From NCBI GenBank assembly GCA_021787615.1, contig JAJYLP010000003.1, forward strand, positions 37,812-101,811: DNA of 64,000 nucleotides, read 5' to 3'. The DNA is from Pseudomonadota bacterium (lineage in GTDB: Bacteria; Pseudomonadota; Gammaproteobacteria; Steroidobacterales; Steroidobacteraceae). The translations under genes were made by a program, and so were the position numbers. Positions 1 through 64,000 of the stretch are shown here, one piece after another. The first letter of the stretch is position 1. Each line of letters starts with the position of its first letter. The notes below the pieces were generated by a model. That model saw nothing but the letters and a program-made list of their open reading frames with translations, was not told the origin of the DNA and did no database searches.

Positions 1-58
1 GGCTCGCCAAGCCCGCCTGATACGCGCGGGAGCGCGCGCCGCGTGACGCGGCGAGCGC

Positions 59-1039
59 TCACAGCGGTTCGGGTACCACGGCGCGCGCTCCCCCGTGCGC
101 CAGCGGATTGCGCAGCGGCAGCAGGAACGCATCCGCGCTGATGTCGAACACATCGCCCGGTTCGGCGCGCACCCGATCGCTGAAGGACAGAGTCGCGGTA
201 CCGAAGAAATGCACGTGAACGTCGCCAGGCCGGCGGAAGTTGGCGTATTTGAAGTGGTGCTGCTCGAGGTTGGCGATCGAGTGCGACATGTTCGCCTCGC
301 CGGTGAGGAACGGCTTCTCCCACAGCACACGAGCGCCCCGCCGGATGCGGCTCATGCCGCGCACGTCGGCCGGCAGCGCGCCGCTGAGCAGCTCCGGCCC
401 CAGCGCCACCGGACGGAGCTTGGAGTGCGCGAGCCACAGGTAGTTGTGCCGCTCGGTGATGTGGTCGGAGAACTCGTTGGCGAGGCAGAAACCGAGCCGC
501 CGCGGCACGCCCGCGGGGTCGATCAGATAGATGCCGGCGATTTCCGGCTCCTCGCCCCCGTCGAGGGCAAAGGCCGGGGAGACGAGCGGCGCCCCGCTCG
601 GCACCACGCTCGAGCCATCGCCCTTGTAGAACCACTCCGGCTGGGCGCCGACGGCGCCCGCGGCGGGCTTCCCGCCCTCGAGCCCTTCGCGAAAGATGCG
701 CATCGAGTCGGTCTGACCGGACTCGGCGGCGGCGAGCGCGTGCATCTTGTCGCGACTCTCCGCCGAACCGAGATGCGTCAGCCCCGTGCCGGTGAGATAC
801 AGATGGGCCGGGTCCGGATGATCGATGGGCGGCAGCAGCCGCGCACGGGCGAGCTCGACGTGCCGCCCCGTCCGTGCGCGCTCGACCGCCTGCGCCAGGC
901 TGACACCATCGGCCATGGCGGCCGCGGCGAGGGCATATACGCTCGAGGTGTCCGCGAGCCGCTCGGCGCGCTCGGCATCCGCCAGCGCGGCGACGCAGCG
1001 CTCCCCGCCCGATTCGATCTGTACGAGACGCAAGGACAT
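59..1039 (-). CDS. AraD1/GguC-type fumarylacetoacetate hydrolase (FAH) family protein
   Basis: ORF translation MSLRLVQIESGGERCVAAL...; FAH/AraD1-like pattern (SGPEWFYKGDGS, FCLANEFSDHITERHNYLWLAHSKLR). Start placed at internal Met (1039) rather than the longest ORF start. Confidence 0.7.
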   Translation of the reverse strand: MSLRLVQIESGGERCVAALADAERAERLADTSSVYALAAAAMADGVSLAQAVERARTGRHVELARARLLPPIDHPDPAHLYLTGTGLTHLGSAESRDKMHALAAAESGQTDSMRIFREGLEGGKPAAGAVGAQPEWFYKGDGSSVVPSGAPLVSPAFALDGGEEPEIAGIYLIDPAGVPRRLGFCLANEFSDHITERHNYLWLAHSKLRPVALGPELLSGALPADVRGMSRIRRGARVLWEKPFLTGEANMSHSIANLEQHHFKYANFRRPGDVHVHFFGTATLSFSDRVRAEPGDVFDISADAFLLPLRNPLAHGGARAVVPEPL

Positions 1040-1113
1040 GAACTCTCCCGGCCCGGACCGCGACGCTCCGGGCCAAATCATAGTGCAACGGACGGTCATA
1101 TGTCTGAGTAAAT

Positions 1114-1151
1114 GGCCGCCCTTGACAGGCGGCCGGAGCGCTCCTTATTGT
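1114..1151 (+). promoter_or_regulatory. Sigma70-like promoter TTGACA (1122-1127) - 18 bp - TATTGT (1146-1151); the -35 lies between arms of a perfect 7-bp inverted repeat ggccgcc/ggcggcc
   Basis: Direct reading upstream of the fucP-like gene. Confidence 0.55.
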
Positions 1152-1222
1152 CTGATTAATTGGCGAGCCATGGCGCCGCGATGCGCGCGCAGGGCCGAGC
1201 CCCCCGATCCGGAGCCCTTACC

Positions 1223-2533
1223 ATGGCAGTCATCATCGGCGGCGATTCAGGCGTGACGCACCCGCGGACGGGCGCCTCGCAGAAGTACACAGGCGCCCTC
1301 GTGGTGCTCGCGACCGTGTTCTTCATGTGGGGCTTCGCCACCGTCCTGAACGACACCCTGATCCCGCACCTGAAGTCGGCATTCCGGCTGGACTACGCGC
1401 AAGTCCTGCTCATCCAGTTCGTGTTCTTCCTGGCGTACCTGATCATGGCCATGCCGTCGGCCAAGATCCTCGAGCGCACCGGATACAAGCTGGCGGTCGT
1501 GCTCGGCCTGCTCGGCATGGCGGTGAGCGCCGCCGGCTTCATTCCCGCAGCCATGCTCGAGTCCTACGGGCTGTTCCTGGTGGCGCTGTTCCTGCTCGCC
1601 GCCTCGATCACGCTGCTGCAGGTGGCCGCCAACCCGTACGTGGCGGTGATCGGGCCGCCCGAGACCGCCTCCAGCCGGCTCAATCTCGTGCAGGCGTTCA
1701 ATTCCGCCGGCACGTGGCTCGCGCCGCTGTTCGGCAGCCTGCTCATTCTTGGCCACGGCGCCGCGGGGGCGCACAGTGCCGCGCACCTGACGGCGCAGCA
1801 GCGCGCCGCGAGCGTGCACTCGGTCGAGCTGCCCTACGCGATCATCGCGGCGGTGCTGCTGGCACTCACGCTGCTCGTGTGGCGGGTGCGGCTGCCGGAC
1901 CTCGGCAAGGAGACGCGGCGCGCGGCACGCGCCGAGCGTGCCCAGCACAGCCTCTGGCGGCATCGCAACCTCGTGCTCGGCGTACCGGCGATCGCACTCT
2001 ATGTGATGTGCGAAGTGGCGATCGGCTCGACCCTCATCAACTTCATGTCCCAGCCGTCGATCGGCGCTCTGTCGCACGCGCGGGCCGCCGATTACCTCAT
2101 GCTCTACTGGGGCGGCGCGATGACCGGCCGGTTCATCGGCTCGTGGTTCCTGCGCTGGATGCGCCCGCATCGGGTACTGGTGGCGGTGACGCTCGGGGCG
2201 CTCGCGCTGCTCGCCCTGACGATCGTCTCGAGCGGCCACCTGGCGATGTGGAGCCTGCTCGCGGTGGGCCTGTGCAACTCGATCATGTTCCCGACGATCT
2301 TCACGCTCGGTATCCGCGGCCTCGGCCCCCTGACCGAGGAAGGCTCGGGCCTGCTCGTCATGGCCATCGCCGGCGGCGGACTCGCGGAACTGCAGGGCGT
2401 GCTGGCCGACTCCATCGGCCTGCACCTCTCGTACCTTCTGCCGTGGGCCGGGTACTGCTACGTGCTCTTCTACGCGCTGTGGGGCTACCGCGCTACCGGC
2501 GCCGTGCACGACGAGCAGCTGATGGCCTCCTGA
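1223..2533 (+). CDS. fucP-like: Sugar MFS transporter, FucP/GluP-like (L-fucose:H+ symporter family)
   Basis: Multiple TM segments; motifs FFMWGFATVLNDTLIPHLK and LLQVAANPYVAVIG typical of the FucP family. Confidence 0.85.
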   Translation: MAVIIGGDSGVTHPRTGASQKYTGALVVLATVFFMWGFATVLNDTLIPHLKSAFRLDYAQVLLIQFVFFLAYLIMAMPSAKILERTGYKLAVVLGLLGMAVSAAGFIPAAMLESYGLFLVALFLLAASITLLQVAANPYVAVIGPPETASSRLNLVQAFNSAGTWLAPLFGSLLILGHGAAGAHSAAHLTAQQRAASVHSVELPYAIIAAVLLALTLLVWRVRLPDLGKETRRAARAERAQHSLWRHRNLVLGVPAIALYVMCEVAIGSTLINFMSQPSIGALSHARAADYLMLYWGGAMTGRFIGSWFLRWMRPHRVLVAVTLGALALLALTIVSSGHLAMWSLLAVGLCNSIMFPTIFTLGIRGLGPLTEEGSGLLVMAIAGGGLAELQGVLADSIGLHLSYLLPWAGYCYVLFYALWGYRATGAVHDEQLMAS

Positions 2534-3266
2534 GCGGCCTGGCGCGCGTGGTGTCGAGCAGCGCCAGGCGCACCAGATCGGTCATGGCCGCACGCGCGGC
2601 CGCCGGATCGCGCCGCTCGACCGCCTCGCAAACCCGCTGATGGTCGGGCAGCGGATCGCGTCTGAGCGGCGCCGTGCGCTGTTTGAAGATCGTGGTCCAG
2701 GTGACCGCGGCGGCGATGCCGCTGGTGAGGGAGGCCAGAAACGGATTGCCCGAGGCTTCGAGCAGCACCGAGTGAAACAGCCGGTCCGCCTGTCGGCCCG
2801 CATCGACGGCGAGGGACTCGGCGGCCATGTCATCGAGCGCGCGCCGCAGGGTGTGCAGCTGCTCCTGGGTGCGCCGCGTGGCGGCGAGCGCGGCCGCGGC
2901 CGGCTCGACGATGGTGCGCAGCTCGAACAGGCCGTTGAGCAGCCGCTCATCGGGATGGGCGCTGAAGATCCACGACACCACGTCCGGGTCGAGCAGATGC
3001 CAGGCGCCCGGATCGCTGACCCGCGTGCCGAGCTTCGGCCGCGACTCGACCAGCCCCTTGGCCGCAAGGATGCGCAGCGCCTCGCGATAGGCCGTACGGG
3101 ACACCTTGAGCTGCTCGCTGGCGGCGATCTCCCCATCCAACACGCCGCCGGAGGCGAGCCGGCCGGTTACGATGCGCACGCCGATGTCGCGGGCGATGGT
3201 CCCGTGCAGCCGCAGGGCCTTCGTGCCCGGGGCGCTGGCGGAGGAAGCGGGCGTCCTCGGTCGCAT
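2493..3266 (-). CDS. GntR/FadR-family (FCD domain) transcriptional regulator
   Basis: wHTH segment GRLASGGVLDGEIAASEQLKVSRTAYREALRILAAKGLVESRPKLGTRV plus FCD domain; convergent overlap with the fucP-like gene. Confidence 0.85.
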   Translation of the reverse strand: MRPRTPASSASAPGTKALRLHGTIARDIGVRIVTGRLASGGVLDGEIAASEQLKVSRTAYREALRILAAKGLVESRPKLGTRVSDPGAWHLLDPDVVSWIFSAHPDERLLNGLFELRTIVEPAAAALAATRRTQEQLHTLRRALDDMAAESLAVDAGRQADRLFHSVLLEASGNPFLASLTSGIAAAVTWTTIFKQRTAPLRRDPLPDHQRVCEAVERRDPAAARAAMTDLVRLALLDTTRARPLRRPSAARRARRR

Positions 3267-3449
3267 CGATGGCGTACTCTCGGAGCGGTTGACGCCGATG
3301 AGTATAACGCCCCACGCCGCGGCGAATCTCGAATCATCACCCTGAGCGCTCGCTGCGCACCCAACACCGCGGACCGCTTGACGCTGGCCGGGCGGTCGAC
3401 TCATGATATTTATATTATTTAATGGCCCTCGTGAGGCGGGCAGAGCGCC

Positions 3450-4853
3450 ATGACGCAACTGATCGATCAACTGGCGGCCGCGCTCGGCCGGGACGCCGTC
3501 TTGAGCGGCGCGGCCGCGCGCGAAGCGCGTGATGCCGCGCAGACTCACGGGCTCGCCGTCGATCTGGGCGCGCCGCTTGCGGTCCTGCGGCCCCGCACGA
3601 CCGCCGATGTGGCGCGCATTCTCAGGTTCGCGCATGCCGCAGGCCGGGCCGTGGTGCCCTGGGGGGGCTGCACGGGGCTCGTGGATGGAGCGAGCGCCGA
3701 GGGCGCGCTGGCGCTGTCGCTCGAGCGGATGAACGCCATCGAGCAGATCGACGAGACCCACCGCGTGATGCGCGTGCAGGCCGGCTGCATTCTGCAGAAG
3801 GCCTGTGAGGGGGCCGAGGCCCGCGGCCTGCTCCTGCCGCTCGATCTGGGCGCGCGCGGCTCCGCCACCGTAGGCGGGGTGATCGCCACCAACGCCGGCG
3901 GCAATCGGGTGCTGCGCTGGGGGATGACCCGCGACATGGTGCTCGGGCTCGAGGCGGTGCTCGCCGACGGCACGGTAATCAGCACGCTGAACACGCTCAT
4001 CAAGAACAACGCGGGCTACGATCTGAAGCAGCTGTTCATCGGCTCGGAGGGCACGCTCGGCGTCGTGACGCGCGCCGTGCTGCGCCTACGCCCGAAACCG
4101 CTGAGCGAAAACGTCGCGCTGCTCGGCGTGGACGCGTTCGAGCACCTGCCGCGCACGCTCACGCGGCTCGAGCGCGAGTTGGGCGGCTCGCTGTCATCCT
4201 TCGAGGTGATGTGGGCGGAGTTCTACCGTCTGGTGACGACGGCGCCGGCGCTCGGCCGGCCGGTCCTGCCGCACGGCCATCGGTTCTATGTCCTGGTCGA
4301 GACCCGCGGGGTGAATGTGCCGGCCGATGCGGAGCATTTCGAGCACGTGCTCGCGGGCGCGCTCGAGGCCGGCGAGGTGGCCGATGCGGTCATTGCCAAA
4401 TCGGATACCGAGCGCAAGGCAATGTGGGGCCTGCGAGACGACGTGCCGCAGGTGACGCGCGAGGGGCCGATGTGCGCGTTCGACGTAAGCCTCAAGATCG
4501 ACGACATGCCGGGCTACCTGGACGAAGTCCACCGCGCGCTGAGCGCGCGCTGGGGAAGCGAGTGCCGTTTCGTGGTGTGGGGTCATCTCGGTGACGGGAA
4601 CCTGCACTTGATGGTCGGATTGAAGGACGCATCGCCGCAGGCGCAACACGAGATCGAGGCACAGGTCTACGGCGCGCTCGCGAGGCGCCCCGGATCGTCG
4701 ATCTCCGGCGAGCACGGCATCGGCTTGCAGAAGCGCGCCTACCTGTCGTGCTCGCGCACGCCGGAGGAAATCGCGCTGATGCGCACGCTCAAGACGGCGC
4801 TCGATCCGCGCAACATCCTCAATCCCGGCAAGGTGCTCCCCGGAACCGGCTGA
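3450..4853 (+). CDS. FAD-binding oxidase, GlcD/D-lactate dehydrogenase-like
   Basis: VVPWGGCTGLVDGA, NNAGYDLKQLFIGSEGTLGVVT, EHGIG and C-terminal LDPRNILNPGKVLP motifs. Confidence 0.88.
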   Translation: MTQLIDQLAAALGRDAVLSGAAAREARDAAQTHGLAVDLGAPLAVLRPRTTADVARILRFAHAAGRAVVPWGGCTGLVDGASAEGALALSLERMNAIEQIDETHRVMRVQAGCILQKACEGAEARGLLLPLDLGARGSATVGGVIATNAGGNRVLRWGMTRDMVLGLEAVLADGTVISTLNTLIKNNAGYDLKQLFIGSEGTLGVVTRAVLRLRPKPLSENVALLGVDAFEHLPRTLTRLERELGGSLSSFEVMWAEFYRLVTTAPALGRPVLPHGHRFYVLVETRGVNVPADAEHFEHVLAGALEAGEVADAVIAKSDTERKAMWGLRDDVPQVTREGPMCAFDVSLKIDDMPGYLDEVHRALSARWGSECRFVVWGHLGDGNLHLMVGLKDASPQAQHEIEAQVYGALARRPGSSISGEHGIGLQKRAYLSCSRTPEEIALMRTLKTALDPRNILNPGKVLPGTG

Positions 4854-4940
4854 ACCGACGCCGCCATGCCTCGGCGGGCCGGGCAGGGCCGCGGGGTCGC
4901 ACCGGCTGCGCGGCCTGAGATCGCGCGCCGTGCGGCGGCC
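4796..4940. repeat. Left copy of an approx. 145-bp degenerate direct repeat (tail-to-tail oxidase gene junction)
   Basis: ggcgctcgatccgcgcaacatcctcaatcccggcaaggtgct...ctgagatcgcgcgccgtgcggc aligns with 7424-7568. Confidence 0.75.
4861..4940 (-). pseudogene. C-terminal remnant of an LldD-like FMN oxidase gene
   Basis: Reverse-strand reading GRRTARDLRPRS...PGPP resembles the intact C-terminus CRTVRDLGPHLLRGPGVPPSR of the gene at 7501-8697. Confidence 0.6.
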
Positions 4941-4980
4941 ATTCATTCATTTCTTGCCGGTGGCTTTAGGACGTGGATCG

Positions 4981-7185
4981 ATGCGCAAACGACTGATGGG
5001 ATGTCTGCTGGCCGTGGCGCTTGCGCCATGCGCGCACGCGGCCAAGCCACCGTCGATCGGGGGTGGGCCGCGCCTTCAGGTCTTCACCATCAATCACCAG
5101 CTTCGAGCGAATTCCAGAGCCGACGTGCGTTTCCTGCTGTCCGCGCCTGCGGGCAAGGCGGGTTTCATCCGCGTTGCCGGCGGCCACCTGGTCACGCCGG
5201 ATGGCAAACGCTTTCGAATCTGGGGCGTCAACGTGACCGGTTGGACTCCAGGCTCGGCGTTGCTCCCCCCCAAACAGGACGCCAAAATCTATGCGCGGGC
5301 CTTGGCGCAACTGGGCGTGAACTGCGTTCGCTTCCAATTCCTGGATTTGACCAAGCAGCAACATCGCGCGGCGGGGAGCACTCCCGTCACCTACACGCCC
5401 AGCGGTCTGTTGGATGCAGATGCGCCCACGAGCCAGGTCATGGACCCAGGCCAATTGGACCGCCTCGATTATCTCGTCTACCAACTGAAGAAGAACGGGA
5501 TTTACGTCGACTTTAACCTCAACGTCGGCCGCCGCTACAAGAAAGGAGACGATGTCCGCGACTACAAGCTGATTGGCGTCGCAAAGGCGATCACGGAATT
5601 TGACCCGCGCCTGATCCAGCTTCAGAAAGACTACGCACGGCAGTTGCTGACCCACTTCAACCCCTACACAAAGACGCGATACAACGACGAGCCGGCAGTC
5701 GCCATCGTCGAAATCGTAAATGAAAACTCGCTGCTCGAGTTTTGGCAGAGGAATTGGCTCCGGGGCAAGCTCGTGCCCGGCGCGCCGCGCTTCCAGCTCG
5801 ATTTGACGCCCTATTACAAAGCGATGCTGACGCGCCAGTACAACAGTTGGTTGCAAGCGACGTACTCTCCGGCCGAGCTCGGCCGCCTTCGCAAGCTGGC
5901 CGGTCTCAGCGCGGGAAAGCCCTTTGCAATTACCCAGAGGCAGGATTTCGACTCAACTCCCGCGCCGGTTTTCTATGCCGAAGCGGCCTTTTTTAACCAT
6001 GTTGAGAGCAGCTTCCTTCAAAACATGCGCTCGTACCTCAAGCAGACGCTTCACGTGAAGTCTCTGATCATGGGGACGGCCGACCACACCTATTTCATCC
6101 CCGGCATGCCCCTACTGCGCGCCAATTCGAAAATGGATATTGTGGGCGCGCACGGCTATTGGCAGCATCCTGCGATCACGGTTCACCGCAACACTCCGAT
6201 GGTCGACGATCCGCTGCACTCGCTGCCCGTCTTACTCAGCCGCTCAACAATGGCCGATAAGCCTTTCATCGTCAGCGAGGTGAACGAGCCGTTCCCCAGT
6301 GACTACGAAGCCGAGCTGATCCCGATTCTGGCTGCTTACGGCGCGTTCCAGGATTGGGATGGGATTTTCATTTATAGCTTCGAGCCCAAGGTGACTGGCT
6401 TGTGGCGCCCGGTGATCGGCGACCATTTTGATATTTCGGAAGATCCGGTCAAGATGGCGCAGATGCCCGTAGGCGCGCTTCTGTTCCTGCGCCACGATGT
6501 CGCTGCGGCCAAAAGAATCGTCGAGCGCACTTATTCGACGCAGCAGGTTGACGAGAGCATGCGCCTCCCGCAGTCCTTCATGCCGTACTTCACTCCTGGC
6601 TTCCCGCTCTTCCTGCCCCTCGAGCATGGCTCGCGCATCCGCTGCCTGGATTGCCAGCCAACCCAGGGCTTTCATGACGAGCCGTCCAACCCTTTCCGCT
6701 CCGACACCGGACAGTTGGCCTGGTGGCATTCGCGTGCCAAAGGAGGCTTGGTCACGATTGACACGCCCAGGAGCACGGCGCTCGTCGGCTTCGTTTCAGC
6801 CTATGGGGCTGGCACCTCGCACTTATCCGCCGACGTTGAAAACATGTTCTGCGCCATCACCCTGTCCTCGCTGGATGGCAAGCCGTTGTCGACATCGTCC
6901 CTGATGCTGCTCACCGCAACCGGCAGAGTCGAAAACACCGGCTCGGTCTGGAATGCAAGCCGCACCGACTTCAGTGTTTGGGGCAAGGCGCCGACGCGCA
7001 TCGAGGTGATCCGCGGCTGGGTGAAGCTGAAGGACATCGTCGGAGCGGTGGGGATGATCGTCACCCCGCTCGATGGCGAATCCCGTCCTCTGGGCGAGCT
7101 GCGGGGCAAAATGGTCGAAACCGGCTGGGACATTCCCATCGGCGCCCACCCGGCCACCAGCTACCTGATTCACGTCATTCGCTGA
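4981..7185 (+). CDS. Secreted glycoside hydrolase with GH5/clan GH-A-like catalytic domain
   Basis: Signal peptide MRKRLMGCLLAVALAPCAHA; VTPDGKRFRIWGVNVTGW, IVEIVNENSLLEFW (acid/base-type NE), VSEVNEPFP. Visibly lower GC than neighbours. Confidence 0.7.
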   Translation: MRKRLMGCLLAVALAPCAHAAKPPSIGGGPRLQVFTINHQLRANSRADVRFLLSAPAGKAGFIRVAGGHLVTPDGKRFRIWGVNVTGWTPGSALLPPKQDAKIYARALAQLGVNCVRFQFLDLTKQQHRAAGSTPVTYTPSGLLDADAPTSQVMDPGQLDRLDYLVYQLKKNGIYVDFNLNVGRRYKKGDDVRDYKLIGVAKAITEFDPRLIQLQKDYARQLLTHFNPYTKTRYNDEPAVAIVEIVNENSLLEFWQRNWLRGKLVPGAPRFQLDLTPYYKAMLTRQYNSWLQATYSPAELGRLRKLAGLSAGKPFAITQRQDFDSTPAPVFYAEAAFFNHVESSFLQNMRSYLKQTLHVKSLIMGTADHTYFIPGMPLLRANSKMDIVGAHGYWQHPAITVHRNTPMVDDPLHSLPVLLSRSTMADKPFIVSEVNEPFPSDYEAELIPILAAYGAFQDWDGIFIYSFEPKVTGLWRPVIGDHFDISEDPVKMAQMPVGALLFLRHDVAAAKRIVERTYSTQQVDESMRLPQSFMPYFTPGFPLFLPLEHGSRIRCLDCQPTQGFHDEPSNPFRSDTGQLAWWHSRAKGGLVTIDTPRSTALVGFVSAYGAGTSHLSADVENMFCAITLSSLDGKPLSTSSLMLLTATGRVENTGSVWNASRTDFSVWGKAPTRIEVIRGWVKLKDIVGAVGMIVTPLDGESRPLGELRGKMVETGWDIPIGAHPATSYLIHVIR

Positions 7186-7420
7186 GGGCCCCAATGGTTC
7201 GGGCGTCCGGTCGACTCACGGAGCGCGAAGATCGCTTGCGCATCAGGCCGGCCACGCTGCGCCGGCGGGCGAACCGGCTCGGAGATCGGCATCGCGCCAG
7301 CCCCCGGGCCACCCATACGTCGGGGTGCTGCAGGGCAGTCGCGCTCTGATCGAGTACACCGAGCACCGAGCGGCCCCCGCGAGGCGGGGATTCGCCACGG
7401 CGCAGCGGGCGGAATAGCTG

Positions 7421-7483
7421 GCAGCGGCGCCCGATCCGCGCAACACCCTCAACCCCGGCAAGGTGCTCGCCGAATCCGACTGA
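7421..7483 (+). pseudogene. C-terminal remnant of the GlcD-like FAD oxidase gene
   Basis: Reads LAAAPDPRNTLNPGKVLAESD*, matching LKTALDPRNILNPGKVLPGTG* of 3450-4853. Confidence 0.75.
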
Positions 7484-7568
7484 ACCGATGCCGCCGTGCC
7501 TCAGCGGCTGGGCGGAACCCCGGGGCCGCGCAGCAGATGCGGCCCGAGATCGCGCACCGTTCGGCAGC
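7424..7568. repeat. Right copy of the approx. 145-bp degenerate direct repeat
   Basis: See 4796-4940; separation about 2628 bp. Confidence 0.75.
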
Positions 7569-8697
7569 TCAGCTGACCGAGCACGCGGTCGAGCTCGACC
7601 GTGAGCATCTCCAGGGCGCGCCGCACGCCGGCCTCCCCGGCCGCTGCGAGTCCATAGAGCGCCGCCCGTCCCACCAGCACCGCATCGGCGCCGAGGGCGA
7701 GCGCCTTGGCGATGTCGGTGCCGCGCCGAAAGCCGCTGTCGATCAGCACGGTGAGGCGGTCGCCGACCTCGGCGGCGATTTCGCCGAGCACCTCGATGGG
7801 CGCGACACAGTAATCAAGCTGGCGGCCGCCGTGATTGGTGAGCACGACGCCATCGCAGCCGAGCTCGGCGGCGCGGCGTGCATCGGCGACGCTGAGCACG
7901 CCCTTGATGAAGAGCTTGCGCGGCCAATGCTCCCGCACCCACGCGATGTCCTCCCACGTGATGGTGGGAAGGAACATCTGCGGAATGATGGTGCTGCCGC
8001 CGACCGCATTCGCGGCGCCCGGCGGCAGGAAGGCCTCGATGTTGCGGAAGCTCGGGATACCGTGACGCAGAAGGACTTGCGTCAGCCAACGGGGATGGCG
8101 GAGTGTGTCGAGCGCCGCGCGCAGGCGAGGGTGACCGGGCGTGCGGTAATTGCGTTTGTCCCATTCACGGCTGCCGAACACGTTCGCGTCGGTGGTGAAC
8201 AGCAGCGCCTCGTAGCCGCTCGCCGCCGCGCGGTGCATGATGTCTTCGGCGATCGCGCGATTGCGCATCACGTAGAGCTGCATCCACAGCCGGCCGCCGG
8301 CCTGCTTTGCCACCTCCTCCAGCAGCGTCGTCGAAACAGTGCTCAGCGTATAGGGAATGCCGAAGGCGGCGGCGGCCCGCGCGAGGGCAATGTCGCCGTG
8401 CGGATGCAGCATGCCGTTCAGACCCGTCGGGGCGATTGCAAGTGGTGCGCCGCACGGTGCGCCAAGCAGTTCTGTGGCGAGGCTGCGCCCCTCGGTGTTG
8501 ACGAGCGTCGGCGGAACGAACCGCAGCGCCGCGAACGCCTCGCGGTTGCCGCGCAGCGTCGCTTCGTCCTCGGCGCCGCCCTCGACGTACTCGAAGGCGA
8601 AGCCCGGCACGCGGCGGCGCGCCGCTTCGCGAAGATCGGCGATGTTCAACGCCGCGCTGAGATCGCGCCCGGTGTAGGGACGGCGTTTCCAGGGCAT
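7501..8697 (-). CDS. lldD-like: FMN-dependent alpha-hydroxy-acid oxidase (LldD/glycolate oxidase family)
   Basis: FAFEYVEGGAEDEATLRGN, FIKGVLSVADARRAAELGCDGVVLTNHGGRQLDY, DSGFRRGTDIAKALALGADAVLVGR. Confidence 0.92.
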   Translation of the reverse strand: MPWKRRPYTGRDLSAALNIADLREAARRRVPGFAFEYVEGGAEDEATLRGNREAFAALRFVPPTLVNTEGRSLATELLGAPCGAPLAIAPTGLNGMLHPHGDIALARAAAAFGIPYTLSTVSTTLLEEVAKQAGGRLWMQLYVMRNRAIAEDIMHRAAASGYEALLFTTDANVFGSREWDKRNYRTPGHPRLRAALDTLRHPRWLTQVLLRHGIPSFRNIEAFLPPGAANAVGGSTIIPQMFLPTITWEDIAWVREHWPRKLFIKGVLSVADARRAAELGCDGVVLTNHGGRQLDYCVAPIEVLGEIAAEVGDRLTVLIDSGFRRGTDIAKALALGADAVLVGRAALYGLAAAGEAGVRRALEMLTVELDRVLGQLSCRTVRDLGPHLLRGPGVPPSR

Positions 8698-8747
8698 GTG
8701 CGGACGCTCCGGTGACGTTGAGTTCGGTATGTTCGCGGCAATCCCGC

Positions 8748-9488
8748 TCAGATGCTCCAGCCGCCGTCGATGACGTGGATCTGACCGGTGGTGTAGGTGG
8801 CCCCGGCGAGATACACCACCAGCTCGGCGATCTCCTCCGGGCGACCGATCCGGCCGATCGGCTGGCGGGCGACGAAGGCGGCGCGCGTCTGCTCGTAGTT
8901 CCCCTGGGAGCGCAGCCGCTGCTCAAGCGACGGTGTCTCCACCGTCCCGGGACAAATGGCGTTGCAACGGATGCCGCGGCCGACGAAGTCGGCGGCCAGG
9001 GACTTGGTCAGGCCGACCACCGCGGCCTTGGTCGTTGCGTACACGCACCGCAGCGGCACGCCTTTGACGCTGCTCGCCACCGAGGACATGTTGATGATGC
9101 ACCCGTCCCCGCGCTCGAGCATGCCTGGCAGCACGGCGCGAATCGTGCGGAACATCGACTTGACGTTGAGGTCGTAGGCGAAGTCGAGCTCCTCATCGGT
9201 GCTGTCGAGCAGAGTGCCGTGATGCACGCAGCCTGCGCAGTTGAAGAGAATGTCGAGCGCCCCGGCGCGGGCGACCGCCGCGGCGACACTCCTGTCGTCG
9301 CGAACGTCCATGCGGTAGACCTCAATGCCCTGCCCGGCAAGGGGGGCGAGCTGCGCCTCGTCGATATCGGTGGCAAGCACGCGCGCCCCTGCGGCCGCGA
9401 GCGCCAGCGCGCTCGCGCGGCCGATACCCTGGGCAGCGGCGGTCACCAGCGCGCTCTTGCCTTTCAGACTGATCGCAGTGTGGGGCAT
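8748..9488 (-). CDS. Short-chain dehydrogenase, 2-keto-3-deoxy-L-fuconate dehydrogenase-like
   Basis: SDR motifs TAAAQGIG, YATTKAAVVGLTK, CNAICPGTVETPSL; start set at the internal Met MPHTAISLKGK. Confidence 0.8.
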   Translation of the reverse strand: MPHTAISLKGKSALVTAAAQGIGRASALALAAAGARVLATDIDEAQLAPLAGQGIEVYRMDVRDDRSVAAAVARAGALDILFNCAGCVHHGTLLDSTDEELDFAYDLNVKSMFRTIRAVLPGMLERGDGCIINMSSVASSVKGVPLRCVYATTKAAVVGLTKSLAADFVGRGIRCNAICPGTVETPSLEQRLRSQGNYEQTRAAFVARQPIGRIGRPEEIAELVVYLAGATYTTGQIHVIDGGWSI

Positions 9489-9510
9489 GTCTCGCCTCGA
9501 ATCGTCGACG

Positions 9511-10581
9511 TCAGGATTGCGGAACCGGCGTCGCCGGGGCTTCGTTGGATCGGTAACAGGCCTCGACCAGCGCCATGGTATGCCAGGCGTCCTCGACCGA
9601 AGTCCGCAGCGTCTCGTCCTCGCCGCTCGCAAAGCGCTGAACGTTGGACATCGTGCCGATGAAGGCATCCGGAAACCACGCGCCCTCGAGCGGCACCGCC
9701 TGCCAGGGACCGCCGCGCGGGGCGATCCACAGCTCATCGGGCTCGCCGCGCGGATAGTCGAGCAGCAGGCCGAGTTTCACGAGCGCCGCGCCGCGCTCCC
9801 CTTCGATACGCAGCGTCGCATCCTGGAATCGCCGGCCGAAATCGTGGTGATGATTGATCGAGAGCGTCACCCGGCGCTCCGGCCCGTAATCGAGGATCGC
9901 AGAGGTGCGCGTCTGCGCCAGCGCGCTGCCCGGATAGTGATACGTGCGGGCCAGCACGCCGCGCGGCTCGCCGGCGAGCGCGCGAATGGTGTCCAGATAA
10001 TGAATGGAATGCGAGACGATTTCGACGCGGCGGTTGGGGATCAGATGCGGGAACAGCTCCCAGGGCGTCACCAGGCTCAGGCGCACCTCGATGTCGATCA
10101 GCCGCCCGAGGAGACCGCGCTCCTGGGCGGCCGCGACGGCCTCCATCATCGGGGCGAAACGCAGTTGAAAGTTCACGGCGGCGGCGAGACGCCGCTCGCG
10201 ACAGACCGCGCGGATGGCGCTGGCCTGCGCGAGATCGAGGCCGAGGGGCTTCTGGATGAGCACCGCCGAGCCGGGCTTGAGGGCCGCGAGAATGGCGCGG
10301 TGCGCCACCGGCGGGGCGCCGATATCGAAGATGCAGCCTTCGGCGGCGGCCGCTTCTTCCAGGGACCCATACACCGGCTCGATTCCCCAGCGGCTGGCCG
10401 TAGCGCGCGCTTTGTCGGCATCGACGTCGTAGACGCCCGCCACCGCGAAGCCGGCCTTGCGGTAGGCCGGCAGGTGCGCGTCGTTGACGATGCCGCCGGT
10501 GCCGATGATGACGATCGGTTGGGGCGCGCTCGGCAGGGGATGGCGCTGGCGCAGGCCCGATACGTTCCACTCGGCGCTCAT
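9511..10581 (-). CDS. Gfo/Idh/MocA-family oxidoreductase
   Basis: VIIGTGGIVNDAHLPAYRKAGFAVAGVYDVD Rossmann N-terminus; IQKPLGLDLAQA (EKP-like motif). Confidence 0.88.
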   Translation of the reverse strand: MSAEWNVSGLRQRHPLPSAPQPIVIIGTGGIVNDAHLPAYRKAGFAVAGVYDVDADKARATASRWGIEPVYGSLEEAAAAEGCIFDIGAPPVAHRAILAALKPGSAVLIQKPLGLDLAQASAIRAVCRERRLAAAVNFQLRFAPMMEAVAAAQERGLLGRLIDIEVRLSLVTPWELFPHLIPNRRVEIVSHSIHYLDTIRALAGEPRGVLARTYHYPGSALAQTRTSAILDYGPERRVTLSINHHHDFGRRFQDATLRIEGERGAALVKLGLLLDYPRGEPDELWIAPRGGPWQAVPLEGAWFPDAFIGTMSNVQRFASGEDETLRTSVEDAWHTMALVEACYRSNEAPATPVPQS

Positions 10582-11768
10582 GCGATGAGCACCTCGAGAC
10601 GCCGCTGCGCCTCATCCAGCAGCGCGCGGCTCGACTCATCCGTGTCGAGCGCGCGCGCGAGCAGCTCATCGATCACCCGCGAGACCTCCGCGAGTCGCGG
10701 ATGCAGGGGCAGTTCCCGGGCGTGCTCGTGCAGCGCATCCAGCTTGTGATAGAAGGGGACCCGGCGGTTGACCTCCTCGTCCGACCAGGTGGAGCGACGC
10801 ACGCCGATCGCACCCTCGAGTGTGGTCACTTTGTCCATGGGGGCCGTCGCGACGTGCCGCAGGAAGTCCCAGGCGAGCGCCTTCTGGCGCGAGCCCGAGG
10901 CGAGCGCGACGACCCAATAGACGTTCAGCGAGACGCTGCGCCCGCCTGGTCCCTGCGGCAGCGGCGCGACCTCCACGCGGCCCTTGACCCGGCTCTCGGC
11001 CCAGGTCTCGGCGAGCGCCGCGAAGCCGAACCAGTTGGCCATCAGCGCCACCTTGCCGGCGCAGAACAGCAGGCCCGCCTTGACGCTGTCGAGCTCGCGC
11101 GCCCCCGGCGCGATCGCTGCTCCGTCGCGCGCGAGGCGGCGCAGAAAATCAAGTGCCGCCTCCGCCTCGCCCGTGCGCAGCTGGGGCCGCGCACCCGGGC
11201 CGAAGGGCTCGCCGCCGCGCGACCAGACATGGATGCAGAAGTCGTAAAAGCCGTTGTGTCCGTCGGGATAAAGTGCGAGGGTCGTGCCATACACATTCTG
11301 CGCGGGAGCCTGCAGCCGCCGCGCGGCGGCATGGAATGCCTCCCAGGTGCGCGGCACCTCGAGTCCGACCGCCTGCAGCAGGTCCTTGCGGTAGATGAGG
11401 CACTGCGGACCGTCGTGGTACGGCAGCCCCCAGAACCCGCCGGCGAAATCCTGCAGCGTCACGAGCGAGCGGCTCCAGGCCGCAGGGAAGTCGGCGATCG
11501 GCGCGCGCGCCAGATGCGGGCGCAGATTCTCGATCAGGCCGGCCGCTTGCGCCTCGGCGAGCCAGTCAGTCGAGAGGAAGGCCAGATCGATCGAGCCGTC
11601 GCCGAGACCGCCCGCAGCGAACAACCGCGCATGCAGATCGTTCAGCTCCAGGGCCTCGATCTCGAGGCTGGGCGCCTCGCCGCGCGCGCGCGCGAAATCC
11701 GCGAACTGCCGGCGGATGGCGCTCTCGAACGGGTCAAACCTGCGGACCGCTATGCGGACTGCTCGCAC
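10578..11768 (-). CDS. Family 1 solute-binding-protein-like protein without signal peptide
   Basis: SBP fold pattern (GFWGLPYHDGPQCLIYRKDLLQAVGLEVPRTWEAFHAAARRL); N-terminus MRAVRIAVRRFDPFE has no hydrophobic signal; 4-bp overlap with the downstream gene. Confidence 0.75.
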   Translation of the reverse strand: MRAVRIAVRRFDPFESAIRRQFADFARARGEAPSLEIEALELNDLHARLFAAGGLGDGSIDLAFLSTDWLAEAQAAGLIENLRPHLARAPIADFPAAWSRSLVTLQDFAGGFWGLPYHDGPQCLIYRKDLLQAVGLEVPRTWEAFHAAARRLQAPAQNVYGTTLALYPDGHNGFYDFCIHVWSRGGEPFGPGARPQLRTGEAEAALDFLRRLARDGAAIAPGARELDSVKAGLLFCAGKVALMANWFGFAALAETWAESRVKGRVEVAPLPQGPGGRSVSLNVYWVVALASGSRQKALAWDFLRHVATAPMDKVTTLEGAIGVRRSTWSDEEVNRRVPFYHKLDALHEHARELPLHPRLAEVSRVIDELLARALDTDESSRALLDEAQRRLEVLIA

Positions 11769-12573
11769 CGCGCACCTCCTCTTCGGGCTTCAGCCCGGCG
11801 TGCACCGCGATCACGTCGGCACAGGCCTTCAGCGCCGGAAGCATGCTCTCCAGACTCGGCCCGCTCTTTTCCTTCAGCGTGGCAATGGTCAGGGCCGCCT
11901 TGATGGAGGAGCCGGGCGAGCCGACCGGCACGCCCAGATCAAGTCCACCGACGAACCGCTCGCCCTCGGAGCGCTCGTAACCGCGCGCGCGGATCGCCGC
12001 GAGGCGCTTCATGAACTGCGCGCGGGCGGCGGGCTTCTCGCGGCGCCATTCGAGCTCGTGGGTGAGCAGCTCCTCGCAGTCCTCGGCATCCATGTTCGCG
12101 AGCAGTACGCGCCCCGAAGTGGTGTGCATGGGCGAGTGCTGCGAGCCGACTTCGACCGACAGGCGAAACGGCCTCGGGCTCTCTTCCTGGGCCAGCACCA
12201 GCACGCGCTCGCGGTGCAGCACGGACAGGTGGCACGACTCGCGCAGGTCCTCGGCGAGCCCGCGCATCAGCGGCTGTGCGGCCTTCAGGAGCACCTCGTA
12301 GGGCGAGTGAGTCCGCGACAGCTCGAACAGCTTCAGCGTCAGCGAATACGCGCCCGTGTTGGGCTCGCGCCTGAGATAACCGCGGCTCTCCAGGCAGGCG
12401 AGCATACGAAAGATCTCCCCGGCCTGGCGGTTCAGGACGCGCGCCAGCTGCGCCTGGGTGAGCGGCACGGCCTGGTCGGACAGGTATTCCAGGACATCGA
12501 GGCCCTTCTCCAGCGCCGGCACGGAGTACTTGGAGCGACGCTCCTCGAGACTGAGCAGCTTATCATTCGTCAT
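11734..12573 (-). CDS. IclR-family transcriptional regulator
   Basis: SVPALEKGLDVLEYLSDQAVPLTQAQLARVLNRQAGEIFRMLACLESRGYLRR. Confidence 0.9.
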   Translation of the reverse strand: MTNDKLLSLEERRSKYSVPALEKGLDVLEYLSDQAVPLTQAQLARVLNRQAGEIFRMLACLESRGYLRREPNTGAYSLTLKLFELSRTHSPYEVLLKAAQPLMRGLAEDLRESCHLSVLHRERVLVLAQEESPRPFRLSVEVGSQHSPMHTTSGRVLLANMDAEDCEELLTHELEWRREKPAARAQFMKRLAAIRARGYERSEGERFVGGLDLGVPVGSPGSSIKAALTIATLKEKSGPSLESMLPALKACADVIAVHAGLKPEEEVRGASSPHSGPQV

Positions 12574-12588
12574 GTAACCTCCTTCAGC

Positions 12589-13620
12589 TCAGAGGACGGC
12601 TGGCTGGGATTGTGCCTGATGCGCATCCGGCGCGCCGGGCGGCGGGCCCGCGCGGCGGCGCGGCGCGCGCCGACGCCCCCCCACCGTGTAGATTGCGGCG
12701 GCCGCGATCAGCACGCTCCCTTCGATCAGGCCCTGATAGTTCGCGCCGAGGTTCAGCACATTGAAGCCGTTGGTCAGGGTGTACAGCACGAGCGCTCCGG
12801 CGACGGTCTTGAGCACACTGCCGGCGCCGCCGAAGAGCGATGTGCCGCCGAGGATCGCCGCTGCGATCACCGTCAGCTCCTCGCCCTGCAGGGCAGTCGG
12901 GTTCATGGCGCCGAACCGCGAGGCGTACAGGACGCCGGCGAAACCCGCCGCGAGGGCCGAAAGGACGAACGCGCCGAGCTTGTAGCCGCGCACGTTGATG
13001 CCCGCGAGCCGCGCCGCCTCCGGACTTCCGCCCGCGGCATAGAGGCGCCGCCCCGCTGTGGTGAAGCGCAGCAGCAGCCAGGCGAGCAGCGTGAAGCCCG
13101 CCATGTACAGAATCGGCAGCGGCAGACCCGCGGCGCGCCCGCTCTCGAAGCTCGTCATGGCCGCGAGCGCCGCGGGCGTGCCGACCATGAGCGAGCGGCC
13201 GTCGGTGAGCACCAGCACCAGACCCCGGATCGCGGTGAGCGTGCCCAGCGTGACGATGAAGGCGTTGATGCCGACGAGCTCGACCATCACCCCGTTGAGC
13301 ACTCCCACCGCCCCGGCGGTGGCGAGCGAGACAGCCATCGCGGCCCAGAAGCCGACGTGATCGATCACCAGGATGTTGACGGCCGCGGCCAGCGCGGCGA
13401 CCGAGGCCACCGAGAGGTCGAAGTTGCCCGTGATCAGCACCACGGTCATGGCCACACCCATGATGGCGACCGGCGCGGTCTGATAGAGGATGTTGGTGAG
13501 GTTGACGGGGCTGAGATAGCTCGGCCGGCCGAGCACGGCGGTGATCGCGGTCAGCGCGGCCACCAGCAGCGCCAGCGCGTAGTAGACGCCCGCCTCGCGC
13601 AGGCCCAGCATGCGTCGCAT
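12589..13620 (-). CDS. Sugar ABC transporter permease (RbsC-like)
   Basis: TM protein; VGINAFIVTLGTLTAIRGLVLVLTDG, RLYAAGGSPEAARLAGINVRGYK typical of BPD_transp_2. Confidence 0.92.
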   Translation of the reverse strand: MRRMLGLREAGVYYALALLVAALTAITAVLGRPSYLSPVNLTNILYQTAPVAIMGVAMTVVLITGNFDLSVASVAALAAAVNILVIDHVGFWAAMAVSLATAGAVGVLNGVMVELVGINAFIVTLGTLTAIRGLVLVLTDGRSLMVGTPAALAAMTSFESGRAAGLPLPILYMAGFTLLAWLLLRFTTAGRRLYAAGGSPEAARLAGINVRGYKLGAFVLSALAAGFAGVLYASRFGAMNPTALQGEELTVIAAAILGGTSLFGGAGSVLKTVAGALVLYTLTNGFNVLNLGANYQGLIEGSVLIAAAAIYTVGGRRRAPRRRAGPPPGAPDAHQAQSQPAVL

Positions 13621-13637
13621 CGATCCCCCCGAACCCG

Positions 13638-15170
13638 TCACTGTAATGTTTCCGGCCGGCGCAGCCCGGCAGCGGCGCCGCGGGCGGCTCCGGCGGCGAG
13701 CCGTATCAGCTCTGCCTCGTCGGTTTGCGCGGCGAGGCGTTCCGCCACGATCGCGCCCTCGCGCATCACGAGGATGCGGTCGGCCTCCTCGAGCAGCAGT
13801 TTCAGCTCCGAGTCGACCAGGATGACCGCCACCCCGGAGGCGGCGAGCGCCCGGACCTGATCGAGGATTTCCGCCTTGGCGCCGACGTCGATCCCCGCGG
13901 TCGGCTCGTCGAGCAGCAGCAGCCGCGTCGGTCCGCACAGCCAGCGGGCGATGCTCACCTTTTGGGCGTTGCCGCCGGAGAGGTCCCCGACCGCCGCATC
14001 GAGGTCGCGCGTCTTGATCAGCAGGCGCCTGACGGCCCCGGCCGCGGCCTCGCGCTCGAGCCGCGCCTGCGGGAACACGCCCCAGCGCGAAAAACGCACC
14101 AGATGCGCGAGCGTCATGTTCTGCCACAGCGGCAGGCCGGGCACCAGCGCCTGCGCGGCCCGATCCTCGGGCACCAAGGCGACCCCGGCGCGCACCGCGG
14201 CGATCGGGGAGCGCGGCAGGGTCCGGCCGAGCAGGCGCACCGCGCCGCGGGCGTCGCGGTCAGCGCCGAAGACCGCATGGAGCAGCTCGCTGCGTCCCGA
14301 GCCGAGAAACCCGGCGATCCCGAGCACCTCGCCGGCGCGCACGCTGAAGGTGCACGGCGCCAGATGTCCGGGCGAGCGCAGCGCGTCGATCTCGGCAACG
14401 ACCTCGGCGCCGGCACACGCGGCCGCTCTGGCAGTCCGATGTATCGCGCGCCCGGCGATCGCGGCCGCGATTGCAGCTTCATCGACCGCTGCGGTCTCGG
14501 CGCTCATCACCACGGCGCCGTCGCGCAGCACGGTCAGCGCGCCGGTCAGCGCCAGCGCTTCGTCGAGAAAGTGGGTCACGAACAGCACCGTGCGGCCCTC
14601 GGCGGCGAGTCGGCGGATCGCGCGGTGCACGAGCTGCCGCTCGGGGGCGGCGAGCGAGGCGGTCGGCTCGTCCATGACGATGAGCTGCGCATCGGCCGCG
14701 AGCGCCTGCAGAATGCCGACCATCTGCCGCTCGCCGATCGCGAGCGCCGCGACCGGCGTCTCGGCGGGCAGGTGATAGCCGATCGAGTCCATCAGCCGCG
14801 ACAGCCGCCGGCGCTCCTCGCGCCCGCGCCGCCAGTATCCGCGCTGCCCGAGAAATACGTTCTCCAGCACCGACAGCGCGCCGACCAGGGGAATCTGCTG
14901 GTGCAGCGTGGCGATGCCGGCCGCGCGCGCGCGCGCCGGATGCGGCCACTGCACCGCCGCGCCACGCCAGCGGATGGTGCCGGCGGTGGCCGGCGTGGCC
15001 CCGCAGAGGATGCGGATGAGGGTCGACTTGCCCGCGCCGTTGGCCCCGAGCAGGCCGTGCACGGTCCCGGGGTCGACCGAGAGATCTACGCCGCGCAGCG
15101 CGGCGGTGCCGTTGGGATAGATCTTTGCCAGGCGTTCGAGCGAAAGCAGCGGTTGGGCGGCGCTCGACAT
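13638..15170 (-). CDS. Sugar ABC transporter ATP-binding protein, duplicated ABC domains (RbsA/MglA-like)
   Basis: Walker A GANGAGKSTLIRIL, IGERQMVGI, DEPTAS; second signature SGGNAQKVSIARWL. Confidence 0.94.
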   Translation of the reverse strand: MSSAAQPLLSLERLAKIYPNGTAALRGVDLSVDPGTVHGLLGANGAGKSTLIRILCGATPATAGTIRWRGAAVQWPHPARARAAGIATLHQQIPLVGALSVLENVFLGQRGYWRRGREERRRLSRLMDSIGYHLPAETPVAALAIGERQMVGILQALAADAQLIVMDEPTASLAAPERQLVHRAIRRLAAEGRTVLFVTHFLDEALALTGALTVLRDGAVVMSAETAAVDEAAIAAAIAGRAIHRTARAAACAGAEVVAEIDALRSPGHLAPCTFSVRAGEVLGIAGFLGSGRSELLHAVFGADRDARGAVRLLGRTLPRSPIAAVRAGVALVPEDRAAQALVPGLPLWQNMTLAHLVRFSRWGVFPQARLEREAAAGAVRRLLIKTRDLDAAVGDLSGGNAQKVSIARWLCGPTRLLLLDEPTAGIDVGAKAEILDQVRALAASGVAVILVDSELKLLLEEADRILVMREGAIVAERLAAQTDEAELIRLAAGAARGAAAGLRRPETLQ

Positions 15171-15177
15171 GAACGGC

Positions 15178-16140
15178 TCACCACTGCGCCCGGCAGTCGC
15201 GGACGTTCGCCCGGGTGATACCGGGGGTCCGGTACGTGATGAACGCCGCGCGCAGGGGTTTCTTGCCCGTGACGTCGCCGTAGAGCGCATCGAAAGCGAG
15301 CGCGCCGAGCTCCACGGGCTTGTAGCACACTGTGCCGTCGATGCGTCCCGCCTCGAGCGAGAGCACGGCCAGGCGCGAACCGCCGATGCCGATCAGCTTC
15401 GCGTGCGAACCGGCGGAGCGCACCGCGCGGGCGCAGCCGACCGCCATGTCGTCGGCCTCGTTGAAGAAGAGCTCGACGTTGGGATGCGCCTCGAGGATGT
15501 TCTGACAGGCCACGTCCGCATCCTCCGTGCGCCAGTAGCCGGGCTGCGTCGCGACGATCCGGTAGCGCACGTGCGCCGCGCGCAGTGCCTGTTTGAATCC
15601 GTCCTCGCGCTGCAGAACTTCCGGGAATCCGGGCGCGCCCTGGATGACGGCGATGTGCGCGATGCGACCCCGCGGCAGCAGCCGGGCGGCCAGCCGGCCG
15701 GCCTCGCGGCCCGCGGCGGTCTCATTCTGGGTGACCAGGGCCACGAGCTGCGGATAGACCTCGCGCAGCGGCCGCCGGCGCGGGTTGCCGACCTGCGAGC
15801 CCACCGCCACGACGGGGATGCCGGCGCGCGCCGCGTGGTTCACCCAGCTCTCGGCGATGACCGAATCGAGCGGCATGAGCACAATGCCGTTGACCCGCTC
15901 GGCGATCAGGTCCTGCAGATCGTTCGCCTGTTTCTGCACGCGGTTCTGGGCATCGAGGACGATGGCCTGGACGCCCGCGCGGGCGGCCGCCTGCTGGAAG
16001 CCTTTGGCGATGGCCGCGGCGAACGGATAGCTCAGCCCGGCGCTCGAGAGGCCGAAGCGCAGCGGCGCAGCGGCCGCCCCCTGCGCGAGCAACACCCCGC
16101 ACAGGGTCGCCGCAACTGCCGTGGCGCGCCCGGTGCTCAC
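15178..16140 (-). CDS. Periplasmic sugar-binding protein (RbsB-like), with signal peptide
   Basis: MSTGRATAVAATLCGVLLAQGAAAAPLRFGLSSAGLSYPF; Peripla_BP_4-like pattern. Confidence 0.88.
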   Translation of the reverse strand: MSTGRATAVAATLCGVLLAQGAAAAPLRFGLSSAGLSYPFAAAIAKGFQQAAARAGVQAIVLDAQNRVQKQANDLQDLIAERVNGIVLMPLDSVIAESWVNHAARAGIPVVAVGSQVGNPRRRPLREVYPQLVALVTQNETAAGREAGRLAARLLPRGRIAHIAVIQGAPGFPEVLQREDGFKQALRAAHVRYRIVATQPGYWRTEDADVACQNILEAHPNVELFFNEADDMAVGCARAVRSAGSHAKLIGIGGSRLAVLSLEAGRIDGTVCYKPVELGALAFDALYGDVTGKKPLRAAFITYRTPGITRANVRDCRAQW

Positions 16141-16159
16141 GCGCTCGGCCCGCGGCGTG

Positions 16160-16612
16160 TCATGCCAGTGCCTCGCGCCGCTCGACCAGATACAGGTGTT
16201 CGCAGGCGAGGACGGTCTGGCCGTCCTGGTTGGCGATTTCGACCTGTTCCACGATGATGCCGTGCGTCTTGTGCTTGGGATGGTCGCGCCGGCCGCTGAT
16301 GCGAGCGGTCACCGTGAGAGTATCGCCGATGAACACCGGGCGGATGAAGCGCACGCGATCGTACCCATACGACATCGCTCTGGGGTTGATGGTGCTGGCG
16401 GTCATCCCGATGCCGATGCTCAGCACCAGCGTGCCGTGGGCAATACGCCGCTTGAAGGGCTGCTGCGCGCACCACTGCGCGTCCATGTGGTGCGGGAACA
16501 AATCCCCGGTCTGGCCCGCGTGTATCACGATGTCCGCTTCGGTGAGCGTGCGGCCGAACGTGCGCCGCTCGGCGCCGATCTCATAATCCTCGAAGTACTG
16601 CTCGACGATCAT
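16160..16612 (-). CDS. MaoC-family (hotdog) hydratase/dehydratase
   Basis: [37 protein letters not shown] ... [12 protein letters not shown]. Confidence 0.88.
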
Positions 16613-17817
16613 GCCGGCTCCCCAGGCGAGTCGAGCCCGAAGCGGCGCAGGATCTCGTCGGTGTCGCGGCCGAGCGGCGGGGCGCCGCGCGAGGCGCCGA
16701 GCACCGTCCCGTCGATGCGGATCGGGCAGCGCGTCGTGCGCAGCCTGCCGTGATCGCCGTCGCGGATCTCCTGCGTCAGCGCAAGCGCCGCAAAACCCTC
16801 GTGCTCGAGCAGCTCGGGCCAGGTGAGCACCTCGGCGCACCACACGTCGGCCGGCTCGAGGATCGCCAGCCAGTGCGCGGTCGGCTGGGCGGCGAGGTGC
16901 GCCGCGAGTGCGGTCTTGATCCGGGCCCGCTCGGTGAACCAGCGATCCGGATCGGTGTAGGCCCGCAGCGGCTCGCAGCCGATGAGCGCCCCGAGCCGGT
17001 CGATCGGGGCCATGGCGACCGCGAGATAGCCGTCGGCGGTCTGATAGATGCCGTACGGCGCGCCGAGGTACACGCTGGCGTTGTTGACTGCATCGCGGGC
17101 CGGCTGCTCGCCCTCGCCGTTGAGAAACGCGGTGAACTGCTCGAACTGCATGTCGATGGCGGATTCGAACAGGCTCACGTCCACCCGTCCGCCCTTTCCG
17201 GTGCGCCCGCGCCGCACCAGCAGCGCGAGCACCCCCTGGCACAGGTGCGCGCCGGCCATCAGGTCGGCGATGGACACGCCCATGGGCACCGGCCCTTGGG
17301 CGGCATCGCCCGAGAGCCAGGCCAGTCCCGAGATGGCCTGAACGAGCAGGTCCTGCCCCGGCTTCGTGCGCCAGGGCCCTTCGGTACCGTAGCCGGTGAT
17401 AGCCGCGTAGATCAGGCTCGGGTTCAGGGCCGCCACCGTGGCGTAGCCGAGGCCGAGGCGGTCCATGACGCCTGGGCGGAAATTGTGCACCATCACGTCG
17501 GCGCGCCGGATCAGCGCCTTGACCCGCGCCAGATCGGTGGGATTCTTCAGATCCGCGGCGAAGCTTGCCTTATTGCGGTTGATGGTATGAAAGAGCGCGC
17601 TGTCCCCGCCGAAAGACTGATCGGCGAGATAGAGACGGCGGGACAGATCTCCCCCCTGTGGACGCTCCACCTTGATGACCTCGGCACCGAGATCCGCCAG
17701 CCGCAGGCAACAGGAAGGCCCGGCTAGAAACTGGCTGAAATCCAGTACCAGCACCCCCTCCAGCGGTCGCTCCGCGGTCGTCCCCGGCGCGTCGCGGTCC
17801 GCGTGCGCTGTCTTCAA
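16609..17817 (-). CDS. CaiB/BaiF-family CoA-transferase
   Basis: [57 protein letters not shown]; 4-bp overlap with MaoC gene. Confidence 0.93.
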
Positions 17818-17858
17818 CCGAACTCCTCGCGTATAGTTTGCAGATAAATGCTATGTTC

Positions 17859-17877
17859 GTTGACAAACGGTGTCAAC
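17859..17877. promoter_or_regulatory. Perfect 7-bp inverted repeat gttgaca-aacgg-tgtcaac, candidate operator in a divergent promoter region
   Basis: Direct reading of sequence between divergent genes 17817(-) and 17916(+). Confidence 0.55.
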
Positions 17878-17915
17878 TCGACGGCGGGACGCCGGACGGA
17901 CGAGGGGGATGGGCG

Positions 17916-19052
17916 ATGCGCAAAGACCGCGCGATCCTGCTGCGGGGCATGACCTGGGATCACCCGCGCGGCTACGGGCCGCTCGCGGCCTGCTCGGCCG
18001 CCTGGCTCGGGCGCACCGGGGCGCGGATCGAGTGGGAGCGGCGCTCGCTGCAGGATTTCGAGTCCTTTCCGGTGGCCGAGCTGGCCGCCCGCTACGACCT
18101 GATCGTCATCGACCACCCGCACGTCGGGCAGGTGACGCGCGAGGGCTGCCTGATACCGCTCGATGCGGTCCTCGATGCGGACGATCCGGCGCCCGCGGCG
18201 GTCGGGGCTTCGCTCTCAAGCTACCGCTGGGAGGGTCTGCTCTGGGCGCTGCCCATCGACGCGGCGGCACAGGTTCAGGCGTGGCGGCCGGACCGTCTGA
18301 GCGCCCCGCCCGCCGACTGGCCGGCTGTGCTCGAGCTGGCGGCGGCCGGCGCGGTACAGTGTCCGCTGCGTCCGCCGCACAATCTGATGGCGCTGTTCAC
18401 GCTGTGCGGACTGGCCGGACATCCGGCCCGAGCGAGCGGCGGGGAGCTGTTCGAGCCGGCGGCGGGGCGTGAGGCCTATGAACGTCTGCGGGAGCTCGTC
18501 GCGCGAGTCGATCCGTTGTGCGCTGAACAGGACCCGATCGCGGTGCTGGAGGGGATAGCGGCGCCGGACTCGGCCACCGCCTGCGTGCCCCTCGTTTATG
18601 GTTATGTCAGTTATTCCAGGCGCGGCGCCCCAGGGGCGCGCATCGCATTCGCGGATCTCGCGCCGCTCGCGCGCGGCGGCTCGTGCGCCGGCTCGGCGCT
18701 CGGCGGTACCGGCATCGCCGTCTCGGCGCGTTCCGCCGAGCGCACCGCCGCGATCGCCTTCGCCCGCTGGGTCGCAGGCCGCGAGGCGCAGTGCGGGCCG
18801 TATCTGGCCGGCGGCGGCCAGCCGGCGCACCGCGCCGCCTGGGACGATCCGGCCGCCAATGACGAGTCGCTCGGCTTCTACCGCAACACGCGCGCGACGC
18901 TCGAGGGCGCCTGGGTGCGCCCGCGTCACGTCGGCTACATGAGCTTCCAGGAAACCGCCGCGCGGCGCCTGCAGGCGGCGCTCGGCGCGCGGGAACCGGC
19001 CGCCGCAGTGATCACGGCGCTCAATCGACTGTATCTCGAGGCATCACCATGA
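17916..19052 (+). CDS. Second solute-binding-protein-like protein without signal peptide
   Basis: MRKDRAILLRGMTWDHPRGYGPLAACSAAW...; SBP-like WALPIDAAAQVQAWRPD; no N-terminal hydrophobic segment; ATGA overlap with the next gene. Confidence 0.65.
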   Translation: MRKDRAILLRGMTWDHPRGYGPLAACSAAWLGRTGARIEWERRSLQDFESFPVAELAARYDLIVIDHPHVGQVTREGCLIPLDAVLDADDPAPAAVGASLSSYRWEGLLWALPIDAAAQVQAWRPDRLSAPPADWPAVLELAAAGAVQCPLRPPHNLMALFTLCGLAGHPARASGGELFEPAAGREAYERLRELVARVDPLCAEQDPIAVLEGIAAPDSATACVPLVYGYVSYSRRGAPGARIAFADLAPLARGGSCAGSALGGTGIAVSARSAERTAAIAFARWVAGREAQCGPYLAGGGQPAHRAAWDDPAANDESLGFYRNTRATLEGAWVRPRHVGYMSFQETAARRLQAALGAREPAAAVITALNRLYLEASP

Positions 19053-20884
19053 ACCGACCCACCTCACGCCGCGCGTTTCTCCAATCGGCCGCGACGGCCG
19101 CCGGACTCGGGGTCATCGGCGGCCGCGCTCGGTGGGCCCGCGCGCGCGCGCTGACGGCGCGCGATGCAGCACAGGGCTCGGCCGTCGAGCGTCTGCGTGA
19201 GTTCGACTACGGCGATGTCGCCCTCACCGGCGGACCGCTGAGAGCGCAGTACGACTTCATTCACGCGCATTACCTCGCGCTCGACAACGAGCGGCTGCTG
19301 CAGGTGTACCGCGAGCACGCCGGCCTGCCCGCGCCCGGCATCGACATGGGCGGATGGTACGGCGCCGGGGGCTTCATTCCGGGCCACTCTTTCGGTCAGT
19401 ACGTCTCGGGCATTGCGCGCATCGGGCGCTGCACCGGCGACGAGGCGTGCCGCACGAAAGTGCACGAGCTGATACGCGGCTTCGGCAAGGCGCTCGATGC
19501 CAACCCGGTTCCCTACGCCGGCGAGGGCGCCTGGAAGATGTGGCCGGCCTACGTGCTCGACAAGCACATGATCGGGCTGATCGATGCCTACCGGCTGAGC
19601 GGCATGCAGCCGGCGCGCGGGCTGATCCCGCGGGTAATCCGCGGCGCGCTGCCGTTCATCTCGCCGGTCAGCCGCGATCGGATCGGCGTGAAGACCCCTC
19701 CCTACGACGAAACCTACATCGTCTCGGAGAACCTGTTCACCGCGGCGCACCTGACCGGGGAGCGCAGCGTGCGCGATCTGGCGGTGAAATACCTGCTCGA
19801 CAAACCGTATTTCGACCCGCTGGCACGCGGCGAGAACGTGCTCGCCGGCCGCCAGGCCTACAGTCATGTGATGGCGCTGAGTTCGGCGGCCAAAGCCTAT
19901 ATCGAGCTCGGCGAACCGCGCTACCGCGAGGCGATCGTCAACGGCTGGAGGTTCCTCGACGAACAGAGCTACGCCACCGGCGGCTGGGGGCCGAACGAGC
20001 TGCTGATCGCGCCCGGGACCGGCGCGCTCTACTCGAGCCTGACCCACAGCGCAGATCACTTCGAGACGCCGTGCGGGACGTATGCGACCATGAAGCTTGC
20101 CCGCTATCTGCTGCGCTTCACGGGCGATGCGCGCTACGGCGACGGGCTCGAGCGCATCATGTGGAACGGGCTGCTCGCGGTCCGCCCGCCGGACTCCAAC
20201 GGCAACTCGCCGTATTATTCGAGCTACAACCCGGACGCGCAGAAAGTCTTTTATCCGCAGAAGTGGCCATGCTGCTCCGGCACGCTGGTCCAGGGCGTAG
20301 CCGACTACGTGCGCAACGTCTATTTTCATGCGCCCGGCTCGCTCTACGTGAATCTGTTTACGCCCTCGCGGGTCCGCTGGCGCAGCGGCGGACGGGCGGT
20401 GACCCTCACACAACACACCGATTACCCGGCTGGCGAATCGGTAACACTGCAGGTCGCGACCGCCGCGCCGGCGGCGTTCGCACTCATGATCCGCGTTCCC
20501 GGCTGGCTCGCCGCCGAGCCCGAGATCCGCGTCAACGGCCGGCGCGTGTCCGGGGCAGCCGCGCCGGGCACGTTCGCCGCGCTCAGGCGCACCTGGCGCG
20601 ACGGTGACCGGGTGGAGCTGCGCCTGCCGCAGGCGCTGCGCACGCAGCCCGTTGACCGCTCCCATCCCGACACCGTCGCCCTGCTGCGCGGGCCGCTCGT
20701 CTACAGCGCACTCAACTTCACCGGCCCCGGCACACCCGTGCCGCGGCTCGATGTGGCCGGGATCACGCCGGTGGCAGGCTTGGCCGAGACCTACCGGCAG
20801 ATGGACCGCGGACAGCAGATCCTCTTCGTGCCGTTCTACAAGGTTCTCAACGAGTCCTACAATGTCTACTTCCAGAGGGCCTGA
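19049..20884 (+). CDS. GH127-like (DUF1680, beta-L-arabinofuranosidase family) protein with Tat-type signal
   Basis: TSRRAFLQSAATAAGLG signal; GGWYGAGGFIPGHSFGQYVSG, ETCGTY-like ETPCGTYATMKLARYLL, KWPCCSGTLVQGVADY. Confidence 0.8.
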   Translation: MNRPTSRRAFLQSAATAAGLGVIGGRARWARARALTARDAAQGSAVERLREFDYGDVALTGGPLRAQYDFIHAHYLALDNERLLQVYREHAGLPAPGIDMGGWYGAGGFIPGHSFGQYVSGIARIGRCTGDEACRTKVHELIRGFGKALDANPVPYAGEGAWKMWPAYVLDKHMIGLIDAYRLSGMQPARGLIPRVIRGALPFISPVSRDRIGVKTPPYDETYIVSENLFTAAHLTGERSVRDLAVKYLLDKPYFDPLARGENVLAGRQAYSHVMALSSAAKAYIELGEPRYREAIVNGWRFLDEQSYATGGWGPNELLIAPGTGALYSSLTHSADHFETPCGTYATMKLARYLLRFTGDARYGDGLERIMWNGLLAVRPPDSNGNSPYYSSYNPDAQKVFYPQKWPCCSGTLVQGVADYVRNVYFHAPGSLYVNLFTPSRVRWRSGGRAVTLTQHTDYPAGESVTLQVATAAPAAFALMIRVPGWLAAEPEIRVNGRRVSGAAAPGTFAALRRTWRDGDRVELRLPQALRTQPVDRSHPDTVALLRGPLVYSALNFTGPGTPVPRLDVAGITPVAGLAETYRQMDRGQQILFVPFYKVLNESYNVYFQRA

Positions 20885-22148
20885 GGGCGCGCGCGTCACC
20901 GCGCGCTACTGGATCGAGACCGCCCGCCCGCTGGAGGAGGCCGCCGCCACGATGGCCGGTGAGCAGTCGACCGGCACGTTCGTGCGGGTCGCGGGAGAGA
21001 CCGATGCGCTGCGCGAGCGCTTCGCCGCCCGCATCGAGGCGCTGACGCCCATTGGCGAGACCAACGCGCCGTCGCTTCCCGGGGCCTGGCGGCCGAGCGG
21101 CGGGTCGGCCGTGTGGCACACCGCGCAGGTCACGCTGTCCTGGCCGCTGCACAACTTCGGACCGTCGCTGCCGAACCTGCTCGCCACCGTCGCGGGGAAT
21201 CTGTGGGAGCTGAAGGCGTTCTCGGGAATGCGGCTGCTCGATCTTACGCTGCCGGCTGAGTTTCTCTCGGTGTACCCGGGTCCGCAGTTCGGCGTAGCCG
21301 GCACACGCGCCGTGAGCGGCGTGCGCGGCCGGCCGCTCATCGGCACGATCATCAAGCCGAGCGTCGGTCTCTCGCCGGATGCCACTGCCGCGCGGGTCGC
21401 CGAGCTCGCCGCCGCCGGCGTGGACTTCATCAAGGACGACGAGCTGCAAGCGGACGGCCCTCACTGCCCGTTCGAGGCGCGCTTCAGCGCAGTGATGCGC
21501 GTGCTGCGCGAGCACGCAGAGCGCACCGGGCAGCGGGTCCTCTATGCGGTCAACATCACCGGCGAGATCGATCAGATGCTGCGCCGCCACGAGCGTGTCG
21601 TGTCCGAGGGCGGCAACTGCGTCATGGTGAGCCTCAACAGCATCGGCCTGCCGGCGCTCACGGCGCTGCGCGCGCACTGTCAGGTGCCGATCCACGGGCA
21701 CCGCAACGGCTGGGGCCTGCTCGGGCGCTCGCCGGCAATCGGCGTGAGCTTCCCGGCCTGGCAGAAGCTGTGGCGGCTCGCAGGCATCGACCACGTGCAC
21801 GTCAACGGGCTCGACAACAAATTCTGCGAGAGCAACGAGTCGGTCATCGCCTCCGCGCGCGAGTGTCGCACGCCGATGTTTCCGCCGCCGGCGCGCGGTT
21901 GCGAAATCATGCCGGTGTTCTCCTCCGGTCAGACGGCGCTGCAGGTGCCGGGCACGTGGCAGGCGCTCGGCACGGTGGATCTCATTCACGCCTGCGGCGG
22001 CGGGATCATCGGCCATCCCGGCGGCGCGGTCGCCGGCGTGCGCAGCCTGCGTCAGGCGTGGGAAGCGGCCGTCGCGGACATCCCGCTCGGCGAATATGCG
22101 CGCGAGCACCGGGAGCTCGCCGAGGCGATCGCGACCTTCGCCCGCTGA
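20862..22148 (+). CDS. RuBisCO-like protein (RLP), OiaX/OiaT-like candidate
   Basis: EQSTGTF, GTIIKPSVGLSP, DFIKDDELQ, HGHRNGWG, HVNGLDNK, GGGIIGHPGG correspond to RuBisCO large-subunit motifs. Confidence 0.9.
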   Translation: MSTSRGPEGARVTARYWIETARPLEEAAATMAGEQSTGTFVRVAGETDALRERFAARIEALTPIGETNAPSLPGAWRPSGGSAVWHTAQVTLSWPLHNFGPSLPNLLATVAGNLWELKAFSGMRLLDLTLPAEFLSVYPGPQFGVAGTRAVSGVRGRPLIGTIIKPSVGLSPDATAARVAELAAAGVDFIKDDELQADGPHCPFEARFSAVMRVLREHAERTGQRVLYAVNITGEIDQMLRRHERVVSEGGNCVMVSLNSIGLPALTALRAHCQVPIHGHRNGWGLLGRSPAIGVSFPAWQKLWRLAGIDHVHVNGLDNKFCESNESVIASARECRTPMFPPPARGCEIMPVFSSGQTALQVPGTWQALGTVDLIHACGGGIIGHPGGAVAGVRSLRQAWEAAVADIPLGEYAREHRELAEAIATFAR

Positions 22149-22158
22149 GGGAGGCATC

Positions 22159-23472
22159 ATGTCCGGTCGTCTGTATGCGTATTACGGCGACGACTTCACC
22201 GGCTCGACCGACGTGCTCGAGGTGTTGGCGTCGGCCGGCGTGCGCAGCGTGCTGTTCATCGGGCCGCCGAGCGGGACACGCGAGCGGGGTTTTTCGGATT
22301 GTCAGGCCTTCGGTATCGCGGGCGACAGCCGCAGCCGCACCCCGCAGTGGATGAGCGAGCATCTGCCGGCGCTGTTTGCGCGGCTGGGCGAATTCGGCGC
22401 GCCGATCACACACTACAAGACCTGCTCCACTTTCGACAGTTCGCCCTGGATCGGCTCGATCGGTCGCGCGCTCGAAATCGGCCGCGACACGCTGGCCGGG
22501 CCTGTCATTCCGATCGTGGTCGCCGCGCCGCACCTCGGGCGCTACGTGGCCTTCGGCAACCTGTTCGCGGCCGCCGCCGGCGTCGTGTACCGCATCGACC
22601 GCCATCCGAGCATGCGCGCCCACCCGGTAACGCCCATGCACGAGGCGGATCTGCGCCGCCACCTGGCCGCGCAGACCTCCATGCGCATCGGATTGATCGA
22701 GCTACCGTCGCTGGCGCGGAACACGGCCGCCGAGGCGCTGGCCGGCGGCATGGCCGCGGGCGAGGCGGCCGTGCTGTTCGATGGGGTCAGCGAGGCGGAC
22801 CTGGCGCAGACCGGGCGGGTGCTGTGGCGCGCCGCCGAGCGCCACGCGCTGTTTTGTGCCGGCAGCTCCGGTCTGCCGTACGCTCTGCTCACGCCGTGGC
22901 GTGAAGCCGGGCTGATACCAGCGCGCCTCGATCCGCCGCCGCGCGCCCGGCCCGTGGACACGCTGCTGGTCATGAGCGGCAGCTGCTCCCCGGTGACCGA
23001 GCGGCAGATTCAAGCGGCGCTGCGCGCCGGCTATCATGGCATGACGCTCGATCCCAAAGTGCTTCTCAGCGAAGCGCGCGGTCCCGAAGCAGCCGGACAA
23101 TTGGTGCGGCAGACGGTCTCCAATCTGCGCGAGGGCCGCAGCACCGTCGTCTACAGCACTCTCGGACCTCTGGGCGCGGGCGCGGGCGCCGCAGGCGAGG
23201 CGCTCGGAAAGTGTATGGGCGATGTGCTCTTGCGCATCCTCGCCGAAGCGCCCGTGCCGCGCGTGCTGCTCGCCGGCGGCGACACCTCGAGCCACGCCGT
23301 GTCCCGGCTGGGTCTATACGCCCTCACTTGGCTGGCGAGCCTCGAGCCGGGCGCGCCGCTGTGCCGTGCTCACGCCGACACGCGGACCGGCCTAGATGGC
23401 TTGGAGCTGGTGCTCAAGGGCGGTCAAGTGGGGAGCGAGGCGTTCATCGAACGTGCACGGGTCGGGCGCTAG
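22159..23472 (+). CDS. DUF1537 / four-carbon acid sugar kinase family protein (OiaK-like candidate)
   Basis: YYGDDFTGSTDVLEVLASAGVRSVLFIGPP; VMSGSCSPVTERQI; LLAGGDTSSHAV. Confidence 0.9.
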   Translation: MSGRLYAYYGDDFTGSTDVLEVLASAGVRSVLFIGPPSGTRERGFSDCQAFGIAGDSRSRTPQWMSEHLPALFARLGEFGAPITHYKTCSTFDSSPWIGSIGRALEIGRDTLAGPVIPIVVAAPHLGRYVAFGNLFAAAAGVVYRIDRHPSMRAHPVTPMHEADLRRHLAAQTSMRIGLIELPSLARNTAAEALAGGMAAGEAAVLFDGVSEADLAQTGRVLWRAAERHALFCAGSSGLPYALLTPWREAGLIPARLDPPPRARPVDTLLVMSGSCSPVTERQIQAALRAGYHGMTLDPKVLLSEARGPEAAGQLVRQTVSNLREGRSTVVYSTLGPLGAGAGAAGEALGKCMGDVLLRILAEAPVPRVLLAGGDTSSHAVSRLGLYALTWLASLEPGAPLCRAHADTRTGLDGLELVLKGGQVGSEAFIERARVGR

Positions 23473-23808
23473 CCAGGCAGCGTGGAGCCGCTCGAGGCTC
23501 GCCTGACTCCCCCGTCGCCGACCTGACGCCAATGCCGGCGGCCCTCGAGGTGTGCCCGCCGACCCGCAACACCTGGTGCTGCCGCCAGGGCGGGTGACAG
23601 AGGTCCCACCGCTCGACCAAGCAGAGACCCCCTGGGCAATTCAAGGCGGTGCCGCCGGGTCACAGCGCCATTTCTGGCGCAAGAGGGAACACAGCACGCG
23701 TTCTCGGACCCGCCGGCTGGGCGACAGTGTCCGCGCCCCGGCTTCGCCCGCGGCGCCTTCCGACTCATGCGCCGCAATTTCCCGAGCGCTCGGGTTTTTG
23801 CTGTGATC

Positions 23809-24135
23809 ATGCCGACCGTGCTGAGACTCGACGTCCTGCGGCTCGTCATCTACCCAAACGATCACCGGCCCGAGCACCTTCACGTGATCGGGCCCGACTG
23901 CGAGGCGGTGATCGAGCTGCATTGTCCCGATGGCCCGCCGGCTCCGCGGGAATCGACCGGGTTCACGGCACACCAACTTCCCCGTCTGACCGGTGACCTC
24001 GGCCCGGCGCTGAGGGCCCTTTGCACGGCCTGGAGGACGATTCATGACACTGAGCGATGCCGACATTCTCGGGGCCGGGAAGCGCCTGCGTGGGCGCCTG
24101 CGGACAGAGCTCCACGCCACCGGTGCCCGCTATAA
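23809..24135 (+). CDS. DUF4160-domain protein
   Basis: MPTVLRLDVLRLVIYPNDHRPEHLHVIGPDCEAVIELHCPDGP...LCTAWRTIHD; recognisable DUF4160 pattern. Confidence 0.75.
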   Translation: MPTVLRLDVLRLVIYPNDHRPEHLHVIGPDCEAVIELHCPDGPPAPRESTGFTAHQLPRLTGDLGPALRALCTAWRTIHDTERCRHSRGREAPAWAPADRAPRHRCPL

Positions 24136-24172
24136 TCGGCGCGCCGGGAAAGTCATCGCGAGCCGAAGGTGA
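24044..24172 (+). pseudogene. N-terminal fragment of a DUF2442-domain gene
   Basis: MTLSDADILGAGKRLRGRLRTELHATGARYNRRAGKVIAS then stop; follows DUF4160 as usual for the pair. Confidence 0.7.
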
Positions 24173-24439
24173 CAGCGCGGATGAGACGGCCCAATACGCT
24201 CGTCAACACGGCGAGCGCCGCGGGCATGCGCAGTCGAGATGCGACTGCACAAGGCGGCGTGATCCACAGGGATCCTGGCAACAGCTGAGCGTCAGGCCGC
24301 CGAATCCGTAGGGGTGCATGGAATCTCTCGGAATCCAATGAATATGAGGGATTCGCCTTCGGGCTCCATCGTCTCAAAACTTTGAGACTCCGGGAAACCT
24401 GGGGGGAGTTCAATGCACCGACACGCCTTCGCGTAGAGA

Positions 24440-24757
24440 CTATTTTGTTCCAAGGCTCCTCGCGGGTGGGCACCGGTAGGCGATCCCATCAATTGGTTCG
24501 CTCGCGAGAACACTGACAGTGATCAAACCGGCGTTCCCGTCGTACCCCACGACGCGATTGCGGAAATTAAATGCCGCATAAGTGCCCTGCTGGCTTGGCG
24601 GCAAGTTGATATTACCCACTGGAGTACAGCCAGCCACTTCCGCCGGATTGCGGGTCAGTCGGACATTATTGGCCCCAGGGGCGGGAACCATTGTTGCGCA
24701 GCTTGCCATCGCAATACAGCAACAAATTGTGATGACCCCACCAAGAAGACGCTGCAT
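24440..24757 (-). CDS. Small lipoprotein (DUF4156-like)
   Basis: Lipobox CCCIAMASC; ANNVRLTRNPAEVAGCTPVGNI. Confidence 0.65.
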   Translation of the reverse strand: MQRLLGGVITICCCIAMASCATMVPAPGANNVRLTRNPAEVAGCTPVGNINLPPSQQGTYAAFNFRNRVVGYDGNAGLITVSVLASEPIDGIAYRCPPARSLGTK

Positions 24758-24907
24758 ACGGCCTCCATAAGTTCCTTGCCATGATCGGGAGCGTTCCGCT
24801 TGGAAGAATATGACGCGAGGAAGTTCGTGTCGAGCAGTCTATTCGGCAGCGTAGAGGTCGGAACGATCGCGGTGCGGACGCTCAATGCTGAGCACCCATA
24901 TCATAAG

Positions 24908-25010
24908 TGCGTATTCCGGCCCATCGTGACCGCTGATTCCGAACCAACCTGACCGGCCGTTCCGGCCGAATGTGACAGCTCATTCCGCTGGAAGGTGACC
25001 GATCTTGGGC
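24908..25010. mobile_element. Relic terminus of an IS21-family-like element (23-bp imperfect tandem repeats)
   Basis: tgaccgctgattccgaaccaacc / tgaccggccgttccggccgaatg / tgacagctcattccgctggaagg starting 24927, 24950, 24973, then tgaccgatc at 24996. Confidence 0.6.
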
Positions 25011-25517
25011 TTGTGGCCGGATTCGGGCTTCGTGCGGTGCGTTCTGGTGACGCAAGCCTCATCCCGGGCGCCCCTCGCCCTTCCATGCCGCCCACACCCA
25101 TCCGTTACCGTGGGCCGCAGACCCAGTACCGTTCCGCGGTCCCGCTCAACGATCTGTAAGGGTCAGCGGGTGACCGGCGCCGGATTTCCGATCGCGGCGC
25201 CACGCCGGCACCGTCCGGGACTGCCGTCACGCTGATCGTTCGCGCCATCCGCCGCTGCCCGAGAGCTTCAGGAAGGCCCGCTCGGGGTAGCGGATCACCC
25301 GGCGGATGCGCGTGGCAGACAGAGGTTGCACGATGGAGTCCTCGTGCTCGACGTGCGCCCCGGTCGCGCAACCGCGGCTGACCACGGACCGTCTCGCGAC
25401 GGAAGATACCGTCCCCACCGGCGATCCGAGCAGCGCGAGGGGGACGTCCGCCTCGATCAGCGCAGGGGCCCCGATCGCCCGGAGCGCAGGCGACGCGACC
25501 AAGTCGGCCTCGTGGGA

Positions 25518-25826
25518 GTTGTAGAGCGCCCCAGCAGCGGGATCGAGCTCGGCGTGCCCGTGCGTCCGGCACAAGGCCTCTGTGGCGCGTCGCACTCGGA
25601 ATTGACCGAAATCCAGATCACTGCAACGGGCTTGGGGCTGCATTGGCCGAAGCTCGATGCGGACCTGTATCTTCCGGCGCTGATCGAGGGGATTTTCGGC
25701 ACGCGCCGCTGGATCGCCCGCGTGCTGGGCAAGCGCGGCGGGCAAGCGAGCTCCGCCGCGAGGACGGCCGCCGCCCGCGTGAACGGCAGACGAGGGGGCC
25801 GGCCTCGCAAAGCGGTGCATGCCTGA
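25518..25826 (+). pseudogene. C-terminal fragment of the DUF2442-domain gene
   Basis: VVERPSSGIELGVPVRPAQGLCGASHSELTEIQITATGLGLHWPKLDADLYLPALIEGIFGTRRWIARVLGKRGG...GRRGGRPRKAVHA*. Confidence 0.75.
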
Positions 25827-25905
25827 TTCGATGATCCCAGCGACGCCGCCTCGCGCCATGTTCGCGACGTCGGCGGCCGACGAGCCGGGCGGCCCGGCGA
25901 GAGCG

Positions 25906-27177
25906 CTAGCCCGGCGCGGCTTCCCCGAGCGTCTCGGGCTCAACTGTCAGCCCCGCCGTGCAATCCACGCGCGAGAATACGATCGCCGCGATCAGCACCA
26001 TCAGCGCCACCGCCTGCACGGGCAGTTCATAGTTGCCCGTGGCGCCGACGATATAACCAAATGCAAGGGTGCACAGCACCCCGCCAGCCTGGCCGGCCGT
26101 GTTCATCACTCCGGTGGCCGCCCCGCCGTGATTGCCGCCGATGCTCATGCACATGGCCCAGGCTGCCGGCAGCATCAGGTCCATGGTGGCGAAGCCGGCG
26201 GTGGCCAGGACCACGATCGCGATGCGGTCGGTGACGAGGCTCATGGCGAGCAGCAGCCCCGCGCCCGCGATCAGGCAGCCGGCGGTCATCAGGCGCGTGG
26301 CGCTGCGCAGGCCGATCCTCACTCCCAACCGGTCGCACACCGTCCCGCCGATGAGGTTGCTGCCGATGCCGAGCAGAAACGGCAAGGCCGCATACACGCC
26401 CATCTGCCGCAGCGTGAAGTGCCCGGCATGCACCATCCAGGTCGGAAACCAGTTGAAGTAGAACCAGCTGCCGGCGCCGTAGCAGCCGTATGCGAGCACG
26501 ATAAGCCACAGCTGGGGCAGCTTCAGCAGGCGGCCGAGCACGCCCCTGCCGCCGTGCGCATCGCCGCGGCGCTCGCCGATTTCTGCGAGTTCCTCCGGGC
26601 GAATGCCCGGCTGCTCGGCCGGACGGTCGTGATACCACAGCCACCAGGCGAGCGCCCATGCCGCGCCGATGATGGCCAACACCCAGAACACCGCTCGCCA
26701 GCCGAAGTGGATCGCGAGCGGCACCAGCAGCAGCGGTGCGAGCGCCCCACCGAGACGGCTCGCGGCCCACACCGCGCCCTGCCCGCGCGCCCGCTCGCGT
26801 GCCGGCAGCCAGCGCCACAGCACGCCGGAGGCGTTTGGATACGCCCCCGCCGAGCCGATGCCGAAGCAGAAGCGCACGATGGCGAGCGGTATGAAGCGCG
26901 TGCACGCGCCAGTGAGCGCGGTGAAGCCTGACCACCAGGCGGCGATGCGCGAGAGCTCGCGCCGCTGACCGTGACGATCGCCGAGAGCACCGGAGGGGAT
27001 CTCGAACAAGCCGTAGGCGATCACATAGGCGCTGAGCACCCAGCCCCACTGCTCCGGGGTGAGCCCGAGGTCGTGTTGAATGCTGGGTCCCAGCACTGAG
27101 ATGGCCATCCGGTCGAGGAAGGTGATGACCGAGACGACGCTCAGCAGCCCGACGACGGCATAACGTTTCTTGAGCAT
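25906..27177 (-). CDS. MFS transporter, anion:cation symporter (ACS) family, sugar-acid type
   Basis: MLKKRYAVVGLLSVVSVITFLDRMAISVLGPSIQHDLGLTPEQWGWVLSAYVIAYGLFEIPSGALGDRHGQRR. Confidence 0.88.
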   Translation of the reverse strand: MLKKRYAVVGLLSVVSVITFLDRMAISVLGPSIQHDLGLTPEQWGWVLSAYVIAYGLFEIPSGALGDRHGQRRELSRIAAWWSGFTALTGACTRFIPLAIVRFCFGIGSAGAYPNASGVLWRWLPARERARGQGAVWAASRLGGALAPLLLVPLAIHFGWRAVFWVLAIIGAAWALAWWLWYHDRPAEQPGIRPEELAEIGERRGDAHGGRGVLGRLLKLPQLWLIVLAYGCYGAGSWFYFNWFPTWMVHAGHFTLRQMGVYAALPFLLGIGSNLIGGTVCDRLGVRIGLRSATRLMTAGCLIAGAGLLLAMSLVTDRIAIVVLATAGFATMDLMLPAAWAMCMSIGGNHGGAATGVMNTAGQAGGVLCTLAFGYIVGATGNYELPVQAVALMVLIAAIVFSRVDCTAGLTVEPETLGEAAPG

Positions 27178-27852
27178 TCAGCCGGCCCCGAGGCCGAACA
27201 CCTCGCGCACCTGACGCACACCGGACTCGGGACTCGACAGCACGGGCGCCTTGACGGCGCCCGGCGGCAGGGCCGCCACCACGCGGGCCATGGACGCCTG
27301 CGCCAACACGATGACGTCGACGTCGCGCATCCTTTCGGTCAGCGCCGCGCTCACAAGGCGGTCGTGCGTGGCGGTATCGCCCGCGAGCACCGCCTCGAAT
27401 GCGCCCTCGCACAGACACTCGACTACATCGATCGTGCGTCCTGCTTCAAGCGCAGCGGTCCGTACCAGCGCCGACGTGGGCTCGAGCGTTGTGCGAAGCG
27501 TAGCGAGAACGCCGATCCGCCGACCCTGCCGCACGGCGGCGCGCGCCATGGGCGCATCGACCCGCAGCACGGGCGGATCGTACAACTGCCGGGCAATGTC
27601 CACGGCCGGGCCAATGGACGAGCAGGTCACCAGCACGCCGTCCGCGCCGGCCTCGAGCGCGGATCCGACCAGCGTGGCGAGCCGGCGCACGGTGGTCTTC
27701 TCCAGCCGCCCGGCCTGTATCGTGTTCTTGATCAGGCTCTCATCGACGGTGTGGAAGATCTGCACTTCCGGCAGCCATTGCGCGCACAGGGATGCGAACA
27801 GAGGCGTCAGGACCGGCGAGGTGTGCAACAGGGCGAGCTTGCGGTGCGGCAT
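27178..27852 (-). CDS. Aspartate/glutamate/hydantoin racemase family protein
   Basis: MPHRKLALLHTSPVLTPLF...ADGVLVTCSSIGPAVDIARQL. Confidence 0.75.
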   Translation of the reverse strand: MPHRKLALLHTSPVLTPLFASLCAQWLPEVQIFHTVDESLIKNTIQAGRLEKTTVRRLATLVGSALEAGADGVLVTCSSIGPAVDIARQLYDPPVLRVDAPMARAAVRQGRRIGVLATLRTTLEPTSALVRTAALEAGRTIDVVECLCEGAFEAVLAGDTATHDRLVSAALTERMRDVDVIVLAQASMARVVAALPPGAVKAPVLSSPESGVRQVREVFGLGAG

Positions 27853-27853
27853 G

Positions 27854-30800
27854 TCAGTCTCTCGTCAAGTCATAGGTTCCCGAGCCCAACTCGGCGGTGA
27901 AAGCAGCGGACCCAGGCGTCACGGGACCGAGCGCGGCCGTTCTCAACGGCGCGCCGTCGGCGCGCCACTCGGCCGGCAGGCCCGGCAGATGCACCTCGGC
28001 GCGGCTGTTCGCCGGTACCCGCACCTGCAGCCGCGCGAGGCCGCGCGCATCTCCCTCGAGCTCCGTCGAGATCGGCCCGAGGCACGAGGCGTAGTGGGCA
28101 CGCACGCGCGGAATGCGCGCATCAAAGATCGGATCGACCTTGATGCGCCGGAAGCCGGGCGCGGCCTCGTTGATGCCGCCGACGCGCCGGTACATGAACC
28201 CGACCACCGCGCCGAGCGCGTAATGATTGAAGGAGTTCATGGACTGATCGACCGCATTGCCGTTCCAGCGCTCCCACATCGTGGTCGCGCCGTGATCGAT
28301 CATGTAGCCCCAGGACGGGTATTTCGTCTGCAGCAGCAGCGTGATCGCGAGGCGCTGCTGGCCGGTGTCGGCGAGCGCATCGAGCAGACAGGGGGTGCCG
28401 AGAAAACCCGTGGACAGCAGGTTGCCCCGGGCCTCGACATTCGCGGCGAGCCGCGCCCCGGCGCGCCTGCGCAGCGCCGACGGTACCAGCCCGAAGCGCA
28501 GCGAGAGCGCGTAGCTGGTCTGGCTGCCGTTGCCGACGGTACCGTCTGCGCGGAGGAATTCACGTACGAATGCCTGTTCGATGCGCCGGCGCATGCTGGC
28601 GTAGCGCTGCGCCTCGTCGGCGTGACCGATGGCCGCGGCCATCTCGGCCATCAAGGCCGCGCAGCGGGCCCAATAGGCCGTCGCGACGAGTGTCTTCGGC
28701 GTCGTTGCCTCGGCGGGATTCGGCGCGACATCAGCGTTGGTGGAGACGACCGACAGCCAGTCGCCGAGATCGATGCCGCGACGCTGCCGCCAGATGAAAT
28801 CCGGATTGGCCGCGGCCACGTAGTCGACCCAGCGTTGCATGTGGATCCAGTTCTCTTCGATCACGGCGGTGTCGCCGTAGCGCCGATACAGCGTCCAGGG
28901 CAGGATCACGCCCGCATCGCTCCACCCCGCGGTCACCAGCTCGGGGAAAGAGCGCGGCTGGGGCGTGACGATGGGGAAAGCACCATCGGGCGTTTGACCA
29001 GCGCGCACCTCGCCCATGAAGCGGCGGATGAACGCGTCGACGTCCATGTTGAACGCGGCGGCGTCCAGGAACACCTGGATATCGCCCATCCAGCCCATGC
29101 GCTCGTCGCGCTGCGGACAGTCGGTCGGCACGCCGAAGAAGTTAGAGCGCTGGCTCCAGAGAGCGTTATGCCAGATCTGCTGCGCGATCGGCTGCTCGAG
29201 CTCGAGCGCGCCGCTCTCGGCGGCATCGGTGTGCGCCACCACGCCTTCGAGGCACTCGCGGGTGGGCACGCCGGGATAGCCGGTGATCTCCACGTAACGG
29301 AAGCCGTGGTAGGTGAAATGCGGCTCGTAGGTCTCGCCATGCGGATCGCCGCGCAGCGTGTAGTGGTCCGTTGCAAGCGCCGCACGCAGGTTAGATGTGT
29401 TGATGGTACCGTCCGGGTAGAGGATCTCCGCGTGCCGCAGGCGCACCCTCGCGCCCGCCGGCCCCGTGACGTGCAGCCGGCACCAGCCGGCGAAGTTCTG
29501 CCCGAAGTCGCAGACGTAGACGCCCGGCCGCGGCTGCGTGATCGCGCGCACCGCCAGTGTCATCAGAGCGCGGATCGGTGGGTCGACCTGTGCCACGAGC
29601 CGCTCGCGCGGCCGTGCGCCGATCGCAGCGGTCTGCCAGGCGGAGGCGTCGTAATCCGGCAGATTCCAACCGGGGCGCTCCAGCCGCGCGTCGTAATCCT
29701 CGCCGTTGTAGATTTCCGACGAGAGGATCATCGAGTCGGCCAGCCGCCAGCTCGAGTCCGTGACAATGACGTCGCGGCTGCCATCGGTGTACTCGAGCAC
29801 CAGCTGCGCGAGAAATCGACGCGGACTGCCGGCGAGGGAATAACGCTCGTTCGTCCAACTGAATGCAGAGGCATACCACCCATCGCCGATCAGTGCGCCG
29901 AGCGCGTTGCGGCCGGGATGCACCTGCTCGGTGGCGTCGTAGCATTGATATAACACGTGGTCGTTGGCCACGGTGATTTCCGGCGACAGCCGGGCCGTAC
30001 CCAGCCGCCCCCCGTTGAGGTACAGCTCATAGGCACCGAGAGCCGTTGCGTAGAGTCTGGCACGCGCCAGTGGCTTCAGGACGTCGAATTCGCGGCGCGC
30101 GAACATCGCCATGCGCGGCGGACGCGGATCGCACCGCGGGGCAGTGGCGGCGGGACGCGCGCGTGGCCAGTCGCTGTCATCGAAGCCTGGCTGAGTCCAG
30201 CCGGCCGGTGCCGTACGCGAGGCTCGCCAATCCGGTCCGCTCGGGAAACGACCGATCGTTCCATCGCGGTGCCACACCTTCACCATCGCGGCGAGCGCAC
30301 CGCCCGTCCCTGGCATGAAGGTGCCCGGGTCCGCGCGGCCGCTCACGGCAATGACGTGCGCGCCAGCGGTCACCGGCAGCGCGATGCGCTGCATCGACCC
30401 CCAGGGCCGCTCGGCGGGCAGCGAGACCGGCTGGCCGTCGATCCACACGCCGAGCAGGTCGTCCTTGGCGGACAACCATAGCTGCGCCTGCCGCACGCCC
30501 CCGGGCAGGGTGAACCGATGTCGCAACTGCTGCGGTTCAGGGGCGAGCGCCGGCGCGTCGCTCCAGATCCAGTGAATGCCGACCGCGCGGTCGGCGCGCT
30601 CGTGCGGGTCCTCGATGTCCAGCCATTCGGCCTGCCAGTCGGATGGCTGCAGCAGCCCCATCTCGAACCAGGCGGGCTCGCTGGGTGCCGATGGACGGTC
30701 GTCGCCGTCCCACACCTGCACCCGCCACCACACACGCTGCGCAGAATGGAGCGTCCTGCCTTCGTAGAGCACCTCGAAGCAGCGGTCCGAGCGCACAACA

Positions 30801-31111
30801 CCGCTGTCCCAGAGGTCGGCCCCGCCCGCCTCGAGTCGTTCGCGCGTCGAGGCGGCCGTGATGCGATAGGCGCCCTGCATCACACCGCGCGCACGGCTCG
30901 CGAGCGCCCAGGACAGGCGCGGCTGCTCGGCCTCGAGGCCGAGCGGCTGCTCGCTGCGCTCCGCGCGCAGGCGCGTCGGCCGGACCCCCTCGGCAAGCGG
31001 GGCCGCGACATCTCCTTCGGCACCGTGCGCGGCCGAGGGCCGCAGCAGCGCCGGTGCGGCCGCGAGCAATCCCGTGCCGAGCAGCGCGCGGCGGCGGCTG
31101 ATCCTGGCCAT
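27854..31111 (-). CDS. GH78 alpha-L-rhamnosidase with Tat-type signal
   Basis: ISRRRALLGTGLLAAAPALL; PTDCPQRDERMGWMGDIQVF; GATTMWERWNG. Confidence 0.93.
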   Translation of the reverse strand: MARISRRRALLGTGLLAAAPALLRPSAAHGAEGDVAAPLAEGVRPTRLRAERSEQPLGLEAEQPRLSWALASRARGVMQGAYRITAASTRERLEAGGADLWDSGVVRSDRCFEVLYEGRTLHSAQRVWWRVQVWDGDDRPSAPSEPAWFEMGLLQPSDWQAEWLDIEDPHERADRAVGIHWIWSDAPALAPEPQQLRHRFTLPGGVRQAQLWLSAKDDLLGVWIDGQPVSLPAERPWGSMQRIALPVTAGAHVIAVSGRADPGTFMPGTGGALAAMVKVWHRDGTIGRFPSGPDWRASRTAPAGWTQPGFDDSDWPRARPAATAPRCDPRPPRMAMFARREFDVLKPLARARLYATALGAYELYLNGGRLGTARLSPEITVANDHVLYQCYDATEQVHPGRNALGALIGDGWYASAFSWTNERYSLAGSPRRFLAQLVLEYTDGSRDVIVTDSSWRLADSMILSSEIYNGEDYDARLERPGWNLPDYDASAWQTAAIGARPRERLVAQVDPPIRALMTLAVRAITQPRPGVYVCDFGQNFAGWCRLHVTGPAGARVRLRHAEILYPDGTINTSNLRAALATDHYTLRGDPHGETYEPHFTYHGFRYVEITGYPGVPTRECLEGVVAHTDAAESGALELEQPIAQQIWHNALWSQRSNFFGVPTDCPQRDERMGWMGDIQVFLDAAAFNMDVDAFIRRFMGEVRAGQTPDGAFPIVTPQPRSFPELVTAGWSDAGVILPWTLYRRYGDTAVIEENWIHMQRWVDYVAAANPDFIWRQRRGIDLGDWLSVVSTNADVAPNPAEATTPKTLVATAYWARCAALMAEMAAAIGHADEAQRYASMRRRIEQAFVREFLRADGTVGNGSQTSYALSLRFGLVPSALRRRAGARLAANVEARGNLLSTGFLGTPCLLDALADTGQQRLAITLLLQTKYPSWGYMIDHGATTMWERWNGNAVDQSMNSFNHYALGAVVGFMYRRVGGINEAAPGFRRIKVDPIFDARIPRVRAHYASCLGPISTELEGDARGLARLQVRVPANSRAEVHLPGLPAEWRADGAPLRTAALGPVTPGSAAFTAELGSGTYDLTRD

Positions 31112-31122
31112 GCCCGGGCGCC

Positions 31123-32382
31123 TCAGCCGCGCGGGCCGGCGGCCGCGGCGCGAGAGAGCGGCCGGCTCGGCGCAAACAACTCCTTGTACGCGGTCTCGGC
31201 CATGAGGTGATACCCGGCGTCGTTCGGGTGCAGATCGTCGCCGCACTGGTCCGAGCCGATGAAGTGGTGCGGATGGCGCGGATCGCGCAGCGCGCCGTCG
31301 AAATGGATGACGCCGTCGAAGCCGTGGCCCCTGCGGATCCAGGCGTTGACCTGCTCGCGCACCTTCTCGCCCTCGGGATGCTCGTACGTCGCCCCGAGGT
31401 AGGGCGTGAGCGTGCCGAGGAAAATCTTGATGCCGTGCGCGTGCGCGCGCCGAATCAGATCGCGGTAGGCGCCGATGATGGCCGCGGCCGGCAGCGGACC
31501 GGTGTCGCCGCGCGGATCGTAGGCCCACCCGATGTCATTGATGCCCTCGAGCAGGACGATGGCGTGCACGCCGGCGATATCGAGCGCGTCGCGCCCGAAT
31601 CGCGCCAGCGCCTTCGGGCCGGCGCCGTCGTGCAGCAGCCGATTGCCGCTGATGCCGGAGTTGATCACCACCCAGCGCCGCTCCGCGGCATGCGCCGCGA
31701 GCAGACGGGCGAGTTGCTCCGGATAGTCGCGGTGCGTGCCGGGAGTGGAGCAGAAGCCCTCGGTGATGGAATCGCCGAACGCGACCAGCACGGGATGCGG
31801 ACGGACGGTGGACACTTCGACGCCGCTGGCGAGCCCCGGCGCCTGGGGACGTGCACCCTGCGGCCAGAGCGCCTCGGTCACGTGATTGCCCGGCGGGGAC
31901 ACCCACAGGTGTTTCAGATGGCCCGCCGGCGTGGCGCCGCTGGGGTAGTACACGGAGATCGCGACGTTCTCGAAACGGTGAACCTTCATGCCGAGCGGAT
32001 CGCTCACCCACGCCTTGCCGATGGGAATGACGCCGCCGCGCTTGCCGCCGAAGGTGAGTACGTGAACGGCGCCCTGCAGCACGCCGTTCGGCGATGACGC
32101 CGCGACGGTGACTTCGCCGAATCGCACCGGTGAGAGCCCGAGCTCGTTGGTCAGGCGCACGCGCACGCGGTTGCCGCCGGCCTCAAGCTGCACCACCTGG
32201 CGCACTGACTGATGCGTGAAGGTGCGCACCTGATTGCAGCCCCACACCGCAGTGATCGGAAACGGCGGGGAGTACCAGGCTTCAGTCCAGTGCCCGGCGG
32301 CCCACGCCGCCGGCGCGCCGATAAACACCGCGAGCGCCGCGGCGCCCCGCACGATTTTGCGGCCCCAGCCCCCGGCGCTCAT
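31123..32382 (-). CDS. Secreted SGNH/GDSL-family hydrolase (esterase-like)
   Basis: VAFGDSITEGFCS (block I), INSGISGNRLL, GINDIGWA, DDLHPNDAGYHLMA (block V). Confidence 0.9.
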   Translation of the reverse strand: MSAGGWGRKIVRGAAALAVFIGAPAAWAAGHWTEAWYSPPFPITAVWGCNQVRTFTHQSVRQVVQLEAGGNRVRVRLTNELGLSPVRFGEVTVAASSPNGVLQGAVHVLTFGGKRGGVIPIGKAWVSDPLGMKVHRFENVAISVYYPSGATPAGHLKHLWVSPPGNHVTEALWPQGARPQAPGLASGVEVSTVRPHPVLVAFGDSITEGFCSTPGTHRDYPEQLARLLAAHAAERRWVVINSGISGNRLLHDGAGPKALARFGRDALDIAGVHAIVLLEGINDIGWAYDPRGDTGPLPAAAIIGAYRDLIRRAHAHGIKIFLGTLTPYLGATYEHPEGEKVREQVNAWIRRGHGFDGVIHFDGALRDPRHPHHFIGSDQCGDDLHPNDAGYHLMAETAYKELFAPSRPLSRAAAAGPRG

Positions 32383-33461
32383 CCGCGCACCACGAGGTAG
32401 TTGCCGAGACCGATCACGACCGTCGCGCCGACCAGGGTGGCGAGGCCCGCGGTCATGATGAGCAAGCTGCGCGCGCTCGCGCCCTTCCACTCCCTGAGCG
32501 CCAGTCCCCACAGGGTGGCAAAGATGATGATGCTGGACATATGCAGCGTCCAGCTGGAGAAGGCGTATCGGCCCATCTGGCTTTCCCCCATGGTGTAGAA
32601 GAAGAACTGCAGGTACCAGGCCGTGCCGCCGAGGGCGCACAGCAGGTAGTTGCGCGGCAAGGAGACCCTCGCGCCGTCGGCGTCGACGCCCGTCTTGAAG
32701 TCCCGTCCGCTGGCATTGCGCACGATCAGATACAGGCACCAGATGGCGTTGGTGGTGAAGCCGCCGAGCAGCACCACCACCAGCACGGGCAGTCCCTGCC
32801 AGAGCGTGCCGGTGCCCTGCGCCAGCGTCAGATGTTGGATCGGGCCGCCGGCATCGAGCCCGTAGGCGAAGCAGCTGCTCATGATGCCTGAGAAAATCGC
32901 CACCGCGATGCCCTTGCGGAAGTCGGTCTCGCGCGGCAGGGCGCGGTCCTGCTCGGTGAGATGACGTTGCGCCTGCTCGTGCTCCTTGTCGTGGCCGGCT
33001 TTGCCGACGACGGCGATACCGCCCAGCGCCACCGCCACGCCGAGCAGCACGATCCGCCCGCCGGTTCCGTGGATGAGGCTGCCGAACAGCTGGCCGCTCA
33101 CCAGCGGCGGAATCAGCGTACCGAAGGCGGCGGTGAGGCCCAGGGCGACTGCGGTGCCGAGGGAGATCCCGAGGTAGCGCATGGTCAGACCGAAAGTGAG
33201 GCCGCCGAAACCCCACAGCACGCCGAAGAAGTAGCACAGCGCCAGCGTGCGCGGCGGCGTCGCCGCCAGCACGGCGAGCAGATGGTGGGTCTGCACGCCA
33301 GCGAACAGCCACGGCGCGATGATCCAGCTGAACACCCCGCCGATCAGCCAGAACACCTCCCATGACCAGCCGCGCACGGCGCGGTACGGCACGTAGAAAC
33401 TCGCCGAGGCGAGCCCGCCGATCCAGTGGAAGACGACGCCGAGCAGTGGATTGGGTGTCAT
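32379..33461 (-). CDS. rhaT: L-rhamnose:H+ symporter
   Basis: MTPNPLLGVVFHWIGGLASASFYVPYRAVRGWSWEVFWLIGG; RhaT-like TM protein within rhamnose genes. Confidence 0.88.
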   Translation of the reverse strand: MTPNPLLGVVFHWIGGLASASFYVPYRAVRGWSWEVFWLIGGVFSWIIAPWLFAGVQTHHLLAVLAATPPRTLALCYFFGVLWGFGGLTFGLTMRYLGISLGTAVALGLTAAFGTLIPPLVSGQLFGSLIHGTGGRIVLLGVAVALGGIAVVGKAGHDKEHEQAQRHLTEQDRALPRETDFRKGIAVAIFSGIMSSCFAYGLDAGGPIQHLTLAQGTGTLWQGLPVLVVVLLGGFTTNAIWCLYLIVRNASGRDFKTGVDADGARVSLPRNYLLCALGGTAWYLQFFFYTMGESQMGRYAFSSWTLHMSSIIIFATLWGLALREWKGASARSLLIMTAGLATLVGATVVIGLGNYLVVRG

Positions 33462-33520
33462 ACCGGTCCGCCAGGTGGAACGTGTGGAGATCGGGAGGCG
33501 CAGCTCAGGGTCACGGCAGT

Positions 33521-34423
33521 TCAGATGCGGTAGATGCGCTCGGCCGTGCCGGCGAAGAGGTCGGCGCGCTCGGCGGCGCTTGCGCCGCCGAGGATCTGCC
33601 CGTAGACCTCGAAGTACCGCCCGAACGTGCCGAACAGCCGATCGACGGGGAAGTTGCTGGCGAGCATGGTGCGCGCCGCGCCGAATATCTCGAGCGTCTC
33701 GAGCACGAACGGGCGCAGCGACTCCCCGCTCCAGTGCCAGTCGAGCATCGCGAGGCCGGAGATCTTCGCCGCTACGTTCGGCTGCGCCGCCAGCAGCCGC
33801 ATGCCGCTGCGCCAGACCGCGAGTCCCTCCGCGTCCTTCTCGAGCGGCATGCCGGTGTGGTTGAGAATCAGGGGCGTGTTGGGATGGCGCGCGGCGAGGC
33901 GGGCCGCGGCCGGCATCTGCGCCGGGTAGATCTGCAGGTCGAATGAGAGGCTGTGGCGCGCGAGCTGCGCGAAGCCCGCATGCCAGGCGTCCTCTTCGAG
34001 CAGGTTGCGCGCGGTGTAGGTCTTGGCCGGATCGGGGTGCCAGTTGAGGATCTGGCGGATGCCGCGCACGTTGCGATGCGCGGCGTGCTGTCTGAGCAAG
34101 GCCGGCGCGCCGGGTTTCTCGAGCTCGGCGTGGGCGACGATGGCCTGCGGAAAGCCCCGCGCGTCGGCGGTCTGCTGCAGCCAGCGCGTCTCGGCGAGGG
34201 CATCGGCAGGGTTGGCGCCCGCCTCGATGTGGACGATCTTGACGGCATGCACGCCGCCGACCGCGGCGTCGCGCAGATAGTCGTCGAGCAGGTAATCGCG
34301 CGCAATGGGTGCCACGTCGCCGGTGATGCCCACGGGCAGCGGCGGGGTGAGCCAGGGATAGCGGATGCGCTTGAGGTCCCACAGATGCATGTGGGCGTCA
34401 ACGAGAGTCAGCTGTTCGCTCAT
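33521..34423 (-). CDS. Amidohydrolase-family sugar lactonase (L-rhamnono-/L-fucono-lactonase-like)
   Basis: VDAHMHLWDLKRIRYPWL; LILNHTGMPLE; ASNFPVDRLFGTF. Confidence 0.85.
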   Translation of the reverse strand: MSEQLTLVDAHMHLWDLKRIRYPWLTPPLPVGITGDVAPIARDYLLDDYLRDAAVGGVHAVKIVHIEAGANPADALAETRWLQQTADARGFPQAIVAHAELEKPGAPALLRQHAAHRNVRGIRQILNWHPDPAKTYTARNLLEEDAWHAGFAQLARHSLSFDLQIYPAQMPAAARLAARHPNTPLILNHTGMPLEKDAEGLAVWRSGMRLLAAQPNVAAKISGLAMLDWHWSGESLRPFVLETLEIFGAARTMLASNFPVDRLFGTFGRYFEVYGQILGGASAAERADLFAGTAERIYRI

Positions 34424-34505
34424 GACGGTCGCCGCGGGAATGCACGCGGCCGCCCGGTGGCGGGCGGGGAAATCGCGACGGCGCAGATCCGTGCAGCGAA
34501 GCGCA

Positions 34506-35255
34506 TCAGTACGTCGTTCGTCCGCCGGAGATGTCGAACGTGGCGGCGGTGGAGAACGAGCACTCCTCGCTCGAGAGCCAGCACACCAGCGCGGCCACCT
34601 CCTCGACCTCTCCGAGCCGTCCCATGGGGATCTTCGAGCGCATGTAGTCGATCTGGCTCTGCGGCAGCTGCGCGAGAATCGGGCTCTTGAACGTTGCCGG
34701 CGTCACGCTGTTGACGCGCACGCCCGTCTGGGCGAGCTCCTTGCCGAGGGACTTGGTGAGGCCGATGACCGCGGCCTTGGCGGCCGAGTAGGCCGAGGCG
34801 TTCGGATTGCCCTCCTTGCCCGCGACCGAGGCGATGTTGACGATCCGCCCGTAGCCATTCTTTAGCATGTACGGCACGACGGAGCGGCAGGAGTTGAAGA
34901 CGCCGATGAGATCGACGTCGATGACGCGCCGCCACTCCTGCGGCGGATACTCCCACAGCGTGGCGGTGGGCCCGGTGATGCCGGCGCTCGCGATGAGCAC
35001 GTCAATGCGCCCGAAGTCTCCGAAGGCTCGCTCGGCCGCGCGGGACACCTGTTCGGCGTCCGCCACGTCCACCTTGGCGGCTTGCGCGCCGGGAATGGCC
35101 TGCGCCGCCGCGCTCAGGGCTTTTTCGTCCCAGTCCCAGAGGCACACCTTACCGCCCTCGGCAGCGATGCGCATCGCCGCCTCGCGCCCGACGCCCGATG
35201 CGCCGCCGGTGATCACCGCGGCCCGATGCTGGAAACGTCCCGCGTACACACTCAT
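34506..35255 (-). CDS. SDR dehydrogenase, 2-keto-3-deoxy-L-rhamnonate dehydrogenase-like
   Basis: ITGGASGVG, IASAGITG, YSAAKAAVIGLTKSLGKELA; operon context with FAH hydrolase and rhamnonate dehydratase. Confidence 0.8.
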   Translation of the reverse strand: MSVYAGRFQHRAAVITGGASGVGREAAMRIAAEGGKVCLWDWDEKALSAAAQAIPGAQAAKVDVADAEQVSRAAERAFGDFGRIDVLIASAGITGPTATLWEYPPQEWRRVIDVDLIGVFNSCRSVVPYMLKNGYGRIVNIASVAGKEGNPNASAYSAAKAAVIGLTKSLGKELAQTGVRVNSVTPATFKSPILAQLPQSQIDYMRSKIPMGRLGEVEEVAALVCWLSSEECSFSTAATFDISGGRTTY

Positions 35256-35268
35256 GTCCCCGTCCTCC

Positions 35269-36123
35269 TCAACGCCGCCGCCAGGCGTGCACGGTCTGGC
35301 TCTGTTCGCCGAGCTTCTCGATGCCGAGCCGGATGCGGTCCCCGGGAGCGAGATACACTGGCGCGGGTTTCTGCCCCATGCCGACGCCGGGCGGCGTGCC
35401 CGTGGTGATGATGTCGCCGGACTCCAGGGTCATGAAGCGGCTGACGTAGCTCACCAGAGTCGCGACTGCGAAGATCATGGTGCGCGTGTTGCCCGTCTGC
35501 TTGCGCTCGCCGTTGACCTCGAGCCACATGCCGAGGTTCTGCACGTCGCCGACTTCATCGCGCGTCACCAGCCACGGGCCGACCGGCCCGAAGGTGTCGC
35601 AGCCCTTGCCCTTGTCCCAGGTGCCGCCGCGCTCGATCTGGTACTCACGCTCGGACAGATCGTTGACCACGACGTAGCCGGCGACGTAGTCCAGCGCGTC
35701 GCGCTCCTCGACGTAGCGGGCCGTCGTTCCGATCACGACACCGAGCTCGACCTCCCAGTCGCTCTTGCGCGAATCCTTCGGCAGCATGACCGCGTCGTTC
35801 GGGCCCTGCAGGCAGCTGACGGCCTTGGTAAACACCACCGGCTCGGTGGGGATGGGCAGGTTGGATTCCGCGGCGTGGTCGGCGTAGTTCAAGCCGATGG
35901 CGAGAAATTTGCGCGTGCCGGCGACGGGCACGCCGAGGCGCGGGCTGCCGGCGACGGCCGGCAGGCTCGCAGGATCGATCGCGGCCAGCCGCGCCAGACT
36001 CGCCGGCGCGAGATGCGCGGCGTCGAGGTCCGGGATCTGCCCAGCCAGCGAGCGGAGCGTGCCGTGTCCGTCGATGAGTCCGGGCTGTTCATGGCCGGCG
36101 GGGCCGTAGCGCAACAGTTTCAT
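35269..36123 (-). CDS. FAH-family hydrolase, 2,4-diketo-3-deoxy-L-rhamnonate hydrolase-like
   Basis: MKLLRYGPAGHEQPGLIDG; IGLNYADHAAESNLPIPTEPVVFTKAVSCLQGPND; TGTPPGVGMGQKP. Confidence 0.88.
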   Translation of the reverse strand: MKLLRYGPAGHEQPGLIDGHGTLRSLAGQIPDLDAAHLAPASLARLAAIDPASLPAVAGSPRLGVPVAGTRKFLAIGLNYADHAAESNLPIPTEPVVFTKAVSCLQGPNDAVMLPKDSRKSDWEVELGVVIGTTARYVEERDALDYVAGYVVVNDLSEREYQIERGGTWDKGKGCDTFGPVGPWLVTRDEVGDVQNLGMWLEVNGERKQTGNTRTMIFAVATLVSYVSRFMTLESGDIITTGTPPGVGMGQKPAPVYLAPGDRIRLGIEKLGEQSQTVHAWRRR

Positions 36124-36181
36124 GGCGTAGCGATCGATTTCCTGCAGCAGCGTGAATCGGGGGGAAGACGGGGCGGACGGC

Positions 36182-37360
36182 TCAGCGCGGATACGGGCGG
36201 TGCAGCGGCAGGCCGCGGTTGAGCTCGACGCCGAAGCCCGGCGTGTCGGGAAGCTTCAGCCGCCCGTTGACGGGCACCGGCTCGCCGATCAGCTGCGGGT
36301 GGAACATGGGCACGACGCGGTCGGCCTCGGGCGCCATCATGAGGAATTCCGCGAAGGGGCTGTTGTGGCGCGTGATGACGAAGTGATAGCTGTAGACGCT
36401 CGAGCCGTGCGGGATCACCAATGCGCCGTGGCTATCGGCAAGCGCGGCGATCTTCTGCAGTTCCGTGAGCCCGCCGCACCAGCCGACGTCGGGCTGGATG
36501 ATGTCGCAGCAGTCCATCTCGAGCAGCATTCGGAATCCCCAGCGGGTCGCTTCGTGCTCCCCGGTAGTCACCAACATCCCGGGCGGCGTGCTACGCTTCA
36601 GCTGTGCGTAACCCCAGTAGTCATCGGGCGATAGCGCCTCCTCGATCCATTTCAAGCCGTGCGCCTGCGCGCCATGCGCCAGCCTGACCGCGTAGGGAAG
36701 ATCGAGGCTCATCCAGCAATCGAGCATGAGCCAGAAGTCGCGGCCCACGCGGCTGCGCATCTCGCCGAGGGCCTCGAGATTGCGCCGCAGACCTTGTTCG
36801 CCTTCGGCCGGACCGTGATGCAGCGGCAGTTTGCCGCCGATGAACCCGAGCTTCTCGGCCAGATCCGGCCGCGAGCCGGTCGCATAGAAGATGAGTTCCT
36901 CGCGGACCTTGCCGCCGAGCAGCTGATAGACCGGCTCGCGGCGCAGCCGCCCGAGCAGATCCCACAGCGCGAGGTCGACGCCGGAGATGGCGTTCACGAC
37001 CAGGCCCTTGCGCCCGTAGTACTGGGTCGCGAAATACATCTGATCCCAGATCTGCTCCACGCACGCCGGATCACGGCCCTCGAGAAAACGGGCGAGATGA
37101 TGCTCGACGATGTAGGCGGCCGGCTCCCCGCCCGTGGTCACCGCGAATCCGATCGTGCCGTCAGCCGCTTCGATTTCCACTACCAGCGTGCCGAGCACGT
37201 TGATGCCGAAGCTGCGCCGGCTCTGGCGATACTCCGGATAGCGGCTCATGGGCGTCGCGATGTGATCGTCTATCCAGTGGGCGCCGGCCTGGTCGTGGTA
37301 ATCGGCGCCACCGCCGCGGATGACGAAGGCGCGCACTTGTCGGATCAGCGGGAACGTCAT
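36182..37360 (-). CDS. rhmD: L-rhamnonate dehydratase (enolase superfamily)
   Basis: Enolase-superfamily pattern [70 protein letters not shown]. Confidence 0.9.
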
Positions 37361-37461
37361 GTACTGCGTCGGGTCTCAGGTCGGGGGCGGACGGACGGGC
37401 TGCGGGTCGCTGTGGTTGCGGCCGCGGCCCCTGTCCCACATACTAATACGGGTACCACATA

Positions 37462-38349
37462 ATGAGAAGCACGCGACACGCAGGCCGGGACGAGCACCTC
37501 GCCGCGCGCGGTGAGGCGCCGCAGCGCGCCCGCCTCGGCAGCCAGACGCTGCTGCGCGGACTCGACGTGATCGACGTCGTCGCCGAGGGCCCGATCAAGC
37601 TCGGCGACCTGGCGGCGCGGCTCGGCCTGACGCGCAGCACCACACACCGTCTGGCCTCGGCGCTGACCGACCGGCGCTATCTGTCGTTCGTGCCGCACAG
37701 CGGCTACAGCCTCGGCCCCAAGCTGCTCGAGCTCGGCTTCCGGGTGCGAGATGAGCTCGATCTGCCGCGCGTGGCGGCGCCGCATCTGGAGCGCCTGGCG
37801 CTGCTCACCGAGGACACCGTGCACCTCGGCGTGCTCGACCACGGCCACGTGCTGTACCTCGACAAGGTCCCGGGCAAGCGCCGCATCAATATCAGCTCGC
37901 GGATCGGCGAGCTGCAGCCGGTAAGCTCCACCGGGCTCGGCAAGGCGCTGATCCTCGATCTCGACGACGACGCCTGGGTGGAGCTGTTTCGCAGCGAGCG
38001 CGCCGAGCGGCGAAGCGAGATGAGCCTGCAGGAGTGGCTCGAGCGCATGCGCCGCTACGCGCGCGTCGGATACGCGTTCGATCTGGAAGAGAACGAGGAT
38101 CAGATCCGCTGCATCGCCGCGCCGATCCGCGACGTCGCCGGCCGCACCATCGCGGCGATCAGTGTCTCGAGCGCGGCGCAGTACATGAGCGACCAGCGTA
38201 TGCACACGCTGAGCCGGGATGTGCTCACCACCGCGCAGCGCATCAGCGAGGATCTCGGCTGGACGGGCCGGCACCCCGCCGCGCCGCAGCAGCGGCAAGC
38301 GGCCGGCAGCGCCAAGGCGCGGTCGCGCGTCGGCTCGCAGCGGCGCTGA
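37462..38349 (+). CDS. IclR-family transcriptional regulator
   Basis: SQTLLRGLDVIDVVAEGPIKLGDLAARLGLTRSTTHRLASALTDRRYL. Confidence 0.9.
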   Translation: MRSTRHAGRDEHLAARGEAPQRARLGSQTLLRGLDVIDVVAEGPIKLGDLAARLGLTRSTTHRLASALTDRRYLSFVPHSGYSLGPKLLELGFRVRDELDLPRVAAPHLERLALLTEDTVHLGVLDHGHVLYLDKVPGKRRINISSRIGELQPVSSTGLGKALILDLDDDAWVELFRSERAERRSEMSLQEWLERMRRYARVGYAFDLEENEDQIRCIAAPIRDVAGRTIAAISVSSAAQYMSDQRMHTLSRDVLTTAQRISEDLGWTGRHPAAPQQRQAAGSAKARSRVGSQRR

Positions 38350-38369
38350 GCGGGGGTCCCCGGGGAGCC

Positions 38370-41159
38370 CTAACGGCTGGTCAGGACGTATCGGCCCGCT
38401 CCTTTCAGCATCACGATGGCGCGCTTACCGCCGTCGGCAGGCCGGCTCGCCCTGGGCCTGCCGTTGACCAGCACCGGTGCACCGGGAGCGGGAACCGGCA
38501 CGGACACCCGCGCCACGACCTGCGCGGGCAGATGAATCGTCGTGATGTAACCGTGCGCATTGCGGATCGCGACGCGCAGCAGCCCATGCGGCGTCGGTTC
38601 CGACCCTTTCGCCCACTCCAGGCCGATCAGGTCCGGCCGGATGTCAACGCGCGCGAATCCGCCGGCGGTCGGCCGGATGCCCAGCACCTGGCTCATCAAC
38701 CACGGCGTGACGCCGCTCGACCAGCCGTGCGCCAGGCTCACGCTGAAACCCGACACATTGTCGGCCTGCAGGGACTCGTGGAAGAGATAGCCCTTGAACC
38801 AGGTCGGGTTGTAGCCCTCCCAGAAACTGGTCGCGCCCTCGCGCACCATGCCGCCCCAGTAGCGGCGGATCCAGTTCAGTGCCGCGCGCCGGTGCCCCAT
38901 CTTGGCCATCGCGCTGACGACGTAGAAGTTGTAATACGGCGTGATGATGTAGGAGCGGTATTTAGGATTGCCGGCCTGCGCAAGCACTTGGTGCCAGATC
39001 GCCGCGTACTGAGCCTGGTTCGCGACGCCCGAGAGAACGGCGTAGGCATTGGGTTGCCAGCGATCCCCGAACGTGCCGTGCGCATCCCGCATGTACTTCT
39101 GCGCCGCGGCCTTGAGCGCGCTCGCTTCGCTCGCCATGCGTGCAGCGTTCTTCTCATCGTGCAACACGCGCAGCAGATAGGCGCCGTCCTTGAACGCCGC
39201 ATAGTATTCGAACTGAGTCGCCATGCGCGTCTGGGCGGTGTAGCCGCTCATGCCCGGCGCCCAGTCCACGAACGGCCAGGCGTGCGTCAGGTCGGAGAAC
39301 AGATCGCGGCGGTCGAGATCCTTCTCCATGTATTGCAGCAGCTGCACGAGGCGCGTGTGCACGCTGCGCAGCTGCTGCAGCGAGCCGGTATGCAGGTAAT
39401 ACTCACGCTCACCGGTCACCCAGAAGGCCGAGTAGCCGGGAATGCCGTTCACGTGCTGCTTGATGGGCTCAGGGCCGAGCAGGCGGTTGAGCGTGTCGCG
39501 CATCAGGAAGTGATCGCCGAATACATCGGCGATGGTGCGCCCGCTCACGTCGAGATCACCCATCCAGCGGTTGCGGTCCCGCTTGGGCGCATCCCAGATG
39601 TCATCCTGCATGCACAGGTGCGCCGTGTAGGCGCCGATGGCCCACATTCTGTTGAGCAGCGGATCGGAGGACTCGAACGACCCCTGGTATCTCACCGGAT
39701 ACGCGATGCCATCGAGACGAATCGTCCGCAATGGGGTCGAGCGCCCGCCGGTGAAGCGGATGACGGCGTAGCGGAATGCGCTCTTCGGTCCGTATGCGGT
39801 GCCATGCGGCGGCAGATAGACCGGGTCCACACCCAGGTACGGCTGCATCAGGGCCTCGGCCTCGGATTCGCCGTACTGCACAGTCACTTGAGCGGGCGCG
39901 TCCGAATCGGATTGCAGTTCGATGCGGCCGTTCACTTCGCGTCCGAAATCGAGCTCGACCTGCGGGGCGCTCTGCAGCGAAACGTGCGCGCGGGGCAGCG
40001 TCACGGTGAAGTCACCGCCGTGCCAATCTGCGGTCAGCGCGTGGAGGTTGTTGATCGCGCCCACACCGGCCGAAACGCGGCGCACCTCCATGGCCTCGAG
40101 CGCATAGTGCGCAAGAAACGGCGAAATCCCGTCATAGCCCGGCCAGGCGTACATGCCCGCGTCGGCGTTAGCCTGGAACAGGCCGATCGAGCTTTCGATG
40201 CCGCCGAGGGCATCGACTTGCGGCCAGCTCGATGCATCGAAGCGCGGATCCTGCCATCCCCTCGGCACCGGCCCCGCGGTGGCTCGCCAATGCGCATCGC
40301 TCATCACCAGCGGTGTCGCCTGCATCGCACGTTGCGCCGGGACGATCATCACGGCGAGCACCTTCCCGTCGCGCAGATGCCGGCTGACGGCATCCTCGGC
40401 CTCATTGCCGGCCAGCGGCCCGCGCACCGCCTTGATGGCGAGCACGTTCCGGCCCGCACGCACGAGGCCGGTGACGTCGCATTCATACACGCGAATGCCC
40501 ATCGGGAAGTCCAGGTTCAGCTGGAAGTGGCCCACTTCCCTGCCGTTGAGATAAATCGTGGCGCGGCGCGGGCCGGCCACATAAAGCGTGGCGTGCGCCG
40601 GGGGCGCCGTGACGTCAAAGGCGCGCCGGAAATAGTGCGGTCCCAGACCGTATGCGCTCGCTTTGTGCACGCGTGTCCAGATATATTGCTCCGGCAGCGG
40701 ACGATGCAGCGCGCTCTGGAGCTGAGAGAGCTTGAGTCTGCGTGCCGGATCGAGCTCGGCATCCGCAATGTTCGTCGCGCCATTGGGCGGCTGGCGCACT
40801 TCGACTCGCTCGGGCGCGGCGGGCACCTGCGCGAGCGCGGCGTCGATCTTCGCCAGCACCGCGTCCGTCAGCCGCGTCGAATCGAAGGGCTGCACCGCCT
40901 TCAGCGTCATGTGCCGGCCCCGGTCGGCGACACGTGTGGCGCTGAATCCCGGCACGTACCCGTCGAGAATGGCGCGGGTCTTCGGGTTGGCGATCAGTGC
41001 GCCAATGGTGGAGTGCGCGACGCTGTATCCCGCCGGGGACGAGACAGTCGCTGCGGCGGGTCGCGCCTGCACCGCGGCCGTCGCAGACATCAGGACGCAG
41101 CCGATGAGGAGACTCGCGGCTTTCGCGGGGGTCAGGCGGGGGAAGAGTGGTTTTGGCAT
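38370..41159 (-). CDS. Secreted GH78-like (alpha-L-rhamnosidase-type) glycoside hydrolase, divergent
   Basis: Signal peptide; YFRRAFDVTAPPAHATLYVAGPRRATIYLNGREVG; WDAPKRDRNRWMGDLDVSGRTI in place of the canonical DCPQRDERMGWMGD. Confidence 0.75.
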   Translation of the reverse strand: MPKPLFPRLTPAKAASLLIGCVLMSATAAVQARPAAATVSSPAGYSVAHSTIGALIANPKTRAILDGYVPGFSATRVADRGRHMTLKAVQPFDSTRLTDAVLAKIDAALAQVPAAPERVEVRQPPNGATNIADAELDPARRLKLSQLQSALHRPLPEQYIWTRVHKASAYGLGPHYFRRAFDVTAPPAHATLYVAGPRRATIYLNGREVGHFQLNLDFPMGIRVYECDVTGLVRAGRNVLAIKAVRGPLAGNEAEDAVSRHLRDGKVLAVMIVPAQRAMQATPLVMSDAHWRATAGPVPRGWQDPRFDASSWPQVDALGGIESSIGLFQANADAGMYAWPGYDGISPFLAHYALEAMEVRRVSAGVGAINNLHALTADWHGGDFTVTLPRAHVSLQSAPQVELDFGREVNGRIELQSDSDAPAQVTVQYGESEAEALMQPYLGVDPVYLPPHGTAYGPKSAFRYAVIRFTGGRSTPLRTIRLDGIAYPVRYQGSFESSDPLLNRMWAIGAYTAHLCMQDDIWDAPKRDRNRWMGDLDVSGRTIADVFGDHFLMRDTLNRLLGPEPIKQHVNGIPGYSAFWVTGEREYYLHTGSLQQLRSVHTRLVQLLQYMEKDLDRRDLFSDLTHAWPFVDWAPGMSGYTAQTRMATQFEYYAAFKDGAYLLRVLHDEKNAARMASEASALKAAAQKYMRDAHGTFGDRWQPNAYAVLSGVANQAQYAAIWHQVLAQAGNPKYRSYIITPYYNFYVVSAMAKMGHRRAALNWIRRYWGGMVREGATSFWEGYNPTWFKGYLFHESLQADNVSGFSVSLAHGWSSGVTPWLMSQVLGIRPTAGGFARVDIRPDLIGLEWAKGSEPTPHGLLRVAIRNAHGYITTIHLPAQVVARVSVPVPAPGAPVLVNGRPRASRPADGGKRAIVMLKGAGRYVLTSR

Positions 41160-41312
41160 GCGGGCACTCGTCTGGCGGAAGGGACTGCATCGGGACGTCA
41201 CGCCTCGACCCTGAAGAGCGGTCCCCATATCTCATATTGTGGACTATAATTTCACGGAGTGAAACACTGCGCCCCGGGGCCCTGCGCTCCGGTTCTCGCC
41301 TCGCACCCGGAG

Positions 41313-43427
41313 ATGCTCATGCTGCTGAACTCTGAGGGCCACTCGCCGGCGCGCGGGCGCGGATCCGCCGCGCGCGCCGCGCTGCTCGGTCTCATGCTGC
41401 TCGGCGGCAGCCTGATCTCGGGCCGGCCGGCGCAGGCGGCCCGGGCCGCGCCGCCTGCGCTGCTGCTCGGAACCGCCTGGTACCCGGAGCAGTGGCCCGA
41501 GTCGCGCTGGCCGAAGGACCTCGCCCTGATGCAGGCGGCGCACATCCGCGTCGTGCGCGTCGGGGAGTTCGCCTGGAGCACCTTCGAGCCGCGCCAGGGC
41601 GAGTATCACTTCGGCTGGCTCGAGCGCGCCATCGCGGCGGCGGCGCGCCACCACATCTTCGTGGTCATCGGCACGCCCACCGCCGCCCCGCCGGCCTGGC
41701 TGACAAGCCGTTACCCGCAGACCCTGCGCGTGCATGCCGACGGCCGGCGGGCGCAGCACGGCAACCGCCAGCAGTTCTCCTTCTCGAGCCCGCGGTATCG
41801 CAAGTTCTGCCGCGACATCGCCGCGCGCCTGGCGCAGCACTTCGGGCACAACCCCGACGTGATCGGCTGGCAGATCGACAATGAGATGGGTCCGCCCTCG
41901 TTCGATGCCGAGACCCGCCGCCAGTTCCACGCCTGGCTGCGGCGCAAGTATCACACCATCGCCGCGCTCAACCGTCACTGGACGACCGCGTACTGGAGCC
42001 AGACGTACGATCACTTCAGCCAGGTGCCGATGCGCGCCCAGGGCGAGAACCCCGGCCTGTTGCTCGACTTCAAGCGCTTCGTGAGCGCGACCTGGTCCAG
42101 TTACGTGGAAAACCAGGTCCGGGCGATCCGCCGCCACGCCGCGCCGCGCCAGTTCATCACCACCAACACGACCCACTGGGGCGATCAGTTCGATCAATAC
42201 GCGATCAGCCGCGAGCTGACTCTCGCCGCGTGGGACGATTACGTCCCGGACGGCCATTTTCACTGGCTCGAGAACGCCGTTCAGGATGATCTGGTGCGCG
42301 GCTACAAGCGCCGGGACTTCTGGGTGATGGAGACGCAGCCGGCGTTCGTCGACTGGGCTCCGGTCAACGCGGCGTTGCCGCCGTACCGCATGCCCGAGCT
42401 CGCCTGGCAGGACGTCGGGCACGGCGCCAACGCGGTGCTCTATTGGCAGTGGCGCAGCGCGCTCAATGGCCAGGAGCAGTACCACGGCACGCTCGTCGGG
42501 CCGGACGGCGAGCCGGTGCCGGCGTACCGGGTGGTGCAGGCTATCGGCGCGCAATTCGCGCTCGCCGGCCCGGCGCTTGCGGGCACGGCGCCGCGCAGCC
42601 GCGTGGCGCTGCTGCAGTCCTACGCCAGCCGCTGGGCCATCGACTTTCAGCGCCAGACTGTTCGCTTCGGTGTCGTGCGCGAATTCACGGCGTTCTACAA
42701 GCCGCTCGAGCGGTTCGCGCAGTCGGTGGACGTGATCTCGCCGCGCGCGCCGCTCGGGCGTTACCGGCTGGTGGTCGCGCCCGCGCTCAACGTGCTCTCG
42801 CGCGCCGAGGCGCATCATCTGGCCGCTTACGTGCGCGCAGGCGGCCACCTGGTCCTGGGCCCGCGCAGCGGCATGAAGGACCCGTACGATGCGCTGTGGG
42901 CCGAGCGCCAGCCCGGTCCGCTGGTGCCGCTCCTCGGTGGTCACGTCGGGGAGTACTACTCGCTGCTGAAGCCCGTGCCGCTCATCGGGCGGCTCGGCTC
43001 GGGACATGCCTCCGTCTGGGCCGAGACGCTGGTTCCGCAGGCGCCCGATACCCGCGTGCTGATGCGTTACGGCAAAAGCAACGGCTGGCTGAACGGCACG
43101 CCCGCCATCATCACGCGCCGCGTGGGCAAGGGATCCATTACGTATATCGGTGCATGGCTCGATCCCCCACTGATGAGCACCGTGCTCGATGAGCTCGCGC
43201 GAGCGGCGAACGTTCACCCTCTCATTGCGAGGGTGGCGCGCAACGTCGAGGTGTGCGAGCGGCTCGGTGACGGCAAGCGTGTGTGGATCCTCATCAACCA
43301 TGGACGCAAGCCTCACTCTGTGCGCCTGCCGGCGCCGGCCTCACCGCTGCTCTCCGGCGGTCCGGCCCGCCGGACGATAAAGCTCGCACCCCATGAAGTC
43401 AGCGTGCTGCTGGCGCCGCTCACATGA
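41313..43427 (+). CDS. Secreted GH42 beta-galactosidase family protein, copy 1
   Basis: GTAWYPEQWPESRWPKDLALMQAAHIRVVRVGEFAWSTFEP; VIGWQIDNEMG; WVMETQPAFVDWAP. Confidence 0.92.
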   Translation: MLMLLNSEGHSPARGRGSAARAALLGLMLLGGSLISGRPAQAARAAPPALLLGTAWYPEQWPESRWPKDLALMQAAHIRVVRVGEFAWSTFEPRQGEYHFGWLERAIAAAARHHIFVVIGTPTAAPPAWLTSRYPQTLRVHADGRRAQHGNRQQFSFSSPRYRKFCRDIAARLAQHFGHNPDVIGWQIDNEMGPPSFDAETRRQFHAWLRRKYHTIAALNRHWTTAYWSQTYDHFSQVPMRAQGENPGLLLDFKRFVSATWSSYVENQVRAIRRHAAPRQFITTNTTHWGDQFDQYAISRELTLAAWDDYVPDGHFHWLENAVQDDLVRGYKRRDFWVMETQPAFVDWAPVNAALPPYRMPELAWQDVGHGANAVLYWQWRSALNGQEQYHGTLVGPDGEPVPAYRVVQAIGAQFALAGPALAGTAPRSRVALLQSYASRWAIDFQRQTVRFGVVREFTAFYKPLERFAQSVDVISPRAPLGRYRLVVAPALNVLSRAEAHHLAAYVRAGGHLVLGPRSGMKDPYDALWAERQPGPLVPLLGGHVGEYYSLLKPVPLIGRLGSGHASVWAETLVPQAPDTRVLMRYGKSNGWLNGTPAIITRRVGKGSITYIGAWLDPPLMSTVLDELARAANVHPLIARVARNVEVCERLGDGKRVWILINHGRKPHSVRLPAPASPLLSGGPARRTIKLAPHEVSVLLAPLT

Positions 43428-45541
43428 AGCGTTTCGTTCGATCGCGCGTAGCCTGCGCAGCCGCCTTCGCCGCGCTGGCCTTCACCGCCGGCGGCCGCGC
43501 GGCATCCGCTGCCCCCGTGCACCCGCGCATGCCGTCCCCGGCCGCGCGCACCGCGCTCGGCCGGCTGTGGCTCGGCGCGGCCTGGTACCCGGAGCAGTGG
43601 CCCGAGTCCCGCTGGCCGAGGGACCTTGCCCTGATGCAGGCCGCGGGCATCAATGTGGTGCGCGTCGGGGAGTTTGCCTGGAGCAGACTCGAGCCGCACC
43701 AGGGCGTCTATCACTTCGGCTGGCTGGCGCGCGCCATTGCGCAGGCGGCACGGCACCACATCTACGTCGTGATCGGCACACCGACCGATGCGCCGCCGGT
43801 GTGGCTGACGAGCCGCTATCCGCAGGTGCTGCGCGTGCATGCCGACGGACGGACGGCCCAGCACGGCAACCGCCGGCAGTTCTCGTACGCGAGTCCGCTC
43901 TATCGGAAATTCTGCCGCGACATCGTCACCCGCCTCGCGAGGCGCTTCGGCCACAACCCGGACGTCATCGGCTGGCAGATCGACAATGAGTACACCAACG
44001 AGTCGTACGACGCCGGCACGCGGCGGCGGTTCCAGCTGTGGCTCAAGCGCCGTTACGGTACGCTCGCGGCGCTCAATCGCGACTGGACTGCTGCGTACTG
44101 GAGCCAGACCTACACCGCCTGGAGCCAGATCCCGCTGAATGCCCTGCCCGGCAACCCCGGGCTGATGCTCGCGCACCGGCAGTTCGTCACCGCCACCTGG
44201 CTCGGGTTCCAACGCAATCAGCTGCAGGCGCTGCGCGCGCACATCGCGCCGCGGCAGTTCGTCACCACCAACATCGGCGGTCTCGGCTGGAGCGACAACT
44301 GGGATCACTATGTGATCACCCGTCCGCTCGATATCGCGGCCTGGGACGACTACGTCGGGGAAGGCCAGCTCGATTTCTACCGCAACGGCGCAATGAGCGA
44401 TTTCGTGCGCGGCTGGAAACGGCAGGACTACTGGGTCATGGAGGCCCAGCCCGGCTTCGTCGATTGGGCACCCGTCAACAACTCGCTGGTTAAGGGCGCC
44501 GTGCGCGCGATGACCTGGGAGTCGATCGGACACGGCGCCGATGCAGTGCTCTACTGGCAGTGGCGCAGCGCGCTCGGCGGCCAGGAGCAGTACCACGGCA
44601 CGCTGGTCGGACCGGACGGCAGGCCCGAGCCGCTGTACGCCGAAGTGCGGCGCATCGGCGGGGAGTTCAAGCGCGCATCCGCCGTCATCGCCGGCACGAG
44701 CCCGCGGTCGCGGGCGGCGCTGCTCGTCTCGTACGACAGCCGCTGGGCAATCGACTTCCAGCGCCAGACCCGTCGCTACCACCAGCTGCGCGTGCTGCTC
44801 GATTACTACCGTCCGCTCGAGAACCTGACTCACTCGGTGGACATCGTCTCGGCAGGTGCGCCGCTCGGGCAGTACCGGGTCGTCTTCGCGCCGAGCCTGA
44901 ACGTGATCTGCCGCCCGCTGGCGCGCCATCTGCGCGCGTACGTGCTCGGCGGGGGCATACTGGTGCTCGGCCCGCGCAGCGGCATGAAGGATCAGTACAG
45001 CCGCCTCAACGTCGAGCGCCAGCCCGGCCCGCTGGTGCCGCTGCTCGGCGCTCGGGTACAGCAGTATTACGCGCTCGATGCGCCCGTCGCGGTGCACGGC
45101 GCCGCCGGCCGCGGCATCGGGCGGATCTGGGCGGAGGCGCTGACACCGCGCTCGGACGCGACGCGGGTGCTGCTGCGCTACGGGGCGGGCAACGCCTGGC
45201 TCACTGGCGAGCCGGCGGCGGTCGAGCACCGCTACGGGCACGGCGCCATCATTTACCTGGGCACCATCCTCGATCGGCAGCTGATGCACGCATTCGTCGA
45301 GCGACTGCTTGCGCAAGCGCGCGTACGCTCACCGTTCGGCGTGCTGCCGCGCGGCGTCGAGCTGATGCGGCGGGTCGGCGCGGGGCGCGAGGTACTGATC
45401 ATCATCAACCATGGCGAGACCGCCCGCACGGTGCGTCTGCCCTACGACATGCACGACGTACTGCATCCGGGCCACGTCGTTCGAACGCTGACGCTGCGCT
45501 CCCAGGGCGTCGCGGTCCTCGCACGCGCCTTTCGGGGATGA
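43424..45541 (+). CDS. Secreted GH42 beta-galactosidase family protein, copy 2 (tandem paralogue)
   Basis: GAAWYPEQWPESRWPRDLALMQAAGINVVRVGEFAWSRLEP; VIGWQIDNEY; WVMEAQPGFVDWAP; 4-bp overlap with copy 1. Confidence 0.92.
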   Translation: MKRFVRSRVACAAAFAALAFTAGGRAASAAPVHPRMPSPAARTALGRLWLGAAWYPEQWPESRWPRDLALMQAAGINVVRVGEFAWSRLEPHQGVYHFGWLARAIAQAARHHIYVVIGTPTDAPPVWLTSRYPQVLRVHADGRTAQHGNRRQFSYASPLYRKFCRDIVTRLARRFGHNPDVIGWQIDNEYTNESYDAGTRRRFQLWLKRRYGTLAALNRDWTAAYWSQTYTAWSQIPLNALPGNPGLMLAHRQFVTATWLGFQRNQLQALRAHIAPRQFVTTNIGGLGWSDNWDHYVITRPLDIAAWDDYVGEGQLDFYRNGAMSDFVRGWKRQDYWVMEAQPGFVDWAPVNNSLVKGAVRAMTWESIGHGADAVLYWQWRSALGGQEQYHGTLVGPDGRPEPLYAEVRRIGGEFKRASAVIAGTSPRSRAALLVSYDSRWAIDFQRQTRRYHQLRVLLDYYRPLENLTHSVDIVSAGAPLGQYRVVFAPSLNVICRPLARHLRAYVLGGGILVLGPRSGMKDQYSRLNVERQPGPLVPLLGARVQQYYALDAPVAVHGAAGRGIGRIWAEALTPRSDATRVLLRYGAGNAWLTGEPAAVEHRYGHGAIIYLGTILDRQLMHAFVERLLAQARVRSPFGVLPRGVELMRRVGAGREVLIIINHGETARTVRLPYDMHDVLHPGHVVRTLTLRSQGVAVLARAFRG

Positions 45542-45589
45542 GTCATTCCACCGTATCCACACTTCGTCCATCGAGCGAACGAGTTCGAC

Positions 45590-47290
45590 ATGTTCTACAG
45601 CCTCCGTTGCGTTCCCCGCCGCGCGCCTGACCGCGCGCCCCGGGCGCTGAAATATTCCCTGCTCGCCGCGTTCGGCCTGATCCTGGGCGCGCTGCCGCCC
45701 GGGGCGGCGGCGGCGAGCCGGCCGGCCGCGCAGGTGCGCAGCGTGCATACCTTCCCGCCGCTCTGGGATGAGCCGAAGGACTATGAGCAGGCCTTGCATC
45801 GGCAGATGCACGAGGTGGCGGCCAGGATCCGTCGTGGCCCGTTCAAAGCCCGCTGGCATTCCCTCGAGGCCTATCACGTGCCCCGCTGGTTCCGGAACGC
45901 CAAGTTCGGCATCTTCATCCACTGGGGCGTGTTCTCGGTGCCGGCGTTTCAGAACGAGTGGTACTCGCGCGACATGTACGTCCAGGGCTCGCTCGCCTAC
46001 GATTACCAGCGCGCGGTCTACGGCCCGCAGTCGAAGTTCGGCTATCGGAATTTCATCGCCCATTTCACCATGGCGAAGTTCAATCCCAAGGCCTGGGCCG
46101 CACTGTTCAAGCAGGCGGGGGCCCGCTATGTGGTGCCGGTGGCCGAGCATTGCGACGGATTCGCCGAGTACAACTCGAAGTTCACGCTGTGGGACGCGGT
46201 GCGCATGGGTCCGAAGCAGGACCTGGTCGGGGAGCTGGAGAAGGCGGTGCGTGCCGAGGGCATGCGCTTCGGCGTCTCCTCGCACCGGGCCGAGCACTGG
46301 TGGTGGTATCACCCGGGCACGAAGTACGATGCGGACCTCAACAATCCCCGCTATGCGGGCCTCTACGGCCCCGCCGAGCCGATGCATCTGCCCGCAGACC
46401 ACTCGCGCGGCGAGCCCGACCCGAATCAGCTGCAGGACTGGCTGCCGCCCTCGAAGGCGTTCCTTCAGGACTGGCTGGCGCGCAGCACCGAACTCGTCGA
46501 CGAGTATCACCCGGATTTCCTTTACTTTGACTGGTGGATCAATCAGCCGGCGTTCGCGCCGTATCTGAAGCGCATGGCCGCGTATTACTATGACGTCGCC
46601 GCGGCACGCCACCAGGGAGTCGTCCTGACGTACAAGCTGCAGGCGTTCCCGGCCGGGACCGCCGTGCTCGACATCGAGCGCGGCAAGCTCGATACGCTGC
46701 GGCTGCGGCCGTGGGAAAGCGACACGTCGGTGAGCCTGGACTCCTGGGGGTACGTGCGCCATGACAAGTATCGCAGCGCCCGCTCCCTGCTCACCGACCT
46801 GATCGACATCGTCAGCAAGAACGGCGACATGCTGCTGAACATCGGGCCGCGCGCCAACGGAACGATTCCGGGCAAGGTGCGACGCATCCTGCTCGCGATG
46901 GGAGCATGGCTGAGGGTGAACGGTCAGGCGATCTACGGCACGCGGCCCTGGGTGCTCTACGGGGAGGGTCCGACGCGCTCGCCCAAGGGCCGGGACAATG
47001 GCCAGCGCTACACCCCGGAGGATTTCCGCTTCACACGCAAGCACGGTGTGGTGTATGCGCTTGGCATGGTCCGCCCGCGCGACGGCAAGGCGCTGATCGA
47101 GACGCTGTACCGCGCGACGCCGTATCTGCCCGGGCCCATCACCCAGGTGCAGCTCCTCGGCGATCCGCGGCCGATCCGCTGGCAACAGACTGCCGATGGC
47201 CTGGCGGTGCGGTTGCCGCGCACGGCGAGCGGCATGCCATACGCGCTGAAAATCCTTGCCCGCCCGGCCGCCGGCCATTCCGTGCATTGA
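45590..47290 (+). CDS. GH29 alpha-L-fucosidase
   Basis: PRWFRNAKFGIFIHWGVFSVPAFQNEWYSRDMY; DFLYFDWWINQPAF; GDMLLNIGPRANGTI. Confidence 0.93.
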   Translation: MFYSLRCVPRRAPDRAPRALKYSLLAAFGLILGALPPGAAAASRPAAQVRSVHTFPPLWDEPKDYEQALHRQMHEVAARIRRGPFKARWHSLEAYHVPRWFRNAKFGIFIHWGVFSVPAFQNEWYSRDMYVQGSLAYDYQRAVYGPQSKFGYRNFIAHFTMAKFNPKAWAALFKQAGARYVVPVAEHCDGFAEYNSKFTLWDAVRMGPKQDLVGELEKAVRAEGMRFGVSSHRAEHWWWYHPGTKYDADLNNPRYAGLYGPAEPMHLPADHSRGEPDPNQLQDWLPPSKAFLQDWLARSTELVDEYHPDFLYFDWWINQPAFAPYLKRMAAYYYDVAAARHQGVVLTYKLQAFPAGTAVLDIERGKLDTLRLRPWESDTSVSLDSWGYVRHDKYRSARSLLTDLIDIVSKNGDMLLNIGPRANGTIPGKVRRILLAMGAWLRVNGQAIYGTRPWVLYGEGPTRSPKGRDNGQRYTPEDFRFTRKHGVVYALGMVRPRDGKALIETLYRATPYLPGPITQVQLLGDPRPIRWQQTADGLAVRLPRTASGMPYALKILARPAAGHSVH

Positions 47291-47300
47291 GGTGAGCGCC

Positions 47301-48062
47301 ATGCTGCTCGAAGGCAAGAACGTCCTGATCACCGGTGCCTCGCGCGGCATCGGCCGCGCCACGGCCATCGAGTGCGCGCGCCACGGCGCCGATGTGGCCT
47401 TGAACTGGTTCAAGGACCGCGAGGGGATGGAGGAGACCCTCGCCGAGGTCGCGCGCCTGGGGCGGCACGCTGTCGAAGTGGAAGGCGATGTGGCGCGCCC
47501 GGAATCCGCCGAGCGGTTCGTCTCGGCCGCGGCCGCGGCGCTCGGGGGCGTGGACGTGTTCGTGAGCAACGCGGGCATCTGCCCGTTTCACGCGTTTCTG
47601 GATACGCCGCTCGAGGTGTTCGAGCGGACCATGGCCGTGAACCTGCACGGCGCGTACTACATGACACAGGCGGCGGCGCGGCAGATGAAGCAGCAGGGCA
47701 CCGGCGGGGCGCTGATCGCGATCAGCTCGATCAGCGCGCTGGTCGGCGGCGGGATGCAGGCGCATTACACACCGACCAAGGCCGGCGTGCACTCGCTGAT
47801 GCAGTCGTGCGCGATCGCGCTCGGGCCCTATGGGATCCGCTGCAATTCCGTCATGCCGGGCACCATCGCGACGGATATCAACAGGGAGGATCTCGCCGAT
47901 CCGGCCAAGCGCGCCTACATGGAAAAGCGCATCCCCCTCGGGCGGCTGGGTGAGGCGCGGGATGTCGCCGGCTGCGTGGTGTTCCTGGCATCGGATCTGG
48001 CGCGCTATGTCACGGGCGCCTCGGTACTGGTCGACGGGGGGCTGTTCGTCAACCTGCAGTAG
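47301..48062 (+). CDS. SDR dehydrogenase, L-rhamnose 1-dehydrogenase-like
   Basis: MLLEGKNVLITGASRGIGRATAIECARHGADVALNWF; YTPTKAGVHSLMQ; operon context. Confidence 0.75.
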   Translation: MLLEGKNVLITGASRGIGRATAIECARHGADVALNWFKDREGMEETLAEVARLGRHAVEVEGDVARPESAERFVSAAAAALGGVDVFVSNAGICPFHAFLDTPLEVFERTMAVNLHGAYYMTQAAARQMKQQGTGGALIAISSISALVGGGMQAHYTPTKAGVHSLMQSCAIALGPYGIRCNSVMPGTIATDINREDLADPAKRAYMEKRIPLGRLGEARDVAGCVVFLASDLARYVTGASVLVDGGLFVNLQ

Positions 48063-48079
48063 GGCGCTGTGCGCAGAAT

Positions 48080-48113
48080 GCGAGGCGCCGGCCATCCTGG
48101 CGCGGCGCCTCGC
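48080..48113. terminator. Perfect 10-bp stem gcgaggcgcc/ggcgcctcgc between convergent genes, candidate bidirectional terminator
   Basis: Direct reading; lies between CDS ends 48062(+) and 48129(-). Confidence 0.55.
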
Positions 48114-48128
48114 GGGGGCTGGATCTGT

Positions 48129-49268
48129 TTAGCTCGTCCAGGGCCGCGAGCGCGCCACCGAGATGGCGCGGTCATCGTGCGGCCAACTGCCGCTGACGCA
48201 GCAGTAGAACTGATACAGAGTGTCCTTCGCGTAGATGATCGACGGCTTGTGCGCGAAGGTGTCATCGATCGATCCCGGCGGGCCCACGTTCAGCATGATC
48301 TCCGGGACCTTGGTGAGGTGATACGGGTCCGTGCCAAGCGCGAGCAGGTCGCGCGCGTGACCGTCATTGGCAAAGCCGTAGTAATACACGCCCCACCACG
48401 GACCCCAGCGGACCACGCATGGGTCGCTTGCAAAGCGCGCGTCCCACGCAGCCGGGCCGCCGTGATGAATGACAGGGTTGCCCGGATAGCGGGTCCAGGT
48501 CTTCAGATCCGGTGAGGTCGCAATGCCGATCTGCTCGATCCAGTCACGCGACTTGTCCGTCTTGGCGTTGTAGAAAATGTAATACCGGCCGTCGTTGCGG
48601 ATCAGGTACGGCTTGTAGAGCCCGCCGGCTTCCCAGGGGTACGCCGGATCGGGCCTCAGGATCGGCTCGGTGAGCTCCCAGTGGTAGAGATCGTCCGTCC
48701 AGGCAAGCCCGATGACCGCCGGCCCCTGCTCGTAGCCCGGCCGCGGATAGGCGTGCCAGGCGCCGACGTAGCGCCCGTCGACCTTGATGAGCGAACCCTT
48801 GGAGTGCAGTCCGTCCTCGTGCAGGATCGACATCAGGGCGATGTTGTAGCGGATGATCGGGTTGTCCCGGTCCCGCCGCAGGATCAGGCCGGCACGGCGC
48901 CAGTGCTCGAGATCATCGGACTCGGCGAGCCCGGTCTGGTAGCCGATGCCGTCGAACCCGAGGTAGGTCATGTAGAAGCGGCCGCAGTTCTCGAACACGA
49001 ACGGGCAGTCCACCTTCAGCCGGTCGAAGCTGCCGGGCACGCCCGAGCGCGCAAGGATCCGACGCCCGAGCTTGTAGGGAGTCCTGAACGGCGCGATGCC
49101 CGGCAGATTGGCGCCCGCGCCGCGCGGGCGCCCGGACGGGAAATCCGGGCCGGGGGCCCTGCCGCCGCGCAACGCGGCCGGCACGGCAGCCCCGGCCCCC
49201 TGACCCAGCCCAACGCCAGTCGCCGCCAACAGTCCCGCGAGGAGCGTCCGTCGCTGTTGGTCGATCAT
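48129..49268 (-). CDS. GH43-like five-bladed beta-propeller glycosidase with Tat-type signal
   Basis: DQQRRTLLAGLLAATGVG; CPFVFENCGRFYMTYLGFDG...GLAESDDLEHW, IGIATSPDLKTWTRYPGNPVI propeller repeats. Confidence 0.65.
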   Translation of the reverse strand: MIDQQRRTLLAGLLAATGVGLGQGAGAAVPAALRGGRAPGPDFPSGRPRGAGANLPGIAPFRTPYKLGRRILARSGVPGSFDRLKVDCPFVFENCGRFYMTYLGFDGIGYQTGLAESDDLEHWRRAGLILRRDRDNPIIRYNIALMSILHEDGLHSKGSLIKVDGRYVGAWHAYPRPGYEQGPAVIGLAWTDDLYHWELTEPILRPDPAYPWEAGGLYKPYLIRNDGRYYIFYNAKTDKSRDWIEQIGIATSPDLKTWTRYPGNPVIHHGGPAAWDARFASDPCVVRWGPWWGVYYYGFANDGHARDLLALGTDPYHLTKVPEIMLNVGPPGSIDDTFAHKPSIIYAKDTLYQFYCCVSGSWPHDDRAISVARSRPWTS

Positions 49269-49287
49269 GGCTGTCTCTTCAATCTCC

Positions 49288-52041
49288 TTAGAACTTGACG
49301 TTCACGCCGAGCATCACCTGCCGGTCATCGATCGTCGCGCCCTGCGGCAGCGTCGGCACGCCGTAGTAGGACACGAGTTTCGTGCGCAGCAGGTTCGAGC
49401 CGTCGACATACACCTGGATGTGCTGCGTGACGTTGTATTCCAGCGAGGCGTCCAGCCAGCCGTAACTCGCCGTGTAGATCGGGTTGGCCGCCAGCTGAGC
49501 ATTCGAACCGGCGTACAGCGAGCTGTAGAACGCGCTGCGCCAGTTGTACGCGACACGGAAGGAGATGGGTCCCTTCTCGTAGATGCCGATCAGGTTGTAG
49601 CTGTCCTTCGAGAGGCCCGGCAGGGTCGTCGTCTGGCCGGCCACCGCCGTCGGCGCCGAGGCATCGATGTACGTGTAGTTGGCCGCGATGCCCAGTCCGC
49701 TCAGCCAGCCCGGCAGGTTGCGGAAGAACTGCTGGTAACCGAGTTCCGCGCCCTTGACGGTGGCGCTGCCGCCGTCGACCGCGCCCGTGAGGTTGTAATT
49801 GACTCCGTTGATGGTAAAGGCGCTCTGCTGTGTCTCGGAGAGCCAGAAGTTGCTCATGCGCTTGTAGAACACATCCGCAGTGAGCGCCGAGCCGCGTGCG
49901 AAATAGTACTCGAGCGACGTGTCGACCTGCGTAGCGGTCATCGGCTTCAGGTTGGGGTTGCCGCCGCTTGCAGCACCCTGCGCGGGCAGGAGACTGATGG
50001 ACGGGCGGATCTGGCTGAAGTCCGGGTAGGCGATCGCCTTGGAGGCCGCGATCCGCCACTGCAGGTCGTGGGTCAGCTTGAACAGCAGGTTGAGGCTTGG
50101 CAGCGGGTCGGTCTCCCCGTGCGAGAAATTCGCCGGTGTGTAAACGCCGCCGGTGCCGACTTCGCCGCTCATGAAGTCCTCGTGGCGCGCCAGGCGCACG
50201 CCGATGTTGCCCGACATGGGAATGCCGATATTCTCCGCGAAGTTCAACTGGACGAAGCCCTCGTAGCTGCGCTCATCGATGCGGTAGTCGGCTGTCCCGT
50301 TGTCGGTCGGCGCCGGCGCGCCGAACGCGGAATACACCGCTGCGCTGTTGAAGTGCAGCTGGTTGGGGTCGAACACGACGTACGGCGGATCAATCGGCAC
50401 CGACGAGGCGGCCGAGAAGAACGGGCTCAGCGGCACCGGGTTGAACCACTGGGAGTTGGCCTGAACCTGGCTGCTCACGATGTTCGCGAACGTGGACCAT
50501 TGGTTGAAGGCGTCTTTGCGGTCCGCCCAGCGGATGCCGCTTTCGATCGAGCTGAGGAACCCGTGTGCGAAGGCGTAGCTCACGTTGAGCGTAGCGGCCG
50601 TCTCGTCACCGCGGAAATGCTGCTCCGTGTCGTACAGGTAGCTCTGGTAGCTGAAGTTCTCGCCTCCGTAGTAAGCGAGGTCCAGAGGATTGAAGCCGTT
50701 GACGACCGAGCGCGTGACGCCCGACAGCGAGTTGATCTGCGTCAGCGTCGGTGGCGTCGGCGTCTGGGGCCCGAAGGCGCCGATGTCGACCGCCGGGTTG
50801 TTCAGCCGCTCGGTGGCCTTCGTGTAGCTGATGTCGCCCGTGACGGTCCACGGGATCGGGGTCCATCTGGCATGCAGGTTGAACTGGCGGTTGACGTCTT
50901 CGACGGTGCGCCAGGCGCCGACGGTGCTGTCGAGCGCGTTCTGGAAAGTGATCGACTGCACGTTGTTGGTGCCCGGGAACAGCGTCACCGAACCAGGCAC
51001 GATTTGGTTCACGACGCCGGCGAGGCCGGCCTGGTAACCGGCGAGACCCTGCGTATAGAAGGTGTATTGATTCTGTGCCCAGGTGAAGTCCTCGCTGGTC
51101 GCCTCGGCGTAGGTCTGGAAGTCCTGGGTCGGCTGCCACTGCAGCACGGCATCGACACCGATGCGGTGGCGGTTGCCGACGAACATCGTGTTATAGACGC
51201 CGTTGGTGAAATTGATCGTCTTGCCCGGCACCGCGGTGGTGCTGGTGGCGATCGCGCTGTTGGTAATGCCGTCTTCCCGGTACGCCCGGTCGTGGTAGGA
51301 CACATCGAGCAGCGCCCCGATCTTGCCGATACCCGTGTGCCAGATGTCGCTGCCGAGCACGTTGAAGTTAGGCTTGGCCGTGCCGACCATGTCGCCGTAG
51401 GTTTCCCCGGCGCTCAAGTCGAGTTCCCGCCCGGCAAAATCGAACGGCTTGTGGGTGCGCAGATTGACCGTGCCGGCCAGACCGCCGGCGATCAGGCTCG
51501 CCGTGGGGTCTTTGTAGACCTCGATGCCGGCCAGCAGCGCCGAGGGGATGTCCTCGAGATTCAGCACGCGGTCGCCCTGCGCGCTGAACACTTCGCGGCC
51601 GTTGAGGGTCGTTTCCGCGTAGGGCAGGCCGCGGATTTCATATCCGCTCATGATGACCGAGCCGCCGATGTTGACCGTGCCGCCGCCTTCCCCGAGCTGG
51701 CGGCTGATCTGAATGCCGGGGATGCGCTGCAGAGCGTCGATGGCGGTGACATCGGGAAGCTTGCCGATCTGGGAGGCAACGATCGCATCCACGATCGTAT
51801 CGGAGAAGCGCTTGATATTGAGCGCGCTCTCCATGCTGGCTCGGATGCCGCTCACCACCACCTCTTTCAGAACCGCCGGCTGCGCGGTCTTCTTGGCATT
51901 GTTCTCGCTCGCCGCGGTCGGGTTGGCGGACGAGGCGGCCTGGGGTCCGGGTCCGGCAGTTTTGGCCCAGGCGGGGATGGCACCCGCCATGGCCAGGGCA
52001 ACGGCCCCGGACACGAGCCTTGACGTAAGCTTCATGATCAA
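49288..52041 (-). CDS. TonB-dependent receptor
   Basis: Signal peptide; VVVSGIRASMESALNIKRFSDTIVDAIVASQIGKLPDVTAIDALQRIPGIQISR plug; C-terminal beta-strand VMLGVNVKF. Confidence 0.95.
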   Translation of the reverse strand: MIMKLTSRLVSGAVALAMAGAIPAWAKTAGPGPQAASSANPTAASENNAKKTAQPAVLKEVVVSGIRASMESALNIKRFSDTIVDAIVASQIGKLPDVTAIDALQRIPGIQISRQLGEGGGTVNIGGSVIMSGYEIRGLPYAETTLNGREVFSAQGDRVLNLEDIPSALLAGIEVYKDPTASLIAGGLAGTVNLRTHKPFDFAGRELDLSAGETYGDMVGTAKPNFNVLGSDIWHTGIGKIGALLDVSYHDRAYREDGITNSAIATSTTAVPGKTINFTNGVYNTMFVGNRHRIGVDAVLQWQPTQDFQTYAEATSEDFTWAQNQYTFYTQGLAGYQAGLAGVVNQIVPGSVTLFPGTNNVQSITFQNALDSTVGAWRTVEDVNRQFNLHARWTPIPWTVTGDISYTKATERLNNPAVDIGAFGPQTPTPPTLTQINSLSGVTRSVVNGFNPLDLAYYGGENFSYQSYLYDTEQHFRGDETAATLNVSYAFAHGFLSSIESGIRWADRKDAFNQWSTFANIVSSQVQANSQWFNPVPLSPFFSAASSVPIDPPYVVFDPNQLHFNSAAVYSAFGAPAPTDNGTADYRIDERSYEGFVQLNFAENIGIPMSGNIGVRLARHEDFMSGEVGTGGVYTPANFSHGETDPLPSLNLLFKLTHDLQWRIAASKAIAYPDFSQIRPSISLLPAQGAASGGNPNLKPMTATQVDTSLEYYFARGSALTADVFYKRMSNFWLSETQQSAFTINGVNYNLTGAVDGGSATVKGAELGYQQFFRNLPGWLSGLGIAANYTYIDASAPTAVAGQTTTLPGLSKDSYNLIGIYEKGPISFRVAYNWRSAFYSSLYAGSNAQLAANPIYTASYGWLDASLEYNVTQHIQVYVDGSNLLRTKLVSYYGVPTLPQGATIDDRQVMLGVNVKF

Positions 52042-52251
52042 TCCCCCTCAGTCTGTTGATGCAGTGCAGTTGCGCGAACGCCTGATGCCGCGATACTTGG
52101 CGGCTCCGCCCGCAGCGTCGTTTACAGGCGGACGATATCTTCGTATATAAATATAAATACCATTGGCGGACGGGGCGGCGCAAGAGGAATCTCATAATAT
52201 GAAACGGGAGACCATATTTTTGGACGACGGCGATTGTTGGGCGCGCGCAAC

Positions 52252-55104
52252 ATGACCTCGAGACGCGCGCTGCTGCGGCTGCTCGCGCTGGGCGGGCCGG
52301 CGGTTTCCGGGGTCAGCCGGGCACAGTCCACCGCCGCACCGCCGGGGCCCTGCGACGTAAGCGCCGTGGACCTGCAGGTGGAGTGGCGCTCCGCCGCGCA
52401 CGGCATCGACACGCGCCGGCCGCGATTCGCGTGGAGCCTCGCGGCCCGGAATCCGCAGCGGCGCGTGCTCGGCCAGGGTGCCTGGCAGGTCATCGTCGCC
52501 CGGTCGGCGGCGGCGATCCGCGCGGGCCGCGGGGGCGTCTGGAACAGCGGCCGCCAGTCAGGCGGCACATTGCGTGTAGCCCCGCAACGGGATCTGCCGC
52601 TGCACTCGCAAAGCCACTACTGGTGGGCGGTGCGCGTGTGGGATCAGCGCGGCCGCCCCAGTGAGTTCAGCCCGCCGGCGCTGTTCACCACGGGCATCCT
52701 CCATGCGGACGATTGGCGGGCGCAATGGGTTTCGGACGGGCCGGACTGGCCGCCGAGCCCCCTGCCGGCGCCGGCCATCAACCGCAGCCCGCCCTGCGCA
52801 CCGCGCCCGATGCCGCTGTTCCGCCGCGACTTCATCCTCGACAATCCGCCCGTGCGCGCGCTGCTGAGCGTGTGCGGCCTCGGCCAGTACACCCTGCGCG
52901 TCAATGGCCGGCCCGCCACCTCGAGCGTGCTCAATCCCGGCTGGACCGATTACCGCAAGACCGTTCTGTACGATACGTTGGACGTGACGGAACTGCTGCA
53001 GCCGGGCGCGAACGTGCTCGCGGTCGCGCTCGGCAACGGCTTCTTCAACGTCGAGAAATATCCCGGCCGGTACACCAAGTTCGTCGGCAGCTTCGGGCGG
53101 CCGAAGCTCATCCTGCAGCTGCGGCTGGTGTTTGCCGACGGCCGCGAGCAGTGGGTGCTCAGCGACGAGTCATGGCGCACCCATGCCGGGCCGATCGTGC
53201 TGTCCTCGGTGTACGGGGGCGAGGATTACGACGCGCGGGCCGCCCTGCCGGGCTGGGATCGGCCGGAGTTCGCCGGGCATGAGGCCTGGGCGCGCGCGAC
53301 CCGGGTCGCGACTCCCGGCGGGCGGCTGCGGGCCCAGAACGTCCCGCCGGTGCGGGTGGCGCGCACCCTGGAGCCGGTGACGGTGACTCAGCCCAAAGCC
53401 GGCGTGTTCGTCTACGACCTCGGTGAGAATTTCTCGGGCTGGCCCGTGATTGCCGTGCGCGGACCGGCCGGCCGCACGGTACGGCTGCTGCCGGGCGAGC
53501 TGCTCGAGGCGGACGGGTGTGTCACGCAACGCAGCGCAGCGGCGGGCCCCGGGGATGCGGTCTGGTTCACCTACACCCTCGCGGGCCGCGCTCTCGAGCA
53601 CTGGCGGCCGCGTTTCAGCTACTACGGCTTCCGCTACGTGCAGGTCGAAGGCGCGGCACCGAGCGGCACTGCGCGCCCGGGCGAAGTGGAGTTGCTCCAG
53701 CTGAGCGGGGAGTTCCTGCACGCCGCCCTGCCGCGGATCGGCACGCTCGAGACCGGCCAGCCGCTGCTGCAGCGCATCCACCAGCTGATCCTGCAGGCGC
53801 TGCACAGCAACAGTTTCAGCGTGCTCACCGACTGTCCGCAGCGCGAGAAACTTGGCTGGCTGGAGCAGAGCTATCTCAATGCCGACACGGTCTTCTATAA
53901 CGAGCAGGCGGTGACGGTCTACGAGAAGATGCTCCGCGACATGATGGACAGCCAGCGGCCCTCCGGGCTGGTGCCGAGCATCGCGCCGGAATACGTGGCG
54001 TTCATCGATCCCGACGGCCGCAACTCCGCGTTCCGCGACTCGCCGGAGTGGGGCTCGGCCATCGTGCTGTCGCCATGGGCGGCGTATCGCTTCACCGGCG
54101 ATCGGCGCCTGCTCGAGACCGGCTATGCCGCCATGTGCCGCTATGCGGCCTATCTGGCGTCCCGCGCGCAGGGCAATCTGCTCGACTACGGGCTCGGCGA
54201 CTGGTTCGACTGGGGCCCGGAGCCGCCGGGCGAATCGCAGCTGACGAGCAAGCGGCTCACCGCTTCCGCCACCTATTGTCGGCTGCTCGCCACGCTCGCG
54301 GCCATTGCCCGAGTGTTGGGGCGAGCGGCCGACGCGCAGCGCTTTGCGCGCAGCGCCGTGGCGGTGCGCCGCGCGCTGAATCGCGCACTGTTCGATCCGG
54401 CGACCAATGAATACGATCGCGCCAGCCAGACGGCCAACGCGATGCCGCTCGCCATCGGCTTGGTGCCGGCGCGGCACCGCGCAGCGGTGCTGGCGAATCT
54501 CGTCGCCGACATCCGCGCGCATGGCAATCACGTGACCGCGGGCGACATCGGCTACCTGTACGTGATTCTCGCGCTGATGCGCGGCGGTCGCAGCGACGTG
54601 CTGCTCGACATCCTCACGCAGACCACGGCGCCGAGTTACGGTTATCAGCTCGCGCGCGGCGCGACCGCCCTGACCGAGACCTGGAACGCCAACCCGGACA
54701 ATTCGCAGAATCACTTCATGCTCGGTCAGGCCGAGGCGTGGCTCTACGGCGGGCTCGCGGGCCTGCGCATCGACATGCACCGAGCGGCCAGCGAGCGCAT
54801 CCGTATCGAGCCGCAGCCGGTCAGGGGCATCCGCAGCGTCTCGGTGCGCTATCGGACGGTGGACGGTGAAGTCGCCGCGGGCTGGGAAAAGAACGAGGAG
54901 GAAACCCGCTTGCGGCTGCGGGTGGAAGTTCCCGCCGGAGCGCTGGCCACTGTTGTTCTGCCCTGCGCAGAGGCGACGCGCGTGCGCGAAGGCGGCCGGC
55001 CCCTCGGCAGCATCTTCGGCGTATTGCACGTGCGCTCCGCCGGCCATCGCACGCTCGTGACGGTCGGCTCAGGGCGCTACGTGTTCGATGCGCCGCTCGC
55101 CTGA
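52252..55104 (+). CDS. GH78 alpha-L-rhamnosidase with Tat-type signal
   Basis: TSRRALLRLLALGGPAVSGVSRA; VLTDCPQREKLGWLEQSYLN; RGATALTETWNANP. Confidence 0.92.
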   Translation: MTSRRALLRLLALGGPAVSGVSRAQSTAAPPGPCDVSAVDLQVEWRSAAHGIDTRRPRFAWSLAARNPQRRVLGQGAWQVIVARSAAAIRAGRGGVWNSGRQSGGTLRVAPQRDLPLHSQSHYWWAVRVWDQRGRPSEFSPPALFTTGILHADDWRAQWVSDGPDWPPSPLPAPAINRSPPCAPRPMPLFRRDFILDNPPVRALLSVCGLGQYTLRVNGRPATSSVLNPGWTDYRKTVLYDTLDVTELLQPGANVLAVALGNGFFNVEKYPGRYTKFVGSFGRPKLILQLRLVFADGREQWVLSDESWRTHAGPIVLSSVYGGEDYDARAALPGWDRPEFAGHEAWARATRVATPGGRLRAQNVPPVRVARTLEPVTVTQPKAGVFVYDLGENFSGWPVIAVRGPAGRTVRLLPGELLEADGCVTQRSAAAGPGDAVWFTYTLAGRALEHWRPRFSYYGFRYVQVEGAAPSGTARPGEVELLQLSGEFLHAALPRIGTLETGQPLLQRIHQLILQALHSNSFSVLTDCPQREKLGWLEQSYLNADTVFYNEQAVTVYEKMLRDMMDSQRPSGLVPSIAPEYVAFIDPDGRNSAFRDSPEWGSAIVLSPWAAYRFTGDRRLLETGYAAMCRYAAYLASRAQGNLLDYGLGDWFDWGPEPPGESQLTSKRLTASATYCRLLATLAAIARVLGRAADAQRFARSAVAVRRALNRALFDPATNEYDRASQTANAMPLAIGLVPARHRAAVLANLVADIRAHGNHVTAGDIGYLYVILALMRGGRSDVLLDILTQTTAPSYGYQLARGATALTETWNANPDNSQNHFMLGQAEAWLYGGLAGLRIDMHRAASERIRIEPQPVRGIRSVSVRYRTVDGEVAAGWEKNEEETRLRLRVEVPAGALATVVLPCAEATRVREGGRPLGSIFGVLHVRSAGHRTLVTVGSGRYVFDAPLA

Positions 55105-55489
55105 GCGCATCGCTCACTTCGATGCAGAAGGTCGGGAGATTGGCTAACGCGCTGATCGGCGGAGAGAGCGCCGAAGGACCCCCTGTGCCAATGTGACGTG
55201 CAACACCTGCCTTCTGGAATTTGCAGTCCGAGGTCGTGTCACTCATGGCAGCAGTACTGGATTGTTCGATGAACCCCGATCCGTCGACTTCGAGCCCGGG
55301 CATCCCGTCACTCGCCCTGCGGGCTCCTGACGGGAGCCCGGGGCCGCGACGTGGCCGGACCCTGAGGTCGTGGCGATTGGGCGGCGGCGGCCGTTTTCCG
55401 TCGGGGAGAAGCGCCCGCAGAGCGGGCACCGATGGGGGCACATCTGCGCCCCTCCCGCCGCTTTGAACCTATAACAAGCCGACGACTCG

Positions 55490-55511
55490 GCCTGCCTTAT
55501 TGAAGGCAGGC
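55490..55511. repeat. Perfect hairpin gcctgcctt-attg-aaggcaggc
   Basis: Direct reading; 9-bp stem, 4-nt loop, in non-coding scar region. Confidence 0.6.
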
Positions 55512-55562
55512 TATCGTACAGGGGGTGACGTCCGCTCAACCGCCGGTAGCGCCCGACTCCGT

Positions 55563-55644
55563 TTACTCAGTGCACTCGTCGGCGAGCTGAGAGCGCCGCT
55601 CTTTACCCCTGCAAACGCTGGAGTTTCGCGTCGGTGAGCGCCAT
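55563..55644 (-). pseudogene. Frameshifted N-terminal relic of a P4-type tyrosine integrase (DUF4102-like)
   Basis: Minus strand from 55644: MALTDAKLQRLQG* ; adjacent frame continues GKERRSQLADECTE*. Confidence 0.6.
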
Positions 55645-55848
55645 GTGCGCCCCATGAGAATGGCCGCTGCCCCATGGAAATTCACCGCGTGCGCCACGAC
55701 AATCGTGTAACCCCCGCTGTCGGGCACCCATGAGGGCACGGTACCGCGGCGGCCCGTGGAGGGCAATGGACGAAGGGGGCGAAATGCCTTAAAACGAGGC
55801 ACTTCGTGAGAACTCACTGGATCTCGCCGGACGTCTCCCGACGGCGCG

Positions 55849-57201
55849 CTATTTTCCGATGCAGAAGCTGCCGAAGATGCGTCCGAGCAGGTCCTCGCTG
55901 GTGAACTCGCCGGTGATTTCACCGAGGGCCTGCTGTGCGGCGCGCAGCTCCTCGGCGACGAGCTCCCCGGCGCGGCTGTCGCGCAGCCGCTGCTCGGCCG
56001 CCTCGACGTGACCGCGCGCGCACCGCAGCGCCTCGAGGTGCCGGCGGCGAGCCGAGACCGTGCCACCCTCGGCGCTCTTGAACCCCATGGACTCCTTCAG
56101 GTGCGCGCGCAGCCGCTCGAGCCCGCCGCCGGTCAGCGCAGACACGGCGATGCGCGGTGGCCCGGTAATCGTATCGGCGAGCGGGATGCCCGCGGCGAGA
56201 TCGGTCTTGTTCAACACCAGCGTGACCGGCACGTCGCGCGGCAGGCGATCCCTCTCCTGCGCATAGGCGGCGGCGTCCGGGTCGGCGACGAGATCGATCA
56301 CGAACAGCACCCGGTCGGCGCGGCGCATCTGCTCGTGCGCCCGACGGATGCCTTCCGCTTCGATCACATCCGCGCTGTCGCGCAGACCGGCGGTGTCGAG
56401 CACGTGCAGCGGCATGCCGTCGATGTCGAGCCGCTCGCGCACGATGTCGCGCGTCGTGCCGGGAATGGGCGTGACGATCGCCGCTTCGTAGCCGGCCAGC
56501 CGATTGAGCAGGCTCGACTTGCCGGCGTTGGGGCGGCCCGCGATCACGACCGTCATTCCCTCGCGCAGCAGCGCTCCCTGGCGCGCGCTCTGCTCGACGC
56601 CCTCGAAATGATCGGCGAGCGCGCGGAAGCGCTCGTGCAGCTGCCGGTCAGCCAGAAAGTCGACTTCCTCCTCGGGAAAATCGATGGCCGCCTCCACGTG
56701 CGCGCGCACGTCGGTCACCGCCTCGGTCAGTCCGTGCACCATGGCGGAAAACTCACCCTGCAGCGAGCGCATCGCGGCGCGGGCCGCTTCGCGCGAGCCG
56801 GCGTCGATCAGATCGGCGACCGCCTCGGCCTGCGCCAGATCGAGTTTGCCGTTGAGGAAGGCGCGCAGCGTGAACTCCCCCGGCTGCGCCCGCCGGGCGC
56901 CGATTTCCAGGACGCGCGCCACCACCGCCTCGAGCACCGCCGGGCCGCCGTGGCCATGCAGCTCGAGGACGTGCTCACCCGTGTAGGAATGCGGCCCCGG
57001 GAAGAACAGCGCCAGACCGGCATCGATGGGTTCGCGGCGGGCGTCCAGGAAACGCGCGAAGCGCGCGGTGCGCGCTGCGGGGAGCTCCCCGAGCAGCACC
57101 GCGGCGATCTCGGGGACCTTCGGTCCGGACACGCGCACGATGCCGATACCGCCGCGTCCCGGCGGGGTTGCCGGCGCCACGATCGTATCCGTACGCGTCA
57201 T
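55849..57201 (-). CDS. mnmE: tRNA modification GTPase MnmE
   Basis: DTIVAPATPPGRGGIGIVRVSG; GRPNAGKSSLLNRLAG; C-terminal FCIGK. Confidence 0.98.
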   Translation of the reverse strand: MTRTDTIVAPATPPGRGGIGIVRVSGPKVPEIAAVLLGELPAARTARFARFLDARREPIDAGLALFFPGPHSYTGEHVLELHGHGGPAVLEAVVARVLEIGARRAQPGEFTLRAFLNGKLDLAQAEAVADLIDAGSREAARAAMRSLQGEFSAMVHGLTEAVTDVRAHVEAAIDFPEEEVDFLADRQLHERFRALADHFEGVEQSARQGALLREGMTVVIAGRPNAGKSSLLNRLAGYEAAIVTPIPGTTRDIVRERLDIDGMPLHVLDTAGLRDSADVIEAEGIRRAHEQMRRADRVLFVIDLVADPDAAAYAQERDRLPRDVPVTLVLNKTDLAAGIPLADTITGPPRIAVSALTGGGLERLRAHLKESMGFKSAEGGTVSARRRHLEALRCARGHVEAAEQRLRDSRAGELVAEELRAAQQALGEITGEFTSEDLLGRIFGSFCIGK

Positions 57202-57248
57202 GCCCGCAAGCGTACCTCCGGGCCGGGGGCGATGAAAGAGCCTGCCGC

Positions 57249-58934
57249 CTAGCTGCGCCGGCCCGTCGCCGCGCCGATACGGCGGTTGATGTTCCACTGC
57301 TGCGCAATCGACAGCAGGCTGTTCACGACGTAGTACAGCACCAGGCCCGAGGGGAAGAACGCGAACAGTCCGGCCATGACGATCGGCATGAACATGAACA
57401 TCTTGGCCTGAATCGGATCCGGCGGGGCCGGATTGAGCTTGAACTGCAGGAAGCCGGTGAGCGCCATGATGGCCGGCAGGATGAAGTATGGATCACGCGA
57501 GGAGAGGTCCTGGATCCACAGCACGAACGGCGCCTGGCGCAGCTCGACGCTGTAGAGCAGCACCCAGTAGAAGGCGATGAACACCGGGAACTGCAGAATC
57601 ATCGGCAGGCACCCGGAGACCGGGTTGACCTTCTCGCGCTTGTAGATCTCCATCATCGCGCGGCCGAGCTTCTCCTTGTCGTCCTTGTAGGTCTCCTGAA
57701 TGCTCTTGATGCGCGGCCCGAGCGCTTTCATCTTCGCCATGGAGCGGCCGCTCGCTTCCGAGAGCGGGTAGAAGACGAGCTTCAGCAGCACGGTCACCAG
57801 GATGATCGCCACGCCCCAGTTGCCGGTCAGGCGATGCGCCTGGCGCAGCAGCCAGAACAGCGGACGCGCCAGGAACGAGAGCTTGCCGTAGTTCTCGACG
57901 TAGGTGAGGGTCGGATCGGTGGCAGCCAGCTGCGCGTGCAGCGTGGGGCCGACGAACAGGGTCTGCCCGAGCGTGAGCGTCCCGCCGGGCGGCACGGTCC
58001 GCGTCGGTCCGAGGGCCGCCAGCAGGTAATCGGTCCCCGAGACCTGCGAGGTGAAGCGATAGCGCGCGCCCGTCGGCGGCACGACGGCGCTGACGAAGTC
58101 ATGTTGCGGCACGGCGATCCATCCGTCCGTGACGACACGCTGGTAGTGCTGGTAGTCGCTGCTCGAGGGATCGAGCTCGACGTATTCATGCCCGTTCCAC
58201 AGGGCCGGGCCGTGGTAGGCGGTGCTCGCCGGATCGAAGTAGCTGCTCTTGGTGCGCGGGTCGTTGCGGAACAGCTGCGCGTACTCGGAGAACGTCCAGA
58301 CTTCGGTACCGCCGTTGCGGATCGCGTACTCGAGGCCGATGCGGTAGGAGCCCTTGTGGAAGACGAACGTCTTGGTGACCGTGACGCCGCCGCTCTGCCA
58401 CGTGAGCGGCACTCGCAGCACGCCGGTGGCGCCCATCTGGTACTCGGCGCTCGCGGCGCTGAAGCGCGCCGTCTGGGTGGGATAGGCCCCGCCGGCCGGG
58501 CCGGTCAGGCCGGTCTGCAGCAGATATTCGGTCGCGGGGTCGGGATTCTCGAGCACCACGCGCGCGGGCTTGCCTTTGACCTTGGCGTACTTCAGCAGCT
58601 GCACCGTCTCGAGCGTGCCGCCCTGCGTGCTGATTTCGAGGTCATAGACGTCGGTGCGCACGTGAATGACCGGTGCGGATGAGGCGGCCGGCACTGACGG
58701 AGGGGCAACGGCCATTGCCGGCGCCGAAGCGCGCGACGGCGCGGGAACGCTCGCAGCGGCAGGCGCCGCGGCCTGCGGCACGTTGTTCGAGAGGCTGGGG
58801 ACCGCTGCGGGGCCCGGCGCCTGCATCGCCGCCGGAGTCGGCGCCGAGGCGAAATGCTCGGTCCACGTGGTGTAGTTGAACCACAGCAGCACCAGCAGTC
58901 CGAGCCAGAGGAAATAGCGCAGTTGATTAGTCAT
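57249..58934 (-). CDS. yidC: Membrane protein insertase YidC
   Basis: [62 protein letters not shown]. Confidence 0.98.
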
Positions 58935-59172
58935 GTCGGTGAGCAATTCGAGTCGAGCCGTGAGCCGGCACGGGGTCGTAGCCGCCGGGATGCCAGGGAT
59001 GGCAGCGGCCGATGCGTCTGACCGCGAGCCAGCCGCCGCGCACTACGCCGAAGCGATCGATCGCCTCGAGCGCGTACTGGGAGCAGGAGGGATGGAATCG
59101 GCAGTTCGGGCCGAGCAGAGGACTGATCGTCCACTGATACAGGCGGATCAGGGCAACGGCGAGTGCGCGCAT
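58927..59172 (-). CDS. yidD: Membrane protein insertion efficiency factor YidD
   Basis: [35 protein letters not shown]. Confidence 0.97.
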
Positions 59173-59522
59173 CGCACGCTTACCTCGTTCCACAGGGCCC
59201 GCAGGCTTCCGTGCAGCTGCGCACCCGGGGCGCCCAGGGCCCTGGGGCGGGCGCTGACGACGATGTCCACCGCGGGCAGCGCCTGCTGATGCAGGCGAAA
59301 GGACTCGCGGACGATGCGGCGGATGCGGTTGCGTTCCACCGCGGTGCGGGCGACGCGCAGCGCGACCGCCAGGCCGAGACGGGGACCGGTCTTGTCGTTG
59401 CTGATCACTGTCACCGCGAAAAATCCGTTGCCAAAGCGCCGGCCTCCCGCACGCGCCGCGTCGAACTGCGATTTATGTCGCAGGCGCCTCGTTGCCGGAA
59501 AGGCCAGCCGCTCTCGAGGCAT
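59148..59522 (-). CDS. rnpA: Ribonuclease P protein component
   Basis: [43 protein letters not shown]. Confidence 0.96.
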
Positions 59523-59602
59523 GTGGGCCACCTCGCTACCGTGCGCAGCGGCTGAGGATCGCACCGGCGGCAGTTGCACGGCGGACGGGGCGCCCTCCCG
59601 CT

Positions 59603-59737
59603 CTACGGGATCAGCTTCTTGCGTCCCTTGGCCCGGCGCCGGGCCAGCACCTTGCGGCCGTTTTGGGTCGCCATGCGCGCCCGGAACCCGTGCGTGCGCT
59701 TACGGCGCAGCTTGCTCGGTTGATAGGTCCGCTTCAT
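59603..59737 (-). CDS. rpmH: 50S ribosomal protein L34
   Basis: Reverse complement reads [44 protein letters not shown]; absent from the supplied ORF track because it is short. Confidence 0.98.
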
Positions 59738-60058
59738 ACCGGGGCTCCAGAAGGTCCGTTAGGGGTTCCAAAAAGGGGCGGCAAGGCTAAGCCGTTGACC
59801 GCCAAGGTGTCAATATTTTATCGCGCGAAAATCTTCAGCAGGGCGTCCGATCGGTATAGACTGCCGAGCCTTTTCCACGAAGCCGGACCCATCCATGATG
59901 CACCTTCTGCGGGCGCGCCGCAGCGGCATCTTTCCGCGATCGCTCGGAAGGCGAAGCCTCCGGACCCAGAGGGGAGCGAGCGCGGAGACCTGCGTGCCGC
60001 ATTGCGCGAGCGCCGGAGCGTACATGGCCGGGATCGGCACCTAGAATCAGCAGGGGGA

Positions 60059-61408
60059 ATGCGCGTGGAAGCTTCGCTGTGGGCCCGGTGCGTATGTGCC
60101 CTGGAAGCCGAGCTTCCGGAACAGCAGTTCAATACCTGGGTGCGGCCGCTGCAGGCGCTCGAGGGCGCCGGCGCGCTGAAGCTGCTCGCGCCGAACCGCT
60201 TCGTGGTCGAGTGGATCAACGAGCGGCTGCTGCCGCGCATCGGTGAGCTGCTGCGCGACAAGAGCACCGGCGATGTGCCCATCGTGACCGTGGAGGTTGG
60301 CTCGCGCAGCCCGGTGTCCGAGCCGCCGCCGGCCGCGCCCATGCCCGAGGCGCCGAAGCGCCCGCGCCGCGCCGAGGGTCTGGTGATCGGCGCCCGGCTC
60401 AATGCCGATTTCTCCTTTGCGACCTTCGTCGAGGGCAAGAGCAATCAGATGGCGAAGGCGGCCGCGGTGCAGGTCGCGGAGAATCCCGGCAAGGCCTACA
60501 ACCCGCTGTTCCTCTACGGCGGCGTCGGTCTCGGCAAGACGCACCTGATGCACGCCATCGCCCATTACATCCGCGAGCGGAACGAGGAGGCGCGCATCGC
60601 GTATGTGCACTCCGAGCGCTTCGTAAGCGACATGGTGCGCGCGCTGCAGCACAATTCGATGAACGAGTTCAAGACGGCGTACCGCTCGCTCGATGCGCTG
60701 CTCATCGACGACATCCAGTTCTTCGCCGGCAAGGACCGCTCGCAGGAGGAGTTCTTCCATACCTTCAACGCGCTGCTCGAGGGCCAGCATCAGGTCATCC
60801 TCAGCTGCGACCGCTATCCCAAGGAGGTGCAGGGCCTCGAGGAGCGCCTGAAGTCGCGTTTCGGGTGGGGCCTGACGGTGGCGATCGAGCCGCCGGAGCT
60901 CGAGACCTGCGTCGCGATTCTGATCAGCAAATCGCGCCAGTTCGGCATGCCGGTGCCCGAAGAGGTGGCGTTCTTCATCGCCAAGCGGATCCGCTCGAAC
61001 GTGCGCGAGCTCGAGGGCGCGCTGCGCCGCGTAATCGCCAATGCGCGCTTCACCGCCCGCCCGATCACGCTGGAGTTCACCAAGGAGGCGCTGAAGGACC
61101 TGTTGTCCCTGCAGGCCAAGCTCGTGACCATCGAGAACATTCAAAAGACGGTCGCGGACTACTACAAGGTGCGCGTGGCGGAGCTGTTGTCCAAGCGGCG
61201 CAGCCGCTCGGTGGCGCGGCCCCGCCAGGTCGCGATGGCGCTCGCCAAGGAGCTCACCAGCCAGAGCCTGCCGGAGATCGGCGATGCGTTCGGCGGGCGC
61301 GACCACACCACGGTGCTGCACGCCTGCAAGCGGATCAAGGCGCTGAGGGACATCGACGTGAGGATGAGCGAGGACTACTCGAACCTGTTGAGAACCCTCA
61401 CGGCCTGA
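60059..61408 (+). CDS. dnaA: Chromosomal replication initiator DnaA
   Basis: [58 protein letters not shown]. Confidence 0.98.
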
Positions 61409-61627
61409 TGTGCATAAGCCTGTGGATTACGCGTGCATGGCGATGGGGATAAAGTTACGCACAGCGGATGCACAGCTCACACCCAGACACTCCCCACATA
61501 GCGCGGGCGCGAGCGGCGCCTAAGCGATTGATCGGGCTGGGGCTCGGGCGAAATCACCGCTATCCACAGGGCCAATGATCACTACAATCTGAATTCTTAA
61601 AGATCCCAAGAGAAGAAGATAAGACTT
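61409..61627. other. oriC: Candidate chromosomal replication origin (oriC) region between dnaA and dnaN
   Basis: DnaA-box-like 9-mers tgtgcataa (61409), tgtggatta (61421), ctatccaca (61560) and an AT-richer tract before dnaN. Confidence 0.65.
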
Positions 61628-62722
61628 ATGAAGCTGATGGCGAAACGCGAGGAGCTGCTCGCTCCCCTGCAGAGCGTGATCGGTGTGGTGGAACGGCGGC
61701 AGACGATGCCGGTGCTGGCGAACGTGCTGCTGTCGGCGCGCGATAAGCGTCTCGGCATGACGGGAACCGACCTCGAGGTGGAGTTAGCTGCCACGAGTGC
61801 CGTTCAGGTCGAAGCCGCCGGGGACGTCACGGTGCCGGGGCGGAAATTTCTCGACATTCTCCGCGCGCTGCCCTCAGGCGTCGAGGTCATCCTCACGAGC
61901 GAAGGGGAGAAGGCGACGGTGCGCGCGGGCCGTAGCCGATTCACGCTGGCGACGCTGCCGGCCTCGGAGTTTCCGGTGCTGGAGGAGATTCATGCGCAGC
62001 AGACGCTCACGCTGGGGCAGGGAGAATTTCACCGGCTGATCGACAAGACGCACTTTTCGATGGCACAGCAGGACGTGCGCTACTACCTCAACGGCCTTCT
62101 GCTCGAGACGCAGGAGAGCACATTGCGCGCCGTCGCCACCGACGGGCACCGCCTGGCGCTGTGCGAGATGACGTTGCGCGAGGCAGCGCGGGGCGGTCAG
62201 GTCATCGTGCCCCGCAAGGCCATCCTGGAGCTGCAGCGTATCCTGGGTGTGGAGGGGGACATCGAGCTGGCCATCGGCACGAATCACGTTCGCGCTCAGA
62301 TCGGCGACATTCGCTTCACTTCGAAGCTGATCGATGGGCGTTTCCCGGAGTACAGCCGTGTCATTCCAGACAGTCCGCCCTGTGTGGCGTACGCGGAGCG
62401 TGAGCTGCTGCGCCAGGCGCTGCAGCGGACGGCGATTCTCTCGAACGAGAAGTACCGCGGCATCCGCGTCGGCATCAGATCCGGCGTGCTCACGCTCCAG
62501 GCCCACAACCCCGAGCACGAGGAAGCCGAGGACCAGATCGAGATCGAGTACACCGGCGAGGAGATCGAGATCGGCTTCAACGTGAATTACCTGCTGGACG
62601 CCTTGAGCTCCATCGAGACGGACCGGGTGGAGCTGGGGTTCACGGACGCGAACAGCAGCTGCCTGATCCGCGCGCCGGGGCTCGGAGGAGCCCGGTACGT
62701 GGTCATGCCGATGCGGCTCTGA
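61628..62722 (+). CDS. dnaN: DNA polymerase III beta clamp
   Basis: MKLMAKREELLAPLQSVIGVVERRQTMPVLANVLL; C-terminal ARYVVMPMRL. Confidence 0.98.
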   Translation: MKLMAKREELLAPLQSVIGVVERRQTMPVLANVLLSARDKRLGMTGTDLEVELAATSAVQVEAAGDVTVPGRKFLDILRALPSGVEVILTSEGEKATVRAGRSRFTLATLPASEFPVLEEIHAQQTLTLGQGEFHRLIDKTHFSMAQQDVRYYLNGLLLETQESTLRAVATDGHRLALCEMTLREAARGGQVIVPRKAILELQRILGVEGDIELAIGTNHVRAQIGDIRFTSKLIDGRFPEYSRVIPDSPPCVAYAERELLRQALQRTAILSNEKYRGIRVGIRSGVLTLQAHNPEHEEAEDQIEIEYTGEEIEIGFNVNYLLDALSSIETDRVELGFTDANSSCLIRAPGLGGARYVVMPMRL

Positions 62723-62781
62723 GCCTACGGGAAGCCGGACACCTGGCTCGGGGACGATGCGGACGGCCACGAAGGGCGTCC

Positions 62782-64000
<1,219 letters not shown>

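Follow-up and report, generated by a model that had tools for sequence, protein, structure and literature searches.

A predicted secreted glycoside hydrolase of acidobacterial type has been captured in a proteobacterial genome, at the point where a GlcD-like FAD-linked oxidase gene (glcD) and an LldD-like FMN-dependent dehydrogenase gene (lldD) converge tail to tail. The junction between these two border genes is present twice in the analyzed DNA (a stretch of 64,000 nucleotides, referred to as the window), once on each side of the hydrolase. We assign a probability of roughly one-half to the reading that the hydrolase entered by a single homologous crossover with a circular molecule, which would have duplicated ∼340 bp of the junction. 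Both border genes are intact, and their orthologues occur elsewhere in the genus (for glcD, in 12 genus genomes at 80 to 100% identity), although the GlcD-like oxidase scores below the NCBIfam glcD equivalog cutoff.

The two junction copies are direct repeats of 145 and 144 bp (Table 1), with an offset of 2630 between their starts and an identity of 80.7%, gaps included, by BLAST. The initial annotation had placed repeats of about 145 bp at these positions, and their similarity is significant: the pair gives a local alignment score of 148, compared with 34 as the highest of 500 shuffles. Each repeat contains the 3′ ends of both genes, and the truncations are reciprocal, as had been described. 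The left copy carries the intact glcD end (stop codon at 4853) and then a noncoding remnant of the lldD 3′ end, which scores 49 (shuffle maximum, 39) when aligned alone to the intact lldD tail. The right copy carries a glcD tail outside any gene, DPRNTLNPGKVLAESD*, and then the intact lldD end (from 7501). In G030, one of two other genomes that carry the hydrolase at this junction, the right-hand glcD stub corresponds to glcD nucleotides 1147 to 1404 (258 nt, 86 codons) and is 84% identical to that genome's own glcD, with lower identity to every other glcD; the left lldD remnant of G030 is almost gone, and its alignment alone is not significant. The window has lost most of the right-hand glcD stub by deletion or decay. 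Because the stub is longer in G030, the block originally duplicated was ∼340 bp long rather than 145 bp and comprised the junction with the final ∼86 codons of glcD on one side and the final ∼22 codons of lldD on the other. The ∼145-bp repeat is thus present as first described but is better regarded as the decayed remainder of this longer block.

Table 1. Features of the doubled glcD-lldD junction and its insert, in window positions
Feature	Position	Strand	Basis
GlcD-like FAD-linked oxidase, intact, left border gene	3450..4853	+	PF02913, PF01565; genus orthologues
Left junction copy	4795..4939	+	81% identical to 7425-7568; score 148 vs shuffle maximum 34
lldD 3′ end remnant, ∼22 codons, coding lost	4867..4939	-	Aligned to intact lldD tail; continuous with rest of repeat
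Short leader, lldD remnant to hydrolase start	4940..4980	+	Common to G008 and G030 (left-flank alignment)
Predicted secreted (beta/alpha)8 glycoside hydrolase, 734 aa, cargo	4981..7185	+	Homologues, tree, conserved Glu, weak GH5 profile match
DNA from hydrolase to right repeat	7186..7424	.	7197-7369 shared with G008 and G030
Right junction copy	7425..7568	+	Same repeat alignment
Decayed glcD tail, 59 nt remaining (258 nt in G030)	7425..7483	+	88% to own glcD
LldD-like FMN-dependent dehydrogenase, intact, right border gene	7501..8697	-	PF01070 E=5e-131; orthologues across genus

Five relatives (G387, G388, G029, G026, and G023) have the convergent glcD and lldD genes uninterrupted, on one contig each, with 16 to 21 bp between the two stop codons and no insert. 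The hydrolase is found at the junction in only 3 of the 37 genus genomes searched, namely, the window genome (G000), G008, and G030, which are the three closest genomes; it is therefore not syntenic in all relatives, a pattern that would have spoken against capture. Across the class, other hydrolase matches were obtained in 2/321 genomes, both of them weak and partial. A literature search for these metagenome-assembled genomes (MAGs) by name found nothing. Since the filled state occurs in three separate assemblies, in one case on a 242 kb contig, assembly error can be ruled out. Given the empty junction in five relatives and the restriction of the cargo to these three genomes, the filled state is derived, and the ancestral tail-to-tail junction postulated in the initial annotation, doubled in the window, is the arrangement found in the relatives. 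The filled site retains all of the junction DNA seen at the empty sites, with no deletion of recipient DNA. The converse history, an ancestral filled state from which relatives lost the hydrolase cleanly, is extremely improbable, as the empty junctions lie in several separate lineages and the 16- to 21-bp gap would have to be restored each time; the lower GC content and acidobacterial kinship of the cargo also argue against it, and no evidence in its favor was found.

The composition of the hydrolase gene differs from that of its surroundings, with a GC content of 60.2% (GC3, 76%) compared to about 68 to 73% (GC3, mostly 84 to 92%) in the neighboring genes, in agreement with the lower GC content that was initially noted. 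Its closest known relative is a protein from an Acidobacteriaceae MAG (JASHOY010000296.1, locus L050), with 81% amino acid identity; the DNA identity is 78% over the whole gene, and the similarity stops at the stop codon. The family was found in 29 of 300 Acidobacteriaceae genomes (about 10%), at 46 to 50% identity, and in the tree the window clade is nested and joined with the L050 protein with support of 100/100. The L050 homologue lies among CAZyme genes, its neighborhood encoding an alpha-galactosidase, an alpha-L-fucosidase, a beta-helix protein that weakly matches GH141, an alginate lyase, a LacI regulator, and an outer-membrane receptor of the carboxypeptidase-regulatory type. Judged from its position in the tree, its patchy distribution in the genus, and its atypical composition, the cargo is kin to Acidobacteriaceae genes and was acquired by cross-phylum horizontal transfer. 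That the gene moved into the proteobacterium is inferred from its composition and patchy distribution and not from rooting alone. The hydrolase is foreign, which supports the capture described in the initial annotation. The accompanying suggestion, that a segment of a related locus had been integrated by homologous recombination, stands in part: homologous integration is plausible, but the nearest known relative of the cargo is in the Acidobacteriaceae, and only the junction fragment looks native.

The three filled sites share their breakpoints. The point at which lldD similarity ends on the left and the leader that precedes the hydrolase are common to G000, G008, and G030, as are ∼170 bp after the hydrolase (window positions 7197 to 7369; score of 84 against G030, shuffle maximum of 42). 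This last segment matches neither glcD nor the acidobacterial downstream flank, and a genus-wide DNA search with it returned only G008 and chance-level matches. Because the breakpoints are common to all three genomes, the comparison points to a single insertion event in the ancestor of these three close species. Separate insertions in the G030 lineage and in the G000/G008 lineage would account for the seven sites at which G000/G008 differ from G030 in both junction copies, all of which match the other copy in the same genome, with none matching across genomes. Such insertions would also account for a dS in the cargo twice that of its neighbors (0.41 versus 0.10 to 0.21). However, the twofold ratio also holds between G000 and G008 (0.19 versus 0.06 to 0.11), so it reflects rate, probably through amelioration. 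As 7/7 informative sites match the genome's own other copy, the copies were homogenized by gene conversion within each genome after the species split. Two separate insertions are accordingly very unlikely, and we rejected them on the identical left breakpoint and the shared ∼170-bp segment.

A transposon, insertion sequence, or integrase element could likewise leave foreign cargo flanked by direct repeats, but here the repeat derives from ∼340 bp of host gene DNA, far beyond a target-site duplication. There is no transposase or integrase reading frame within positions 4854 to 7500, the insert consisting of a single gene, and carriage by such an element is hardly credible. The initial annotation had likewise seen no need for an insertion sequence or integrase.

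The arrangement is best accommodated by insertion-duplication. A donor circle (a plasmid or a recircularized fragment) would have carried the hydrolase together with a junction fragment bounded by the final ∼86 codons of glcD and the final ∼22 codons of lldD. A single crossover between this circle and the chromosome would yield, in order, the whole left gene, a stub of the right gene, the cargo, a stub of the left gene, and the whole right gene. The stubs would then have decayed and the two junction copies would have undergone gene conversion in each lineage, with the hydrolase kept by purifying selection. The order expected of the crossover product is the arrangement found, which favors this reading. 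As in Campbell-type insertion-duplication, for example the lacZ duplications of Escherichia coli (PMC3240628), repeats of the target segment lie on both sides of the insert, no target DNA has been lost, and each border gene is present once whole and once as a stub. In E. coli conjugation, 56 of the 60 analyzed integrants of one class had such duplications, and in 14 sequenced single-crossover integrants the duplications flanking the insert measured 109 to 950 bp (PMC3240628), i.e., a few hundred base pairs, as does the ∼340-bp block. Unlike the lacZ cases, the present one is natural and old, its cargo comes from another phylum, and its copies have decayed to 81% identity.

The circle itself is the costly part of the single-crossover reading, since it would already need the acidobacterial gene joined to a native junction fragment. 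Plasmid records searched for a close hydrolase homologue yielded none, the best match having 27% identity over 64%. We know of no circular donor for the hydrolase and junction fragment. Illegitimate joining or template switching during replication, in which foreign linear DNA becomes attached to the two sister copies of the locus at unequal positions (one lying 22 codons into lldD, the other 86 codons before the glcD stop) and the overlap is duplicated, would produce the same structure in one step with no preassembled circle. Also in its favor, the left breakpoint and the DNA after the cargo have no homology to the acidobacterial flanks. Homology-facilitated illegitimate recombination resembles the present case in that foreign DNA enters without mobile-element functions; such events, however, mostly delete target DNA (PMC3240628), whereas here nothing was deleted and a segment was duplicated. 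Ku was not found in the window's own genome, so another end-joining or fork-switching route would be needed. We regard joining of this kind as possible but less likely than the single crossover. Decay and conversion have erased the divergence between the left and right copies at time zero, and a homologous and an illegitimate origin therefore look alike today.

No match to ComEC (PF03772) was obtained in the 31 genus genomes searched, 28 of which have a completeness of ≥90% and a contamination of ≤5%, compared with matches in 10/14 controls, and the genus may thus lack canonical DNA uptake. Together with the failure to find Ku in the window's own genome, this makes transformation and Ku-dependent end joining less likely. 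Merodiploid formation by natural transformation (PMC3784515) is similar in that a duplication accompanies uptake when part of the incoming DNA is repeated in the chromosome, but those duplications span ∼100 to 900 kb, whereas the one described here is 0.3 kb and lies in a genus without detectable ComEC. A further alternative begins with tandem duplication of the glcD-lldD region, followed by later entry of the hydrolase and loss of the redundant parts. The likeness of the right-hand stub to the genome's own glcD is what this history predicts; conversion also explains it, at least two events are needed, and a plain tandem duplication is not seen in relatives. We consider it improbable, and the tandem duplication followed by replacement offered in the initial annotation adds a step that nothing here requires.

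Other genomes of the genus also vary around these genes. The lldD gene of G388 (L080:6437-7618) is 90.6% identical to that of the window, compared with about 85% for the adjoining genes, a mosaic pattern that suggests homologous exchange in lldD inside the genus. A G388-like donor of the lldD side was considered and rejected as an account of the insertion, given this mosaic pattern and the low resemblance of the right-hand glcD stub to G388 (75%). In another clade, the glcD/lldD junction is occupied by 2.3 to 2.5 kb with a GGDEF (diguanylate cyclase-like) reading frame, in G012 (L043:8104-10399) and G004 (L044:1787-4281), with an additional reading frame in the latter; there is also a 1.7 kb stretch, possibly a different insert too, in G390 (L081:145-1867). 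Flanking duplications were searched for at these three inserts, and none were found. The GGDEF inserts show that the spot tolerates insertions, with no common mechanism implied. It is doubtful that the junction acts as an integrase-free capture slot in the genus, receiving a hydrolase in one clade and a diguanylate cyclase in another by repeated entry via homology to the ends of the border genes. In G003 (L035:7563-9743), a large predicted secreted protein, glycoamylase-like by eye, adjoins lldD; glcD is missing there, and a glcD remnant was looked for and is absent. In G013, a similar protein, again glycoamylase-like by eye, is encoded close to both gntR and the lldD tail (L046:3932-5389), and reverse-transcriptase/maturase-like frames, by eye of the group II intron type, are also near the lldD tail (L046:1569-3163).

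The hydrolase is under purifying selection, given a dN/dS of 0.13. Two residues, Glu248 (in an NEN motif) and Glu433, are invariant in 15 homologues and also in distant ones, and are candidate catalytic residues at clan GH-A-like positions. The window protein has no match above the Pfam or NCBIfam cutoffs. A profile of the 15 homologues weakly matches GH5 mannanases (E=1e-4), and only 1 of the 15 reaches the Cellulase family (E=0.022); the protein does not reach GH5 membership by sequence. Foldseek returned GH5/GH164 mannanase and mannosidase matches from a low-confidence model (mean pLDDT, 52). Like the GH5-type mannanases and GH164 mannosidases of clan GH-A, the protein may have a barrel fold, with a candidate Asn-Glu acid/base and a later candidate Glu nucleophile, but it differs from them in its length of about 700 amino acids with an uncharacterized C-terminal part and in matching no curated family.

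The mechanism is already known from experiments, and for a specialist the case is neat rather than surprising, an instance of ordinary gene capture. It is nonetheless a natural case, and a well-preserved one, of gene gain across phyla, with a defined empty site, a dated clade, shared breakpoints, and no mobile element, in which a duplicated host segment keeps a record of the joining; most footprints of this kind are lost. The capture also placed a member of an uncharacterized family of predicted secreted hydrolases beside genes for sugar uptake and oxidation: the surrounding cluster encodes an AraD1/GguC-type enzyme, a FucP/GluP-type transporter, an arabinose/ribose-type ABC transporter, and an SDR. 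Plausibly, the hydrolase frees sugar that is taken up by this cluster of sugar-transport and sugar-acid oxidation functions.
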